Shown here: piece after piece, positions 1-64,000 of the stretch
Numbering within the stretch: position 1 is the first letter of the stretch
Layout: each line of letters opens with the position of its first letter
Assembly: GCA_019639135.1 (NCBI GenBank)
Contig: JAHBSL010000007.1
Location: 1-64,000, forward strand
Direction: 5' to 3'
Length of the DNA: 64,000 bases
Source: Acidobacteriota bacterium
Lineage (GTDB): Bacteria > Acidobacteriota > Blastocatellia > Pyrinomonadales > Pyrinomonadaceae
The notes under the pieces: model-generated
The model's input: the letters and a program-made list of their open reading frames with translations, nothing else
Told to the model about the DNA's origin: nothing
Database searches by the model: none
Position numbers and translations under genes: made by a program

Positions 1-14
1 GGCTTCTGACTACT

Positions 15-3000
15 TTATCTCACGAACGCATTCGGCAGCGGCCGATCGCCGGTCGTGCCGAACTGCAGGATGAGCGGCCCTGCCGTTGACCTTAACGCAA
101 ACCAGTTCGAGTTCGACGGCCTAAAGACGGCCGCATCGATCTTGCCGTCGCCGTCGTAGTCGCCCGGTGCCGGAAGGTCGCCGCTCGCTCCCCACGGGAA
201 CGCGAAGAAGCTCGAATCTTCCGAACGCAAAATAAACCACTCGCCAGTCGAAGGTCTGAAGTAGGCGATGTCCGCCTTGCCGTCGCCGGTGTAATCGCCC
301 GGTACTGTCAGATCGGTCGAGGTGCCGAATGCAAACGCACGGTTTGCCCCGTCCGAACTTCTCAAATACCACCATTGTCCTGCTCCCGGCCTAAATACCG
401 CCACGTCTGCCTTTCCGTCGCCATCATAGTCGGCCGGAACCGGCTTATCGCCCGCAGTACCGAACGGCGTCGCCGCAACCTGCCCGTCCGACGAACGCAG
501 CGTGAACCAAGTGTTCGTCGATGGCCTGTAAACCGTCGCGTCCGACTTCCCGTCCCCATCAAAATCCGCCGGCGAAGGCACATCGCCCGCCGCCCCGAAC
601 GGGAACGCAAAGAACGTAGAATCCTCGCTCCTCAGCACGAACCACTCGCCCGACGCCGGCCGCCAGAAAGCCAGATCCGTTTTCCCATCGCCCGTAAAAT
701 CCGCCGGCACGATCGTATCCGCCGCCTCACCAAAAGCAAACGCCCGATTCCCCCCATCCGACGACCTCAAATACCACCACTCCGATCCACTTCCACCCAC
801 CGGCCGAAACACAGAAACATCCGTCTTCCCATCGCCGTCGAAGTCAAACGGCGCGTGAAGGATTTCTGCATTTACCGAAAACAGGTAAGCGTTAATACCG
901 CCGATAACGGGTGACGAATCCGGTCGCAATTCGTCGGGCAATATATCGCCTTCATTCGTAAGCCCATTATCGACAAACGTGTTTATCGAAGATGCATCAG
1001 AACCATCCGTAGCAAAGAAATAGATGATGTGTATACCGTTTTGCAATGCCATTGGCATTGCGTTCGCCGTCAATGTCGTAGCAGTACTGCCCGTGCGTAT
1101 AGCTTTTGTCCATGTTCCGTTGGTCGTATCAACTTGATAATAAATACTTTGCGGTGGCAGAGCACCTGGAGCGTACGTCGACGTTGCCGTTAACGTAAAA
1201 GTTGGGGTTTGGCTTGTGGAAGTATTTCCAGACAACGGTGTCACTGATGTATTTAACGGAGTTACACTCGCCGGGGCTGGCGTGATAGCCGTAACGCTGT
1301 TGCTGCTAAAATTAGACACATAGATTTTATTGGTCACGGGATTTACAACGATATAAGAAGGAAGGTTACCGACCGCGATCGTCGATATCGAATTATTCGT
1401 TGCGTCAATCGCTGTCACGGTACCGCCGCCTGTTCCTCCACATGCGGAGCCGCAGTTGGTGACATAGACTTTATTTGTCGCCTGATTTACAGCTATGTTC
1501 ACCGGAAATGAACCGACCGGAACACTCACAATAGAACTATCTGTACCGTCTATGACTTTTACACTGCCGCTTGGATCGCCATTAACGACATAAATCTTAT
1601 TAGTTAAATGATTCACCGCCAATGCATAGGTATTGGAGCCAGTAGGTAATGTTACGGTTGAGTTGCTCGTTCCGTCGATTATCGTCACGGAACCACTTCC
1701 ATTGTTAGCGACGTAGATTCTATTTGTAGTTGGATTAATCGCAAGGGAACGCGGACTCGTCCCAGTTGCAACAGTACTGGTCGTATTACTCGTTCCGTCT
1801 ATCACCGTCACACTGCCAGAGCCAAAATTGGCAACATAAATCTGATTCGTTACCGGATTGACCGCGATCGCACTGGGTTCAACTCCGACATTCACATTTG
1901 AGGTTGTGTTATTAGAGCCGTCGATTACGGTCACGCTATTACTAAAATAATTAGCGATATACACTTTGTTAGTGACAGGATTAAGAGCAATTGCAAACGG
2001 CCCGGTATTTGTCGCAATCGTCGTCGTTGAGTTGTCGGTCCCGTCGATCACAGTTACGGTGCTGGCTCCCGTACCTGCGCACGACGCACCGCAATTAGCA
2101 ACATAAATTTTGTTCGTTATAGGGTTAACTGCCACAGCTCGCGGATATATTCCTACTGGAATGATCTCAGTTGAGTTATTCGCCCCGTCAATGACTCTTA
2201 CATTGTTGCTACCCGAATTAGCGACATAAATTCTATTTGTAACCGGATTCACAGCTGCGGCAATCGGATTAGTTCCAACGGAGACAGACGCCGTGGAATT
2301 ATATGACCCATCGATTACGGTAACGTTGGCACTATCTCTATTGGAAACATAAATTTTGTTCGTTACTGGATTGATCGCAATATTGGATGGACCTGTCGCA
2401 GCGCTCACACTCGTAACCGAGTTGTTTGTGCCGTCGATTACACTTACAAGATTACTGCTTGTCCCGCCACATGCCGAACCGCATTTAGCGACATAAATCT
2501 TATTCGTCACCGCGTTGACCGCTACTGAGACCGGAAATGTGCCTGTTGCTATGGTTGCCGTGGCATTGCTAGATCCGTTGATGACTGTAATGTTACTGCT
2601 TTGTGAATTAGCAACATAGACTTTATCCGTTATTGGGTTGACCGCAACGGCTACTGGCTGTGAACCGGCAGCAACGGTTGTGATTGAATTATTCGTTCCG
2701 TCAATTACTCTAACGCTGTCGGATCCCTGGTCTGCAACATAAACCTTATTGGTTACTGGATTAACCGCAATGCCCCTCGGATTCGCCAATCCATCAATAG
2801 TCATAGTTGAATTGTTTGCACCGTCGATGACCGTTAAACTGCCGTCGAAATTATTAACGACATAAATTTTATTAGTTACCGGATTGACTGCGACAGTAGA
2901 AGGTCCCATTCCTACGGCAACAGTCGTCATCTGATTCGTTGACCCGTCGATCACCGAAACGCTGTTACTTCCCAAACTACTATTAGTGACGTAGATTTTA

Positions 3001-3446
3001 TTGGTTATTGAGTTAATGGCAATGGCTGTGGGATTTGATCCGACCGCTACCGTATCTGTCAAATTAGTTACTCCATCAACCACGGTTACTGTTCCGCCGT
3101 TATAATTGGCAACATAGATCTTATTCGTCACTGGATTTACCGCCACGGCACTGGGACCTGTGCCGCTCGCCACGGTAGTCGTAGAGTTGTTCGTTCCGTC
3201 GATAACCGAAACATTATTTGCAGACCGATTGGCGACATAGATCTTATTCGTCACCGGGTTCGCCACGAGCGCGACTGGCTCGCCGCCCGTCGCGACATTA
3301 CCGATACTCGTATCCGCTTTCACATTGCCTCCATCGCTCTGAAAGAGTGTGAAAATCAGTAGGAGAAAAACTATTAGTACGATCGAAAACGGACGAGTAA
3401 CTGTGAATGAACAATAGATGTCAACTAAGGTTCTGGAAGGCTTCAT
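15..3446 (-). CDS. Secreted YVTN beta-propeller / FG-GAP repeat protein
   Basis: An 1143-residue exported protein. A hydrophobic segment (about residues 20-37, FSIVLIVFLLLIFTLF) acts as signal peptide or anchor. Residues of about 48-740 hold 16 repeats of about 42 residues with the core AVNPVTNKIYVAN...VTVIDG, the YVTN beta-propeller repeat. Three of them (the 7th, 10th and 15th) carry an extra loop with a cysteine pair (CGSACGGT or CGASCAGT). A Thr/Ser-rich linker and an Ig-like stretch follow. Six C-terminal repeats of the form DFDGDGKTDVSVFRP resemble calcium-binding FG-GAP/VCBS blades. The role is probably at the cell surface in adhesion or as a scaffold; no enzyme motif is visible. The C-terminal third is clearly more GC-rich than the propeller part, which suggests a domain fusion. 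The family call is sure, the function is not. Confidence 0.85.
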   Translation of the reverse strand: MKPSRTLVDIYCSFTVTRPFSIVLIVFLLLIFTLFQSDGGNVKADTSIGNVATGGEPVALVANPVTNKIYVANRSANNVSVIDGTNNSTTTVASGTGPSAVAVNPVTNKIYVANYNGGTVTVVDGVTNLTDTVAVGSNPTAIAINSITNKIYVTNSSLGSNSVSVIDGSTNQMTTVAVGMGPSTVAVNPVTNKIYVVNNFDGSLTVIDGANNSTMTIDGLANPRGIAVNPVTNKVYVADQGSDSVRVIDGTNNSITTVAAGSQPVAVAVNPITDKVYVANSQSSNITVINGSSNATATIATGTFPVSVAVNAVTNKIYVAKCGSACGGTSSNLVSVIDGTNNSVTSVSAATGPSNIAINPVTNKIYVSNRDSANVTVIDGSYNSTASVSVGTNPIAAAVNPVTNRIYVANSGSNNVRVIDGANNSTEIIPVGIYPRAVAVNPITNKIYVANCGASCAGTGASTVTVIDGTDNSTTTIATNTGPFAIALNPVTNKVYIANYFSNSVTVIDGSNNTTSNVNVGVEPSAIAVNPVTNQIYVANFGSGSVTVIDGTSNTTSTVATGTSPRSLAINPTTNRIYVANNGSGSVTIIDGTSNSTVTLPTGSNTYALAVNHLTNKIYVVNGDPSGSVKVIDGTDSSIVSVPVGSFPVNIAVNQATNKVYVTNCGSACGGTGGGTVTAIDATNNSISTIAVGNLPSYIVVNPVTNKIYVSNFSSNSVTAITPAPASVTPLNTSVTPLSGNTSTSQTPTFTLTATSTYAPGALPPQSIYYQVDTTNGTWTKAIRTGSTATTLTANAMPMALQNGIHIIYFFATDGSDASSINTFVDNGLTNEGDILPDELRPDSSPVIGGINAYLFSVNAEILHAPFDFDGDGKTDVSVFRPVGGSGSEWWYLRSSDGGNRAFAFGEAADTIVPADFTGDGKTDLAFWRPASGEWFVLRSEDSTFFAFPFGAAGDVPSPADFDGDGKSDATVYRPSTNTWFTLRSSDGQVAATPFGTAGDKPVPADYDGDGKADVAVFRPGAGQWWYLRSSDGANRAFAFGTSTDLTVPGDYTGDGKADIAYFRPSTGEWFILRSEDSSFFAFPWGASGDLPAPGDYDGDGKIDAAVFRPSNSNWFALRSTAGPLILQFGTTGDRPLPNAFVR

Positions 3447-3796
3447 AAAATAATGGTTTGCCTAAACTCCGCAAAGTATGTACAAGAGGGCTAGTCAGTA
3501 CAAGGAATCCAAATCACGACTTTTGCCAATACATTGTAAGTCCTTCTATAGTAGTGGGCCAAGAACCGCCGTTCCACAATGGCCTGCCGTCACGATGTGC
3601 GGAATCTGATATTTTTCTATTGACCTGTGTGTTGCAGGTGTGATACATTCGTATCAGTGCGAGAGAGATTTGGACAGTTTGGGATCGGTGGCTCGGGGCG
3701 AGGGGTGTTTGCTGTCATTCATCTATTTATGGGCTTGGGGCGGTCGGCAGCGGCTGCGGCTGGCATTTCTGCACCAGCCGGGAATCTCTGCCAAGT

Positions 3797-3868
3797 GTTT
3801 CACGTGTTTCAGTTGTTTCATTTATTTCAGCCGTTTCACTTGTTTCAGTTGTTTCACCTGTTTCAGAA
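3797..3868. repeat. Eight tandem 9-base repeats (GTTTCANNN)
   Basis: Eight consecutive 9-base units read gtttcacgt, gtttcagtt, gtttcattt, atttcagcc, gtttcactt, gtttcagtt, gtttcacct and gtttcagaa. The first six bases are nearly fixed and the last three vary. The period is a multiple of three, so both strands stay open and mimic a Glu-Thr peptide, but there is no start or context for a gene. Confidence 0.85.
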
Positions 3869-3909
3869 ACACTCACTCCCGGCAAAAAATGAAACACCGG
3901 GACTTTCCA

Positions 3910-3968
3910 ATTCCAGATTCCAAATTCCAGACCCCAAGTCAACAGATCTGGAATCTGGAATTTGGAAT
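3910..3968. repeat. Imperfect inverted repeat of TTCCA / TGGAA motifs
   Basis: The left arm (about 3910-3931) contains ATTCCAGATTCCAAATTCCAG. The right arm (3948-3968) contains CTGGAATCTGGAATTTGGAAT, so the arms pair over about 15 bases around a 16-base loop. It looks like one of the dispersed intergenic palindromes of such genomes. Confidence 0.6.
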
Positions 3969-3977
3969 ACAAGAAGG

Positions 3978-4080
3978 CCGGCTAAAGCCGGGACTCAGAA
4001 CTCCGCAGCGTTTCCGCGAACGCGCGATGCCCGCAGAAAAACAGAACACCGCAAAATGCGAAAGTTCCGGTCGAAGCCGG
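3978..4080. repeat. Two copies of a GCCGG-type palindromic element
   Basis: Positions 3978-3991 read CCGGCTAAAGCCGG, a perfect palindrome with a 2-base centre, followed by GACTCAGAAC. Positions 4067-4080 read CCGGTCGAAGCCGG followed by AACTCAACAC. The shared flank after each palindrome (about GACTCA / AACTCA) says these are two copies of one small dispersed element. Confidence 0.55.
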
Positions 4081-4115
4081 AACTCAACACACGCGGATCT
4101 CGCATTCGGCGGTCG

Positions 4116-5153
4116 CTACACGCCGAAGGCTCCGAGGCCGGCGGCGGCGTTTGCCTTGATATCCGGGTGCTCGGCGTTGATGCGAATACATGCGGCCCGG
4201 TGGGCGGGCTTGATCTCGACAAGCTGCGGGACGATCTGTTTGCATTCGGCGATAGCATACGGGCAGCGGGTGTGGAAATGGCAACCCGCCGGCGGATTGA
4301 TCGGCGAGGGCACATCGCCCTGCAGGATGATCCGCTCGCGTTTTGCCTCGACCTCCGGGTCCGGCACGGGCACGGCGGAGATAAGCGCCTGCGTATAGGG
4401 CATCAGCGGGCCGGCGTAGATGTCCTTGCCCGGTGCGAGTTCGACGATCTTGCCGAGATACATCACCGCGACACGGTCCGAAAGGTGGCGGACGGCCCTA
4501 AGGTCGTGCGAGATGAAAAGATAGGTCAGCCCCTTATCGGCCTGGAGCTTCTCCATCAGGTTCATTATCTGCGCCTGGATCGAAACGTCGAGTGCCGAGA
4601 TCGGCTCATCGGCAACGATGAACTCCGGCGCTACTGCGAGCGCCCGGGCAATGCCGATCCGCTGCCGCTGCCCGCCGGAAAACTCGTGCGGATACCGCTT
4701 GATGAACCGCCGGCTGAGGCCGACCGTCTCCATCAGGTCTCCGACCAGCGTGTCCACCTTGGCACCATTTGCCAGACCAAAGGTCTTGATCGGTTCGCCG
4801 ATGATCTGCCCGACGTTCATTCGCGGATTGAGCGAGGCGTACGGGTCCTGAAAGATCATCTGCAAGTGCTTTCGCTGCTCGCGCATCTCGCTCTGCGGCA
4901 GGTGGGCGAGGTCGCGGCCGTTGTAAAAGACCTTTCCGCCGGTCGGCTCGGTCAGCCGAAGGATCGCCTTGCCGAGCGTCGATTTGCCGCAGCCCGATTC
5001 GCCGACGAGCCCGAGCGTTTCGCCCCTTTCGATATCGAGCGAGACGCCATCGACCGCCTTGACGACCTTCGCTTCGCTAAAGAGCCCGCCGCCGAGCCGG
5101 TAGTGGACCTTGAGGTCATCGAGCTGAATAAGATTGTTATTTTCCACTGTCAC
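4116..5153 (-). CDS. oppF: Oligopeptide/dipeptide ABC transporter ATP-binding protein OppF
   Basis: A 345-residue ATPase that drives peptide import together with OppD. It shows Walker [10 protein letters not shown] (about residue 53), the signature [15 protein letters not shown], Walker [13 protein letters not shown] and the H-loop. The C-terminal oligopeptide-transporter extension follows ([19 protein letters not shown]), with Cys residues typical of OppD/OppF proteins. It is the last gene of the opp operon, 39 bases behind oppD. The length and domain order are normal for the family. Confidence 0.95.
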
Positions 5154-5192
5154 AATATTTACGACTTGATCAGATCGGCTGAACGCGAGCTA

Positions 5193-6209
5193 TCAGGCCA
5201 ATTCCCTTTCCGCCTGCGATTCGGCATAAACCTGATCGGCAAAATGGCAAAGCGAGTGGTGGTCCTCGTTTATCTTCACAAAGGGCGGATACTCTCGCCG
5301 GCATATATCGGCCGCACGGTCGCACCGCTCGGCAAAAGGACAACCCGGCGGCAGGTGAGCGACGTCCGGCGGCAGGCCCGGGATCTGGTAAAGCTCCTTG
5401 CCCTGTTCATGTGCAGGGTCGGGCACGCTCCGCAGAAGCCCCTTGGTGTATGGGTTTGCCGGCGTCGCAAAAAGCTCGCGGGTCGGCGCCTGCTCAAAGA
5501 CCTTTCCGGCATACATCACGATGATCTTGTCCGTCATCCCGGCAACAACGCCGAGGTCGTGTGTGATCAGGATAACGCTGGTGCCCATCCGTGCCTTCAG
5601 GTCCTTGATCAGCTCAAGGATCTGCGCCTGAATGGTCACGTCGAGTGCCGTCGTCGGCTCATCGGCGATGAGCAGCTCGGGGTCGCAGGCGAGTGCCATC
5701 GCGATCATCACCCGCTGACGCATGCCGCCCGAGAACTCGTGCGGATAGCCATCGACGCGATTGGCCGCATCCGGTATGCCGACCGTTTCCAGCATCTTGA
5801 TCGCGTGCTTATATGCCTGCTCTTTCGTATGGCCAAGGTGAAGCTGCGTCACCTCCATAAGCTGCGTCGAGATGCGCAGGAACGGATTGAGCGATGTCAT
5901 CGGATCCTGAAAGATCATTGCGATCCGCTTTCCGCGGATCTTCCGAACATCGTCGATCGAGAGCGACCGGACGTCAATACCATCGAAAATGATGTCGCCC
6001 GCAACGATCTTTCCGGGCGGTTCCGGGATCAGCCGCATCACCGACAGATTCGTCACGGACTTGCCCGAACCCGATTCGCCGACTATCCCGAGCGTCTCGC
6101 CCTTCTTGAGCTCAAAAGTAATGCCGTCAACCGCCTTCACCACACCATCTTCGGTCTGAAAATAAGTGCGAAGGTCATTGACGGAGAGAATTGTACCGTT
6201 GTTCGTCAT
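5193..6209 (-). CDS. oppD: Oligopeptide/dipeptide ABC transporter ATP-binding protein OppD
   Basis: A 338-residue ATPase of the peptide importer. It shows Walker A GESGSGKSV, the Q-loop region MIFQDPMTSLNP, the signature FSGGMRQRVMIAMAL and Walker B LLIADEPTTALD. The C-terminal oligopeptide domain has the PPGCPFAERC cysteine motif. It pairs with OppF as the heterodimeric cytoplasmic ATPase. An 81-base gap containing a small inverted repeat separates it from oppC. Confidence 0.95.
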   Translation of the reverse strand: MTNNGTILSVNDLRTYFQTEDGVVKAVDGITFELKKGETLGIVGESGSGKSVTNLSVMRLIPEPPGKIVAGDIIFDGIDVRSLSIDDVRKIRGKRIAMIFQDPMTSLNPFLRISTQLMEVTQLHLGHTKEQAYKHAIKMLETVGIPDAANRVDGYPHEFSGGMRQRVMIAMALACDPELLIADEPTTALDVTIQAQILELIKDLKARMGTSVILITHDLGVVAGMTDKIIVMYAGKVFEQAPTRELFATPANPYTKGLLRSVPDPAHEQGKELYQIPGLPPDVAHLPPGCPFAERCDRAADICRREYPPFVKINEDHHSLCHFADQVYAESQAERELA

Positions 6210-6219
6210 TCAATTATTT

Positions 6220-6286
6220 TTGCCACAGAGCACACCGAGGTTCTTGAGAATCGGACCACAACTTCTCGGGGCCCTCGGTGGCGAAA
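6220..6286. repeat. Inverted-repeat element of the GCCACAGAG family
   Basis: The gap between oppC and oppD begins TTTTTGCCACAGAGCACACCGAGG and ends CCCTCGGTGGCGAAAAATT. The ends pair as CCGAGG/CCTCGG and GCCAC/GTGGC, so the transcript could fold into a hairpin inside the opp operon. A related element lies at 43690-43769. Confidence 0.6.
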
Positions 6287-6290
6287 AATT

Positions 6291-7418
6291 CTAAAACTTC
6301 CGCGTCTGCGGGTCGAGTGCATCGCGGAGCCCGTCGCCGAGGAAGTTAAGCGAAAAGAGCGTCAGGGCCATCGTTACACCCGGGAAAATAAGCTGCCAGG
6401 GGAAGATCTGGATGTTCTTGATGCCGTCGGCCGCGAGGCTTCCCCAACTCGCGTAAGGTGCCTGCACGCCGAGCCCGAGAAACGAAAGGAACGCTTCGGT
6501 CAACATAACGCTCGGCACCGTCAGCGTCGCATAGACGATCACCGGCCCGAGTGCGTTCGGGACCAAGTGGCGGAAGATGATCGCCGGGGTCGAAACGCCG
6601 GTCGCCTTTGCGGCGAGCACGAATTCCTGATTCTTAAGCGAGAGTATCTGCCCGCGGACGACACGCGCCATCGTCAGCCACGAGACAAGCCCAAGAGCGA
6701 GAAAGAGCAGAAAGATCTGGCTCAGGCCCTGATTCCCTGCCCCGCCAAAGAACGACGAAAGAGCATTGATGAAGTCCGGCGTATTCGGCCCGCCGAATAC
6801 CGAAAGAAGAACGATTACGATCAGGATATACGGGATCGCGTAAATGATATCGACGATCCGCATCATCAAGTTATCGACCCGTCCGCCAATATAACCGGCA
6901 ATGGCTCCCCACGAAACTCCGACAAGAAGCGAGACGATGGTCGAGATAATGCCGACCATCAGCGAGATCCGGCCGCCCTGCAGCACGCGGGCAAGCAGGT
7001 CGCGGCCCTTATCGTCAGTGCCCATCGGGTGCTGAACCGATGGCGGAAAGCTCTGCACCCTTGCACCGCCGTCGATGTCCGAAGGGATGTAGTCCGGCGT
7101 AAAGCCGGTCGTCAGTCGGATGATCGGCGGGCCGATGATGACCGCAACGACCATAACGCCGAGGACGATCATCCCGAAAACGGCAAGCTTGTTCTTTAGC
7201 AGACGCTTCCACGCATCTTTCCAAAGCGAAGCACCGGCGACCAGTTCGCCCGATGAGCGGTCAAGCACACCGGATTCGTCCAGCCGGAGCTTTGGCTCCG
7301 CGCCTGAGAGATCAACCATCGAGGTCGCCCCGCAGAAAGTACAAACCACAAGCCTTTGCGAAGCAGAACCGACGCTCAATGGTGCCGAACATTTTGGACA
7401 GCTAAGTTCTTTGATCAT
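6291..7418 (-). CDS. oppC: Peptide ABC transporter permease OppC with N-terminal zinc ribbon
   Basis: A 375-residue inner-membrane permease. Residues of about 75-375 are a normal OppC/DppC permease: an N-terminal OppC-type segment (WKRLLKNKLAVFGMIVLG), the PMGTDDKGRDLLARVLQG loop, several membrane helices, and the EAA-type cytoplasmic loop. The odd part is residues 1-40, which contain CPKC and CTFC about 20 residues apart (ELSCPKCSAPLSV...VVCTFCGATSMVDL), a zinc-ribbon arrangement not usual for OppC. The start at MIKELSCPKC is supported because the ribbon is in frame and the gene starts 8 bases after oppB ends. What the ribbon binds is unknown. Confidence 0.9.
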   Translation of the reverse strand: MIKELSCPKCSAPLSVGSASQRLVVCTFCGATSMVDLSGAEPKLRLDESGVLDRSSGELVAGASLWKDAWKRLLKNKLAVFGMIVLGVMVVAVIIGPPIIRLTTGFTPDYIPSDIDGGARVQSFPPSVQHPMGTDDKGRDLLARVLQGGRISLMVGIISTIVSLLVGVSWGAIAGYIGGRVDNLMMRIVDIIYAIPYILIVIVLLSVFGGPNTPDFINALSSFFGGAGNQGLSQIFLLFLALGLVSWLTMARVVRGQILSLKNQEFVLAAKATGVSTPAIIFRHLVPNALGPVIVYATLTVPSVMLTEAFLSFLGLGVQAPYASWGSLAADGIKNIQIFPWQLIFPGVTMALTLFSLNFLGDGLRDALDPQTRKF

Positions 7419-7426
7419 AGAAGAGC

Positions 7427-8344
7427 CTATTCGTACCTGATCCTTGGATCCAAAAATCCGTAAGAGATATCGACCACAAGGTTAAAGATCATTATCAGGA
7501 TCGACAAAAATGCGACGATGCCGAGCGTCAGCGGTTCGTCGCGGTTGAGCACCGACTGGATAAAAATATTTCCAAGTCCGGGGATCGCGAACACCTTCTC
7601 CACCACGACCGTTCCGGCAAGCAAATTGGCAAGCGCCGGACCGGTGAAGGAGACCACCGGGACGATGCCGCCGCGAAGCCCGTGCTTTAGCAGAACGGTC
7701 TTTTCGTCAAGCCCCTTTGCTCTCGCAGTGCGGATATAATCCGACCGCATCACCTCAAGCATTCCTGCACGCGTCAGCCGGGCGATGTAAGCCGCATAGA
7801 TAGCCGAAAGCGTAATGACCGGAAGGATCAGGTTTGAAATGCCGCCCCAGCGAGCCGGAGGCAGCCAGAAAAGCCAAAGCGAGAAAACGATTACGAGGAT
7901 CGGCCCCAAAACGAAATTCGGCACCGATAGCCCGAGCATCGCCGTCGCCATCGAGCCGTAGTCGAACGCCGAGTTTTGCCTCAAGGCCGCGATTATGCCT
8001 GCCGTAAGGCCGAAGAAAAGAGCGAGTAAATAAGCGAGCACGCCGACAGTTGCTGAGTAAGGCAAATGGCGAAATATTATCTCGTTGACCGATTGCCCCT
8101 GATACTTGAGCGAATCGCCAAAGTCGCCGCGAACGACGTTGCCCAGCATTATCAAATACTGCTGATAAACGGGCTTATCGAGGCCGTATTTTCGCTTGAT
8201 GTTCTCCTCGATCGCCGGTGGAAGCGACCGCTCGTCCGAGTAGAAATTGCCCGGCGCAAGCCGTATCAATCCCCACGTCAAGGAGACGACGAGCAACGCC
8301 ATCGGGATGATGATTAGAAGCCTTCGGAGAATGAATCCGATCAT
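7427..8344 (-). CDS. oppB: Peptide ABC transporter permease OppB
   Basis: A 305-residue permease with the N-terminal helix MIGFILRRLLIIIPMALLVVSLTWGLIRLAPG typical of OppB/DppB. It has six predicted membrane segments and the binding-protein-dependent transport loop RTARAKGLDEKTVLLKHGLR. It pairs with OppC to form the membrane channel of the importer. It starts 3 bases after oppA ends, so it belongs to the same transcript. Confidence 0.93.
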   Translation of the reverse strand: MIGFILRRLLIIIPMALLVVSLTWGLIRLAPGNFYSDERSLPPAIEENIKRKYGLDKPVYQQYLIMLGNVVRGDFGDSLKYQGQSVNEIIFRHLPYSATVGVLAYLLALFFGLTAGIIAALRQNSAFDYGSMATAMLGLSVPNFVLGPILVIVFSLWLFWLPPARWGGISNLILPVITLSAIYAAYIARLTRAGMLEVMRSDYIRTARAKGLDEKTVLLKHGLRGGIVPVVSFTGPALANLLAGTVVVEKVFAIPGLGNIFIQSVLNRDEPLTLGIVAFLSILIMIFNLVVDISYGFLDPRIRYE

Positions 8345-8347
8345 ATT

Positions 8348-10438
8348 TTAGTACCCAAATTTCCCTGCTGTTTTATAGCCCTCTTCCCGCTCGACCAATG
8401 ATGCCTGTGTCGCGATAAGCCTGTTAATGTGGCCGGTCACCCATTCGTCCTTAACATTGAAGATCGTCTCGACATCGCGGTCCCATTTTGCCGGGTCCTG
8501 CTCGATGTAAACGAACTTCCATGCGTGAAGCGTTCCCGGGTTTGGGTAAAGCCCTTTGACGTAAGGTTTACGCAAAAAATTCGTCTTCTGCGTTTGCCAA
8601 GGCAGCACGGGCTGTTCCTGCATCACCATGAACTCTGCCTCGGCCATTTTCTCGAACCGTTTCTTCGGGTCCGGCTCACGGTTCGCGTCATCGATCAGCT
8701 TGTCGTAGGCTGGCTTGGTCCACCCGGTCGAACTGTCATTGTTCGGCCCGTAGAAAAGTTTTAGGAACGACATCGGGTCCATATAATCGCCGATCCAACC
8801 AGCACGGCCAAGCCCGCTATATTCAAGCTGTTTCCGCGTGTTAAGAAACGTCTTCCATTCCTGGTTCTTCAACTGTAGCGTGATGCCGAGGTTCTGCTTG
8901 AACTGGGCCTGAATGAACTCGGCGATCGATTTGTTGTTGTCGTTGGTGTTGTAGAGTATCTCGACCTGATCGACCGGAAAATTAGGACATGACCAACCGC
9001 TGCCGTTCTGCGTGACCGGAAATCCGGCCTCGGCAAGGAGCTTTCGGGCTTTCTCCGGATCGAACTTTCGTGCTTTCCATTCATCGAGACTGCTGCCGAT
9101 CTTCTTGAGCTCCCGGGCATAAACCTCGCTTCTTATCTGCTCGTATTCCGGGAAAAGTCCCTCGGGAGTAAAGTCGATAAGCGGCTGCGTCGTCTTTCGG
9201 AATGCTGCCATCGCATCGCGGTCAACGGCGAGTGCAAAAGCCTTACGCACCCGAACATCGTTCATCGGCGGCTTTGTAACATTGACCGTGTAGTACTCTA
9301 TCGCAACTTCCGGATGGTTCATATACTCATCCTTGAACTTGCTTACCGAATCTACCCAGGCGGCCGGTACCGTATGGTTATAGATCGCATCGACCTCGCC
9401 CGTCTTGTAAAGGTTCAGCATCGTTGTCTGTTCTTCAAGCGGGTAAAAGGCAATGCCGTCAAGGCGGACCATTTCTGCGTCCCAATAGTTCGGATCCTTC
9501 TCCACGACGACCCGGTCATACGGATGGTGCTCCTTGAGCTTGAATGGGCCGCTGGTGACGATGTTCTCCGGTTTGGTCCAGTCCTTGCCGTGTTTTTCTA
9601 TCGTCCCGCGATGAACAACGCGGAAGAACTGGTGCGGAAGCAGGCCCAAAAGAAAAGGGGCGGGCTGCTTGAGCTTGATCCGGAAAGTGTAATCATCTAC
9701 GGCCTCGACGCCGAGGTCTTCTGCCTTGACAGGCACAAGCTCGGCACCTTCGACAAGCGACTTGAGCTTCGGATTCTTTTCGAGTGCAGCGTTCCTTGAT
9801 TTTTCATCGCTTGGAACGGTTAACCGCATCGGGCCATCGATGAACTTCCGAAACTCGCTCAGGTTCGCGTCGGCCTGGGGCTGCGTTCCGGGGGCCGCCT
9901 CTTGCTTCTCGCCGTTTAGGTCAGATTCGAGCAGGAATCGACCGCTCTTGTCCCTAACGAAGGACCGCATCGAGTTGTACTCTTCGGCGTATTTGATGTA
10001 GTGGGCAAGGTAGGCATTCTTTGCCGCGAGCTCGGGGTCAAGCGCCCGCCGGAATGAATAGACAAAGTCCTGGGCTTTGATCGGGTCGCCGTTCGAAAAC
10101 TTCGCATTCTTGCGGAGTTTAAAGACATATTCCGTATTCTCTTGCCCTACTTCCCAACTCTCGGCTATTCCCGGTATCGGCTGCATCGTCCGCGGGTCGT
10201 ACTCGGTCAGGCCGTCGTAGAGCGACATCAACAGCCGAGCCTCCGGCTGTCCGGTCGGAACGGCCGGGTCGAGCGATTCGGGCTCCGAACCGGTTATGTA
10301 CCGGAGGACATTATCGCCAGGAGCCGCCGTTTTTCCGTAAAATCCTTCGGAGGCAACCCCGCCGCAGCCCGCAAGCAGCGACGAAAGAACCACCAACGCA
10401 TACACCGGGTGCAACTTACCTGATCGGATCAAAAACAT
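8348..10438 (-). CDS. oppA: Oligopeptide-binding lipoprotein (OppA family)
   Basis: A 696-residue substrate-binding lipoprotein with a type II signal peptide (lipobox LLAGC near residue 25). It carries family 5 solute-binding features: GSEPESLDPA, LYDGLTEYDP, AESWEV, FKLRKNAKFSNGDPIKAQDFVYSFRRAL and TSGPFKL. It is longer than the usual 540 or so residues because of an extra stretch of about 90 residues after the SFRRAL motif (about residues 145-240), which is charged and not recognised. It delivers peptides to OppBC and sits directly upstream of them. Confidence 0.9.
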   Translation of the reverse strand: MFLIRSGKLHPVYALVVLSSLLAGCGGVASEGFYGKTAAPGDNVLRYITGSEPESLDPAVPTGQPEARLLMSLYDGLTEYDPRTMQPIPGIAESWEVGQENTEYVFKLRKNAKFSNGDPIKAQDFVYSFRRALDPELAAKNAYLAHYIKYAEEYNSMRSFVRDKSGRFLLESDLNGEKQEAAPGTQPQADANLSEFRKFIDGPMRLTVPSDEKSRNAALEKNPKLKSLVEGAELVPVKAEDLGVEAVDDYTFRIKLKQPAPFLLGLLPHQFFRVVHRGTIEKHGKDWTKPENIVTSGPFKLKEHHPYDRVVVEKDPNYWDAEMVRLDGIAFYPLEEQTTMLNLYKTGEVDAIYNHTVPAAWVDSVSKFKDEYMNHPEVAIEYYTVNVTKPPMNDVRVRKAFALAVDRDAMAAFRKTTQPLIDFTPEGLFPEYEQIRSEVYARELKKIGSSLDEWKARKFDPEKARKLLAEAGFPVTQNGSGWSCPNFPVDQVEILYNTNDNNKSIAEFIQAQFKQNLGITLQLKNQEWKTFLNTRKQLEYSGLGRAGWIGDYMDPMSFLKLFYGPNNDSSTGWTKPAYDKLIDDANREPDPKKRFEKMAEAEFMVMQEQPVLPWQTQKTNFLRKPYVKGLYPNPGTLHAWKFVYIEQDPAKWDRDVETIFNVKDEWVTGHINRLIATQASLVEREEGYKTAGKFGY

Positions 10439-10552
10439 ATCAATTCACCGTTTAGGTCGCCTTTCAAGAGTTCAAGGCTTGGAAGCTATTGCTAAGAGGA
10501 GAGCATGAAAACTGCCCTTAAGTTATCACGACAGGGCACTTACGGGCAATCC

Positions 10553-12379
10553 TTATTTGCCGGTTCTGTCGGGTCCGATCGCACCGGCGAGCGGGTAGCC
10601 CTGCTCGATCGAAACCCGCTGCAGAAGCTGAAAGTCGAAACTGTTTGGCGTAAAGCCGCTGACGTACGGGCGAACCAAAGAATACGATGTCGGAAAATAG
10701 AGCGGAATCGCCGTCAGTTCGTAAAGCGCGTCCTCTTCGGACGATATGACGGCAGGAGCGGGTGTCGGCGTTGCCTGCGTCGCAGTATTGTTGCCGCTAT
10801 TTGCCACATTCGGTGTCGGAGACGGCGAAGGCGCCGGTGCGAGCGGAGAGCGGAATCCGGGACCAAAGATCGCCCCGAGATTGTAGTGAGAGTCAGGTGT
10901 TTGCAGGACCATCCCGCGGCGGATCAGGTCAAACTCCCCTGCCGCCCGGGCCTGCTCGACCTCGGCAGATTCGAGCACTACGATCTCCGTCTCGATATTA
11001 AGTGTCTCCTTCCACATCGCCGCGACGCTGCGGGCGATGCGCTGCTGCGTGTCGTTGCGGTTGACGATCAACCTGACGGTGGGAAAGCCCTGCCCGTTCT
11101 CAAACCCCGCATTCCGCAATAGCTCGCGGGCACGCGTCCTGTCCTGCAAGAGGTTCGAGGCCGCCGCAGACCCGAAGGGAAAAATGCTGAACGCCGGAGT
11201 CGTCGAACCCTCAAGCTCGCCCTCGGCAAGCCGCTCCCGTTCAATGGCTATCGCGAGAGCTTCGCGAACGCGGCGGTCGCTGAATGGTCGCCTCGTGGCA
11301 TTTACCTCATAGAAGTTCAGCGCAGCAAACTGCGTCCGCCGGAAGTCGTCGTAAGGAAGCAAAAGCTTTAAAAGCACCGGTGAGAACTCGGCATTGGTGA
11401 TCACATCGATCCGCCCCGCTCGGTAACCATCGAGCGCCGACTCGATCGTCTCAGCGGCTATCATATCGACGCGTTCAAGCCGAACACTTTCGCATCCCCA
11501 ATAGGTCTCCGACCGCGTCAGCCGAACCATCGCGACCGATGCTTCGCTGATCACGAATGGCCCGTTGGTTATTGTTACTGCGTTGATCGAATTTTCGGCC
11601 AGCCCTTCGCCACCCGGCGGAACAGGCCGAAAGATGACATGGGCGACGAGCTTTGGGAATTCGGGATCGGGCCGGTTCAATGTAACCACCAGCGTCCGTG
11701 CATCTGCGGCCACGGCCCCGAAACCCGTCGCAAGGCTGGTCTCCACGGCTGTCGTCTCTGTGGATGTATCTGCGGTCTCCAGGCGCAGCAAACCGGCCGC
11801 GTTAAACTTCGGCCGCAGTGAAAGCGAACTCAGCACACTGGTTGGGCCGTTAACCGTCTGGCTCGGCACGGCCGCAACCCCGCGCGCTCTTTCAACACCG
11901 ACTATGGTTTCAAGCAGTGCCCGGTGCGGTGCCCGCGGCACGAGGTCGGCTGCCCGCTTCCACGAGCGGACAAAGTCTTCGGCCGTCACCGCGGCGCCGT
12001 TCGACCATTTCAGCCCGTCGCGAAGCCGAAACGTCCAGACTGTTGAATCCCCGTTCGCCTCCCAGCTCTCGGCAGCGGCCGGAATAGCTTCGAGCGTTGC
12101 CGGGTCGATGTCCGTCAACCCTTCGAAGATCGCACGTGCGATATCTGCCTCCGGTGCCGCAGCGGCACGAGCCGGGTCGATGGTCTTTGGTGAACGGCCG
12201 TTGCTCCAGCGAAGATGGCCGGCCGATGGCGGAGGTGTGTCGGCGAAATAAGAGCTTGCGTTACCGGGCCCGAATTCGGAACATGCGGCGAGCGCCAAGG
12301 TGACGCACACCAAGCTGAGAAGGCTAAGCCCTCTTAAGCTCGGAATACACCATGTTGACCTGTTCTCGGGTCTCATCAA
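10553..12379 (-). CDS. Second oligopeptide-binding lipoprotein of the opp operon
   Basis: A 608-residue family 5 solute-binding protein with a lipobox (ALAAC near residue 33). It has RSPKTIDPARA, FRLRDGLKWSNGAAVTAEDFVRSWKRA, TNGPFVI and the periplasmic lobes expected for OppA-like proteins. A proline/threonine-rich insert (APAPSPSPTPNVAN...TPTPAPAV) lies near residues 530-560. The N-terminus overlaps the end of coaE by 56 bases; a later start would cut the signal peptide, so the overlap is kept. It lies 114 bases upstream of oppA, so the importer appears to have two receptors, perhaps with different peptide preferences (inference). Confidence 0.85.
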   Translation of the reverse strand: MMRPENRSTWCIPSLRGLSLLSLVCVTLALAACSEFGPGNASSYFADTPPPSAGHLRWSNGRSPKTIDPARAAAAPEADIARAIFEGLTDIDPATLEAIPAAAESWEANGDSTVWTFRLRDGLKWSNGAAVTAEDFVRSWKRAADLVPRAPHRALLETIVGVERARGVAAVPSQTVNGPTSVLSSLSLRPKFNAAGLLRLETADTSTETTAVETSLATGFGAVAADARTLVVTLNRPDPEFPKLVAHVIFRPVPPGGEGLAENSINAVTITNGPFVISEASVAMVRLTRSETYWGCESVRLERVDMIAAETIESALDGYRAGRIDVITNAEFSPVLLKLLLPYDDFRRTQFAALNFYEVNATRRPFSDRRVREALAIAIERERLAEGELEGSTTPAFSIFPFGSAAASNLLQDRTRARELLRNAGFENGQGFPTVRLIVNRNDTQQRIARSVAAMWKETLNIETEIVVLESAEVEQARAAGEFDLIRRGMVLQTPDSHYNLGAIFGPGFRSPLAPAPSPSPTPNVANSGNNTATQATPTPAPAVISSEEDALYELTAIPLYFPTSYSLVRPYVSGFTPNSFDFQLLQRVSIEQGYPLAGAIGPDRTGK

Positions 12380-12923
12380 ATCCTGCGGAGGTATCTATCA
12401 AATGGTCGGCGAAACGCTTCTTTTCTTCCTGCGGCATCTGTGCCCTGATCCTCGCTTTGGCGTCCTCTTCGGAAAGCCCGTCGCGTTTCATCAGGCGCTC
12501 AAGTTGGATATCGGGCTCGCACCAAACGACGATCAGTTTATCGAATCGTTTGTAACCGCCGGATTCGATCATCAACGCGGCATCGATGATCGCTATCCCG
12601 TTCGGGTCGCCTGCTTCGACGAGGCGTATCCACTCATCCTGAGCTTCGATCACCAGCGGATGAACGATCGCGTTGAGGCGTTCGCGCTTGTCCTTGTCGG
12701 CAAAGACTATCGCCCCGAGCTTTTTCCGGTCAAGCTCGCCCGAGGCCTGAAGCACGTCGTTCCCGAATGCTTCAACTATCCGGCTCAAACCCTTCGTGCC
12801 GGGCTCGACGACCTCGCGGGCGGTTTGGTCGGCATCAAGGACGTGGCAGCCGAGTTCGCGAAAAACCTCGCAAACATTGCTTTTACCGACCGCGATCGAA
12901 CCTGTTAGCCCAACCCTGAGCAT
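12324..12923 (-). CDS. coaE: Dephospho-CoA kinase
   Basis: A 199-residue kinase catalysing the last step of coenzyme A synthesis, phosphorylating dephospho-CoA with ATP. It starts MLRVGLTGSIAVGKSNV, where GSIAVGKS is the P-loop. It continues with the conserved DADQTAREVVEPG and the HPLV segment. The length matches the family. It begins 3 bases after the MazG-like gene ends and overlaps the start of the downstream binding-protein gene. Confidence 0.95.
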   Translation of the reverse strand: MLRVGLTGSIAVGKSNVCEVFRELGCHVLDADQTAREVVEPGTKGLSRIVEAFGNDVLQASGELDRKKLGAIVFADKDKRERLNAIVHPLVIEAQDEWIRLVEAGDPNGIAIIDAALMIESGGYKRFDKLIVVWCEPDIQLERLMKRDGLSEEDAKARIRAQMPQEEKKRFADHLIDTSAGFDETREQVNMVYSELKRA

Positions 12924-12926
12924 CGC

Positions 12927-13226
12927 TCACTTCCCGTGCCGCTTCGCGAGCTTATCGACGTTGTACGCAGCGATCTCGCCGAGCGTAAGGTCAAGCTCAT
13001 CTGCACATGCCGAGATATACCAAAGCACATCGCCGAGTTCGTCCTTGAGCTTTGCTCGGGTTTCCTCAGTCAGTAGCCCGCCGTGGTCGCGTTGTATCTT
13101 TTTGACGATGTTCGCGACCTCACCGGCTTCGCCTGCAAGCCCGAGCGTCGGGTATTCAAGGTTCTCAAGCCGACGCGGATAAAGGGCCGTCTTGCTGGCG
13201 GCCGATTGATATTCTTCGAAGGTCAT
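12927..13226 (-). CDS. MazG-like nucleotide pyrophosphohydrolase
   Basis: A 99-residue all-alpha NTP pyrophosphatase. The family signature is clear: GLAGEAGEVANIVKK gives the EXXE metal site and KDELGDVLWYISACAD gives the second EXXD site. Such small MazG-like enzymes hydrolyse nucleoside triphosphates, often damaged or non-canonical ones. It lies between folD (16-base gap) and coaE (3-base gap) in the same transcript. Confidence 0.88.
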   Translation of the reverse strand: MTFEEYQSAASKTALYPRRLENLEYPTLGLAGEAGEVANIVKKIQRDHGGLLTEETRAKLKDELGDVLWYISACADELDLTLGEIAAYNVDKLAKRHGK

Positions 13227-13242
13227 AATTCAAGTGTAGAGA

Positions 13243-14163
13243 CTAGCCGATGCCACGCCTCAGCTTTGCAGCCCTGAGCGTATTCTTCATTAACATCGCA
13301 ACGGTCAAGAGCCCAACGCCGCCTGGAACAGGCGTAAAGGCCCCGGCTCGCTCCATCGCCTCTTTGGGATTTACGTCGCCGACCAGTGTAAAGCCACGCT
13401 TCTCGATCGCGGCCAGGCGTTTTGGCAATTCGTCTTCGGAAAAAAGCTCGGCCGCCATTGCCGGGTCGGACACATTATTTATTCCAACGTCGATGACCGT
13501 CGCATCTTCCGCAATGTGCTCGCCGCGGACAAACCCGGCACGCCCGATCGCGGCAACGAGGATATCGGCCTGCGATGTGACGAGAGCGAGATCGCTCGTC
13601 CGCGAATGGCAGATCGTGACGGTCGCGTTCTCCTGAAGCAGCAGCATCGCCATTGGCTTTCCGACAATGTTACTCCGGCCGAGAACAACCGCGTTCTTGC
13701 CCGCGATCGCGACCCCGGAACGCTTCAAGATCTCGATCACGCCCGCTGGCGTACACGGCACAAGGGCATCTTGCCCCTGCGAGAGCCGCCCGACGTTCAT
13801 CGGGTGAAAGCCGTCAACGTCTTTCGCCGGGTCGATCGCCTCAAGTATCTCTCGTTCATTGACGTGGCCGGGCAGCGGCAGTTGAACGAGAATGCCGTCA
13901 ATATCGTCACGCGAATTCAGTTCCTTTACTATCGCGAGGATCTCGTCCCCGGTCGTTTCCGCCGGAAGATGGATATGCTCCGAGTGCATGCCGAGTTCTT
14001 CGGTCGTCTTCACCTTGCTGCCGACGTAAACCGCCGATGCCGAATCTTCGCCGATGCGGACCACCGCAAGCCCCGGACGAAACCGCAGGGCCGCGACCTC
14101 CGCCGCAACCTCGGCCTTGATCTCATCGGCGATCGGCTTTCCGCTAAGCAATCGAGCTGTCAT
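13243..14163 (-). CDS. folD: Bifunctional methylenetetrahydrofolate dehydrogenase/cyclohydrolase FolD
   Basis: A 306-residue cytoplasmic enzyme that interconverts 5,10-methylene- and 10-formyl-tetrahydrofolate. It shows YVGSKVKTTEELG with the catalytic Lys, GILVQLPLPGHV, PAKDVDGFHP, the dinucleotide loop VVLGRSNIVGKPMAMLL and the C-terminal PVPGGVGLLTVAML motif. The frame extends 22 codons further upstream, but homologues begin near MTARLLSGKPIADEIK, so the start is put at 14163. It heads the long minus-strand gene train. Confidence 0.93.
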   Translation of the reverse strand: MTARLLSGKPIADEIKAEVAAEVAALRFRPGLAVVRIGEDSASAVYVGSKVKTTEELGMHSEHIHLPAETTGDEILAIVKELNSRDDIDGILVQLPLPGHVNEREILEAIDPAKDVDGFHPMNVGRLSQGQDALVPCTPAGVIEILKRSGVAIAGKNAVVLGRSNIVGKPMAMLLLQENATVTICHSRTSDLALVTSQADILVAAIGRAGFVRGEHIAEDATVIDVGINNVSDPAMAAELFSEDELPKRLAAIEKRGFTLVGDVNPKEAMERAGAFTPVPGGVGLLTVAMLMKNTLRAAKLRRGIG

Positions 14164-14369
14164 AAACCTCTGGATTCTACCGCATCGGACCCGGAATGTC
14201 AGTTTGGTTCTACGGGCTTTAACCGGCAAAAACTAACCGGTTTTTCGGAATATCCGTCGATTGGGTATTTTTTTCGGGCAAGTTTAGCCGATTTTTCGCA
14301 AAAACGCCGCCTATCGCCGTCAAAAGTTTTATACGAGACAATTTTCGGCCGGCCGCCAAACAAGATCGA

Positions 14370-15311
14370 ATGAAGATCGCAGGAAAAAAATTCACCATCA
14401 CGGCAATAACGCTGGCCATCGCGGCCATCGCGTTTTCGGCCGTTGCCGCCGTTCCCGAGGACCCGACAGTTTTCCGGCCCGCAAGCTCGACGTGGTTCAA
14501 GCAGGATGCCGATGAGAACGGTGCTTTTTCAGCCGTAAAGTGGGGAATCGAAGGCGACATTCCGCTTTCTGCCGACTTCGATGGCGACGGCATTCGGGAC
14601 ACGGCAGTTTGGCGTCCTTCGACAGGCGTTTGGTATATCCTGCGAACTACCGATGGCAACGTCGACCATTTCACCTGGGGAATGACGACCCAGCACCCGA
14701 CCGGCGGCTTGGCGGATGTTCCCGTTCCGGCAGATTTCGACGGCGATGGCCGTGCCGATATCGCGGTTTTCCGCCCCGATACCAGCACGTGGTATGTACT
14801 CACATCCCTTAGCGGTTACGACCACCGGAATGCGGTTTACTTCCAGTGGGGACAGTTTGGCGACGTGCCGGTCGAAGCCGATTACGACGGAGACGGAAGG
14901 ACGGACTTTGCTATCTTCCGCCCGCTCGGTAATAGATGGTTCATCTCGCAAAGCTCGAACGGCGAACCGCGTATCGTCACCTTTGGCACATCGGGCCCTG
15001 ACCAGCTTGTTCCCGCCGACTACAATGGCGATGGCCGTGCCGAGGTCGCCATCTTCCGCGAAGGCGAATGGCACACTTTTGACCTCGCGAGCGGACAGGT
15101 CGAATCGACCATCTTCGGCCCGGCAAGCGGAACGCCGGCACCTGCCGATTACGACGGCGACGGTGAGCTCGACCTAGCGGTTTTCGACCGCGGAAATTGG
15201 TACATATTCCGGTCAACGACCGGTGGACTTACTACGCTTCAATTTGGAAGCGAAGGCGATATGCCCCTCAGCGGTCATAAGGCGAAACAAAGTATTGTTG
15301 CAGTGCCCTGA
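14370..15311 (+). CDS. Secreted FG-GAP/VCBS-like repeat protein
   Basis: A 313-residue exported protein with a signal peptide (MKIAGKKFTITAITLAIAAIAFSAVAA). It carries five repeats of the form DFDGDGIRDTAVWRP...W, plus a degenerate first unit (DPTVFRPASSTWF). The DxDGDG loops look calcium-binding, as in FG-GAP propellers. It is the same repeat family as the C-terminus of the YVTN protein at 15-3446. The gene is monocistronic, divergent from folD and closed by a strong terminator. The function is probably extracellular binding; no catalytic motif is seen. Confidence 0.85.
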   Translation: MKIAGKKFTITAITLAIAAIAFSAVAAVPEDPTVFRPASSTWFKQDADENGAFSAVKWGIEGDIPLSADFDGDGIRDTAVWRPSTGVWYILRTTDGNVDHFTWGMTTQHPTGGLADVPVPADFDGDGRADIAVFRPDTSTWYVLTSLSGYDHRNAVYFQWGQFGDVPVEADYDGDGRTDFAIFRPLGNRWFISQSSNGEPRIVTFGTSGPDQLVPADYNGDGRAEVAIFREGEWHTFDLASGQVESTIFGPASGTPAPADYDGDGELDLAVFDRGNWYIFRSTTGGLTTLQFGSEGDMPLSGHKAKQSIVAVP

Positions 15312-15347
15312 CCGATCTTTTCCCCCGAATGTCGCATTAGCGAGTTT

Positions 15348-15380
15348 GAGAAGTTCTTCGGAACTTCTCTTTTTTTTCTT
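15348..15380 (+). terminator. Rho-independent terminator with UUCG tetraloop
   Basis: A perfect 9-base stem GAGAAGTTC / GAACTTCTC closes a TTCG tetraloop (15357-15360) and is followed directly by TTTTTTTTCTT. It sits 37 bases behind the FG-GAP gene stop and 20 bases before the next gene. Confidence 0.93.
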
Positions 15381-15399
15381 GAAACGGTAAGGTTGCGGT

Positions 15400-17769
15400 G
15401 TGCGTTTTCTTGTCTCGGCAATCATCATTCTAACCCTTTCGACCGGGACGCTTTCGGCTCAATCGCCGGCGCCGCCGGTTCCCTTTTCGAATGCGTTCTT
15501 GCGTGATGACCTTGCGGCTGTGCTGTCCGAGCTGCGGCTTGCCGAGATGTCCGATCCGGCAGCGTTTGCCGCCGCTGACCTTGACTACCTTGCGGCAAAG
15601 ATGTCGCTCGAGACCGGCGATCATGCAGCGGCCGCCGCTTATTTCCTGAAGGCTTCCGCTCGTCCCGATGGGCTCGGCGGGTTTTCGCTTTTTCATCTCG
15701 CCGGAGTGTTACGGGCCTCAGGCGGCTTCCTTCCCGAACGTGTCCTTCTCGAAGAGCTTACGCTTTATTACCCAAAGGGCTTCGCGGCTGAGGCCGCCGG
15801 CCGCCGAAATACCGAAAACTTTTTCGAGTCCGGTGATCATCTCTCAACCATCCGCCGCATCGAATCACTAGATCGGGCGGCAGGGCCGGCTAATGCAGCG
15901 ATCGACACCTCGCGGCCCGACCGGCTAATGCTCGCCCGCTCTCTCGATGCGATCAATGAAAAAGCGCGTTCGCGGCAGATCATCGATGAGTTGATCCGGA
16001 CCGATGACCCGGCCGAGCCGGATGATGTTTCACTGGAGGCCGTTAGAATCCTCGATGCGTCGAGCGGAGAATCCGTTTCCGAACTTCTGCCGGCCGACCA
16101 CATGGCCCGTGGGCGTATCTATCAGTTCAACCGAGACTTCGTCGCCGCACGCAGGCACTTTCTCGAGATAGTCAATAGCCACTCCGGGTTTGACTCCGCC
16201 GCAGAGGCGACCTACCTTATCGGCCGCGGCTACGCTCTCGAACGGAACTTCCCGGATGCAATGGACTGGTTCGAGCGGGTCGCCGAGCAATACCCGATGG
16301 ACCCAATCGCGAAGGACGCGCTCCTCCAGCTCGGCTCGGCTTACGCTCGGGTTGGCAAGGCTCGTGAATCGGTCGCCCGATACTCGCGTTACATTGATTC
16401 TTATCCAGAAGATGAACGGCTCGACCGGGCGTATCTAAATCCGGTCGATGTCGCCCGCGACCTCGGCACTGACGTCGAAGCTCTTCGCCGGGCAGCGACG
16501 GCGGCTGAGAAGTTCCGCGGCAAGACCGCTGAGGCCCAAGCCGTTTTCGCTGAGGCTCGGATACACATTTCACTTGCGGATTGGCCCAAAGCTCTCGACG
16601 CGCTCGACCGGCTTTTGCAACTTAACGACCTTGGCGGCTCTCGCGTGCCGGGCGGAACCACGCGTGATGAGGTCAGCTTCCTTCGCGGATTTGTCCTCGA
16701 ACAGATCGGCCGGTTTCCTGAGGCGATAGATACTTTTCTCGGCGTACCCGACGGCCGCAATTCTTATTACGGATGGCGTGCGACCGAAAGGCTTCAGGAG
16801 CTGGGCGATTCGACCGTAGCGGCCGAGGCGATCTCGGTTGCCGCAGCCCGGCTCCGCACTGAGGCGGCCGCCGGCGACAGCGAAAGGCAGCGAAAGGCAC
16901 TTCAGGCGCTTCTCCGTATCATCACCAATGAAGGCGAACGTAACAGCGTGCTTGCCCGGCTTCGTGAGATCTATTCGAGGACTCCTGGTTACTCGCAGCT
17001 TCCCTCGCCGGAGCCCTTCACTCCGGCACGTGCTTTTGACGAGATGGGTGAAGCCCCTTGCATCGCCGCGGCCAGGCGACTCTACGACTTCGGCATTTAC
17101 GATGAGGCATCCTTCCTTCTCTCCGAAGGCAATGCGGACGTAAAAGATGCACCTTCGCTTACCGAGCTCTTTGCAAAAAGCGACCTTGCCTTTATCGGCG
17201 TCCGTGCGGCTGAACCGCTTTGGAAGCCGCTTCCCGCTGACTTTTATCCCGAACTTCTCGTCGGCGATGAGGCTCGATACGTTTATCCCGTACCATTTCG
17301 TCGGCGACTTGTTGTCGAGGCCGGCGAGCGAAACATTGACCCGCGGCTTCTCCTTTCGATAATGCGGCAGGAGTCGCGCTTTCGTCCGGACGTGAAGTCC
17401 TCAGCGGCGGCCCGCGGATTGATGCAGTTCATCCCTTCGACGTCCAGAGATATCGCTCGCGAACTCGCCATCACCAACTTCTCCGATGAACATCTCTTTG
17501 ATGCCGGCACAGCGATACTCTTCGGGTCGCAATATGTCTCCGGCCTTTTTCGCCAGTTCCCTAACCAGCCCGAAGCCGTTGCCGCAAGCTACAACGGCGG
17601 CGAGGACAACATGCAGCGATGGTTGACCCGCTCGAAAGCCCAATCTCCGGATCGCTATGTTTCAGAGATCGCCTTCGCTCAGACAAAGGAATACGTCTTG
17701 AAGGTAATGTCAAACTACCGGATGTATCAGCTACTCTACGACGAACAGCTTCGCCCAAGGAGCCAATAG
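15400..17769 (+). CDS. Slt-type soluble lytic murein transglycosylase
   Basis: A 789-residue periplasmic enzyme with a GTG start and a signal peptide (VRFLVSAIIILTLSTGTLSAQ). A long alpha-superhelical, TPR-like region fills residues of about 30-600. A C-terminal goose-lysozyme-like SLT domain follows, with IDPRLLLSIMRQESRFRPDVKSSAAARGLMQFIPSTSR; the Glu of RQES is the catalytic residue. AASYNGG and YV..I...T.EYV complete the fold. It cleaves peptidoglycan glycan strands to give 1,6-anhydro ends. The domain order matches Slt70. Confidence 0.92.
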   Translation: MRFLVSAIIILTLSTGTLSAQSPAPPVPFSNAFLRDDLAAVLSELRLAEMSDPAAFAAADLDYLAAKMSLETGDHAAAAAYFLKASARPDGLGGFSLFHLAGVLRASGGFLPERVLLEELTLYYPKGFAAEAAGRRNTENFFESGDHLSTIRRIESLDRAAGPANAAIDTSRPDRLMLARSLDAINEKARSRQIIDELIRTDDPAEPDDVSLEAVRILDASSGESVSELLPADHMARGRIYQFNRDFVAARRHFLEIVNSHSGFDSAAEATYLIGRGYALERNFPDAMDWFERVAEQYPMDPIAKDALLQLGSAYARVGKARESVARYSRYIDSYPEDERLDRAYLNPVDVARDLGTDVEALRRAATAAEKFRGKTAEAQAVFAEARIHISLADWPKALDALDRLLQLNDLGGSRVPGGTTRDEVSFLRGFVLEQIGRFPEAIDTFLGVPDGRNSYYGWRATERLQELGDSTVAAEAISVAAARLRTEAAAGDSERQRKALQALLRIITNEGERNSVLARLREIYSRTPGYSQLPSPEPFTPARAFDEMGEAPCIAAARRLYDFGIYDEASFLLSEGNADVKDAPSLTELFAKSDLAFIGVRAAEPLWKPLPADFYPELLVGDEARYVYPVPFRRRLVVEAGERNIDPRLLLSIMRQESRFRPDVKSSAAARGLMQFIPSTSRDIARELAITNFSDEHLFDAGTAILFGSQYVSGLFRQFPNQPEAVAASYNGGEDNMQRWLTRSKAQSPDRYVSEIAFAQTKEYVLKVMSNYRMYQLLYDEQLRPRSQ

Positions 17770-17834
17770 ACCGATTCTTGTCGCTTGATTCGACTCCCTC
17801 TAAATCAGAGAATTAAGTTCAGGCAATTCAATTT

Positions 17835-18722
17835 ATGTACAAGGTACTTTTTCTCATACTCGCGGCTCTTTTCGCATTCGGCTGCCAGGCCGAAGAGCCG
17901 CAGAAAACTTCTGAGACGGCAAAGCGCTATCCGCTTACAGGTAAGGTCATCTCTGTCGATAAATCGGCTAAAACGGCCCGTATCGAACACGAAGAGATCG
18001 TGGGCTTTATGGAAAAAATGACGATGGACTTCCCTATCCGCGAAGACTGGGTCTGGGAAGACCTTGTCCCCGGTGCCATCGTCTACGGCGAACTCGTTGT
18101 TGATAGCACCGCGAAGGACCCGTATTGGCTTGAGAAGATCAGCATCAGTGCGGCCCCGAATCCAGATATGCCGCAGCCCGAGATCAAAGAGCCCGAACAG
18201 GTCGGCAAAGAGGTCCCGAATTTTACTCTGACCGATCAGGACGGTAAGCGTATCAGCCTTCGCGATTACAAGGGCAAGGTCTTGGCGGTCACCTTCATCT
18301 ACCGCGAGTGCCCTCTGCCGGAGTTCTGTATCAAGATGTCGCGGAATTTTAGCGATGCGGCGCTCAAGCTTAACGCTGATGTCGAGAACAAGGACAAGAT
18401 CCGGCTTCTGAGCATATCTTTCGACCCCGAACGCGACACTCCGGCGAAGCTCCGCGAATACGGGATCGGCTATATGGGCAACCCGGAAAAGCCGGACTTC
18501 ACAGTCTGGCAACTGGCAGTCGGCCCCGATGCCGAGGTTCGAAAGGTGGCAGATTTCTTTGGCTTGAAATATGAGATCGACGAGCAGGACAAGGCCCAGT
18601 TCAACCACTCGTTGGTAACAGCCGTCATCGACCGTGAGGGTAAGGTCGCGAAGATGCTGCCGAGCAATCGCTGGTCGGCGGACGACCTGCTTCGCGAGGT
18701 CATGGCCGTCGCGAATAAATAG
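17835..18722 (+). CDS. CusF-like / SCO1-type copper protein fusion
   Basis: A 295-residue lipoprotein candidate (LAALFAFGCQAEEP). Residues of about 33-110 resemble the CusF copper-binding domain (YPLTGKVISVDKSAKTARIEHEEIVGFMEKMTM), in which Met and His residues bind copper. Residues of about 130-295 are a SCO1/SenC thioredoxin-like domain (NFTLTDQDGKRISLRDYKGK), with a cysteine pair in CPLPEFC and the distal His in FNHSLVT. The pair is CX5C instead of the classical CX3C. It probably delivers copper to cytochrome oxidase or handles periplasmic copper. The 3' end overlaps the convergent amidohydrolase by 23 bases. Confidence 0.88.
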   Translation: MYKVLFLILAALFAFGCQAEEPQKTSETAKRYPLTGKVISVDKSAKTARIEHEEIVGFMEKMTMDFPIREDWVWEDLVPGAIVYGELVVDSTAKDPYWLEKISISAAPNPDMPQPEIKEPEQVGKEVPNFTLTDQDGKRISLRDYKGKVLAVTFIYRECPLPEFCIKMSRNFSDAALKLNADVENKDKIRLLSISFDPERDTPAKLREYGIGYMGNPEKPDFTVWQLAVGPDAEVRKVADFFGLKYEIDEQDKAQFNHSLVTAVIDREGKVAKMLPSNRWSADDLLREVMAVANK

Positions 18723-19980
18723 GCTCGCCGTTCACGTAGGTCGCAAGCGTATCGCGGCCGCTTGAAGAGAACACCAGGGCGGCCTCGATGTCGCCGATCG
18801 GATTCTGTGCGGCAGCGTCGAGCGAAACGACGGCGAGATCTGCCTTCTTCCCCGGCTCGAGGCTGCCGATCTTGTCCTCCAATCCGAGAGCCTCGGCACC
18901 GCCAAGCGTCGCAGCTCGGAGCATCTCTCCCGGCCCGATGAACCGTTCGCTCCCCGGCCGATTTCTCGCGACAAGCGAAGCAAATCTCGATTCTTCCAAA
19001 ATATCGCAAAGATTGTTGCTGGCGACCGAATCGCTCCCGAGGCCTACGGCAATACCTGCATCGAGGAAACGCTCGAACGGCGCAAACCCATGGCCGAATT
19101 TCGCATTCGACTTCGGACAATGTGCGATGCGTGCGCCGTTTGCGGCAATACGCTCGATGTCCCGATCCGTCACGTCAACGCAATGCGCTAAGAGCGGACG
19201 GGCCGAGAGCACGCCGAGCCGCTCGAGATATTCGATCGTTGTGCAGTGCGGGCTTACCCACTCGACACCGAACCGCTCGTAAACTTCCGTAAAGAACCCC
19301 GTACCGCGGGTCATCAGCTCCGTTTCATTTGCCGACTCGGCCGCGTGAATGGTGATCGGGACTCGGTTGATGATCGAAAACTGAGCGATCATCTCAAAGA
19401 GCATGGAACCAACTGTATAAGGCGCGTGCGGCGAGAGCCCGACCGTGACCAGATTCGTCGCCTCGCCCCGAAGGCTTTCGAACTTGGCGTTCAGCTTCTT
19501 GAAGTCGTCCTCGGCCGTTCGGTTATCGGGGGAGAACTCCGTTTCTTGGAACACAATGCCGCGAAGCCCGGCTCGTTTCATCGCCCGAAGCCCCGCGTGG
19601 CCGCTCCGGCCGATATCTCCGAAACACGTAACGCCTGCCTCTCGTCCCTCTACAGCACCGAGAAACGCGGCTTCCTCGATCTCCTCATCGGACATCGCCG
19701 CCCGCAGATCGTTAAGCCTTAAAAGCCATGCCCGAAAGTCGTGCTCGACCTCATCGAGCCGCCCACGCATCGCCGTGATCTCAAGATGCGAATGGCAGTT
19801 GACGAAGCCCGGCAGGATAGCGGCCTTGCCGAATTCTGTAACCTCAGCGTTATCGAATTGCGCTTTGATGTCATCGAATGGCCCGACTGCGACGATGTCG
19901 GTGGCGTCGATCGCAATCGCTCCGTAATTGATCGGCTCGGACGTTATGGGTAAAACGTGGTCTGCGGTAAGGATCTTCAT
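18700..19980 (-). CDS. Amidohydrolase of the Atz/Trz (MtaD-like) family
   Basis: A 426-residue metal-dependent hydrolase. It shows the metal site HSHLE, then TVGLSPHAPYTV, IHAAES, LLAHCVDVTD, AHCPKSNAKFGHG and GLGSDSVASNN, the expected order for the Atz/Trz subfamily that includes 5'-methylthioadenosine/S-adenosylhomocysteine deaminases. The substrate is not settled by sequence alone. Its start overlaps the end position of the small lytic transglycosylase by 4 bases, so the two are co-translated. Confidence 0.85.
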   Translation of the reverse strand: MKILTADHVLPITSEPINYGAIAIDATDIVAVGPFDDIKAQFDNAEVTEFGKAAILPGFVNCHSHLEITAMRGRLDEVEHDFRAWLLRLNDLRAAMSDEEIEEAAFLGAVEGREAGVTCFGDIGRSGHAGLRAMKRAGLRGIVFQETEFSPDNRTAEDDFKKLNAKFESLRGEATNLVTVGLSPHAPYTVGSMLFEMIAQFSIINRVPITIHAAESANETELMTRGTGFFTEVYERFGVEWVSPHCTTIEYLERLGVLSARPLLAHCVDVTDRDIERIAANGARIAHCPKSNAKFGHGFAPFERFLDAGIAVGLGSDSVASNNLCDILEESRFASLVARNRPGSERFIGPGEMLRAATLGGAEALGLEDKIGSLEPGKKADLAVVSLDAAAQNPIGDIEAALVFSSSGRDTLATYVNGEPIYSRRP

Positions 19981-20555
19981 TTCGGGCGGTTAGGCGTGCT
20001 TGCCCGATAGCGTTCGAGGATCGACGAGACATATGCTCGGGTCGAAGCGATGCCGATACGTTCAATGAACTGCGTTTCCGTGACAGACGTTGCGTCAACG
20101 TCACGCGTCCATTCCTCGACCCGGCTCGGCCCCGCGTTATATGCGGCAAGCGTCATTGCCGTCTCGGCCGGTCGGCCACGGTAGCGTTCACGAAGCTTTT
20201 CGTAGTACCAGCAGCCGACCTGCAGGTTACGCTTCGGGTCGCTGAGTAGGCCTTCGACATCTTCGGCCGCCTGCCGCTGAAGCTCCGTCAAGCCCGTTTC
20301 CCTCGCCCATTCACGAGCAACGAGCGGCGTCACCTGCATCAGCCCGACCTCGCCCGCATCGCCCTTTGCACCGGAACGAAAATACGTCTCTTCATATATC
20401 AGGCTCCAAACGAGCTTTTCATCGATCCGGTAGATCCGGGCCTGCTGTTCGATAAGCGGGTCGTATCTATGCTCCCAATACTCGCGGAAAAAGTATGCCC
20501 CGACGGCCGCGATTACGGCCGCTATCATAAGGGAGGCGAGCAAGTATCTGAACAT
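19977..20555 (-). CDS. Small membrane-anchored lytic transglycosylase
   Basis: A 192-residue protein with an N-terminal membrane segment (LLASLMIAAVIAAVGAYFF) and one SLT domain: IDEKLVWSLIYEETYFRSGAKGDAGEVGLMQVTP, where the Glu-Glu in YEET provides the catalytic acid, then LAAYNAGPSRVEEW. It is the minimal form of the family of the large Slt at 15400. The pairing with an amidohydrolase by a 4-base overlap has no obvious metabolic logic. Confidence 0.88.
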   Translation of the reverse strand: MFRYLLASLMIAAVIAAVGAYFFREYWEHRYDPLIEQQARIYRIDEKLVWSLIYEETYFRSGAKGDAGEVGLMQVTPLVAREWARETGLTELQRQAAEDVEGLLSDPKRNLQVGCWYYEKLRERYRGRPAETAMTLAAYNAGPSRVEEWTRDVDATSVTETQFIERIGIASTRAYVSSILERYRASTPNRPK

Positions 20556-20623
20556 CGAGTGAAGGGCATTGGCGAACGCCGTGCCCGAAAATAGCTACGA
20601 AAACTGTTTCGGACCCGGCCCGA

Positions 20624-20830
20624 TCAGCTTCGGGTCTTTGCCCTCGTCCGCGTTCGACCGCGTCCGGGAATCTCCGCTTCCGGCTCGGCGAGGGAATACC
20701 GCTTTCCGCCATCACCCCGGCGGCCCGAGCGGACCATCTCGGCAAAGAGGTCAGTATCGTAATCCGCCTCGCGGGCCATCTCCTCGCGAATCGCGATCAA
20801 GATCTCAAGAAATTTAGAACGTCGGTACAT
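20624..20830 (-). CDS. Small conserved-looking hypothetical protein
   Basis: A 68-residue frame beginning MYRRSKFLEILIAIREEMAREADYD and continuing DLFAEMVRSG, then a basic tail rich in Arg and Lys. The helical first half with alternating hydrophobic residues, and its place in a minus-strand run 68 bases ahead of the lytic transglycosylase, make it likely to be real. There is no recognised domain and no function is assigned. Confidence 0.55.
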   Translation of the reverse strand: MYRRSKFLEILIAIREEMAREADYDTDLFAEMVRSGRRGDGGKRYSLAEPEAEIPGRGRTRTRAKTRS

Positions 20831-20863
20831 CTATTTGCGTCACGAGTTAGATCGGTTCTGGAG

Positions 20864-21268
20864 CTACGAATATGGGCTCAAATATAGCAAGCTTTCTGAA
20901 TCGATCAACCCTAGCTTGACCCGATCAAGAAATTCAATTCGGCCCAAAACATTTCGATCGAAATACTCTGACTCAGCAAAATACACGGTCGAAATCATGG
21001 TGATTCCGAGACATGTTAGCCTGAGCTCGTGGCCGTAAGCCGTGAATGACCAGGTTACTGTACCGATCTCTACTCCCAACCCGGAGTCAACGTCTATCCC
21101 TAAAGCCGAGCCATGAAGCCTTCGAAAGATACAATACGAAGCTCCGGTGTCGACTTTGGCAGTGATCTCCTCTGTCTCATCACCCCAAGAGAGCAGTAGG
21201 GGAACCGAAATGCCCGAAAGAGAAAGATCGTAAGAGTACACCCGTTCGAACTGTAGCGATTCGCTCAT
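20864..21268 (-). CDS. Retropepsin-like aspartic protease
   Basis: A 134-residue protein with the active-site motif AKVDTGASYCIF near residue 40 and a distal hydrophobic-Gly segment (RNVLGRIEFLDRVKLGLID), the pattern of bacterial clan AA single-lobe aspartic proteases that work as dimers. The ATG at 21268 is preferred over a start 12 bases upstream because it lies one base after the TAG stop of the upstream DUF5678-like gene, a typical coupling geometry. Confidence 0.75.
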   Translation of the reverse strand: MSESLQFERVYSYDLSLSGISVPLLLSWGDETEEITAKVDTGASYCIFRRLHGSALGIDVDSGLGVEIGTVTWSFTAYGHELRLTCLGITMISTVYFAESEYFDRNVLGRIEFLDRVKLGLIDSESLLYLSPYS

Positions 21269-21269
21269 T

Positions 21270-21614
21270 CTACCAACCACCGAACGGAAATTCCTCTGCC
21301 TTTATCCTCTCAAGAAACGGAAACTTAATACCTTTCATTTTCGCCTCAGTGTGAACTGCATGGCCATCAGGCCCATGGGCGATCAACGTATCTCCATCCA
21401 AGCAAACCCATTGGCCGTCGTATTCCTTCTTGTTCTTTTAGATCCAAAGCCGAGCTCGCCTGTGTCGTTCGATCTGACCGGCGGTATCACCGTTTGTAGG
21501 TTCTGCGTATTGGGCACCCCCCGGACTTTCACCAACGATACGAAGGAACTTCTGACGCTCACTCGGCGGCAACGCCTTGAAAGATTTTGCAAGTTGTTCA
21601 GCGGTTTCGATCAT
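21270..21614 (-). pseudogene. DUF5678-like small protein interrupted by an in-frame stop
   Basis: Reading from ATG at 21614 gives MIETAEQLAKSFKALPPSER, then QKFLRIVGES, ending ...RRARLWI at a TAA. The same frame then continues without shift as KNKKEYDGQWVCLDGD, then TLIAHGPDGHAVH, then FPFLERIKAEEFPFGGW and TAG. The second part matches the core of the DUF5678 family as I remember it (WV.LDGD.L.AHG.....V). The TAA sits exactly where a Lys (AAA) would fit the WIKKNKK sequence. So one base change, real or a sequencing error, splits a gene of about 114 residues that is coupled to the aspartic protease downstream. Confidence 0.75.
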
Positions 21615-21646
21615 TGTACGCACCACCGGAAATCTTAACATCATTC

Positions 21647-22807
21647 TCACGCCAACGCGCCGCGCAATTTCTCCATCGCTCCATCCAGGATCGCATCTTC
21701 GCGGGCGATGCAGATGCGGACGTGGGCGTCCCACGCGTCGCCATCGGCAAAGGCCGAACCGGGCGTCATCCCGACCCCGGCATCGCGCATCAGCATTTCG
21801 TTGAATGCGATGGCGTCGTCAAATTTCTCGGGGATCCGTGCCCAGATGTAGAACGCCGAGCCCGAGTCATAGATCTTGAACCCGAGGTCCTTGAGTCCCG
21901 CCGAGAACTTCACCCGCTTTGCGTCAAACTTGTCGCGAAGCCGCGTGTAATAGTCACTGTCTGCCATAAGCACGCGAGCAAGTGCAGCCTGCAGCGGCGT
22001 CGCAGGGCAAACGTAGATGACGTTCGCCGCGTTGTTGATCGGTGCGATCAATTCGCCCTTGCCGAAGGCATAACCAAGCCGCCAACCGGAGATGTTCCAT
22101 GACTTCGAGAACGAATTGACCGTTATCGTCCGCTCGTGCATTTCGGGCAGCGAGGCGATCGGCGTATGCGGGTTCTCTCCGACGACATAGTGCTCGTAAA
22201 CCTCGTCCGAAACGACGAGCAGATCGAGATTCTTGGCGACATCCGCAACGGCCTCAAGCTCCGTCTGCGACATCACCTTTCCGCTCGGGTTTGCCGGCGA
22301 GCAAACGATGATCATCCGAAGCGGAAACTCGCTCCTGTCCTTGAGTTCCCGGCACCTCCGGAGCAATGCATCCTTTTCGAACGTCAAATTCTCATCAAGT
22401 TCGAACCGCTCGGTCCGGCCGCCAAATTCGTCAATGATCCGCTTGTGATAAGGATAATACGGCTCGAAAACAAGTGCCGACTTTCCCCGAAGATACGACT
22501 GCGCAATGCCGATCAGCGCCCCCGTTCCGCCGTTCGTTATCATCAGTTCGAACGGCCGAGCGTCGGTATCGACCTCGATCCCGTTGTACTTCGCTATCTT
22601 CTCTGCGACCGCCTTGCGGAGGTTTGTGTCGCCCTCGCTCCCGCCGTAGTGGTTCTGGCTGGCGGCGATTATTGCAGCGGCCTCAGCCGCCAGCCGCGGA
22701 TCGATCGGCAGCTCCGATTGCCCCTGAACAAGGTTACCGCTCGGCGGCACAAGCCGCGTTATCGCCCTGATATCCGGCTTTACTTTCTTAACACTTGGTT
22801 CTGACAT
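21647..22807 (-). CDS. PLP-dependent aminotransferase, class I/II
   Basis: A 386-residue cytoplasmic enzyme of the aspartate aminotransferase fold-type I group. It has the N-terminal segment QGQSELPIDPR, the HYGGSEGDTNLRKAVAEK region, NGGTGALIG, CSPANPSGKV, SDEVYEHYV and the PLP-binding SFSKSWNISGWRLGY, with the Schiff-base Lys in SFSKS. The exact amino-acid substrate cannot be read from sequence. Its start lies 38 bases from the divergent P450 gene. Confidence 0.88.
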   Translation of the reverse strand: MSEPSVKKVKPDIRAITRLVPPSGNLVQGQSELPIDPRLAAEAAAIIAASQNHYGGSEGDTNLRKAVAEKIAKYNGIEVDTDARPFELMITNGGTGALIGIAQSYLRGKSALVFEPYYPYHKRIIDEFGGRTERFELDENLTFEKDALLRRCRELKDRSEFPLRMIIVCSPANPSGKVMSQTELEAVADVAKNLDLLVVSDEVYEHYVVGENPHTPIASLPEMHERTITVNSFSKSWNISGWRLGYAFGKGELIAPINNAANVIYVCPATPLQAALARVLMADSDYYTRLRDKFDAKRVKFSAGLKDLGFKIYDSGSAFYIWARIPEKFDDAIAFNEMLMRDAGVGMTPGSAFADGDAWDAHVRICIAREDAILDGAMEKLRGALA

Positions 22808-22845
22808 AAGCTATAAAAATATCAGGTTAAGGGGATTTTTTCTAA

Positions 22846-24213
22846 ATGGCTGTATTTCCTCAGGTAGAGAACCGGCGAACCGAACCTCCTGGCGCAAGGC
22901 CCAGCCTTATCGGCGGGCATATCCGGCAGTTCATGGCCGACCGGATAGGTTTTCTTGAACGGCAGGCGCAATACGGCGACGTTTCCGGTTTCCGGCTCGG
23001 TAAGCAACTCGCTTTCCTCGTCAATCATCCTTCGCATATTCGTGACCTTTTAGTCGTAAGTGCCCACAAGTTCGAAAAAGGGCGAGCTCTGCAAAGGGCC
23101 AAAGTGCTTCTTGGCGAAGGCTTGCTTACAAGCGAACACAGTTTCCATCTTCGCCAGCGGCGAATGATCCAGCCTGTGTTTCACCGCGATCGGATCGAAG
23201 CGTATTCCCGCGTTATGGTCGAATACGCGGAAATGATGTCCGGCAGTTGGGAGTCCGGTGGTGTTCGCGACATCGACCGCGACATGATGCACCTGACAAT
23301 GCAGGTAGTTGCACGGACCCTTTTTGGGGCTAACGTCGACGATGAAGCAGACGAGATCGGAGAGGCGCTTTCGGCCGTCATCGGACTTTTCAACTTCCTA
23401 TTGCTTCCTTATTCAGAATGGCTCTCCAAGCTTCCGATTCCCCAAGCTCGCCGTTTCAAGCGGGCGAGTATCACCCTCGACCGAGTGATCTATAGGCTGA
23501 TCGAGGACCGAAGGCGTTCGAACTCCGACCGCGATGACCTGCTCTCTCTTTTGCTTGCGGCTCATGACGAGGACGATGGCACTTCGATGAACGACAAACA
23601 GGTCCGCGACGAGGCTCTCACCCTATTCCTCGCCGGGCATGAAACAACGGCAAACGCGCTGACGTGGACATGGTTCCTCCTTTCACAGCACCCCGATCAT
23701 TCGGCAAGGCTGCACGACGAACTCGACCAAGTCCTCGGCGAACGTGCGCCCACATTTGCGGATATTCCGCAGCTCCGTTTTACAGAGGCGGTTCTTGCCG
23801 AATCCATGCGCCTTTTCCCGCCCGCATGGACGATCGGCCGAACGGCTATCGAAGACCACGAGTTTGACGGTTTTCAGACGCCGAAGGGCTCTGTTGTTTT
23901 GGCCAGCCAATGGGTGATGCATCGCGATGAGAGGTTTTGGCCGAATGCGGGCGAATTCATCCCCGACAGATGGACAACTATGTCGGTAAAAGAAGCCACC
24001 CAGCGATTCATATATTTTCCTTTCGGGGGCGGCGTTCGCCGCTGCATCGGCGAAGGTTTCGCTTGGACGGAAAGTGTATTGCTTCTTGCGACGATGGCAC
24101 GACGATGGGAAATGGAACTCGTTCCCGATCAGGCCGTTTCAGCCAGGCCATTGATCACGCTCCGGCCACGGAACGGACTGAAAATGCGGGTGATTGCACG
24201 CCAAACCCCTTAG
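22846..24213 (+). CDS. Cytochrome P450
   Basis: A 455-residue soluble-type P450 monooxygenase. The I-helix oxygen-binding motif is AGHETTANAL (near residue 265), the K-helix ExxR is ESMR, and the haem-thiolate loop is FGGGVRRCIGEGFAWTE, whose Cys ligates the haem. There is no membrane anchor at the N-terminus. No dedicated ferredoxin or reductase gene is adjacent. The substrate is unknown. The 3' end overlaps the convergent VOC gene by 4 bases. Confidence 0.95.
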   Translation: MAVFPQVENRRTEPPGARPSLIGGHIRQFMADRIGFLERQAQYGDVSGFRLGKQLAFLVNHPSHIRDLLVVSAHKFEKGRALQRAKVLLGEGLLTSEHSFHLRQRRMIQPVFHRDRIEAYSRVMVEYAEMMSGSWESGGVRDIDRDMMHLTMQVVARTLFGANVDDEADEIGEALSAVIGLFNFLLLPYSEWLSKLPIPQARRFKRASITLDRVIYRLIEDRRRSNSDRDDLLSLLLAAHDEDDGTSMNDKQVRDEALTLFLAGHETTANALTWTWFLLSQHPDHSARLHDELDQVLGERAPTFADIPQLRFTEAVLAESMRLFPPAWTIGRTAIEDHEFDGFQTPKGSVVLASQWVMHRDERFWPNAGEFIPDRWTTMSVKEATQRFIYFPFGGGVRRCIGEGFAWTESVLLLATMARRWEMELVPDQAVSARPLITLRPRNGLKMRVIARQTP

Positions 24214-24572
24214 CTTACAAAACCCTCCGGATAGTAGATCAATTCAACGATCTGCCCGCCTACGCCTTTCGTGTAAAAGGACGACGTCCCGTCGCGGTGC
24301 GGCTTGATCGGCCGGCCTTCTTTTTTCGCTGCGGCCTCGAGTTCCGCCATCGTTTCGACCCGCATCGCAATGTGAGGAGGATGTTTTGAACCCGGCGGCA
24401 AAAGTGCGATCCCAAAGCCCTTCGCATCGCGGACCATTGCCCAATCCTCGAACAGCGATTCGACCGCAAAGCCGAGCCGCTTGTATTCCTCGACGTCCCT
24501 TTCCAGGTCCTCGCTCTTGACCGCAATATGATCGACAGCACCGGTAAATCTTAGATCACCCATTTCATTCAC
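24210..24572 (-). CDS. VOC-family (glyoxalase-like) protein
   Basis: A 120-residue protein made of one vicinal-oxygen-chelate module: FTGAVDHIAVKSEDLERDVEEYKRLGF, GFGIALLPPGS, HIAMRVETMAELE and the C-terminal GVGGQIVELIYYPEG with a likely metal-binding Glu. Such proteins range from glyoxalase I to dioxygenases and resistance proteins, and the sequence does not decide. It is monocistronic and convergent with the P450. Confidence 0.8.
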   Translation of the reverse strand: MNEMGDLRFTGAVDHIAVKSEDLERDVEEYKRLGFAVESLFEDWAMVRDAKGFGIALLPPGSKHPPHIAMRVETMAELEAAAKKEGRPIKPHRDGTSSFYTKGVGGQIVELIYYPEGFVS

Positions 24573-24701
24573 CTCTAGTTAGATTCTATCAAATGCCGTA
24601 CTGCTTTCGTCGGCGTCCGCGGTGTCGGTTATTATAGGTTTTTGGTTAATGCGGCAAGCTGATCATTCATTGGTCGCATCTCACAATCCGAAATAGCTTT
24701 T

Positions 24702-26069
24702 ATGCCCAACATCGTTTTCCGGTTGCTCATCGCCATTTTCCTGTTAGGAATCGGGTTTGTTTTTCACCTTTGCGGTCAGACTTCGTCAACCGAATTTCAT
24801 GAAGGAACTACCGGTTATTCGGTCGATTTCGGCGGGCCACCGGAGTACCGCGAGTATATTTCGTTCGTTTCCGGAGCCTACAAATTTTCTGGTAATGTTC
24901 TCGATTGGGAAGATACGGTCGGGCGAATGCGTATCGCAAGCCTCTTCGTTGAACGCGACCGCCTCCTGCTGCCGCCAGCTCAGCGCCGCCAAAGTTATAC
25001 GGCTTTTTTGACCTACGCGCGAAAGGAAATGAGCAAAGATGGGCTGACCATCTCAGAAAGGCCGTTCAATTTCGCTGGATTTGCGGGAGTTGAAATGCGT
25101 TCGAGCGGCAAGGTTGAGTTGATCGAGCGGTCATTTTTTTTCAATGGTCAATTGGTGATTGTCTCGGCTTTCAATGAGAAAAGCGGAACGCTTGATGAAC
25201 TCACGGCCCGCGTCGATTCGTTCCGCGAGTTGACCGAGAATGAGCGAATAATCGCCCTAATCGATGCGTACTCGCCTTTGCCGCTTCCTAGAACCGCTCC
25301 GGCCAGTTTCGCATCGACGGACGTCTTCGAGCATCGGCTGAAAGGGCCAGTCGCCGTTGTACGCGAGTTCAAACGAAAAGATCCAAGTGACGAACCGGAG
25401 TTTTCTATCGAGTACCGGTATGACAGAAGTGGATTTCTTTCGATCGAGGTCGCCTTTTCCGGCGGCCTTCCCGAGGTGATAACTTCCTGGGGATGGGTCA
25501 ATGGCAATCGTGCGAATCGGCAGGCCTCCGTGCCGGTTCATCTTGACGGCTACCGCGTTCTCTCTGGGAGAATGATAGTTTCAGGTGCATATGGCCCTGG
25601 CGACGGCGATGATGTAGATGTGCGATTTGGCGTAATGGTCGAGACTGAATTCGATGACTTCGCGAGGCCCATAAAGCGAAAAAACATTTCAAATACCGGC
25701 GACCTCGTTTCGATCATTAACTACAAGTACCTTGGAAACACCATCGAGCGCCATGAAACCGATGCTTCCGGCGGCTTTATCAGTTCTCTACGCCAGGTCT
25801 TTGACACAGATGGAATTCTCATCCAAGAGCTTTCACTGTCAGACAGAGGTGATCCGTCACTACCCCGTTTTTTCGAATACAAAAACGATGAACGCGGGAA
25901 CTGGATAGAAAGAACTGTTTACGTAGAAACCGGACGGGGCAGAACACGCAAAAGGCGTGTTGTTGAGATCAACACACGTGAAATTCAGTACCACGTTGAG
26001 CAAAACAGGTCCGTTGCACGTCAGGCGTCACACGATCTGAGAGAATCCTGTTGTCCAGAGTTTTTATGA
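24702..26069 (+). CDS. Secreted protein of unknown function
   Basis: A 455-residue protein with a signal peptide (MPNIVFRLLIAIFLLGIGFVF...CGQ). No family is recognised. The first half (FNFAGFAGVEMRSSGKVELIERSFFFNGQLVIVSAF) looks like a compact alpha/beta domain. The second half is rich in beta strands with YRYDRSGFLSIEV, FDDFARPIKRKN and YKNDERGNWIERTVY, which recall RHS/YD-like repeats found in many bacterial extracellular proteins. It overlaps the next gene by 4 bases (ATGA), so it heads the plus-strand operon 24.7-30.6 kb. Confidence 0.7.
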   Translation: MPNIVFRLLIAIFLLGIGFVFHLCGQTSSTEFHEGTTGYSVDFGGPPEYREYISFVSGAYKFSGNVLDWEDTVGRMRIASLFVERDRLLLPPAQRRQSYTAFLTYARKEMSKDGLTISERPFNFAGFAGVEMRSSGKVELIERSFFFNGQLVIVSAFNEKSGTLDELTARVDSFRELTENERIIALIDAYSPLPLPRTAPASFASTDVFEHRLKGPVAVVREFKRKDPSDEPEFSIEYRYDRSGFLSIEVAFSGGLPEVITSWGWVNGNRANRQASVPVHLDGYRVLSGRMIVSGAYGPGDGDDVDVRFGVMVETEFDDFARPIKRKNISNTGDLVSIINYKYLGNTIERHETDASGGFISSLRQVFDTDGILIQELSLSDRGDPSLPRFFEYKNDERGNWIERTVYVETGRGRTRKRRVVEINTREIQYHVEQNRSVARQASHDLRESCCPEFL

Positions 26070-27400
26070 AACCTCAAACTTTCATACCTTTCGTCTTGAT
26101 CTGCATTACGGCAGCGAGCGCCTTTTCACAGGGGCAAACGGGCGAGGTGCTCGTCACCGGCAAAGGCATCCGCATTACGGCCGGCGACCTTATGCCGAGG
26201 ACGAAGGCCGTCTATGATTCGGTAGCTTCATCCATCGCTGCCGCCCGCTCGCAGATACTTTCTGCCTATCTCGCCGAGCAGTTGCTTGATACCGAGGCAA
26301 AGGCTCGCGGAATCTCGGTCGAGGCCCTGGAGCGGGAAGCTCTAGCCAAAGTCCCCGACCCTTCCGCCGAAGTAATTCAGCAGGTTTACGACGCGAACCG
26401 AGCCGCACTCGGCAATAAACCTCTTGCCGAGATCCGGCAGTTGATCGTCGATTATCTCCGTCGCGAGCCTGAACAAACCGCATTGCAGGAACAGATCGAT
26501 TCGCTCCAGAAAAAGTATTCGGTGACGCTGCTGAAGAACGTCAATGCGGCTGACATCCGACCTACGGACGCGATCGCAAAGTTCGGCGAAAGGCAGATCA
26601 CCTATCGCGAATTTACGGACGCGAATCGGCTCCGGCTCGCCGATGCCGCCGAACACATTTACGATGACCTGCAAATCGCCCTTGAGGACGACGTACTTTA
26701 TGCAATGCTTGCCCTTGAAGCCAAGGAACGAATAGTCGATGCAAGTTCGATCCTCGCCGCGGAGGTGACGAACAAGCTCAAGACCTTCGAGCCTGAAGAA
26801 CGGCTTGACCTCGAGGACGCTTTGCGTCGTCGCCTGATAGCGAAATACGCCGTTCGCTACGTTTACAATCGCCCAGACCCGCTTGTGCTTAATGTCTCCG
26901 CGGATGACGACCCGGCATTCGGCCCTGCGACTGCTCCGGTCACGGTCGTAATGTTCAGTGATTTCCAGTGCCCGGCATGTGCCCGAACGCATCCGGAACT
27001 AAAACGCGTCATCGCCGAATACAAGGACAAGGTCCGCTTCGTCGTCCGCGATTTTCCGCTTGAGAATGCCCATCCGAATGCATTCGAAGCGGCCCTTGCC
27101 GCCAACGCCGCCCACCGCCAGGGCAAGTTCGTCGAATACATCGAAATACTGTATCGTAATCAGGAAGCCCTCGATGGTGCGAGCCTGCGGAAATATGCCG
27201 AAGAACTGAAGCTCGACCTCGCGAAGTTCGAAGCGGCGATGGCCGATCCGGTCGCCATCGCCGAGATCAGAAAAGACCAAGCCGACGGGCGTGCATATGG
27301 CGTCGCCGGCACGCCGACCATTTTCGTCAATGGCGTAAAGGTCCATCGGCTCTCGGCTCCAGCCTTTCGCGATGCGATCGAAAGGGCATTGAAGAAATGA
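26066..27400 (+). CDS. Exported SurA-like / DsbA-like thioredoxin fusion
   Basis: A 444-residue exported protein, started at ATG 26066 (MKPQTFIPFVLICITAASAFSQ) because this gives an ATGA overlap with the gene before and a clean signal peptide. Residues of about 30-260 form two all-helical modules resembling SurA-type N-terminal chaperone domains (ILSAYLAEQLLDTEAKARG and ALEDDVLYAMLALEAKER). Residues of about 275-444 are a DsbA/DsbG-like thioredoxin domain with the redox motif FSDFQCPACARTHPEL and the cis-Pro loop GVAGTPTIFVNG. It likely handles disulfides or folding of exported proteins. Confidence 0.85.
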   Translation: MKPQTFIPFVLICITAASAFSQGQTGEVLVTGKGIRITAGDLMPRTKAVYDSVASSIAAARSQILSAYLAEQLLDTEAKARGISVEALEREALAKVPDPSAEVIQQVYDANRAALGNKPLAEIRQLIVDYLRREPEQTALQEQIDSLQKKYSVTLLKNVNAADIRPTDAIAKFGERQITYREFTDANRLRLADAAEHIYDDLQIALEDDVLYAMLALEAKERIVDASSILAAEVTNKLKTFEPEERLDLEDALRRRLIAKYAVRYVYNRPDPLVLNVSADDDPAFGPATAPVTVVMFSDFQCPACARTHPELKRVIAEYKDKVRFVVRDFPLENAHPNAFEAALAANAAHRQGKFVEYIEILYRNQEALDGASLRKYAEELKLDLAKFEAAMADPVAIAEIRKDQADGRAYGVAGTPTIFVNGVKVHRLSAPAFRDAIERALKK

Positions 27401-28251
27401 CATTTATGCGAGTATTTGCAGTCCTGATCTTCGCTCTTGCCACGCTCGGGTGCGGTTCTGATCCCTCTGGCAGCAACAACGCTTCCACCGTAAAAGCTAC
27501 GGCGACGCCAACCCCGACAAACACTGTCCCGACCTACACTTACGAGGTCGTCAATACCTTTCCGCACGACCCGCAGGCATTCACACAAGGACTCTATTTC
27601 CATAACGGCTTTCTCTATGAGAGCACCGGGCAGTATGAAGAATCGACATTCCGCAAGGTCGATCTCAAGACCGGCCGCGTTGTCGAGCAGCGAAAGCTCG
27701 GCGATGATTTTTTTGGCGAGGGGCTTACGTTTTTCGGCAACAAGTTCTATCAGCTTACGTGGCGCGAAGGCACGGCATTCATTTACAACGCCGACATGAC
27801 TCCCGCCGGCGAGAAGCGATATCTCGGCGAAGGCTGGGGCCTGACACACAACGACAAGAACCTGATCATCAGCGATGGCACACACGTCATCCGCTTTGTC
27901 GATCCGGAGACATTTAAGACCGTCCGTGCGATAGTGGTAAACCGCGAGGACGGCCGTCCGCTGATCAATCTTAACGAGCTTGAATACATCAACGGCGAGA
28001 TCTGGGCGAACATCTGGCACAGCGAGGAGCCGCAGATACTAGGCCGCCCGAACCACATCGCCCGCATCGATCCCGCAAACGGCAAGCTGCTCGGCTATAT
28101 CGACCTTTCCGGTATTTCGCCCGAGGACGAACGCCGGGATAAAGAGAACACGCTCAACGGCATCGCCTACGACCCCGCCACCGAACGCATTTTCGTCACC
28201 GGCAAACGCTGGCGTAGGCTCTTTGAGATAAAGGTCAAACTCAAACAATAG
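27397..28251 (+). CDS. Glutaminyl-peptide cyclotransferase (beta-propeller type)
   Basis: A 284-residue lipoprotein (ATLGC lipobox near residue 19) of the plant/bacterial glutamine cyclotransferase family. Such enzymes convert N-terminal Gln of secreted proteins to pyroglutamate. The five-blade propeller motifs are seen: VVNTFPHDPQAFTQGLYF, GFLYESTGQYEESTFRKVDL, GDDFFGEGLTFFGNKFYQLTW, GEGWGLTHN, NELEYINGEIWANIW and NGIAYDPATERIFVTGKRW. The start overlaps the DsbA-like gene by ATGA. The pairing suggests a small operon for maturation of exported proteins. Confidence 0.92.
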   Translation: MTFMRVFAVLIFALATLGCGSDPSGSNNASTVKATATPTPTNTVPTYTYEVVNTFPHDPQAFTQGLYFHNGFLYESTGQYEESTFRKVDLKTGRVVEQRKLGDDFFGEGLTFFGNKFYQLTWREGTAFIYNADMTPAGEKRYLGEGWGLTHNDKNLIISDGTHVIRFVDPETFKTVRAIVVNREDGRPLINLNELEYINGEIWANIWHSEEPQILGRPNHIARIDPANGKLLGYIDLSGISPEDERRDKENTLNGIAYDPATERIFVTGKRWRRLFEIKVKLKQ

Positions 28252-28728
28252 ATGAGCGGTTTTGAAGAGAGATTTATGCTACGAGCCATCGAGCTCGCCC
28301 GTCTCGGAATGGAGGCGAACCAGGGCGGGCCGTTCGGCTCGGTCGTCGTCCGCGGCGGCGGGATCATCGGCGAAGGCAACAACGAAGTGACCTCGACCAA
28401 TGACCCGACGGCCCACGCCGAGGTCGTCGCAATCCGCCGGGCATGCAAGCATCTCGGCTCGTTCGACCTGACCGGCTGTATCATCTATGCATCCTGCGAG
28501 CCCTGCCCGATGTGCCTCGCCGCCATTTATTGGTCGCGTGCGGAGCGGATCTATATCGCCTGCGACCGCCACGATGCCGCCCGGGCCGGATTCGACGATG
28601 CTTACATCTACGAAGAGCTTTCTGCTAAGCCCAGTGAGCGTCATGTGCCGCTCGAACAGAAGCTCCGCGAGGAAGGCTTAGCCGTGTTTGAGGACTGGAT
28701 CGCAAAGCCCGATAAGGTCGAGTACTAG
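28252..28728 (+). CDS. Nucleoside/guanine deaminase family protein
   Basis: A 158-residue cytidine-deaminase-fold enzyme. The zinc site is HAEVVAIRRA plus PCPMCLAA, with the catalytic Glu in HAE. The C-terminal RHDAARAGFDDAYIYEEL resembles the guanine deaminase (GuaD) type more than TadA. It would convert guanine to xanthine if that reading is right. The ATG follows the stop of the cyclase gene with no gap. Confidence 0.85.
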   Translation: MSGFEERFMLRAIELARLGMEANQGGPFGSVVVRGGGIIGEGNNEVTSTNDPTAHAEVVAIRRACKHLGSFDLTGCIIYASCEPCPMCLAAIYWSRAERIYIACDRHDAARAGFDDAYIYEELSAKPSERHVPLEQKLREEGLAVFEDWIAKPDKVEY

Positions 28729-28731
28729 CCT

Positions 28732-29181
28732 GTGTCTAATCAATATCTCCTCATCGCCGTAGCCCTTGTCGTCGGAGCCATGCTTCCGCTGCAGGTCGGC
28801 GTTAATGCAAAGCTGGCGGATTCGGTCGCGAGCCCACTGCTTTCGGCACTGCTATCATTTTGCGTCGGCACGCTTGCCCTTTTGACCTACGTCATCATTA
28901 CGGGCGTTCCGCTCGCCAATGCCGCCAACGCAAAGAATGCTTCACCGATCGCCTGGGTCGGCGGCTTGCTCGGAGCGTTTTACGTTGCGATGTCGATCAT
29001 TCTTTTGCCAAAGCTCGGCGTTGCGATGACGGTCAGCCTGATCATCGCCGGGCAAATGCTGATGAGTGTCGTCATGGACCACTTCGGCCTGCTCGGCGTG
29101 CCGGTTCGCGAGATAAACCTCGCAAGAATTTGCGGCATCATACTCGTCTTTGTTGGTGTATTATTGATTAAACGGTATTGA
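28732..29181 (+). CDS. DMT-family YdcZ-like membrane protein
   Basis: A 149-residue integral membrane protein with about five helices and a GTG start 3 bases behind the deaminase stop. The sequence (LPLQVGVNAKLADSVASPLLSALLSFCVGTLALL; WVGGLLGAFYVAMSIILLPKLGVAMTVSLIIAGQMLMSVVMDHFGLLG) is characteristic of the DUF606/YdcZ half-size drug/metabolite transporters. The substrate is unknown. Its position behind a purine deaminase suggests, but does not prove, a nucleobase link. Confidence 0.85.
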   Translation: MSNQYLLIAVALVVGAMLPLQVGVNAKLADSVASPLLSALLSFCVGTLALLTYVIITGVPLANAANAKNASPIAWVGGLLGAFYVAMSIILLPKLGVAMTVSLIIAGQMLMSVVMDHFGLLGVPVREINLARICGIILVFVGVLLIKRY

Positions 29182-29203
29182 TTGGCCGTCTCGGAGGTTT
29201 CCC

Positions 29204-30640
29204 TTGCGCAAGCTCTCGTACTTTTTTCTTTTCATTCTCTTTTTCGGGGCCGTCGAGTCCCTCGCCCAGCAATACATCTACAACCTCAATGGCTTTCGCC
29301 TGCGGCAATATCGCGAAGCCGTATTCAACGAGCTCGGTGAAGCCCCGCAAAGTGGAGCCATGGGCGACGACATGGAATATGAGGCTTTCTTCCTCAGCGA
29401 AGAGCCCCTTGTATACATGGTCTTTCAGTATCGGCTGCCCTATGACGGCCTGATCTTCAGTATCCAGATCACCGGTGATGACCCGCGCATCGACCTCGGC
29501 TTCCGCGGCTTGCGATTCGGTGCAAGCGAGCAGGACGTGATCAAGGCTCTTGGGCAACCCGCAAGGCGGATCGATGTCGGCGAGCGAGGCACCCGATTGG
29601 AGTTTGACAAGGCAAACTTCTCCGTCGAGGTTAACACCGAGAAACGTCTCTCGAGCGTCCGGATAATGGACGATGATGACGTCGTTTCGCTCCCCGATCC
29701 GAAGTCGATCCCGGCATTCAAGGATATGGTAAAGACTTTGTCCTCGGGGACGAATGCCGAGATGTCCGAACTTATTTCGCCCGATTTGGAACTTTACGTG
29801 GATGGCAAGGCGACCTTTTTCGGCCGTCGGCTCCGCGCTGAGATCGCCTCCGATACGTCAAAGATCTTTTCCACGATCCGCGGGCTTTCAAAGGAACTCG
29901 CCGCTGTAAATGAATCCAAACCGGATGAATTCGAGGCGAATCTGCGGCTTCGAATGGGCGCCGACCCGATGCACGTGATCAAGTTCAAAAAGACCAAGAA
30001 GGTCCGCGAGATCGTGCTGAAATGGAACGGGCGACGTTGGCTGCTTTGGGAGTTTGACGCAGGCCGGCCGATCGCCGAAGAAAAATTCGACGAAACCGCC
30101 TATGTCCCGCGAAAGCTCGCGGATTTTTCCGCCAAGCTCGGCCCTGAGGCTGAAAGATCTCCCCGGGCGATCCTCTCCGGGCCAGATAAAAAGCCGGTCA
30201 TCCTCATCCCGACCGATCCGAACCGTTCGCGGGCACTCGTCCGCTTTAACGGCGAAACCCGGCAACTGAGCAAGGCGAGACGCGAACTGATAGAGTATTC
30301 ACTAACGATGTTCGGTCGCGACAAGGCGATTGCTGATAGCTACGCGACCGAGATCTCCGTAACCGAGGACGGCAAGGCATATTGGCTGTTGATCGATGCG
30401 AAAATGCTGGAACGATTTCAAAAGGAGATCAAGAAGGGACAGTTGGTTCGGGTCTTCGTAAGCTGGATCGGAATAGCTTTTGCCGGCGAGGAACGCGACC
30501 AGGTGCTCATGTTAAATGAGTTCGAGACGGAGGAACCGATCGGGCTGCCCGTCGCCGCCCTTTGCGAGCAGCATTTCAGCCGAGAAGATCTGCAACAACC
30601 GCCGCTACGTCTTTATGGATCGCTTCCATCGGGCCGTTAG
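29204..30640 (+). CDS. Secreted protein of unknown function
   Basis: A 478-residue protein started at TTG 29204, which has GGAGG at 29193-29197 and gives a signal peptide (RKLSYFFLFILFFGAVESLAQ). The N-terminal half contains a module LGFRGLRFGASEQDVIKALGQPARRIDVG, like proteins with a short bacterial repeat before a beta domain. The rest is unrecognised. The last 65 bases overlap the 3' end of tmk on the other strand, so the final 20 or so residues may be an extension caused by a lost stop codon. Confidence 0.7.
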   Translation: MRKLSYFFLFILFFGAVESLAQQYIYNLNGFRLRQYREAVFNELGEAPQSGAMGDDMEYEAFFLSEEPLVYMVFQYRLPYDGLIFSIQITGDDPRIDLGFRGLRFGASEQDVIKALGQPARRIDVGERGTRLEFDKANFSVEVNTEKRLSSVRIMDDDDVVSLPDPKSIPAFKDMVKTLSSGTNAEMSELISPDLELYVDGKATFFGRRLRAEIASDTSKIFSTIRGLSKELAAVNESKPDEFEANLRLRMGADPMHVIKFKKTKKVREIVLKWNGRRWLLWEFDAGRPIAEEKFDETAYVPRKLADFSAKLGPEAERSPRAILSGPDKKPVILIPTDPNRSRALVRFNGETRQLSKARRELIEYSLTMFGRDKAIADSYATEISVTEDGKAYWLLIDAKMLERFQKEIKKGQLVRVFVSWIGIAFAGEERDQVLMLNEFETEEPIGLPVAALCEQHFSREDLQQPPLRLYGSLPSGR

Positions 30641-31205
30641 CGTCGATCACGTGAAACCGCTTCGGCTCCCGTTCAGCGATCCGCAGGTAAGCAAGCCGTA
30701 CGTTCGAATAAAACTCTGCCGTTTCGCTGTCCATTCTGTTGCGCGAGCCGCCCTCTGAGTCCCGGCTGCGAAGCCGTTCGAGGGCCTTTTCAACTGAAAT
30801 ATCGAAAAAGAGCGTAAGGTCGGGCTTTAGCCCGCCGGTCGCGAATTTCAGTATCGCCTCGACGGTCTTCTCAGGAAAGCCGCGTCCTGCCCCCTGATAG
30901 GCGGCGGTCGCGTCAGCGTAGCGGTCGGAGATAACGGTCCTTCCCTGTTCAAGTGCCGGCTTGATCAGGAGTTCTACGTGCTGGGCCCGATCGGCAGAGA
31001 AAAGCAGAAGTTCGGCACGCGGTGCCACGGTCTCTTCGGTTTCAAGAAAAGCCTCGCGGAGCCGACGCCCGAGCGGCGTTCCGCCCGGCTCTCGTGTAGT
31101 AATGAAATCAAGCCCGCGGGCGCGAAGGTCTCCGGCAAGCATACGCAGCTGCGTTGACTTGCCGCTTCCGTCGATCCCTTCTAGAGTAATGAACTTTCCG
31201 CGCAA
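30576..31205 (-). CDS. tmk: Thymidylate kinase
   Basis: A 209-residue dTMP kinase: P-loop GIDGSGKSTQ, the DR motif region ISDRYADATAAYQGAGRG, and the LID GTPLGRRLREAFLE segment. The open frame runs 36 codons further upstream, but that part overlaps hfq in another frame. The TTG at 31205, 4 bases after the hfq stop and preceded by CGGAGC, gives the normal family length (LRGKFITLEGIDGSG). It is essential for dTTP synthesis. Confidence 0.92.
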   Translation of the reverse strand: MRGKFITLEGIDGSGKSTQLRMLAGDLRARGLDFITTREPGGTPLGRRLREAFLETEETVAPRAELLLFSADRAQHVELLIKPALEQGRTVISDRYADATAAYQGAGRGFPEKTVEAILKFATGGLKPDLTLFFDISVEKALERLRSRDSEGGSRNRMDSETAEFYSNVRLAYLRIAEREPKRFHVIDANGPMEAIHKDVAAVVADLLG

Positions 31206-31209
31206 AAAA

Positions 31210-31434
31210 TTACGAAGCTTCGCTCCGAGGCCCGTGCGAAATGGTCGAAACGGCGTGCTTGAAAACCAGGAAATCCTGCCCGCCCGAATCGAACAGTACC
31301 GAAAATTTGTCAAAACTCTTTATCCGGCCAGTCAAAGTAGCACCGCTCAATAAATGGATAACTACCGTCGCTCGCTCGCGTCGCGCCGAATTCAGAAATG
31401 CGTCCTGAATGTTCTGGGCGGTCGGTTTTTCCAT
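31210..31434 (-). CDS. hfq: RNA chaperone Hfq
   Basis: A 74-residue Sm-like protein. The Sm1 motif is VIHLLSGATLTGRIKSFDKFSVLF and the Sm2 motif is FLVFKHAVSTI, matching the (Y/F)KHA(I/V)ST signature of Hfq. It forms hexamers that pair small RNAs with mRNAs. It lies behind miaA, the arrangement classical in Proteobacteria, and ahead of tmk. The acidic C-terminal tail of enterobacterial Hfq is missing, as in many short Hfqs. Confidence 0.95.
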   Translation of the reverse strand: MEKPTAQNIQDAFLNSARRERATVVIHLLSGATLTGRIKSFDKFSVLFDSGGQDFLVFKHAVSTISHGPRSEAS

Positions 31435-31478
31435 AGCATTTTCTCTTTTATCTGCTTAACTTGGCGGGAAACTTTATG

Positions 31479-31506
31479 AGTATAGCAGATTTTATGCAAG
31501 TCTCAA
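31479..31506 (-). promoter_or_regulatory. Sigma-70 type promoter of hfq-tmk
   Basis: On the minus strand the miaA-hfq gap contains TTGAGA (31506-31501), a 16-base spacer and TATACT (31484-31479). Transcription would begin near 31472, giving a leader of about 38 bases before the hfq ATG. This fits a separate hfq promoter despite the miaA-hfq linkage. Confidence 0.6.
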
Positions 31507-31557
31507 GGTTTTCCTGTTAATTGCGCATTAAATCAATGCACTTTACCCAATATAAGA

Positions 31558-32502
31558 TCAATATGACCCTAAGTCCAAAGCGGTCAGCAGTTCATCGAAA
31601 GCCGTGGGATCATCGCCAAAACCGGCAAGCCAATAAGCATCGGGCTCTTTGCGAAACCACGTCCACTGCCTTTTCGCATAGTTTCTAACGTCCTGTTTCG
31701 ACCGCTCGACGGCACTTTCAAGCGTCCGCTCACCTCGCAGATATTCGCAGACCCGCCTGTAAGCATGAGCCCCGAGCGCGTTCCCATATTGGTTTACGCC
31801 GCTGTCCAACAGATGTTTCACCTCATTGACGAGTCCGTTGCGGAAATGCGCCTCGGTCCGACGGTTTATCTTGTCGTAAAGAGTCTTCCGGTCGGGATCT
31901 AATACAAAAAGCCGGACCCGATCAGCAAACTCCGGTGGCTCCGCCCTCTCATACCAAACATCGGATATCCTCCGTCCGGTCTGGAAGTAATGCTCCAGAG
32001 CTCGTATCACCCGAACCGAATCATTGGCCTCAAACTCGGCCGCGGCCCCGGCATCTACCCGCTGCAGCATTCTATATAAATGATCATTCCCGCGACGAGC
32101 GAGAATATTCCTCAGCCGTTCGCGAAGCTCCCTATCGGTCTTCGGGCTTTCGAAGAGCGGCTGTCGCAGCGTTCGCAGATAGAACCCTGTTCCGCCAACA
32201 AGTACGACCCGCTTGCCTCGGGCCTCGATCTCACGTATCTTCTCCGCCGCGTCGCGTGCCCAATCGGCTGCCGTGTAATTCACATTCGGATCGACATAGC
32301 CGATCAGGTGGTGCGGAACGCCGTCCATCTCCTCAGCGGTCGGCTTCGCAGTCGCGATCTCGATCCCGCTGTAGATCTGGACTGAGTCGAAATTGACGAC
32401 CTCGCCGTTAAGGGCCTTTGCGGCTCGGACGGCAAGTGCCGTCTTCCCGGAACACGTCGGCCCGGAGATAGCAATGATCGGGTTTTTAGGACTTGCGGCC
32501 AT
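31558..32502 (-). CDS. miaA: tRNA dimethylallyltransferase
   Basis: A 314-residue enzyme that adds the dimethylallyl group to A37 of tRNAs reading UNN codons. It shows P-loop GPTCSGKTALA, the DSVQIYSGIEIATAKP motif, PHHLIGYVDP, VLVGGTGFYLR, the swinging-domain segment and YAKRQWTWFRKEP. The length is normal. It is followed by hfq, and preceded by a 28-codon frame and a restriction-nuclease-like gene. Confidence 0.95.
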   Translation of the reverse strand: MAASPKNPIIAISGPTCSGKTALAVRAAKALNGEVVNFDSVQIYSGIEIATAKPTAEEMDGVPHHLIGYVDPNVNYTAADWARDAAEKIREIEARGKRVVLVGGTGFYLRTLRQPLFESPKTDRELRERLRNILARRGNDHLYRMLQRVDAGAAAEFEANDSVRVIRALEHYFQTGRRISDVWYERAEPPEFADRVRLFVLDPDRKTLYDKINRRTEAHFRNGLVNEVKHLLDSGVNQYGNALGAHAYRRVCEYLRGERTLESAVERSKQDVRNYAKRQWTWFRKEPDAYWLAGFGDDPTAFDELLTALDLGSY

Positions 32503-32516
32503 TGGCGGAAGCGGGA

Positions 32517-32603
32517 TCAGAACGTGGCTCTTAAAACCGCAACGAAAAGAACGGCCGCGAGCACGATCAGCGCACCTTCGACCTGTTTGCGGGAAAATCT
32601 CAT
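32517..32603 (-). CDS. 28-residue single-pass membrane peptide (candidate)
   Basis: ATG at 32603 overlaps the TGA of the upstream 276-residue gene (ATGA) and reads MRFSRKQVEGALIVLAAVLF, then VAVLRATF and TGA at 32517, 14 bases before the miaA ATG. The peptide has a basic start and a hydrophobic helix of about 16 residues. Overlap geometry and composition suggest a translated small membrane protein. No homologue is claimed. Confidence 0.5.
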   Translation of the reverse strand: MRFSRKQVEGALIVLAAVLFVAVLRATF

Positions 32604-33430
32604 TTCATCTCAAAGACGAGCGATGGGTTCATCTTGAACTGCAGCATCTTCGCCGTTTCGCGGCCGCCATCGCCGCCCTTTCGCTGCATCGTGATCCGGC
32701 CGATCTTGAGGTTTCCGCTGCGGGTGATCTCGACCGGCCCGTCGGCGAAAAAGCGTATCGCTTCATCTGTTGTCACGATACTCCACCGCGTTTCGCGGCC
32801 CGGTTTCCAGGCGACCATGAAAAGGTCCGCCCGGCCGTTTCCCACACCACGAAGCAGGTCGGCGACGATCCGCTCCTTGTTCGCCGCAAAGAACTCGACC
32901 ACGGCGTTTCGAGCTTCCTTTGACATTTCGGTCAGGAACATCCTCTCCGGCCGCCGAGCTTTCCCGGTCGGTGGATCCTCTCCCACGAAAAGCCTGAGAG
33001 CCGCTTCAACATCCGGCGGGATATTCCACATCTTCGCATACTGCCGCAGCCAGCGTTTGTCGATCTGATTGAACCCGTTCGATCTGCTCACCAACTTAAT
33101 CGAAATGCCGTGTCGCCGCGGTGTCCCGTCGCTCTCGGTCACCGTCACGACCACATCGGCTTTCTCGCCGCTCGGTTTTGCCGCCGTGACATCTTTGATC
33201 GCAGATGTATCGTACCCGATAGCCGTTAGCCACGCCCGAGCGTCTGCATCATCTCGCCAGTTGATGAACTTGTCGCGAATGTCATTCTCATTCCGAAACC
33301 CGCCCTTCGCCGTCACCGACCCCCGCTCCGCCGCAGGAGTTTGAGCCAAGCACCCCGCTACGAGTGCAAAAAGAACTACTCCCAGAAACAAAGGGACTGT
33401 TACTGTCGGTGGGCGTGATTGGTGGAACAT
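32600..33430 (-). CDS. Restriction-nuclease-like protein with a signal peptide
   Basis: A 276-residue protein. The body (from about residue 42) begins RNENDIRDKFINWRDDADAR and contains EKADVVVTV followed about 15 residues later by HGISIKLVS, a D-(x)n-(S/E)xK arrangement of a PD-(D/E)XK nuclease. FNQIDKRWLRQYAKMWNIP, EMSKEARNAVVEFF and the C-terminal ITMQRKGGDGGRE, AKMLQFKMNP follow. From memory this resembles type II restriction endonucleases. The first 30 residues (VPLFLGVVLFALVAGCLAQ) look like a lipoprotein or Sec signal, which is odd for such an enzyme. A GTG at 33316 with GGAG 9 bases upstream could give a cytoplasmic form. No methyltransferase gene is near. Confidence 0.6.
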   Translation of the reverse strand: MFHQSRPPTVTVPLFLGVVLFALVAGCLAQTPAAERGSVTAKGGFRNENDIRDKFINWRDDADARAWLTAIGYDTSAIKDVTAAKPSGEKADVVVTVTESDGTPRRHGISIKLVSRSNGFNQIDKRWLRQYAKMWNIPPDVEAALRLFVGEDPPTGKARRPERMFLTEMSKEARNAVVEFFAANKERIVADLLRGVGNGRADLFMVAWKPGRETRWSIVTTDEAIRFFADGPVEITRSGNLKIGRITMQRKGGDGGRETAKMLQFKMNPSLVFEMK

Positions 33431-33669
33431 TATTCTATGCGCCTAGACTTCAGATTATATAACCGCACTTTGATAAAAAGAAGCCTGTGGTTTCCTTGAA
33501 AATTACTGCAAAGATTCGTCCTCCGAATAAATCTGCATATCAAACAAAAAAACTATTGCGTTTGTTCCAGCCTTATGTTTACAATCAGGGACTAGACCAA
33601 CAAAATTTATCGGTGGTCTCTGATTTTTTGGTAATTCAATTGCCGTTTCGCAATTTGACAGGAGTTGCA

Positions 33670-36012
33670 ATGACCAAACTTTCGATGATTCGATTAGTGT
33701 CGATTATTTGCGTTGGATTCTCATCTGCATTCGGTACCCCCCGTAGATGTTCCTTCAACAATTTTCGAGTTAGCTCCGAAGCCTTACCGATTTGACAAAA
33801 GCTCTGTGATCGAAGAAAAGAACTCAGGCGGAGTTGACCGAACACTTGGCTACTGGTTTCTTTTTCGAATTGTTTCGGGATTTGAGGCCGAAGCAAGAAA
33901 GCAAACCGCCGAAGGGCGCTTGAACCGGGCTGCATTTCTTTGGAAGATGCTGGAAAGAAAGACAGGAGTTGGTTTTGCGCAAGCAATTAATATAAAGAAT
34001 TATGCGTCCCAGTTAGAAGTTGAATTCGGTTGTATTTCGACGCGACCACGATCTCAGGCCAGTTCATCTGCTACACGCAAACAATTAATCAGTCTAGAAC
34101 TTGAAGATAGGATCATAGGATTTCGGGATCAATTGCGTGACCAGTTGAACGAACCTAACTACGCAAAACTTGAGCAATTTGTTTCGAGCATAAACACCGA
34201 TCGGCCTTTTGATCCTCAGTCAATTCGTCAGCATCGCTTTTTCTTTGGTTTTTTTTCCGTTGACTACGACTTCACAGCTAATGAGGTAGTCGGATACTCC
34301 TATACCGATATGCCGCCCGGTCATTGTACCTACTCAGAGAATATTGTAGGAGCCACGCTTTCGAGCGATTCACTCGGTATCGTGGATACAGGCTGGTCTG
34401 AAGCGTGCGCAGAGATTGCTCAAGTATTCCTATACTATTCAAATCCGCTGCCAGATGATAGGTTCTGCGTTGATGGTGATCACGCATATGTCAAGACTTT
34501 TGGTCGGCAGATTGCCAGTGTTGGGTCGTATTGTGCTTCTGGTAAAGTGCAAAATCTGCCACCATCGGAAGATTGTCTAGTCACCCCTTCCCTTCCAAAC
34601 GTTACAAGTGTTTCACTTGAGGTAATAAATCCAGGAACGATTGGAATTGACCAAAATCCCAATATCGGCGGAGGACTTCGAGTTTTCCCCGATGATGATG
34701 TCCCTGGAGACACAGTTGATCGAAGGCAACTTCGCGTTACGGCTCGTATCAACGAAAACAGGGCTGGCGTTGAAGTGTTCTTTCGTAATTTCGACCTTGA
34801 CGATCCTTCCACCGACACAACAATAGATCCGAATGGTACTGCAGGAGACGACAACATCGGAGAAGTTGGGGGCAATACTGCCGGCCAGCTTGCGGCGAAT
34901 TCGGCCCTTACGAATAAAACGGAGAGGCATCGGTTGTTTTCACCGTGACGAGACAGCCCGGCGATAATTTCACGATCGCCGCCGGTGTTAATCAGAATGC
35001 GATTTCTGGTGTTGCTGTCAACGGGACGGAACTTGTTACTGGAAGCGGGGCATCCATCGATATAAATTGTGACGGAACTGATCTGGTATGCAGGACCGAA
35101 ATGCTTACGGTTTGGCGAAGGCTGCATATAGAAGTTGATTCGATGGGGGCGTCAAACAGTAATTTTGTACTCGGCAATTTCGGTGAATCTGCTCGGGTCG
35201 GTGGAGTTCCTGTTGAGGTGCAGGTCAATGTAGCCAACCCGCTCGAGGTCAATCGCTTTGAAAATGGCCGTCTGGCTTCGGGAGGAACGAACTTTATCGT
35301 TGTGGAAAACAGTGCTAATTCGGTGACGATACGTTCTCCGTTCGGACAAACTGTTAGAGTGAACCAGAGCGAACTTTTTCAGTTATACGACGACGACGAT
35401 TTCGACGATGACGGCGGGTTATTGAACGGCGATACCGGCGAGGATATTGCTGAACCCGATACGTCTTTACTAACGGCAAATAGCGATGATCCGAACACAA
35501 ATATTCTCGCTACTGCATACATCCGGCCCGTATATGACATTGTGGATACACGCGATAATTTAATCTTTGCTCCTAATGTTATGTCTGATGCGCCGGCTGA
35601 CATACGTGCCCTTTTTGTTGCGTGGGACTCAAGTGGAACAGACACTTCTGATGAGTTTTGGTCTGTTTATTTGCTGGGTTCTTATCAACACACTGTAGAG
35701 GAAGACAGAGATCCAAGTACCGAAGATTTGACTCTCGGGATTGTTGATGCAGTTACAACGGTATCCGGTGAAGGAAGCGGAGCTTTAATTTTCATGGAAG
35801 CGCATCGCCCAACTGAGTTTCCTGGGTATAATCCGTCTCCGACGCATTTGAGCAGCATGGCTGTTACGGTCGCCCATGAAATTGGACATTTATTTTCATG
35901 TCTGCATGGAGATGGCGGCTTGATGGGGACAAATCCCCAGACCGGTGAACCTGTTTCAAACCAACTTAGTCCGATGTTGATCCGTAAGATTCGGACGATT
36001 ATGCATCCGTAG
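33670..36012 (+). pseudogene. Secreted zinc-metalloprotease-like gene split by two frameshifts
   Basis: Three reading frames join into one product of about 780 residues. ATG 33670, with AGGAG just upstream, encodes a signal peptide (MTKLSMIRLVSIICVGFSSA). At a C6 run near 33739-33744 the frame must lose one base to continue as VDVPSTIFELAPKPYRF, which runs to about 34918. There an A4 run needs one more A so that TNK(N)GEASVVFTVTRQPGD continues in the third frame, open to 36012. The C-terminal part has TVAHEIGHLFSCLHGD, a metzincin-like HExxH zinc site with a third His. The product would be an exported protease. The lesions are homopolymer indels, so assembly error is a live alternative to pseudogenisation. 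Confidence 0.7.
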
Positions 36013-36043
36013 AATAGACTCACTTTCGGGAGTTCGATGTAAA

Positions 36044-36835
36044 ATGAAAAACGAAAAAGTAAAATTCATCGCAATCGGCTGTCTTTCTCTATTATCACTG
36101 TGCATTTATTTAGCAGCGATCAGCGTCCAGGCAGATTCTAATGAACACGAGTTATCCTTCAAGGCAAAATCCAACTCAGAAACATTCGTGGTCGGTGAGC
36201 CTATCGAAATCGAGTTTGAATTTTTCAACTCAACTAACAATGCCGTTATTATCCCTTCGGGCGGTGTAGAAACTGGAAGTCTGAAGGTCTTTGTTGCGAA
36301 GCAAAATGATGAATTCAAAGAATATTTTGCATATGATTGGGGCCGAAAAAAGGGTACACGGAAAGCGCTCGAGCCGAACCAGTCCTACGGCTACAAAGCA
36401 ACGCTCTTATGGAACGGCATGCCTAATGTGTCTCACTTGAGCCAAGAGGCTGCTAAACAAGTCTTAAAAGGAAAAATCACAACTGAATACGCTTTACCAG
36501 AACCAGGAGTTTATTTGATCAAAGGAGTTTCTTACATCGGAGAAAACGCAACACCTATTGAATCCGAAGAAGTTGAAGTTGTTGTTAATGCGCCTGAAGG
36601 GGATGATTTGACGGTATGGAATCAAATCAAGGGTAAGCGCGATATCGCTATTCTTATGCAGACGGGAGACTTTGCCAACAGCAAAGACGAGGACAAGAAC
36701 ATTAGCGAGGTTGAACACATAATTCTGCAATATCCAAACAGCATCTATTCCAAATACCTCAAACCTAATCTCGAAAAGTTCAAGGAAAACAAAGCAAAGC
36801 GAATTGAATTTCTTAGACACGCAATGCGGCCTTAA
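36044..36835 (+). CDS. Secreted protein with Ig-like N-terminal domain, unknown function
   Basis: A 263-residue exported protein with a signal peptide (FIAIGCLSLLSLCIYLAAISVQA). The stretch ETFVVGEPIEIEFEFFNSTNNAVIIPSGG looks like an Ig-like beta-sandwich. GVYLIKGVSYIG and a helical C-terminal part (QYPNSIYSKYLKPNLEKFKENKAKR) follow. No enzyme motif is visible. It lies 31 bases behind the broken metalloprotease gene and shares its AT-richer composition, so the two may have arrived together. The 3' end overlaps the marC remnant by 4 bases. Confidence 0.7.
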   Translation: MKNEKVKFIAIGCLSLLSLCIYLAAISVQADSNEHELSFKAKSNSETFVVGEPIEIEFEFFNSTNNAVIIPSGGVETGSLKVFVAKQNDEFKEYFAYDWGRKKGTRKALEPNQSYGYKATLLWNGMPNVSHLSQEAAKQVLKGKITTEYALPEPGVYLIKGVSYIGENATPIESEEVEVVVNAPEGDDLTVWNQIKGKRDIAILMQTGDFANSKDEDKNISEVEHIILQYPNSIYSKYLKPNLEKFKENKAKRIEFLRHAMRP

Positions 36836-37074
36836 TTGGTAAATGTCTTCGTTGTCGCAATGAATTCCCCGATGCCGTTGAGCAGCATTTGCACTTCAAC
36901 TGTGATCAGTAGCATTCCCATCAGCCGCTCGACCGCGACCAGGCCTTTCTCGCCGAGGAAGCGTGCAAAATAGCCCGAGAAATAAATGATCACCGCCGAG
37001 GCGAACCACGCGATCAGCACTGCAAGCAACCAGTCGGGCCAGCCCAATTGTGCGGAGCAAATTTCATGCAACAT
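36832..37074 (-). pseudogene. Truncated MarC-family membrane protein
   Basis: An 80-residue frame matching only the C-terminal third of the MarC/UPF0056 family (usual length about 200): two membrane helices and ARFLGEKGLVAVERLMGMLLITVEVQMLLNGI. Three codons upstream of the ATG there is an in-frame TAG and no trace of the missing helices in the next 280 bases. It is probably a remnant left by a deletion or rearrangement. Confidence 0.65.
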
Positions 37075-37403
37075 GAGTTTCTACCGCTTGTATAGATTAT
37101 TGAGTCGCCCATGTTTCTCAATTAAAGTTTATTTAAATAAAAACGAGTCATGATTCTTTCTGTCAAGCATCGAATCCCTATTTAACTACTTGAAGGAAAC
37201 TTCGAGTGTCGGCATTCCTCTGACTTGAACCCGGAGTCCTTTACATAGATGTCTTCGATCTGTGAGTTATGTGTTCATTCCCCGAAATTCCACCGGCCGG
37301 TACGAAAGAATGCGCAGATAGTGAAACGAATTACATAGACCGCGACTGAACATTTTTGCAATGTCTTTTCGATTTTTGCGGTTTAGTGTCAGAATCCTTC
37401 CTT
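37075..37403. other. Intergenic region without visible gene
   Basis: This 329-base AT-rich stretch lies between the marC remnant (minus) and the TPR protein gene (plus). I see only a 10-base palindrome ACCGGCCGGT at 37292-37301 and no convincing tRNA, terminator or open frame. It is the likely place of the TPR-protein promoter and of the deletion edge that truncated marC. Confidence 0.5.
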
Positions 37404-38309
37404 ATGAAGCCGCTGATATTTCTTCTTTTCGTTACTGCATTTTCCACGCTTGTCGCTGCACAAGATTGCCTTACCAACGCGAAGGTTCCGGACCAGCAAG
37501 TGCCCGAGAGCGTTCGGCTTGAGTATTCGCGTAATCTCGAGATCGCGGCCCGGAACTACGCGGCCGAACCGACCGCCGACAACCTGATCTGGTATGCCCG
37601 GCGGAAAGGCTATCTCGGCAAATACAAGGACGCGATCGAGTCGCTGACGATCGGGATCGGGAAGTTTCCAAATGATGCGCGGATGTACCGCCACCGCGGC
37701 CACCGCTTCATAACGATCCGCTGTTTTGACGACGCGATTCGCGACCTTGAGCAAGCCGCAAAGCTGATCAAAGGCAAGCCGGATGAGGTCGAGCCAGATG
37801 GCTTGCCGAACGCGAAGAACATTACGACCAGCACGCTGCAATCGAACATCTGGTATCACCTCGGCCTTGCTTATTATCTAAAGGGCGACTTCAAACGGGC
37901 GCAGAAGGCATACGAAGAATGCACGATCGTCTCAAAGAACCCGGATATGCTTGCGGCGACCGTTTATTGGCACTATATGACTCTACGGCGAATGGGGAAG
38001 AAGGGCGATGCCGCGAAAGTGCTCGGCCGGTTCGATACAGACGTCGAGGTGATCGAAAACGACGATTATCTGAAACTCCTCAAGCTCAACAAAGGCGAAG
38101 CGAAGGCCGAGGGCCTGCTGGCGACCATCGGCGGCGAAGCGAAAACGCTCGGTTCGGCCTCGCTCGGTTACGGCATCGGGAATTATTTCTTTTACAACGG
38201 AGATAGAACGAAAGCGGTTGACGTCTTCCGTAAGATCGTTACCGGCGGCCAGTGGGCGAGCTTTGGTTATATCGCCGCGGAAGCGGACCTCGCCCGGTTG
38301 GGTAAGTAA
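37404..38309 (+). CDS. Exported TPR-repeat protein
   Basis: A 301-residue protein started at ATG 37404, which gives a signal peptide (MKPLIFLLFVTAFSTLVAAQ); the frame is open 16 codons further but without sense. Tetratricopeptide-like helices are visible: RNYAAEPTADNLIWYARRKGYLGKYKDAIESLTIGIGKFPNDARMYRHRGHRFI and NIWYHLGLAYYLKGDFKRAQKAYEECTIVSKNPDMLAA. It probably scaffolds protein contacts in the periplasm. It is followed 2 bases later by the nitrilase gene, so they share a transcript. Confidence 0.8.
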   Translation: MKPLIFLLFVTAFSTLVAAQDCLTNAKVPDQQVPESVRLEYSRNLEIAARNYAAEPTADNLIWYARRKGYLGKYKDAIESLTIGIGKFPNDARMYRHRGHRFITIRCFDDAIRDLEQAAKLIKGKPDEVEPDGLPNAKNITTSTLQSNIWYHLGLAYYLKGDFKRAQKAYEECTIVSKNPDMLAATVYWHYMTLRRMGKKGDAAKVLGRFDTDVEVIENDDYLKLLKLNKGEAKAEGLLATIGGEAKTLGSASLGYGIGNYFFYNGDRTKAVDVFRKIVTGGQWASFGYIAAEADLARLGK

Positions 38310-38311
38310 AA

Positions 38312-39256
38312 ATGGACACAATAACGGTAGCTCTGGCGCAGATATTTCCGGTTTGGTTCGACCGCGAGAAGACCCTCGCGAAGGTCGCGGACAGCATTTC
38401 GGAGGCAGCGGCAAGCGGTGCGGACCTTGTCGCATTCGGCGAGGCTCTTGTTCCCGGGTATCCATTCTGGATCGAGTATTCGAAGGAAACGGCGTTCAAT
38501 TCGCCCTTTCACAAGGCTTTTCACGCGGAGTATGTAAAGCAAGCGGTCGTGATCGAACGCGGTGACCTGGACGGCATTTGCCGGCTCGCTGCGGAGAAGA
38601 AGATCGCCATTTATCTCGGCATAATCGAACGGCCCGGCGACCGCGGCGAGAGCGTTTACGCCTCGCTGGTCTATATCTCCAAGTCAGGCGAGATCGGCTC
38701 GGTGCACCGTAAGCTCATGCCGACCTACGACGAGCGGATGACGTGGGCCATCGGCGATGGGAACGGACTGAGGACGCATCGGCTAGGCGAGTTCACGGTC
38801 GGCGGTTTGAATTGTTGGGAAAATTGGATGCCACTCGCCCGGACGGCACTTTACGCACAGGGCGAGGATCTGCACGTCGCCGTCTGGCCCGGCAGCAAGC
38901 GGAATACGAACGACATAACGCGGTTCATGGCACTCGAGGGCCGTTCGTTCGTCGCTTCGGTCTCGGGCCTAATGAGGCGGAGCGATCTGCCGTCGCATTT
39001 GCCCGGAATCGAGCAGGTGATAGAAAACACGCCCGAGTTTCTGGCAAATGGCGGTTCGTGCATCGCCGGCCCGGACGGGAACTGGATCATCGAACCCTTT
39101 TGCGATGAAGAAAAACTTCTCATCGCTACACTCGATCACACGCGGGTCCGCGAGGAACGGCAGAACTTTGACCCGACAGGCCACTATTCAAGGCCGGACG
39201 TGCTTGAACTCCGTGTGAACCGGGCACGGCAGCGGGTCGCTAGATTTGAGGATTGA
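38312..39256 (+). CDS. Nitrilase / carbon-nitrogen hydrolase
   Basis: A 314-residue cytoplasmic enzyme of the nitrilase superfamily. The catalytic triad is visible: Glu in LVAFGEALVPGYPFW, Lys in VHRKLMPTYDERMTW and Cys in GGLNCWENWMPLAR. The ALVPGYPFW and NCWENWMPL motifs point to branch 1, the true nitrilases that turn nitriles into acids, or to cyanide/aliphatic nitrile hydrolysis. The exact substrate is unknown. The 3' end overlaps the convergent inositol-phosphate synthase gene by 17 bases. Confidence 0.9.
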   Translation: MDTITVALAQIFPVWFDREKTLAKVADSISEAAASGADLVAFGEALVPGYPFWIEYSKETAFNSPFHKAFHAEYVKQAVVIERGDLDGICRLAAEKKIAIYLGIIERPGDRGESVYASLVYISKSGEIGSVHRKLMPTYDERMTWAIGDGNGLRTHRLGEFTVGGLNCWENWMPLARTALYAQGEDLHVAVWPGSKRNTNDITRFMALEGRSFVASVSGLMRRSDLPSHLPGIEQVIENTPEFLANGGSCIAGPDGNWIIEPFCDEEKLLIATLDHTRVREERQNFDPTGHYSRPDVLELRVNRARQRVARFED

Positions 39257-40412
39257 GCCACTGCATGAGCATTGCTTCCTGAAGATGGAAAGTGTGCTCG
39301 GGCTTTCCGGACTTGGCCATCGGGAGCTTGAAGAAGACCGAGAGCTGTTCCTGAATGCCGCCTTCGCTACGCTGTTTTGCAAGGTCGAGGCAGCGGGCGA
39401 TCTCGATGGCAAGCGGTGCGGCGAGAATCGAATCCTTACAAAGAAAATTCACCTTGATCTGCATCGTCTGCCCGAGAAAGCCGCGGATATCGATATTGTC
39501 CCACGCCTCTTTGTTGTCGCCGCGAGGCCGGTAGTAACGGATATCGACGATATGATCATCGACCCGATAGCCGAGAATCTCGTCAAGCACGCTCTGCTTG
39601 GTCTTCACTTTCGAGGCGAGCGACTCTTCATTTGAAAGAGCAAGGCCGTCGCGGTTTCCGAGGATATTCGTCGAATACCAGCCATCAACGTGGAGCGCCC
39701 GGCTTTTGAGTGCCGGGGCGAGCACGGTCTTGATGAACGTCTGGCCGGTCTTGCCGTCCTTGCCCGCGATCGGCACGTTCTGTTTCTCTGCAAATTCGAT
39801 CAGTGCCGGAACATCGGCTGCGAGCGACGGCGTGAAATTTCCATACGGCACGCCTTCGGCTATCGCGGCGTAGGCATAGAGCATCGCAGGCGAGATCGCG
39901 GGCACGTTTGCGTCGAGTCCGTTCTCAAACGCATCGAGCGAGTCGAACGCTTCATTGCCGTCGACGGCAAGCTTCTCGGTCGAAGCGAGGTTGATGACAA
40001 CCGCAGAATCGCAGCGGCCTTTTAACTCGGCAAGGTTCTTCCTAAGCTCATCGATCACCGCACGATGGCCGCCCGCGATCTTGTTTTCGCCGTTGATCAA
40101 GGACAGAAAGCGCTCATCGCCGATGGCGGGCCAGGGTTTGATCTGTTCGAGTTCACTTTCAACCGCAACGTGCTGTTTATAGGTCAGTACCTCGTGATTC
40201 GCGGCGGCCTTGGCGAGATCATCGGGGAACAGATCCCAACCTGCGAAAACAATATTTTTGTAGTCGGCAAGCCCTTCAACTTCATGACCCGTAAGCGGAA
40301 GCCCCTCGGTACCGATCAGGCCTCTTTTAAGCAACTCGATGCCCGCGGCCATGGTCGTTCCGACCGCCCCACCAATTCCCACAACTGCTATACCTAAAGT
40401 TCGTTTAGCCAT
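39240..40412 (-). CDS. ino1: Inositol-3-phosphate synthase
   Basis: A 390-residue NAD-dependent enzyme that makes myo-inositol 3-phosphate from glucose 6-phosphate. It has the N-terminal dinucleotide loop VVGIGGAVGTTMAAGIEL, the GWDLFPDDL segment, INLASTEK, AGKDGKTGQTFIKTVLAPALK, the STNILGNRDGLAL motif and the C-terminal IRGFLGQTMQIKVNFLCKDSILAAPLAIEIARCLDLA region. It lies alone on the minus strand, 62 bases behind the acyl-CoA ligase gene. The product could feed inositol lipids or an inositol-derived thiol or solute. Confidence 0.92.
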   Translation of the reverse strand: MAKRTLGIAVVGIGGAVGTTMAAGIELLKRGLIGTEGLPLTGHEVEGLADYKNIVFAGWDLFPDDLAKAAANHEVLTYKQHVAVESELEQIKPWPAIGDERFLSLINGENKIAGGHRAVIDELRKNLAELKGRCDSAVVINLASTEKLAVDGNEAFDSLDAFENGLDANVPAISPAMLYAYAAIAEGVPYGNFTPSLAADVPALIEFAEKQNVPIAGKDGKTGQTFIKTVLAPALKSRALHVDGWYSTNILGNRDGLALSNEESLASKVKTKQSVLDEILGYRVDDHIVDIRYYRPRGDNKEAWDNIDIRGFLGQTMQIKVNFLCKDSILAAPLAIEIARCLDLAKQRSEGGIQEQLSVFFKLPMAKSGKPEHTFHLQEAMLMQWLNPQI

Positions 40413-40474
40413 AAGGAAAGCCCTAATACTACACTTTTCGCTCAGGTTTTAGAACAGCCGCCAGCTCTCAGCTT

Positions 40475-42103
40475 TTAGCTATCAGCTTTTTCTATTCGAT
40501 CCGTTTGCGTCGATGCGAACAAGCGTGCCAACTCTCTCTTCAACAACTTACCGGTCGGGCCCTTTGGGATGTCGTCGACGAAGTGAACGGTCTTCGGGCA
40601 TTTGTAGTCGGCGAGGTGGAGTTTGCAGAAGTCGATGATGTCCTCTTGAGTGATGAGAGAACCACCCCGTCCGCCCAGAGCGGCGGCCACCCCTCGTTCG
40701 TAAGGAGGGGAGCTTTCAAATCCGTCTTTCAGCACGATGAAGGCGGCGACCTCTTCGCCGTAGAGCTCGTCGGGAACGCCGATAACGGCTGCGTGGGCGA
40801 CCGCGGGATGCGTGTAGAGCAGGTCGTCGATCTCTCGCGGGTAGATGTTTTCGCCGCCGCGGATGATCATGTCCGACTTGCGGTCGGCGATGTAATAAAA
40901 ACCGTCGGCATCGCGGTAGCCGATATCGCCGGTGTGGAACCAACCGCCGGCGAAGGCCTTTTCGGTCGCTTCGGGGTTTTTGAAATAGCCCTTGAAAATA
41001 TTCGGGCCCCGAAGAACGATCTCGCCGAGAGTGCCATCGGGAACTTCGTTGTCTTCTTCATCGACCACCCGCATTTCATTGCCGATCGGGAGTCCGCAGG
41101 AGCCCGGACGACGATCTTTATTCGGTGGGTTGAACGTCGATCGGCAGGTTGATTCGCTCAAACCGTAGCCCTCGATCACCAGTACGCCGAAGGTTTCTTC
41201 GAAACGATTCAATACCTCCGCCGGAACCGGAGCGGAGCCGCACATCGCGAAACGCAATTGGGACGGCGTGACACGGTGACGCGGTGACGCGGAGATCTCA
41301 GTATCGCCGCGTCTCCGTGTCGCCGTGTCCGCTTTGGCCAATATCATGCTCAGCATCGTCGCGACGGAGCCGAAGGATGTGATGCGGTATTCTTCGATGA
41401 TCTCCCAGAACCGCGAGGCTGAGAACTTAGGTGAGACGACGGTAGAGCCGCCCGCGTAAAGCGCCGTCATCGTCGTGACGGTCACGGCGTTCATGTGGAA
41501 GAGCGGCATAACGGTCAGCAAACGGTCCTCCGGACCAAAGCCAAGCCATTCGGTGATCTGCCGGGCATTGGCGATCAGGTTGCCGTGTGTCAACAAACAT
41601 CCTTTCGGCTTGCCGGTCGTGCCCGAGGTGTAGATGATGACTGCTTCATCGTCTACGTCAATGTTGAGCTCGGCGACCGTGTCAGAACCGCCTGCGTCAG
41701 CGGGCGGCCAGTTCGTTATAACCTCGATGCCTTTGCCGACGCCGCTCAAACCTCCGCTCGACAATATTGCATCATCGGTCATCAGCATTTTCGACCGAGA
41801 ATTAGCAACCACCCACTCGACCTCTTCGGCTTTCAGCAGCGAGTTCACCGGCCCGGCCAGTGCTCCGATCTTCCAGCAGGCGAAATAGGCGATGATGTAC
41901 TCGGCTGAGTTCGGGAGTAGGAGACTGACGACATCGCCCTTCGCGATGCCGCGGGCGAGCAACATATTTGCGGTTCGGTTCACTGCCGAATCAAACTCAG
42001 CGTATGTCCATTTCCGGCCGTCGGCTTCGGAGAAAAGGAAATCCTTTTGCGGCGTGTTCGCCGTCCGAAACTCGAGTAAATGTCTGAGGCTTGTAAACTC
42101 CAT
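40475..42103 (-). CDS. AMP-forming acyl-CoA ligase with two in-frame repeat insertions
   Basis: A 542-residue ANL-family ligase that activates a carboxylic acid as an acyl-adenylate and then a CoA thioester. Motifs: P-loop-like YTSGTTGKPKGCLLTHGN, YGLSEST, GWFHTGDIGYRDADGFYYIADR, and the C-terminal PTGKLLKREL with the catalytic Lys. Two stretches do not belong to the family: residues of about 259-280 (encoded by 41264-41329) and about 460-481 (encoded by 40656-40723). Both look like genomic repeats translated in frame and both fall in surface loops. The enzyme may still work. Confidence 0.9.
   Translation of the reverse strand: MEFTSLRHLLEFRTANTPQKDFLFSEADGRKWTYAEFDSAVNRTANMLLARGIAKGDVVSLLLPNSAEYIIAYFACWKIGALAGPVNSLLKAEEVEWVVANSRSKMLMTDDAILSSGGLSGVGKGIEVITNWPPADAGGSDTVAELNIDVDDEAVIIYTSGTTGKPKGCLLTHGNLIANARQITEWLGFGPEDRLLTVMPLFHMNAVTVTTMTALYAGGSTVVSPKFSASRFWEIIEEYRITSFGSVATMLSMILAKADTATRRRGDTEISASPRHRVTPSQLRFAMCGSAPVPAEVLNRFEETFGVLVIEGYGLSESTCRSTFNPPNKDRRPGSCGLPIGNEMRVVDEEDNEVPDGTLGEIVLRGPNIFKGYFKNPEATEKAFAGGWFHTGDIGYRDADGFYYIADRKSDMIIRGGENIYPREIDDLLYTHPAVAHAAVIGVPDELYGEEVAAFIVLKDGFESSPPYERGVAAALGGRGGSLITQEDIIDFCKLHLADYKCPKTVHFVDDIPKGPTGKLLKRELARLFASTQTDRIEKADS
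40656..40723 (-). repeat. Small repeat inserted in frame into the acyl-CoA ligase gene
   Basis: The encoded peptide FESSPPYERGVAAALGGRGG splits the normal C-terminal motif VLKDG...EEDIIDFC. At DNA level the element has the look of a dispersed repeat (CCCCTCCTTACGAACGAGGG and GGCCGCCGCTCTGGGCGG). It is about 66-68 bases, so the frame survives. Confidence 0.7.
41264..41329 (-). repeat. Palindromic repeat inserted in frame into the acyl-CoA ligase gene
   Basis: The plus strand reads GTGACACGGTGACGCGGTGA up to a centre at AGATCTCAGTATC, then complementary bases (CGCCGCGTCTCCGTGTCGCC). It is an imperfect palindrome of about 66 bases. It encodes TRRRGDTEISASPRHRVTP, which interrupts the family sequence just before LRFAMCGSAPVP. 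Confidence 0.7.
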
Positions 42104-42208
42104 TGTCCTTTACAATATAGATAATTTTGCCAAAAGTGCTTAATTGCCCTGAGCGGAGGAAATTGCGTTTTCGCGGGTTATCAAATATATTCAGCAAACC
42201 TCGACTTT

Positions 42209-43687
42209 ATGCAGATATATCGCAGTTTCATTAATGGGGAATGGTTCGATTCCAATTCAGCAAGAACCGCCCCGAACATAAATCCGGCAAACGTGAACGA
42301 CATCATCGGCACGGTCGAGCTTGCTTCGCGGGAGGAAGCGCGTCGGGCGGTCGAGGCGGCTTTCAATGCGTTTCGTGATTGGAAGCGGACGCCGCCTCCG
42401 GCACGCGGCCGCATTGTCGCGAGAGCGGCAAGGCTGATGGAAGAGCGGAAAGAGGAACTCGCGGCGGCGATCACCCGCGAAGAGGGCAAAACGCTTCCTG
42501 AGGCTCGCGGCGAGCTGACACGGGCGATTAACGTGGTCGAATTTTGTGCAGGTGAATCGCGTCGAATGGTCGGCGAGACGATCCCCTCGGAGCTTCCCGC
42601 GAATTTTGCTTATACCATCAAAGAACCGCACGGCGTCGTCGCCGCGATAACACCGTGGAACTTTCCGGTCGCAATACCGGCATGGAAGATCGCGCCGGCA
42701 TTGGTCGCGGGCAATACGGTCGTCTTCAAGCCGGCGACATTAACGCCGATGACGGCGGTGATGCTGACCGAGCTATTCAACGAAGCGGGTTTGCCTCCGG
42801 GCGTATTGAATCTCGTGCTCGGGTCGGGCAGCGAGGCCGGCGACGAGATCTTGAATCATCCGGCGGTAAAGGCCGTTTCGTTCACCGGTTCTACCGAAAC
42901 CGGGCTCAAGATCTATGCCCAGGTCGCGCCGCGGGGCGTCAAGGTACAGGCCGAAATGGGCGGGAAGAACCCGGTCGTAGTGCTTGAAGATTGCGACATG
43001 GCTCTTGCAGTGGAATCGACCGCACAAGGCGCGTTCGGTTCGACCGGGCAGCGTTGCACGGCGACATCACGAGCGATCGTGATCGATAAGATCGCGGATG
43101 AATATGTTGAAAAGATCGTCGAGCGGGCAAGGAGTTTTCGGCTTGGGCCGGGCGATGATCCGAAGACGGACATAGGGCCTTCGGTCGATGAATCGCAGTT
43201 CAATACGGTGTTGAAATACATCGACATCGGCCGCGAGGACGGTGCTGAACTGCTTTGTGGAGGCAAGCGTGCCGAGGGCGAGGGGCTTGAGAATGGCTGG
43301 TTCGTTGAACCGACGGTTTTTGACCGCGTAACCACTGACATGCGGATCGCCCGGGAAGAGATTTTCGGCCCGGTGCTTTCTGTTCTGCGTGTAAAGGATT
43401 ACGAAGAGGCGATGGCGGTCGCGAACGACAGCGAATACGGGCTCTCGTCGTCGGTGTTCACCAACGATGTGAACTCGATGTATCGCTTTATCGAGGACAT
43501 CGAGACGGGCATGACCCACGTCAATTCACCGACGACCGGCGGCGAGGCTCACATCCCGTTCGGCGGTATCAAGAACACCGGACTCGGAGCACGCGAACAG
43601 GGCTCGACCTCGCTCGATTTTTACACGGAGCTTAAGGTCGTTTACATCGACCACACCGGCCGCAAGCGCGAAGGGAATTTGTACTAG
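42209..43687 (+). CDS. NAD(P)-dependent aldehyde dehydrogenase
   Basis: A 492-residue ALDH. It has ITPWNFPVAIPAWKIAPALVAGNTVVFKP (cofactor site), FTGSTETG, the catalytic Glu in AEMGGKNP and the nucleophilic Cys in GSTGQRCTATSR. IAREEIFGPVLSVLRVKDYEEAM and INGEWF at the N-terminus complete the fold. Among ALDHs it looks closest to the semialdehyde/2,5-dioxovalerate group, but the substrate is not settled. It is followed by a class III aminotransferase, a pairing typical for amine degradation (aminotransferase gives the aldehyde, ALDH oxidises it). Confidence 0.9.
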   Translation: MQIYRSFINGEWFDSNSARTAPNINPANVNDIIGTVELASREEARRAVEAAFNAFRDWKRTPPPARGRIVARAARLMEERKEELAAAITREEGKTLPEARGELTRAINVVEFCAGESRRMVGETIPSELPANFAYTIKEPHGVVAAITPWNFPVAIPAWKIAPALVAGNTVVFKPATLTPMTAVMLTELFNEAGLPPGVLNLVLGSGSEAGDEILNHPAVKAVSFTGSTETGLKIYAQVAPRGVKVQAEMGGKNPVVVLEDCDMALAVESTAQGAFGSTGQRCTATSRAIVIDKIADEYVEKIVERARSFRLGPGDDPKTDIGPSVDESQFNTVLKYIDIGREDGAELLCGGKRAEGEGLENGWFVEPTVFDRVTTDMRIAREEIFGPVLSVLRVKDYEEAMAVANDSEYGLSSSVFTNDVNSMYRFIEDIETGMTHVNSPTTGGEAHIPFGGIKNTGLGAREQGSTSLDFYTELKVVYIDHTGRKREGNLY

Positions 43688-43689
43688 GC

Positions 43690-43769
43690 AGGTTCGCCAC
43701 AGAGGGCACGGAGTCCTCAGAGTTCTCCGAGTGCAATGAAACTCTCAGTGAACTCTGTGGCAAAAACTT
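43690..43769. repeat. Inverted-repeat element of the GCCACAGAG family
   Basis: Between the dehydrogenase and the aminotransferase the sequence reads GGTTCGCCACAGAGGGCACGGAG and ends AGTGAACTCTGTGGCAAAAAC, so CGCCACAGAG pairs with CTCTGTGGC. It is related to the element at 6220-6286. It overlaps the first codons of the open aminotransferase frame, which is why the real start is placed after it. Confidence 0.7.
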
Positions 43770-43771
43770 CA

Positions 43772-45076
43772 ATGAACTCAAAAGAGCAAATATCGACCGT
43801 ATCGGACGCCGTTCGGAAACATAAGGAATTTTTGTTTCCGGCGGTCGCGAATTATTATCAGGAGCCGATCGCCTTGACGCATGGCGAGGGAGAGAAGGTA
43901 TGGGACGATCAGGGGAATGAGTATCTTGATTGTTTCGGCGGCGTGCTGACCGTCAGCCTTGGGCACGCGAATCCGCGGGTGAATGCGGCGTGGAAAGAGC
44001 AGGTCGACAAGATCGCGCATACCTCGACGCTCTATGCCAATCAGCCGCAGAGTGATCTGGCGGAAAAGCTGGCGGAGATATCGCCGGGCAAGTTGAAGAA
44101 ATCGTTTTTTTCCAACAGCGGAACGGAGGCGGATGACACCGCCGTTCTCGCGGCAAAGCTTGCTACCGGGAATCAGGAGATCATTGTGCTCCGGCATTCA
44201 TATGCGGGAAGATCGGCGACGGCACTCTCGTCGGTCGGGCACAAGACGTGGCGGCCGGTTCCGGCACAGGTGCCCGGCATTATCCACGCCGCGGCTCCGT
44301 ATTGCTATCGCTGCCCGTTCAAGCTCGAATATCCATCGTGCGGAGTGGCCTGTGCCGACGACGTCGAGGACATTATCAACACCACAACGACCGGAAACAT
44401 CGCCGCATTCATGGCGGAGACCATCCTTGGCGTCGGCGGGTTCATTATCCCGCCAAAGGAGTATTTTCCCCGCGTTGCTGAGATCGCTCGCCGCCACGGC
44501 GGACTCTTTATTTCCGACGAGGTGCAGGCCGCGTGGGGGCGGACGGGCGACAAATGGTTCGGCATCGAGCACTGGGGCGTAGAGCCCGACATCATTACCT
44601 CGGCAAAGGGAATGGGCAACGGCGTGCCGATCGGTTGGACGATCGCAACTCCCGAGGTCGCGGATGCATTTCCGGGGCTGACGTTCTCGACCTTTGGCGG
44701 CAATCCGGTCTCGTGTGCGGTCGGGCTTGCGGTGATCAAAGTCATTGAAGAGGACGACCTGAGAACGAACGCCCGCGTCGTCGGCGACTATCTGAAGGAC
44801 AGATTGCTAGCTCTGCAAGAGAAGCATCCGATCATCGGCGATGTCCGTGGGATGGGTTTAATGCTCGGCATCGAACTCGTCAAAGACCGCACAACGAAAG
44901 AGCCGAGCCCTGAAGCTGTTCTTCGCGTATTTGAAGAAACGAAACGCCGCGGCGTCCTCATCGGCAAGGGAGGCCTCTACGGCAACGTCATCCGCACCGG
45001 ATTGATGTTGAACTCGACCACGGATACAGTCGACCAACTGGTTGAGGCACTTGATGGAGCGTTTTCTTTACTTTGA
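43772..45076 (+). CDS. Class III PLP-dependent aminotransferase (AGXT2-like)
   Basis: A 434-residue enzyme. The frame is open from 43736, but the first 12 codons lie in a genomic repeat, so MNSKEQISTVSDAVRKHKE (43772) is taken as start. It shows DDQGNEYLDCFGGVLTVSLGHANPRV, SNSGTEADDTAVL, ISDEVQAAWGRTGDKWFG, and the PLP site ITSAKGMGNGVPIGW (Schiff-base Lys in SAKG). The overall type is that of alanine-glyoxylate/beta-aminoisobutyrate aminotransferase 2. It is preceded by an aldehyde dehydrogenase, which supports a role in degrading an omega-amino compound (inference). Confidence 0.88.
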   Translation: MNSKEQISTVSDAVRKHKEFLFPAVANYYQEPIALTHGEGEKVWDDQGNEYLDCFGGVLTVSLGHANPRVNAAWKEQVDKIAHTSTLYANQPQSDLAEKLAEISPGKLKKSFFSNSGTEADDTAVLAAKLATGNQEIIVLRHSYAGRSATALSSVGHKTWRPVPAQVPGIIHAAAPYCYRCPFKLEYPSCGVACADDVEDIINTTTTGNIAAFMAETILGVGGFIIPPKEYFPRVAEIARRHGGLFISDEVQAAWGRTGDKWFGIEHWGVEPDIITSAKGMGNGVPIGWTIATPEVADAFPGLTFSTFGGNPVSCAVGLAVIKVIEEDDLRTNARVVGDYLKDRLLALQEKHPIIGDVRGMGLMLGIELVKDRTTKEPSPEAVLRVFEETKRRGVLIGKGGLYGNVIRTGLMLNSTTDTVDQLVEALDGAFSLL

Positions 45077-45090
45077 TCTAAATAGACATT

Positions 45091-46470
45091 ATGCCGAGTA
45101 AATTCCTAAAAATTTGTATTTTGTTTGTCTTGGTGCTTCCGATCGCGGGCCAAACTGATCCAACCGCGGCTGTGGATGAATTTGTTAAAGCCGAGATGGA
45201 GCGGAAGAAGATCCCCGGAGTTTCGGTCGCGGTCATCAAGGACGGCAAGCCGGTGGTTGTCAAAGGCTATGGCCTAGCGAACATCGAGCACAATGTGCCG
45301 GTAAAGCCGGAGACGATCTTCCAGTCGGGCTCGGTCGGGAAGCAATTCACGGCCTTTGCGATAATGCTGTTGGTCGAGGAAGGCAAGATCGGCCTCGACG
45401 ACAAAATCGGCAAGTATCTCGGCGAAGTGCCGGAATCCTGGGCGAATGTTACCGTCCGACATCTGCTGACGCACACCGGCGGCTTTACGGACTACTCGAG
45501 AGGCTTCGACTTTCGAAAAGACTTTACCGAGGATGACCTGCTCAAGATCATCAAGGAAACTCCGCTCGCCTTCGCTCCGGGTGAAAAATGGCAGTACAGC
45601 AATTTTGGTTACGTTACCCTCGGCATCATCATCCGAAAGGTGACGGGGAAGTTTTACGGCGACTTTCTGACCGAGCGTGTGTTCAAACCGCTCGGGATGA
45701 CGACAGCACGAGTGATAAGCGAACGCGATATCGTACCGAACCGTGCCGCGGGTTATGTACTCCGGAACGGCGAGGTGAAAAATCAGGAATGGGTCTCGCC
45801 GGCGCTAAACACAACTGCGGACGGAGCACTTTATCTCTCGTTACTGGACATGATCCGATGGGAGGAAGCTCTTGCGGGACGAAAGCTCTTGAGCAAGGCC
45901 GCTTATGAGCAGATGTGGACGCCGGTTAAGCTCAATGACGGCCGCGAGCAGCGGTACGGTTTTGGCTGGGCGCTTCGGAACGTGAACGGTTTCAAGGTCA
46001 TCGAACACGGCGGTGCGTGGCAGGGCTTTAAGTCGTTCATTGCCCGCTACCCCGACCGCGGGTTGACGGTCATCGCCTTGGCGAATTCAGAGAACGCAAA
46101 CCCGGCCCGGCTTGGCAATGGGATAGCAGGGGCCGTCGATCCGGCGGTAAAACCGAAGCCGATGAAAGACCCGGAACCCGAGCGGAGCGCGGGCTTCCGA
46201 AAGGTTATCGAAGACATCTTGGCCGGAAAACCGGACGAGAAACGGTTCTCGCCACGGCTTTATCGTGCGCTCAGCGATCCGAACGACAGATTGATCGCCT
46301 ACCTAAAAACGATCGGCCCGATCATGAAATTCGAACTTCTAGAACGAACCGATATCGGCGAGGCGGTGCTATACAAATATGCTGTGGAATTTGAAAGCAT
46401 GAACGTCATAGTCGAGATCGGCGAAGACAAGAAGGGTATTATCGGCTACCTGGAACTTCAGCCGGAGTGA
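45091..46470 (+). CDS. Serine hydrolase of the class C beta-lactamase family
   Basis: A 459-residue exported protein (signal MPSKFLKICILFVLVLPIAGQ). The SxxK motif is SVGK in FQSGSVGKQFTAF and the YxN motif is YSN in WQYSNFGYVTLG. HGG-type residues lie at VIEHGGAWQGFKS. Such proteins include esterases, D-Ala-D-Ala peptidases and penicillin-binding proteins of the AmpC fold; the sequence does not say which. An additional C-terminal domain of about 100 residues (FRKVIEDILAGKPDEKRFSPRLYRAL...) is present. It follows the aminotransferase by 14 bases. Confidence 0.88.
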   Translation: MPSKFLKICILFVLVLPIAGQTDPTAAVDEFVKAEMERKKIPGVSVAVIKDGKPVVVKGYGLANIEHNVPVKPETIFQSGSVGKQFTAFAIMLLVEEGKIGLDDKIGKYLGEVPESWANVTVRHLLTHTGGFTDYSRGFDFRKDFTEDDLLKIIKETPLAFAPGEKWQYSNFGYVTLGIIIRKVTGKFYGDFLTERVFKPLGMTTARVISERDIVPNRAAGYVLRNGEVKNQEWVSPALNTTADGALYLSLLDMIRWEEALAGRKLLSKAAYEQMWTPVKLNDGREQRYGFGWALRNVNGFKVIEHGGAWQGFKSFIARYPDRGLTVIALANSENANPARLGNGIAGAVDPAVKPKPMKDPEPERSAGFRKVIEDILAGKPDEKRFSPRLYRALSDPNDRLIAYLKTIGPIMKFELLERTDIGEAVLYKYAVEFESMNVIVEIGEDKKGIIGYLELQPE

Positions 46471-46541
46471 GGCCCTGAGCGCGTATTCTGGCTCGGTAAA
46501 AAAACTTGGTCAAGTTGGTCAGGTTGTGATAACGTTCCCTT

Positions 46542-46838
46542 ATGAGCATTAAACGGGCCAACATCGGCGAACTAAAAACCCATTTGAGCAGATATGTTAA
46601 GGGTGTGAAAGGCGGCGGAAGCGTTCTGATAACCGAACGAAATGTGCCGGTTGCGAAGATCCTCCCGCTTGAAGACGATGACCTTTAAGAATCGGAGGAA
46701 GCACATCTGATCGCCGAGGGGGTCATCACCCCGCCGCAGAGCAATGACCCGCTCCCGGAAGACTTCTTCGACGATCTCCCGTTCGTTCCGGGGAACAGGG
46801 CATTGGACGTTTTGTTGGACGAGCGCTATTGCGATTGA
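46542..46838 (+). pseudogene. Phd/YefM-type antitoxin gene with an in-frame stop
   Basis: ATG 46542 reads MSIKRANIGELKTHLSRYVK, then GGGSVLITERNVPVAKILPL, EDDDL, and TAA at 46686-46688. The same frame then runs on as ESEEAHLIAEGVITPPQSND and PLPEDFFDDLPFVPG to TGA at 46838. The first part is the Phd/YefM DNA-binding fold and the second the usual toxin-binding tail, so a single TAA cuts off the tail. The total of about 98 residues suits the family. With the toxin gene also broken, this is a dead module. Confidence 0.8.
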
Positions 46839-46912
46839 AGCGGCGTTTTGGGATACGAGTGCTCTTGTTCCTCTTTGTATTCTCCAGGATGCAACGCCTG
46901 CGGCACATATCG
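46828..46912 (+). pseudogene. VapC (PIN domain) toxin, 5' remnant
   Basis: Overlapping the end of the antitoxin frame, the sequence reads IEAAFWDTSALVPLCILQDA, then TPAAHIE, the start of a PIN-domain VapC with its first catalytic Asp (WDTSALV). After about 28 codons the homology ends abruptly at a join with an IS3-type transposase gene on the other strand. The rest of the toxin (about 110 residues) is missing. Confidence 0.75.
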
Positions 46913-47340
46913 AAACGCCCGTCTCGACAATCTCACCGCCTCGCACGCCCGCCGCTCGCTTAACTCATGCTCCTCTTTCAAATACCCGACTGCCTCTCGC
47001 CGCTCAGGCGTCACCAGCCTTTTTTTTCGATCAGGTCCTTCAACGCCCTGACCTCCAGCGACACGTCCGCGTACATCCGCTTCAGCTTCGCGTTCTCTTC
47101 CTCTAACTCTCTCAAACGCTTGATCTCCGCCGCCGTCATCCCCCCATACTTCGACTTCCAGTTGAAATATGTCGACTCAGAGATCCCGTTCTCTCGGCAA
47201 ACTTCTGCCACCCTCCGCCCCGTCTCCACCGCTTTCAATATCCCCAATACCTGCCTCTCACTAAACTTCGATCGCTTCATCCTCAGCCTCCTGATAAATC
47301 TTACCACCGGCCGAAAACTCCAGTTCTCAGTGGTACTATT
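46907..47340 (-). mobile_element. IS3-family insertion sequence remnant
   Basis: Contains a complete OrfA-type frame (47011-47280) and only the first 36 or so codons of OrfB (47014-46907), which stop at RRAFRY where the VapC remnant begins. The upstream end probably lies near 47334-47340 (TAGTACCACTGAGAACTGGAG on the minus strand), but no target duplication is visible. A run of eight A at 47027-47020 (minus strand) is the usual site of the -1 frameshift that fuses OrfA and OrfB. About two thirds of a normal element is missing, so it cannot move by itself. Confidence 0.8.
47011..47280 (-). CDS. IS3-family transposase OrfA
   Basis: An 89-residue helix-turn-helix protein: MKRSKFSERQVLGILKAVET, GRRVAEVCRENGISESTYFN, WKSKYGGM, then a leucine-zipper-like segment (LRELEEENAKLKRMYADVSLE). 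This is typical of OrfA of the IS407-like group within IS3. The frame is open 31 codons upstream of ATG 47280, but that lies outside the element's coding part. It ends at ...DLIEKKGW next to the slippery A-run. Probably inactive because OrfB is truncated. Confidence 0.85.
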   Translation of the reverse strand: MKRSKFSERQVLGILKAVETGRRVAEVCRENGISESTYFNWKSKYGGMTAAEIKRLRELEEENAKLKRMYADVSLEVRALKDLIEKKGW

Positions 47341-47408
47341 TTTGAGGATGCTTACAATTATCATTGGTAACAAAAAGAATTATTGCGCGAATTTTAATCA
47401 AAAAAGTA

Positions 47409-47438
47409 TTGTTTTCTTTAGGTTGGGGGGATTATTAT
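47409..47438 (+). promoter_or_regulatory. Possible promoter of the cysteine-rich peptide gene
   Basis: TTGTTT (47409-47414), an 18-base spacer containing a G6 run, and TATTAT (47433-47438) precede the gene at 47504 by about 65 bases. The -35 box matches only partly, so this is tentative. Confidence 0.3.
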
Positions 47439-47503
47439 CTTTGTCGAGGCATCAATCAGGTGGTTGCTGATATTGACCGTTTTAAACTTATAGGAAGTGA
47501 ATT

Positions 47504-47737
47504 ATGAAGCGGTTTCGTTTGAGTTTAGAGCTAAAAGCTTTACTTTTGGCTTTCATGATTGGAGCGAGTTTTCAGCTGGGCTGGAATGCTGACGTGACGA
47601 GAGCTGCGTGTGAAAAGTGCGTTCCTCTTTCGGGAGGTCTTTGTGTGGGTTGTATGCAAGATCCTTATGGTTATCCAAGCTGTACACCAAATCAGGACAG
47701 ATGTTCGTGCGAAGTAATGCCGGGCCAGTGCGGGTAA
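47504..47737 (+). CDS. Small exported cysteine-rich peptide
   Basis: A 77-residue protein with a signal peptide (LKALLLAFMIGASFQLGWNADVTRA) and a mature part of about 42 residues containing eight cysteines: CEKC, GGLCVGC, YPSC, DRCSC, GQC. Even number and spacing suggest up to four disulfides or a metal-binding knot. A run GGAAGTG lies just before the ATG as ribosome binding site. There is no recognised family. It is followed by a hairpin and then by the TonB-C-terminal protein gene, all in an AT-richer patch next to an IS remnant. It could be a bacteriocin-like or signalling peptide, but that is speculation. Confidence 0.6.
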   Translation: MKRFRLSLELKALLLAFMIGASFQLGWNADVTRAACEKCVPLSGGLCVGCMQDPYGYPSCTPNQDRCSCEVMPGQCG

Positions 47738-47750
47738 GTGATTGTCGAGG

Positions 47751-47777
47751 GCGATTCTCTAACAGAATCGCTCTTTC
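47751..47777 (+). terminator. Hairpin behind the cysteine-rich peptide gene
   Basis: GCGATTCT (47751-47758), a CTAAC loop and AGAATCGC (47764-47771) form a perfect 8-base stem, followed by TCTTTC. The T-run is short, so it may terminate only in part and attenuate the next gene. Confidence 0.6.
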
Positions 47778-47827
47778 ACTACGTTTTAACTGCCAGTTTC
47801 TTTTGATCGCAAAGGATGTTAACACGT

Positions 47828-49888
47828 ATGCTAAAGACAAATTTCGTTAAATTAGTGCTCTGTATTTTGGCTGCGACCGTAGTTTCGGCTCAAGTAAACC
47901 AAACGGTTTTAAGTGATGGGACTGATTTATCAAAGTCGTATTATATCCCGCCCGAGATCAAAGAAATCGAAGAACAGGTAATTAACTTTAAGGATCCGGA
48001 AATTTCTGCGCTGATTCTCGCCAGGATAGCTGACTCAATATGGAAATTCGATGAAGACCGCGGCCGTGGTTTGTTCTTGATCTCTCTTAGCAAATTACCA
48101 ATTTCCTCAGATAATGCAGCCAAAAAATCATCGGCTTTACCGACATTCCGGAAAGTCGTTTCTTTGATCGCGAGACATGATAAAGGATGGGCAAATACTC
48201 TTCTTGAACTTCTTAACGAGTCGGCGGAAAAAAAATCAGGTTCGAATCTCGAAATTGCTGAAACTTTGCTCGAAACCGACACTAAACTTGCTTCCGATTT
48301 CGCACAGCAAAGTCTCCAACACGATGTCAATCGAGGCTTCGTTTCATTTCTAAACAGATTACGACAGCAGGATCAGGCAGAAGCCGACAGATTATTTATT
48401 CAGGCCGTCAGACTTTATTCTTCCATACCCAATCCGGACGCAACAAATTTCGCAATCCTCGGAACATATCTTTTTGGTCCCCCATACGGTTACGCCGGTC
48501 AAACAGTAACACTTACCAGAATTGGCAACGTATTCGTACCTAATGTTACCGGTAATCACCCAAACATTTCTGTTGCCCTGGTACAAAGCTATCTACGCGG
48601 CGCAGTTTTAATTATTGGCAGGCCCACCACCAGTGTGGAGCAAAGGTCTATACGGTATGCCCTTGGATACCAGCTTTTGCCAAAGGCTCAGGAATTCGCA
48701 CCAGCTATGATCGGTGAGCTGTCAAGCGCAATGAGCGCCCTTATTTCTTATGTTCCCGTTGAGATAACCAGCAATGAAGCTTATAGGAATCTGAACCGTG
48801 ATGCCGGCCGCTCCCTTGATGAAAAAATTAGGGATATTGAGAAAATTGCCGACTCTTCCGTACGGGACCGACTTTTTCTTGACCTTACCTATCATTTATG
48901 GCAAAAGAAAGACCTCCAGGGAGCAAATGAAGCCGCAGCAAGAATTGAAAATGAGGAAGTCCGAAAATTACTTGAGAATCTGATCTTGTTTGGACAAGGC
49001 ACCAGATTGCTTAAAGAGGCAGAAGCTGATCTGATCGGAGCCATGCAGATCGCCTCTCGCCTTCAGAACAGTTTCGAGAAATGTCTTCTTTGGTTGGGAA
49101 TCGCCTCCGTTGCCGGCAAAGCTAAGCATGAGACTTTGTTCAACCAGGCACTTGCCTCGGCCGAAGCAACAAGCCGAAAAATTGACGATAATACATCTCC
49201 ATTTCTTCTTCTATATATAAGCGGCCAGATGAAGAATAACGGATTACCTCAGTCTGATGTGACATTGGCTGAAGCAATACGCGAACTCAATAAGATTGAT
49301 GCACAGCAACCACCTACCTTCGTTCGAGAAGTTATTCTCGATCCGTTGAAGTTTTCATTTCCGATTCGGGTTGACGGATTGGACGTCAGCTTTCGTAGCT
49401 CCCTTCAAAATAATTTGACGGAAAATGTGAAGGACAACCTGTCGATAGTTAATGACCTTCGCGATGAGAATTTAAGGGGTGAGGGGTATTTGCTGATCAT
49501 AAAGAGAATCTTGGAAAACAAAATCGCCCCGCCCAATTGGAAACGTCAGGACAAGGTAATCCGGGTTGGCGAGGATGGGATTCGAAAATCAGCTGCGAAA
49601 GTTGTGATGCCCCTTTATCCTAAGGACTCGGAAAAAAAGCGGGTTAGTGGTGTAACGGTTACGGAAGTTCAGTACAATGGAAATGGCGATGTTACGGAGG
49701 TGACGGTCTTAACTGCTCCCGATTCAGCAATACGAAAATCTATTGAGGATGCGTTGGCGAAATGGAAGTTCATTCCGAGTAAGCTGGATGAAAAGCCAAT
49801 AAGTGTTCGTGGAAAAATAACCTTCTACTTTGTAATAGACGCGAAAGGCAAGGGAAAAGTGGAAAATCCAATAAGCAAATATGTGTGA
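47828..49888 (+). CDS. Exported protein with TonB-type C-terminal domain
   Basis: A 686-residue protein. Start at ATG 47828 gives the signal peptide MLKTNFVKLVLCILAATVVSAQ; AAGGA lies 12 bases upstream. The long middle part (residues 30-560) is helical and repetitive (ALILARIADSIWKFDEDRG, LADSSVRDRLFLDLTYHLWQKKDLQGANEAAARIENEEVR), without a recognised family. The last 90 residues match a TonB C-terminal module (VVMPLYPKDSEKKRVSGVTV, ALAKWKFIPSKLDEKPISVRGKITFYFVI). There is no N-terminal membrane anchor for classical energy coupling, so it more likely binds a partner in the periplasm. Confidence 0.75.
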   Translation: MLKTNFVKLVLCILAATVVSAQVNQTVLSDGTDLSKSYYIPPEIKEIEEQVINFKDPEISALILARIADSIWKFDEDRGRGLFLISLSKLPISSDNAAKKSSALPTFRKVVSLIARHDKGWANTLLELLNESAEKKSGSNLEIAETLLETDTKLASDFAQQSLQHDVNRGFVSFLNRLRQQDQAEADRLFIQAVRLYSSIPNPDATNFAILGTYLFGPPYGYAGQTVTLTRIGNVFVPNVTGNHPNISVALVQSYLRGAVLIIGRPTTSVEQRSIRYALGYQLLPKAQEFAPAMIGELSSAMSALISYVPVEITSNEAYRNLNRDAGRSLDEKIRDIEKIADSSVRDRLFLDLTYHLWQKKDLQGANEAAARIENEEVRKLLENLILFGQGTRLLKEAEADLIGAMQIASRLQNSFEKCLLWLGIASVAGKAKHETLFNQALASAEATSRKIDDNTSPFLLLYISGQMKNNGLPQSDVTLAEAIRELNKIDAQQPPTFVREVILDPLKFSFPIRVDGLDVSFRSSLQNNLTENVKDNLSIVNDLRDENLRGEGYLLIIKRILENKIAPPNWKRQDKVIRVGEDGIRKSAAKVVMPLYPKDSEKKRVSGVTVTEVQYNGNGDVTEVTVLTAPDSAIRKSIEDALAKWKFIPSKLDEKPISVRGKITFYFVIDAKGKGKVENPISKYV

Positions 49889-50145
49889 CCGGTTCTGAGC
49901 GTCTCTCACGTTTTTTTGTATCGCAACCGTGAACAAAACGAACAGGACAATATGCCCGATCTTGCGACTCAAAGAGTTGGCTAGGGCCTAACTCCTTCGA
50001 GACATCGAAAGAGTCGCGGCTCGAACGGAAATATCAAACATTTCGGTCGCGATCTCCCGCATTGTTTTTCAGGAAACTGATGCAATGCAAGCAAACGGAC
50101 TCGTCGGATATATTTTAGGTGTCACGTCAGACGGGTAAGCGCCGA

Positions 50146-50850
50146 TCATTTCCGCAGCTCAACACATTTCCGAAGCCTATCACGAGCGGTATGTCCGCCA
50201 TTCCACTCGATCTCAGCGAGGACTTTGCCATCGATCGCAACGCCGAACTTGTGCACATCCTCAATGTTATTCAGAGCCGCCTCGGCCGTTGGAACCTGGA
50301 ATATTATAGATCCATAATTCTCAACGGGTGGAAACGCAGAGCTGAGAGCCTGGACAGTCGCCGGCTTATTTCCGCCGGTCTGCGATAGCGTTACTCGTCT
50401 CTTCGTCAAAGTGGGAGGAGTTGGAAGGTTGGGGCCGAAAAAGATCAAGAAAGCTCCCGGCAGACTCCGGCTTGGTCCAAGAACGGTAACGCCTACGCCT
50501 CTACGCATGAACGTTGCCGAGCATGACTCGCCATTCGAAGGCTCTTCAAAGAACCACTCGCCTTCTGCGTAGCCCTTATAGGCAGGGTTCTTGACCACAC
50601 GAGCAAGGTCCGCCAACACCCTGGAGCCGATCATAGCGACGCCGAGAGTCGTCGATGCGATACTTGGCCGCTCCGGGCGCGGCTCTTCCCGCCCCTGTCC
50701 CCTGTCATTAAACGGCTTACACTCGATATAGCCGAACACCTCGGAAAGGTAAGTTCCTTCCGGACAAACGTAAACGACCCGCTGAGCCTGCACGCCAGCA
50801 ACCAGAAATACGACGATACTCAATGAGAACGGAAATCGGCTCTTTTTCAT
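50146..50850 (-). CDS. Secreted protein of unknown function
   Basis: A 234-residue protein started at ATG 50850, giving the signal peptide MKKSRFPFSLSIVVFLVAGVQAQ; the open frame extends 34 codons upstream without sense. The middle contains VVYVCPEGTYLSEVFGYIECKPFNDRG with two Cys, KGYAEGEWFFEEPSNGESCSATFMRRGVGVTVLGP, and FQVPTAEAALNNIEDVHKFGVAIDGKVLAEIEWNGGHTARDRL at the end. No family recognised. It lies 91 bases downstream of the aldehyde dehydrogenase on the same strand. Confidence 0.65.
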   Translation of the reverse strand: MKKSRFPFSLSIVVFLVAGVQAQRVVYVCPEGTYLSEVFGYIECKPFNDRGQGREEPRPERPSIASTTLGVAMIGSRVLADLARVVKNPAYKGYAEGEWFFEEPSNGESCSATFMRRGVGVTVLGPSRSLPGAFLIFFGPNLPTPPTLTKRRVTLSQTGGNKPATVQALSSAFPPVENYGSIIFQVPTAEAALNNIEDVHKFGVAIDGKVLAEIEWNGGHTARDRLRKCVELRK

Positions 50851-50941
50851 AATCTTAAACTTTTTCATGTTCTTAAAAACGAAAGACGGCGAAGATTGTT
50901 TGATCAAACTTTTCCGACCTGACAGTTTTCTGCTTTTCCCA

Positions 50942-52480
50942 CTAGATCTCAACCGCGTCGATCTGGGCTTTTTGGAGTTTGCCGCTATAATCGACGTAGA
51001 GTGATTTCCATTCGCTGAAGATGTCGAGCACCTGAGTACCGGCTTCGCGGTGGCCGTTGCCGGTGGCTTTTGTGCCGCCGAATGGCAGGTGGACCTCGGC
51101 TCCGATGGTGGCGGAGTTCACATAGCAGATGCCGGTGTAGAGTTCCTGCATCGCGTAGAAGGCCTTATTGACGTCCTGTGTATAGATGGCGGACGAGAGG
51201 CCGTATTTTACTCCGTTGACTATCTCGATCGCCTCATCAAGCGTTGAGAACGGAATGACCGATGTGACCGGGCCGAAGATCTCTTCCTGCTCGATCCGCA
51301 TACCGGGTTTTACGTCCGTAAAGACGGTCGGCTCAAGGAACCAGCCTTTGGCGTAGTTGCCCTTGGTCAGGCGGTTGCCGCCGGCGGCGAGCGTTGCCTT
51401 ATCGACCTTTTTGCCGATCTCGATATAGCCCTGTATCTTTTGCATCGCGTCCTCGTGGATCACGGGGCCGACGTCGGTCTTCGGGTCAAGCCCGTTGCCG
51501 ACGCGGAGAGCCTTTACACGTTCGACGAGTTTGGCGACGAACTTTTTGTAAACCTTTTTGTGAACGACGATCCGCGATGATGCAGTGCACCGCTGGCCGC
51601 TGGTGCCGAAGGCTCCCCAGAGCGAGCCATCGACGGCGTTGTCAATATCGGCATCGTCCATCACGATGATGGCGTTCTTGCCGCCCATCTCGAGCGAGAC
51701 GATCTTGTTATCGCGGGCACATGCCTCGGCGATCTTTCGGCCGGTATCGGTCGAACCGGTGAATGAGATAAGCCGGACGTCCTTGTGGTCGACAAGTGCC
51801 GCACCGGCCTCGCCAAAGCCATTGACGAGATTGACGACGCCTTTCGGAATGCCGGCCTGCTCGCACGCCTTGACCAAATTGAGCGCCGAAAGCGGCACGT
51901 CCTCGCCGCTCTTGATGACGACCGTATTGCCGCAAACGAGTGCCGGGATGAGCTTCCACGAAGGGATCGCCATCGGGAAGTTGAACGGCGTGATCAGCCC
52001 GCAAAGCCCGACCGGCTGGCGGACGCACATCGCAAACTTGTTCTTCATTTCGGCGGGAGTGGTAAAGCCATGCAGCCGACGGCCTTCGCCTGCCGTGTAG
52101 TAGGTGCAGTCGATGGCTTCCTGAACGTCGCCGCCCGCTTCTTTGAGCACCTTGCCCATCTCGCGGGTCATCTCTTCGGTATAACGCTGCTTGTTGTCGC
52201 GGATGATCTCGGCGAGGTTAAAGAGCAACTCGGCCCGCTTAGGAGCCGGAGTTTGCCGCCACTTGGTGGCCGCCGCCTTTGCCGCCGCGACCGCAAGGTC
52301 CACGTCCTCGGCATTCGACTTCGGGAAACGGCCGACAATGTCGGTCGTATCCGCGGGGTTCACATTCTCAAACCACTCGCCCGAAGCGCTCTTTACCCAT
52401 TCGCCGCCGATGTAGTTGTGATAGGTCGCAACAGCCGGCTTGCTCACATTCTTCTCTTTTGCCTTCTTTGCCTTTGCCAT
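50942..52480 (-). CDS. NAD(P)-dependent aldehyde dehydrogenase
   Basis: A 512-residue ALDH (start at [20 protein letters not shown], 52480). It shows [40 protein letters not shown], the catalytic Glu in [12 protein letters not shown] and the Cys in [12 protein letters not shown], followed by [23 protein letters not shown]. It differs from the ALDH at 42209 and has a Lys-rich N-terminal tail. It starts 2 bases after the stop of the VapC toxin gene, so it may share that transcript. The substrate is unknown. Confidence 0.9.
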
Positions 52481-52482
52481 AA

Positions 52483-52857
52483 TCAAATTATCTTCAAGTC
52501 AGCGATGTACTCAAAATCGCTGCGGTTCTTTGTCATCAAATAAAGATCGTGCTCTAAACAGGTCGCTGCGATCAACGCGTCCGGAAAATCAAGCCCGTTA
52601 CTGAACCTGTATTTGCGCATCAGTAGAACTGACCGCTCGCAGATCGCCTCCGTCAGGTGCAGAAGTTCGTAAGCGGAAAGGTATTTCTCCATTGCCGCGT
52701 AACGACGCTTTCCCGGTTCGCCGCGGACGAGTTCAAAATAGATCATCGTGTTGATGAAAACCTCGGGGAAGGCATCAACGATGGTCTGTAGCCGATTGTC
52801 CTTGTTGCGGAAGATCTCGATAAAGATGTTGGTGTCGACCAGGACGCGATCAGACAT
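52483..52857 (-). CDS. vapC: VapC-type PIN domain toxin
   Basis: A 124-residue PIN ribonuclease. The acidic active site is complete: Asp in [11 protein letters not shown], Glu in YFELVRG, Asp in [10 protein letters not shown] and Asp in KNRSDFEYI. Such toxins cleave tRNA or rRNA when their antitoxin is degraded. Its start overlaps the upstream putative antitoxin gene by 8 bases, the usual order antitoxin-toxin. Confidence 0.88.
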
Positions 52858-53122
52858 TTTTTCTGATCCAATCCTTTCTAATGTCGGCGGCGATCCGCGT
52901 CGCTTCCTCGCTCTCCTTTCTGCCCTTCAGCGAGTCAAGGTATTCGCGGGCCGCTCTGACCGCTTCGCTTTCTAGCGGCTTCCGTGCCTGCTTTTCTGCT
53001 GGTCTTTCACCGTTCGGCACCAGACGCCGTATTTCCGCAAAGGCGCGCTCCATCGACCGCTTCGACTCGATCTGAAACGTTCGATCTGCCTCGCCGGGCC
53101 TAGTTACTTTTACAGTGACCAC
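52850..53122 (-). CDS. Putative VapB antitoxin
   Basis: A 90-residue, highly charged protein with GTG start at 53122: VTVKVTRPGEADRTFQIESK at the N-terminus (a beta-rich DNA-binding-like segment), a long basic-acidic helical middle and a C-terminal [15 protein letters not shown] that would fit into a PIN toxin. It is called antitoxin from its size, position and 8-base overlap with vapC. No AbrB or RHH motif is obvious. Confidence 0.65.
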   Translation of the reverse strand: MVTVKVTRPGEADRTFQIESKRSMERAFAEIRRLVPNGERPAEKQARKPLESEAVRAAREYLDSLKGRKESEEATRIAADIRKDWIRKNV

Positions 53123-53144
53123 GTTTTGATGTTACTACAGACCG

Positions 53145-54656
<1,512 letters not shown>

Positions 54657-54748
54657 AACTCACAACCTCCGTTTTCCGGCCGCAAGCGGCCTTTTCAGAA
54701 TGTCCCTAAAGGGTATCAAAAACTTCCCAAAAACCGAAGAATTTTTTG

Positions 54749-55705
54749 TCAAGGCCTTAGGAGCACCTTCAGTGTTCCCTTCTGCCCGGCTGCCGCAACC
54801 GCCTTTACGGCCTCGGCGAGACGAAATTCTTCGCTGATCAGGTCCGCGACCTCGATCCGCCCTGCGGCAAGTGCATCGACCGCCGGCTGAAACCGGCCGC
54901 ACCGCGAACCGACGATCGTGATCTCCTCTACTACAATTCGCCAGGCTTCCCAGGTTGGTTTTCCCGCAAAGGTAGATTTAAGGACGATCTTTCCTCGCGG
55001 CCTGACCAGATCTACCGCCGCGGCAAAGCCGGACTCGGACCCGCTGGCCTCGATAACGACATCGAAAGCGTCCTTGAGGCCCAAGGTTTCCCCGGCAAGG
55101 ATCGGCAAAATGCCGGTTCGCTCTGCAAGCTCAAGTTTTGATGAATGTTTGCCGATGAGGGATGTATGCGGTGTCAGCGTCCGCATCGCCCGGGCACAAA
55201 GGATGCCGAGCTTGCCGTCTCCGATAACGGCAACGCGGGTTTCGGGAGTGAACTCGATTTGCTCTGAAATTCCGATGGCGGCGGCGAGCGGTTCAATAAA
55301 AACAGCCAGCTCGTCCGCGACGGCGTCCGGTACCGTGACCAGATTCCTCGAGGGCAGCCGGAGAAATTCGGCGTGGGCACCGTCGCGGCCGATGATGCCG
55401 AGCACGGTTCGCTCCGGGCAATGCCGCGGGTCGCCGGAAAGGCATCGCTCGCACCGCCCGCAGCCGGCATTTATCTCGCCCGCGACGCGGCGGCCGACAA
55501 GCTCCGGAGCCTCCGGCGATTCTTCGACAACGCCAATGAACTCGTGCCCGAGCGTTCCGGTAAATCCCGCATAGCCGCGGATTATCTCAAGATCGGTATT
55601 GCAGATGCCGGAAAGCGATACGCGGACGAGCGACTCGCCCTCGGCCGCCGGCCGCGGTACATCACGAAGCACTGCACTTCCGCTTTCGGCTCTCAATGCA
55701 AGCAT
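54749..55705 (-). CDS. Zinc-dependent medium-chain dehydrogenase
   Basis: A 318-residue MDR-family oxidoreductase. Zinc-site residues are seen in GICNTDLEIIRGYAGFTGTLGHEFIGVV, and the structural zinc loop is CGRCERCLSGDPRHC. A Rossmann-type segment VAVIGDGKLGILCARAM and KSTFAGKPTW follow. It resembles threonine/sorbitol/alcohol dehydrogenases; the substrate is undetermined. It is slightly shorter than the usual 340-350 residues. A divergent lipoprotein gene lies 94 bases upstream. Confidence 0.85.
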   Translation of the reverse strand: MLALRAESGSAVLRDVPRPAAEGESLVRVSLSGICNTDLEIIRGYAGFTGTLGHEFIGVVEESPEAPELVGRRVAGEINAGCGRCERCLSGDPRHCPERTVLGIIGRDGAHAEFLRLPSRNLVTVPDAVADELAVFIEPLAAAIGISEQIEFTPETRVAVIGDGKLGILCARAMRTLTPHTSLIGKHSSKLELAERTGILPILAGETLGLKDAFDVVIEASGSESGFAAAVDLVRPRGKIVLKSTFAGKPTWEAWRIVVEEITIVGSRCGRFQPAVDALAAGRIEVADLISEEFRLAEAVKAVAAAGQKGTLKVLLRP

Positions 55706-55799
55706 TCCCGAATGATATCGCGAAGCGGCCCGGCGAAACCAGCCGCGGGTCAGGAGCCCGATTTGCTTTCAAATCCGCCGTCCTTATACTTTAGGGATA

Positions 55800-56396
55800 A
55801 TGAAAAGCAATATGTCACTCTCTTTTCTGCAAAGGACCTTCGGCCTTTTTTTACTTCTGGCGATGGTCGGCTCGATGCTCGCATGCGGGCAAAGCGCTCT
55901 TCAGGGCGGCGGAGCGACGCCGAGCGATGCCTATAAGAAGCTCTACGAGGCGGTGAAGTCGAAGAACACCGAGGCGATCAAGTCGAACATGAGCAAGAAG
56001 ACGCACGAATTTGCCGAAATGGTCTCCGCCAAGAACAATACGCCGATAGAAAAGGTCTTTGAGAACGGCTTTACCGCGACGACCTTTGCCAATTCGCTCC
56101 CGGAGATACGCGACGAGCGGATCAAGGAGCAATATGCTGCGATCGAGGTCTGGAACGAGCGCGATAAGAAGTGGGAAGACCTCGGGTTTGTCAACGAGGA
56201 CGGCTCCTGGAAGCTGGCGGTCGGCGAGATGTTCTCCGGAACGTTTAAGTCGCCAGGCAAGGGCCGCGACCAGCGAGAGAAGGAAGCCGCGAACGCGGTC
56301 GGCAATACGTTGATACCCGCGTTTCCCGGAATGAACACGAACGTGAACATGAACGTAACTCCGGTCGTGCCGCGGCCAGCCGCAAACGCCAAATGA
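55800..56396 (+). CDS. Lipoprotein of unknown function
   Basis: A 198-residue lipoprotein (lipobox SMLAC near residue 29). The middle part TPSDAYKKLYEAVKSKNTEAIKSNMSKKTHEF...YAAIEVWNERDKKWEDLGFVNEDGSWKLAVGE resembles the DUF4878/NTF2-like fold of small periplasmic proteins. The tail is rich in Asn, Val and Pro (MNTNVNMNVTPVVPRPAANAK). It overlaps the next gene by 4 bases. Confidence 0.75.
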   Translation: MKSNMSLSFLQRTFGLFLLLAMVGSMLACGQSALQGGGATPSDAYKKLYEAVKSKNTEAIKSNMSKKTHEFAEMVSAKNNTPIEKVFENGFTATTFANSLPEIRDERIKEQYAAIEVWNERDKKWEDLGFVNEDGSWKLAVGEMFSGTFKSPGKGRDQREKEAANAVGNTLIPAFPGMNTNVNMNVTPVVPRPAANAK

Positions 56397-56713
56397 CCCG
56401 CGGCGATGAACTGGCAACTATCATCGAACAATACCGACGACACGGTTGGGAGCCGCGGCGTCTTCTTTTTACCGCCGAGCCGGATGTTGAATTGCTCTCG
56501 CTGCTTCCGGGCGATGTCGAACGGGCCGCAGCCGCGGTCGATGCACTCTGGTTCACCCGCCGCTCGCGTGAGGGAGAAGAGGCGTGGGAACTTCGGCGGC
56601 TGACAGGCTCGCCGTATGCCCTGGTCGAGGTGTTCTCCGACGGCACCAACGACGCCGAGGCAGAGGACAGGCTAACGGCCGCCGCTGAGCGAATGGCCGA
56701 AAAGGGCCGCTAA
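56393..56713 (+). CDS. Hypothetical protein
   Basis: A 106-residue soluble protein beginning MTRGDELATIIEQYRRHGWE, with an alpha/beta-looking core (RRLLFTAEPDVELLSLLPGDVERAAAAVDALWFTRR) and a helical end. No family recognised. The ATGA overlap with the lipoprotein gene shows coupled translation. Confidence 0.7.
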   Translation: MTRGDELATIIEQYRRHGWEPRRLLFTAEPDVELLSLLPGDVERAAAAVDALWFTRRSREGEEAWELRRLTGSPYALVEVFSDGTNDAEAEDRLTAAAERMAEKGR

Positions 56714-56746
56714 CCCAGGCTCATCGGCACTCAAAAAAGTTTTCCC

Positions 56747-56774
56747 TTGACATAGCGCGCATATCACGTAAACT
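56747..56774 (+). promoter_or_regulatory. Sigma-70 type promoter
   Basis: TTGACA (56747-56752), a 16-base spacer and TAAACT (56769-56774) stand directly before the gene at 56789. A transcript would begin near 56781, leaving a very short leader. Confidence 0.45.
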
Positions 56775-56788
56775 TGAGTTTGTTGACA

Positions 56789-57394
56789 ATGATGTTCAAA
56801 CACCTCGATGCCCGCGTCGTCCAAGTATGGGACGGCCTCCGGCCGATGACAAAAAAGATGCTTGAGCGTTTGCTCGAGCCGAACGGGCCTCTCCTCCCAA
56901 GCTCAACGCTGCAAAAGTTTCACTACGACGCTCACGCCGATTGGGAATTGAGCCAGTTGCTTACCGCGCTCGATGCCCAGATGAAGGCCAAGGACGCGAT
57001 CGGAGCCGATGAGGCGGCACAGCTTGCGGAAACTTGCGTAAAGATACTTGAGGCGCAGTGCGGCTCGGCAGAGGTCTTTATTCAGCTCGCCCAGCGGGCG
57101 CTGAAACAGCACGACTACGACCGGTTTGAGAAGCTGGCCGAGCACCTTTTGGAACGCTTTTCGGCCGGCGAGATCGCGGAGATAATCCGCCAGACCGACC
57201 TTCCGCAGATACGGGCGATCGCCTACGAAACGCTGGTGCTCTTCCCGGCCCAATCGATGCTGCCGCTGCTTGATGATCCGCTTTATGCCGACATCGCGAT
57301 GCAGGTGCTCGAGCAAAAGGCCTTTGAGTTTGAAAGCGAAGAGGCACGCGACCTGCTCGAACAGATAGAAATGGAAGACGGCTTCCCGATATAA
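56789..57394 (+). CDS. Hypothetical helical protein
   Basis: A 201-residue, entirely helical protein starting MMFKHLDARVVQVWDGLRPM (a TTG start 15 bases earlier would lie in the -10 box). The middle holds FHYDAHADWELSQLLTALDAQMKAKDAIGADEAAQLAETCVKILEAQ, and SAEVFIQLAQRALKQHDYDRFEKLAEHLLERFSAGEIAEIIRQT. It is acidic and HEAT/TPR-like in look, but no family is recognised. It is convergent with glyA. Confidence 0.7.
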   Translation: MMFKHLDARVVQVWDGLRPMTKKMLERLLEPNGPLLPSSTLQKFHYDAHADWELSQLLTALDAQMKAKDAIGADEAAQLAETCVKILEAQCGSAEVFIQLAQRALKQHDYDRFEKLAEHLLERFSAGEIAEIIRQTDLPQIRAIAYETLVLFPAQSMLPLLDDPLYADIAMQVLEQKAFEFESEEARDLLEQIEMEDGFPI

Positions 57395-57429
57395 AGGAAG
57401 CCATTTCGCTTTTCGGAATTTTTCTCACC

Positions 57430-58728
57430 TTACGCGGCAATATTTGCCCCGCCCGCTTGCGGCTTAAGCCGCCCCTGATACATCGGGAAACGTTCGGTAA
57501 GCTCAAGCACCTCGCGCCGGACGCGTGCCTTTACATCTTCAGACTCGGGCTCGTGCACCACGCTTGCGATCATCCGGCCGATGGCTCGCATGTCGTCTTC
57601 CTTCATCCCGCGAGTCGTAAGTGCAGGAGTGCCAAGGCGGATGCCTGAAGCGACGAAGGGCTTCTGCGTATCGAACGGAATGGTGTTCTTGTTCACCGTG
57701 ATGTGAACCTCATCGAGCGCTTTCTCGGCTTCCTTGCCGGTGATCCCTTTGCCATCCATATAGACATCGACGAGCAGCAGGTGATTGTCCGTTCCGCCCG
57801 AGACGATGCGGAGCCCTTCGGCCGCAAGCGTTTCACCGAGAGCCTTTGCATTCTTGAGGATCTGCTGCTGATAGTCTTTGAACTCGGGGCGAAGAGCCTC
57901 GCCGAAAGCCACAGCCTTTGCGGCGATGATATGGACAAGCGGGCCGCCCTGAACGCCCGGAAAGACCGCTCGGTCGAGGTCCTTTGCGAATTCCTCTTTG
58001 CATAGGGCAAGTCCGCCGCGGGGGCCGCGAAGCGTCTTATGTGTGGTGGTCGTAACGAACTCGCAGTGCGGCACCGGCGAAGGATGAAGCCCCGCGGCGA
58101 CCAGGCCGGCAATGTGGGCGATGTCCGCCATCACCTTTGCCCCGACCGAGCGGGCGATCTCGCCAATGCGTTCGAAATCGATTATCCGCGGGTACGCCGA
58201 CGCACCGCAAATAAGCAACGCAGGCCGCGATTCCTCGGCCTTCCGCTGAAGTTCGTCGTAATCGATCTGCTCCGTATCTTTATTGACGCCGTAGTCGGCG
58301 ACCTTGAAATTGATTCCGGAAAAATTGAGCGGATGGCCATGGGTCAGGTGGCCGCCGTGCGAGAGGTTCATCCCCAAAATGGTGTCGCCATGCTTGATGG
58401 CCGCGAGAAAGACGGCCATGTTCGCCTGAGCTCCCGAATGCGGCTGAACATTGGCATGCTCCGCCCCGAAAAGCTCCTTCGCACGGTCGATCGCCGCCTG
58501 CTCGGCGATATCCGCAAACTGGCAGCCGCCGTAATAACGCTTGCCCGGATAGCCCTCGGCATACTTGTTCGTGAAAACAGTGCCCATCGTCTGGAGCACC
58601 GCCTCGGAAACAAAGTTCTCCGAAGCAATAAGCTCTAGCCCATCGACCTGCCGCCGAACCTCTGCATCAATGGCATCACTGATCAACGGATCAGTTTCCG
58701 AGATCGAAGATGTGAAAAAGTCGCTCAT
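57430..58728 (-). CDS. glyA: Serine hydroxymethyltransferase
   Basis: A 432-residue PLP enzyme that converts serine and tetrahydrofolate to glycine and methylene-tetrahydrofolate. It shows [52 protein letters not shown], and the PLP Lys site [15 protein letters not shown]. Length and motifs are complete. It supplies one-carbon units used by FolD. Confidence 0.96.
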
Positions 58729-58811
58729 TCTGCAAAAAAATGGGGCTACCCCAAACTCCCGATTTACTTGATTAAGTGGCCTGAAACAATAATAATCCCA
58801 AAAGCCGAACT

Positions 58812-59642
58812 ATGGAAATCCTTGACCAAGCCGCGAATCTCAAAAGCGAACTCGACAGCCTGCGGCCGCTCGACGCCGAGGCCGAGGGCCGTGTAATGCA
58901 GAAGTTTCGGCTCGACTGGAACTTCCACTCAAATAACATCGAAGGCAACTCGCTGACCTATGGCGAGACGAAGGCCCTGATTCTTTTTGGGATAACGGCA
59001 CAAGGAAAGCCGCTTCGAGACCACTTTGAGATAACCGGCCACAACGAAGCGATCAACTGGGTGTTGGACCTTGTTAAGGGCGAGACGGAACTTTCAGAAA
59101 AGTTTATCCGCAAACTGCACACGTTGGTCTTGAAAGAATCCGGGTGGAAGGAAGCGATAACGCCCGACGGCGAAATGACCCGGCGACGTATCGAGGTAGG
59201 AAAATACAAGACGCAGCCGAACCATGTGATCACGGTGACCGGCGAGACGTTCTATTTTGCAACGCCGGAAGAAACGCCGGCGAAGATGCATGAGCTTGTT
59301 GAATGGTTTCGCGCTGAGAAAGAGCGTGCCGAACTCAGCCCGATCGTGCTCGCCGCTTTGTTTCACTACAAGTTCATTCGCATACACCCCTTCGACGACG
59401 GCAACGGCCGCGTCGCCCGTATCCTGATGAACTTCATCTTGATGCAGTACGGTTTTCCGCCGGTGATCATCCGGACGGAAGATCGAGCGGAATACTATCG
59501 CGTTCTTCGGCTTGCGGACGCCGATCAGGTGAAGCCATTCGTCGATTACATTGCCGCAAATCTGGTCGACTCGCTAAAGCTGATGATCGCCGCCACCCGA
59601 ATGGAATTTGGTTTCGATGAAACGCCTGAGTTGGGAATCTAA
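58812..59642 (+). CDS. Fic family protein
   Basis: A 276-residue Fic-domain protein. The catalytic loop is HPFDDGNGRVARILMNF, the full HxFx(D/E)GNGRxxR motif, so it should be able to transfer AMP or another nucleotide moiety to a target hydroxyl. An inhibitory-helix motif SNNIEGN (S-x-x-x-E-G) sits near residue 40 upstream of the core, as in class II Fic proteins that restrain themselves. The gene is divergent from glyA. The target is unknown. Confidence 0.9.
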   Translation: MEILDQAANLKSELDSLRPLDAEAEGRVMQKFRLDWNFHSNNIEGNSLTYGETKALILFGITAQGKPLRDHFEITGHNEAINWVLDLVKGETELSEKFIRKLHTLVLKESGWKEAITPDGEMTRRRIEVGKYKTQPNHVITVTGETFYFATPEETPAKMHELVEWFRAEKERAELSPIVLAALFHYKFIRIHPFDDGNGRVARILMNFILMQYGFPPVIIRTEDRAEYYRVLRLADADQVKPFVDYIAANLVDSLKLMIAATRMEFGFDETPELGI

Positions 59643-59905
59643 GTTCGGGTTCCCGGTCAAGAACTGCTGAAGTGTTTTCTACCTCAGTTGTATCTGAACC
59701 AAAGATCTCGGCGCTGTTCAGTAGATCTTGTTCACGATGACTTCGGGGTAATCGCCGTGGATGCGTTTGAAGATCTCGCGTTCCTGCTCTTCACGGGAAA
59801 GCCCGGGCGGCAGTGCGGCACGAGCGATCGCCTTTGCGTCCTCGTACATTTGCGCGCACATTATAAAACGCTCTTCGACGGTCTTCGACATCACGATCTC
59901 GTAGA

Positions 59906-62839
<2,934 letters not shown>

Positions 62840-62846
<7 letters not shown>

Positions 62847-63082
62847 TCGTCCCTCTGAAGAGTTCTGGCTTGGAGTCGTTTAACTGCCGGATCGAGCGAG
62901 GTATCGGTGGTCGCGCACACCGCATTGATGCGTGCGACGATCTCGTCCTCGTCGATCGCCTCATCTTCGCTGAGCCGCTTCACACCCAACGCAAAGACCG
63001 CACTTCGCGAGATCTTTAGTTTCTTCGCGAGTTTTTCACTTAGCTCGAAGATCTCTTGCGGGACTGAAATGGCTGTTTTCAT
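62840..63082 (-). CDS. mazE: MazE-type antitoxin (ribbon-helix-helix)
   Basis: An 80-residue protein from ATG 63082: MKTAISVPQEIFELSEKLAK, then KLKISRSAVFALGVKRLSED, a ribbon-helix-helix DNA-binding fold, and an acidic tail DEAIDEDEIVARINAVCATT ending QARTLQRDEW that would block MazF. The open frame extends far upstream but without sense. It starts the mazEF pair and probably represses the promoter in the 50-base gap behind the GNAT gene. Confidence 0.85.
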
Positions 63083-63131
63083 ATTGCCGAGTATAACCGC
63101 GGTTATACCGGCGGTCAATATTCTTTGTGCG

Positions 63132-63896
63132 TCATGCGGCTGGATATAGAAGATACTCGGGCCGTTCGGCGTCGCGTTTGAACCCGGCGCCGACGAGGCC
63201 GGCGGTGAAGGCTTCGGTGAATTCGGCTTTGAGGCGTTCCTGTTCCTTGAGAGCGGTTTCGGGGTCGGCGGCGACAAGCGACGCCCAATCGGCCGGAGCG
63301 GCGATCCGGCGGAGCGGTTCGCGGCTTTCCGTGAAACTCTCGCCGCGGCCGAGAGCAGAGACCTTCTCGCTCTCAAGGTGCCATTCGGCAAAGAGCCGGT
63401 CGCTAGCAAGCCCGATCTGTTTCCCGCCGGTCGCGGCGGTCGCGTAATCGACGCCGTAAAAATTCGGCTGATATTCGGTCACGATCGCACCGAGCTTTTC
63501 GAGGTTGAAATAGGCGTTGCGGGCCTTCCAGGGCTCGAAGGTCCATTTTACGTACTTTACGCCGAGTTCGAGCGATCGCGTCCGCTGCGCCCATTTGAGC
63601 CGGCCGCCGATGCCGTAGCTTTGGTGGGAAGCCTTAACGGCGGTCATATGCGAATAGAAAGCCTTTTCGCTGCGGAGGAATGCCGGTACGCTAAGCACAA
63701 AACCGACCAGCATCTCGCCATCATAGGCTCCGAGAATGAACCCACCAGCGTTTTTTGTCACGACAAAATGGCGTACAGGAGAGATCTCAATTTCGGGAAG
63801 CTGAAAAACCTCGCGTTGGAGGGCGACGCAGTCGGCAAGCTCTTCTAGCGACGTGCATTCGCGGATGGCTATTTCTTTGTTCATCTCTTGAGGCAT
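63132..63896 (-). CDS. GNAT-family acetyltransferase-like protein
   Basis: A 254-residue protein of the Gcn5-related fold: IRECTSLEELADCVALQREVF at the N-terminus, FILGAYDGEMLVGFVLSVPAF, FYSHMTAVKASHQSYGIGGRLKWAQRTRSLELGVKYVKWTFEPWKARNAYFNLEKLGAI, including the acetyl-CoA-binding turn (YGIGGRLK). The substrate is unknown. Two start codons (63896 and 63884) are possible. Confidence 0.8.
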   Translation of the reverse strand: MPQEMNKEIAIRECTSLEELADCVALQREVFQLPEIEISPVRHFVVTKNAGGFILGAYDGEMLVGFVLSVPAFLRSEKAFYSHMTAVKASHQSYGIGGRLKWAQRTRSLELGVKYVKWTFEPWKARNAYFNLEKLGAIVTEYQPNFYGVDYATAATGGKQIGLASDRLFAEWHLESEKVSALGRGESFTESREPLRRIAAPADWASLVAADPETALKEQERLKAEFTEAFTAGLVGAGFKRDAERPEYLLYPAA

Positions 63897-64000
63897 TCCG
63901 GCGTTTTCTCAACCTTCGGATGTTCGCAGGTTCGCCGTTCACGGTCAAGCCATTTCACCGGGCGTTGCGCAGAAATTTTTCACAGGTGCCGCTTATTTCT

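Follow-up and report, generated by a model that had tools for sequence, protein, structure and literature searches.

A predicted exported homologue of R.HinP1I without a linked methylase in a genus of Pyrinomonadaceae that avoids GCGC

The window analysed here, a 64,000-nt stretch of an Acidobacteriota genome, contains an open reading frame (Table 1) whose product is almost certainly a homologue of the restriction endonuclease R.HinP1I that carries, judging from its N-terminus, a signal for export from the cytoplasm. The target of R.HinP1I is GCGC, and GCGC avoidance within the genus tracks the presence of the endonuclease gene. The full explanation, which is somewhat favored, is that an active, exported, GCGC-specific enzyme of the HinP1I type works without a methylase and would act as a barrier to incoming DNA.

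Table 1. Coordinates of the endonuclease gene, its predicted parts and its conserved neighbour in the window
Feature	Position	Strand	Basis
HinP1I-family ORF, 276 aa	32600-33430	(-)	ORF with the motifs quoted in the first-pass annotation
Mature R.HinP1I-family endonuclease (predicted), residues 30-276	32603..33343	(-)	PF11463, 1ynm, AF2/Foldseek
Sec signal peptide (predicted), residues 1-29, probably cut between CLA and Q by signal peptidase I; overlaps a non-conserved lipobox LVAG-C	33344..33430	(-)	hydrophobic core and xAQ site
GTG codon of Val39, suggested as a second start; not conserved	33314..33316	(-)	variable column in relatives
Catalytic Asp92 (= HinP1I Asp62)	33155..33157	(-)	invariant column D56, alignment A1
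Ser110-Ile-Lys112 (= HinP1I Gln81-Val-Lys83)	33095..33103	(-)	alignment A1; Lys invariant, Gln replaced by Ser
miaA, conserved downstream neighbour, then hfq, tmk	31558..32502	(-)	PF01715

The identity of the ORF product was established from both sequence and modelled structure. A match to Pfam family PF11463 (E=1.4e-53; 182 bits, against a curated cut-off of 25) spans profile positions 1-205 of 208 and is the sole Pfam domain found, the PADLOC type II REase model REase_II matches at E=3.9e-70, and R.HinP1I itself (PDB 1ynm), over its whole length, matches residues 34-274 at E=5e-60; on these alignments the resemblance to restriction enzymes is far beyond chance. An AlphaFold (AF2) model, built from a five-sequence alignment and having a pLDDT of 86.5, shows the PD-(D/E)XK fold of the HinP1I/MspI type, with the HinP1I–DNA complex 2fkc as its best Foldseek match (TM 0.92), followed by 1ynm (0.89) and MspI (0.66). 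The PD-(D/E)XK relationship suspected in the first-pass annotation thus survived the fold search, and the motifs it had pointed to proved to be well chosen, in that the ADV contains the catalytic Asp92 and the SIK contains Lys112. Both residues are invariant among the 29 homologues of alignment A1, as are N85, Q86, D88, K89 and QRKGG. In HinP1I, the catalytic residues are Asp62, Gln81 and Lys83. By sequence and predicted fold, then, the product is a member of the R.HinP1I endonuclease family.

The likeness to R.HinP1I of Haemophilus influenzae P1 (PDB 1YNM, 2FKC) amounts to ~41% identity over the whole enzyme and extends to the catalytic Asp and Lys and the motifs GFNQIDK and QRKGGDxGR, whereas the genus enzyme has an added predicted signal peptide, a Ser at the position of Gln81, no linked C5-methylase, and a chromosomal inheritance across a deep genus. 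Enzymes of the same family are found in the HinP1I-type restriction-modification loci of genome G364 (L099), a Spiroplasma citri plasmid (CP047439), Mycoplasmopsis gallopavonis and a phage contig (L162), which, unlike the genus enzyme, have a C5-methylase directly adjacent and no signal peptide on the endonuclease. Two of these, L099 and L144 of Spiroplasma citri, likewise have SxK in place of QxK, and since methylase-linked homologues carry the Ser too, it need not mark a dead enzyme; together with the purifying selection described below, this speaks against an enzyme killed by the replacement of Gln81. Elsewhere in the gene, in-frame insertions of ~23-49 residues lie between the catalytic Asp and SIK, in a loop that joins two strands, in L078, L082, L083 and L093, and share the motifs PQSRKDAE and PPALAGG, which suggests a dispersed repeat element entering coding genes in the genus.

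The part of the protein that precedes the HinP1I-homologous region was judged by hand criteria (n-, h- and c-region and cut site), with starts chosen by hand and ATG preferred, and by these it has the n-, h- and c-region and the signal peptidase site of a Sec signal, conserved in the orthologues. The best 12-mer of the window ORF has a Kyte–Doolittle mean of 3.05, and an extension with a positive start and a strongly hydrophobic core (best 12-mer mean 2.33-3.38) was found in 37 of 37 genus carriers, 36 of which have xx[AG]Q as the cut site. None of six homologues outside the genus has such a signal-like extension; five of the six, including methylase-linked ones, begin 6-12 residues before the GSxTAK motif, and the phage-contig homologue L163 has a long N-terminal extension that is not hydrophobic. 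The export signal on a restriction-type nuclease, which had been flagged as unusual at the outset, is therefore supported by both sequence and comparison, and the orthologues keep the signal and do not start at the internal GTG. That GTG, at 33316, does exist and had been offered as the start of a second, cytoplasmic form, but it is not conserved because the codon sits at a variable position, occupied by Q, E, A, N, K, R, D or S in relatives; as all 37 carriers have an extension that resembles a signal peptide, a mis-called start is ruled out along with the internal one. The accompanying suggestion of a lipoprotein signal had to be given up as a conserved feature as well, since the window species has the LVAG-C lipobox but its nearest relatives, L084 and L086, have no lipobox Cys at the cut site. 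What the alignment points to as the conserved feature is an ordinary Sec site of the AxA-Q type, probably cut by signal peptidase I, and export of the endonuclease by the Sec pathway is predicted on that basis.

The gene is present in 37 of the 41 genus genomes examined (34 of 37, then G061, then G060 and G063) and absent from 11 genomes of nine sister genera in the same family; among 396 sampled genomes of the phylum, a homologue occurs in only two other genera. The same-strand order REase–miaA–tmk, with the endonuclease ~0.8-8 kb upstream, recurs in 23 of the 33 other genus loci read, part of the remaining 10 being on short contigs, and this position across loci marks the endonuclease gene as inherited with the chromosome and not mobile. 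No fixed partner other than miaA–tmk was found in the genus loci read. A phage origin was rejected, as no phage record matched and the few viral contigs with homologues hold ordinary relatives. With dN/dS between relatives of 0.04-0.19, at dS from 0.5 to saturation, the gene is under purifying selection; a single carrier copy, that of G002, looks frameshifted, and the copy in G006 is broken by an assembly gap. Near miaA in the non-carriers there is no recognisable remnant of the gene, and in a single-gene miaA tree G029 belongs to a separate supported clade, while G012 and G015 may stand for one loss or for two. At positions 33713-36012 of the window, two overlapping same-strand ORFs have no Pfam match, the second having an HExxH motif (AHEIGHLF), and a frameshift may have split a single metalloprotease-like gene into this pair.

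A methylase is regarded as indispensable to a type II restriction enzyme, which would otherwise cut the host chromosome. No methyltransferase adjoins the endonuclease in the window, as the first-pass annotation had already observed, and a genome-wide search, which covered the C5-methylases of PF00145, returned no such gene in 16 carriers, including the near-complete G003, G009, G027 and G061. The window genome has a single PF00145 gene, located on another contig and matching the HinP1I-linked type at 34% over 112 aa, and some congeners hold C5-methylases that are likewise unlinked. With no linked methylase and a predicted location outside the cytoplasm, the endonuclease is not a type II restriction-modification system.

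A dead or unspecific enzyme would be expected to leave GCGC unremarkable. In 25 carriers, however, the observed/expected ratio of GCGC under a third-order expectation is 0.23-0.59 (median 0.42), a ratio under 0.78 being treated as avoidance by Rusinov et al. (PMC4687349), and it is equally low in carriers sampled away from the endonuclease locus (median 0.39), which excludes a sampling effect of the locus. Three congeners without the gene have ratios of 0.71, 0.74 and 0.58, and the 11 genomes from nine sister genera lie at 0.85-1.23. CGCG, which has the same composition, is not avoided in the genus (0.87-1.02), and among 4-bp palindromes GCGC ranks first or second in strength of avoidance in nearly every carrier. 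When protein and codon usage were held fixed in codon-preserving shuffles, the ratios came to 0.28-0.66 for the carriers, 0.69-0.88 for the non-carriers and 1.16-1.56 for the sister genera, so that a codon or dinucleotide artefact is ruled out by the shuffles, the third-order expectation and the comparison of all 16 palindromes. Deamination of methylated GCGC is an unlikely source of the avoidance, because GTGC is raised without a rise in GCAC and 16 carriers are without a C5-methylase. The difference between carriers and the three non-carriers gives p=0.001 in a Mann–Whitney test, which ignores relatedness and in which the non-carriers are draft genomes; the contrast between genus and sister genera is one evolutionary event, and the key contrast is one gain and a few losses, mostly in drafts. 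Site avoidance persists as traces after restriction-modification is lost, and such traces are common for lost systems (PMC4687349), with which the intermediate values of the non-carriers fit. It is highly probable that the enzyme is active and GCGC-specific, and the combination of these properties with export also very probably holds.

In the mechanism proposed, the HinP1I-type enzyme would leave the cytoplasm through the Sec pathway and work without a methyltransferase, its export separating it from a chromosome that still holds roughly 8,000 GCGC sites in 4.09 Mb (242 were counted in 124 kb of the window genome, ~two per kb). An unopposed active HinP1I in the cytoplasm would destroy the genome, and export would thus allow life without the methylase. 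Once in the periplasm or on the cell surface, the enzyme would cut foreign DNA in transit, be it transforming, phage or conjugating DNA, whereas the DNA of kin, being GCGC-poor, would be spared, so that own and foreign DNA seem to be told apart by location and site avoidance, not by methylation. Uptake by transformation is plausible, since ComEC, the DNA-uptake channel, occurs in 38 of the 41 genus genomes. Residual contact of the enzyme with the cell's own DNA, through leakage of the precursor, cell damage or the filtering of kin DNA acquired through transformation, might keep up the genome-wide avoidance; alternatively, the avoidance might be driven by GCGC-free kin alleles outliving the periplasm during uptake. 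Among the roles considered, an attack on incoming DNA is the most likely, and the balance for and against a barrier of this kind outside the cytoplasm is about level. Against DNA that is injected through a phage tail, a periplasmic enzyme with a 4-bp target does not seem an obvious barrier. A more tentative proposal is that of a methylation-free, compartment-based and sequence-specific restriction in which site loss is driven by the filtering of transformed kin DNA, which would make such filtering the mirror image of DNA uptake sequences.

The main rival is an extracellular nutrient or biofilm DNase, in which a restriction fold was recruited to obtain nucleotides or phosphate. The Sec signal peptide would suit it, and there is a precedent in Mm19 of Mycoplasma meleagridis, a surface nuclease of the RE_AlwI family for which a nutrient role has been proposed (PMC4807054). 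Mm19 is alike in placing a restriction-enzyme fold at the cell surface, but it belongs to another family, has a methylase adjacent, degrades DNA and RNA broadly, and was reported with a membrane topology and not with a cleaved signal peptide (PMC4807054). Scavenging needs neither specificity nor contact with the cell's own DNA, however, whereas the HinP1I motifs are kept here and it is exactly GCGC that is avoided, which makes this explanation unlikely. The export signal and the avoidance in the cell's own DNA would also be compatible with a released antagonistic nuclease that hits neighbours or the DNA of lysed cells and partly spares GCGC-poor kin, but the protein has no delivery domain and only miaA–tmk as a fixed neighbour, and of the explanations weighed this is the least probable.

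Two further explanations start from ordinary restriction-modification, which GCGC avoidance also accompanies when the system is cytoplasmic (PMC4687349). The gene might be the relic of a GCGC system that lost its methylase and whose enzyme was inactivated or exported, the avoidance being an old trace; the linked C5-methylases of homologues elsewhere, the frequency of such traces and the changed Gln81 speak for it. Yet the low dN/dS and the invariant catalytic D and K show a maintained function, the three congeners without the gene avoid GCGC less strongly, and only the G002 copy looks frameshifted, so a relic is improbable. Somewhat more improbable still is an enzyme that stays in the cytoplasm, its N-terminus being a membrane anchor or a start artefact and its GCGC sites being protected by an unrecognised methylase, e.g., of the m4C type. 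The restriction of the methylase search to PF00145 leaves room for such a protector, as do the unlinked C5-methylases of some congeners, but the N-terminus is signal-like with a cut site in 36 of 37 carriers, the homologues in restriction-modification loci do not have it, and the 16 carriers have no PF00145 gene.

A type II enzyme has persisted through a deep genus in the absence of its methylase partner, apparently by means of export. If the favored explanation, that of an active exported enzyme facing incoming DNA, is true, it would represent a second way of making sequence-specific restriction safe. It would join SNIPE (PMC13190303), a nuclease that spares self by location and not by methylation, as a case of location-based discrimination between self and non-self, although SNIPE combines GIY-YIG with DUF4041, acts at the cytoplasmic face of the inner membrane and has no 4-bp target; neither GIY-YIG nor DUF4041 was found by Pfam in the ORF product, for which PF11463 alone was returned. 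The literature searched, which lay mostly outside subscription journals, contained no account of a site-specific restriction enzyme that is exported and has no methylase. The genus would also lend itself to a natural experiment on the causes of restriction-site avoidance, because a few relatives without the gene show weaker avoidance. CATG is also low throughout the genus (median 0.56, vs 0.84 in the sister genera), and there may be, or may have been, a second, CATG-directed enzyme. In the sister genera G337, G387 and G419 (L116-L117, L119/L142 and L122-L123) GGCC is wholly or all but wholly missing from 40 kb samples (observed/expected 0.00), and G337 is also nearly without GTAC (0.05) and CATG (0.09), an extreme form of palindrome avoidance.
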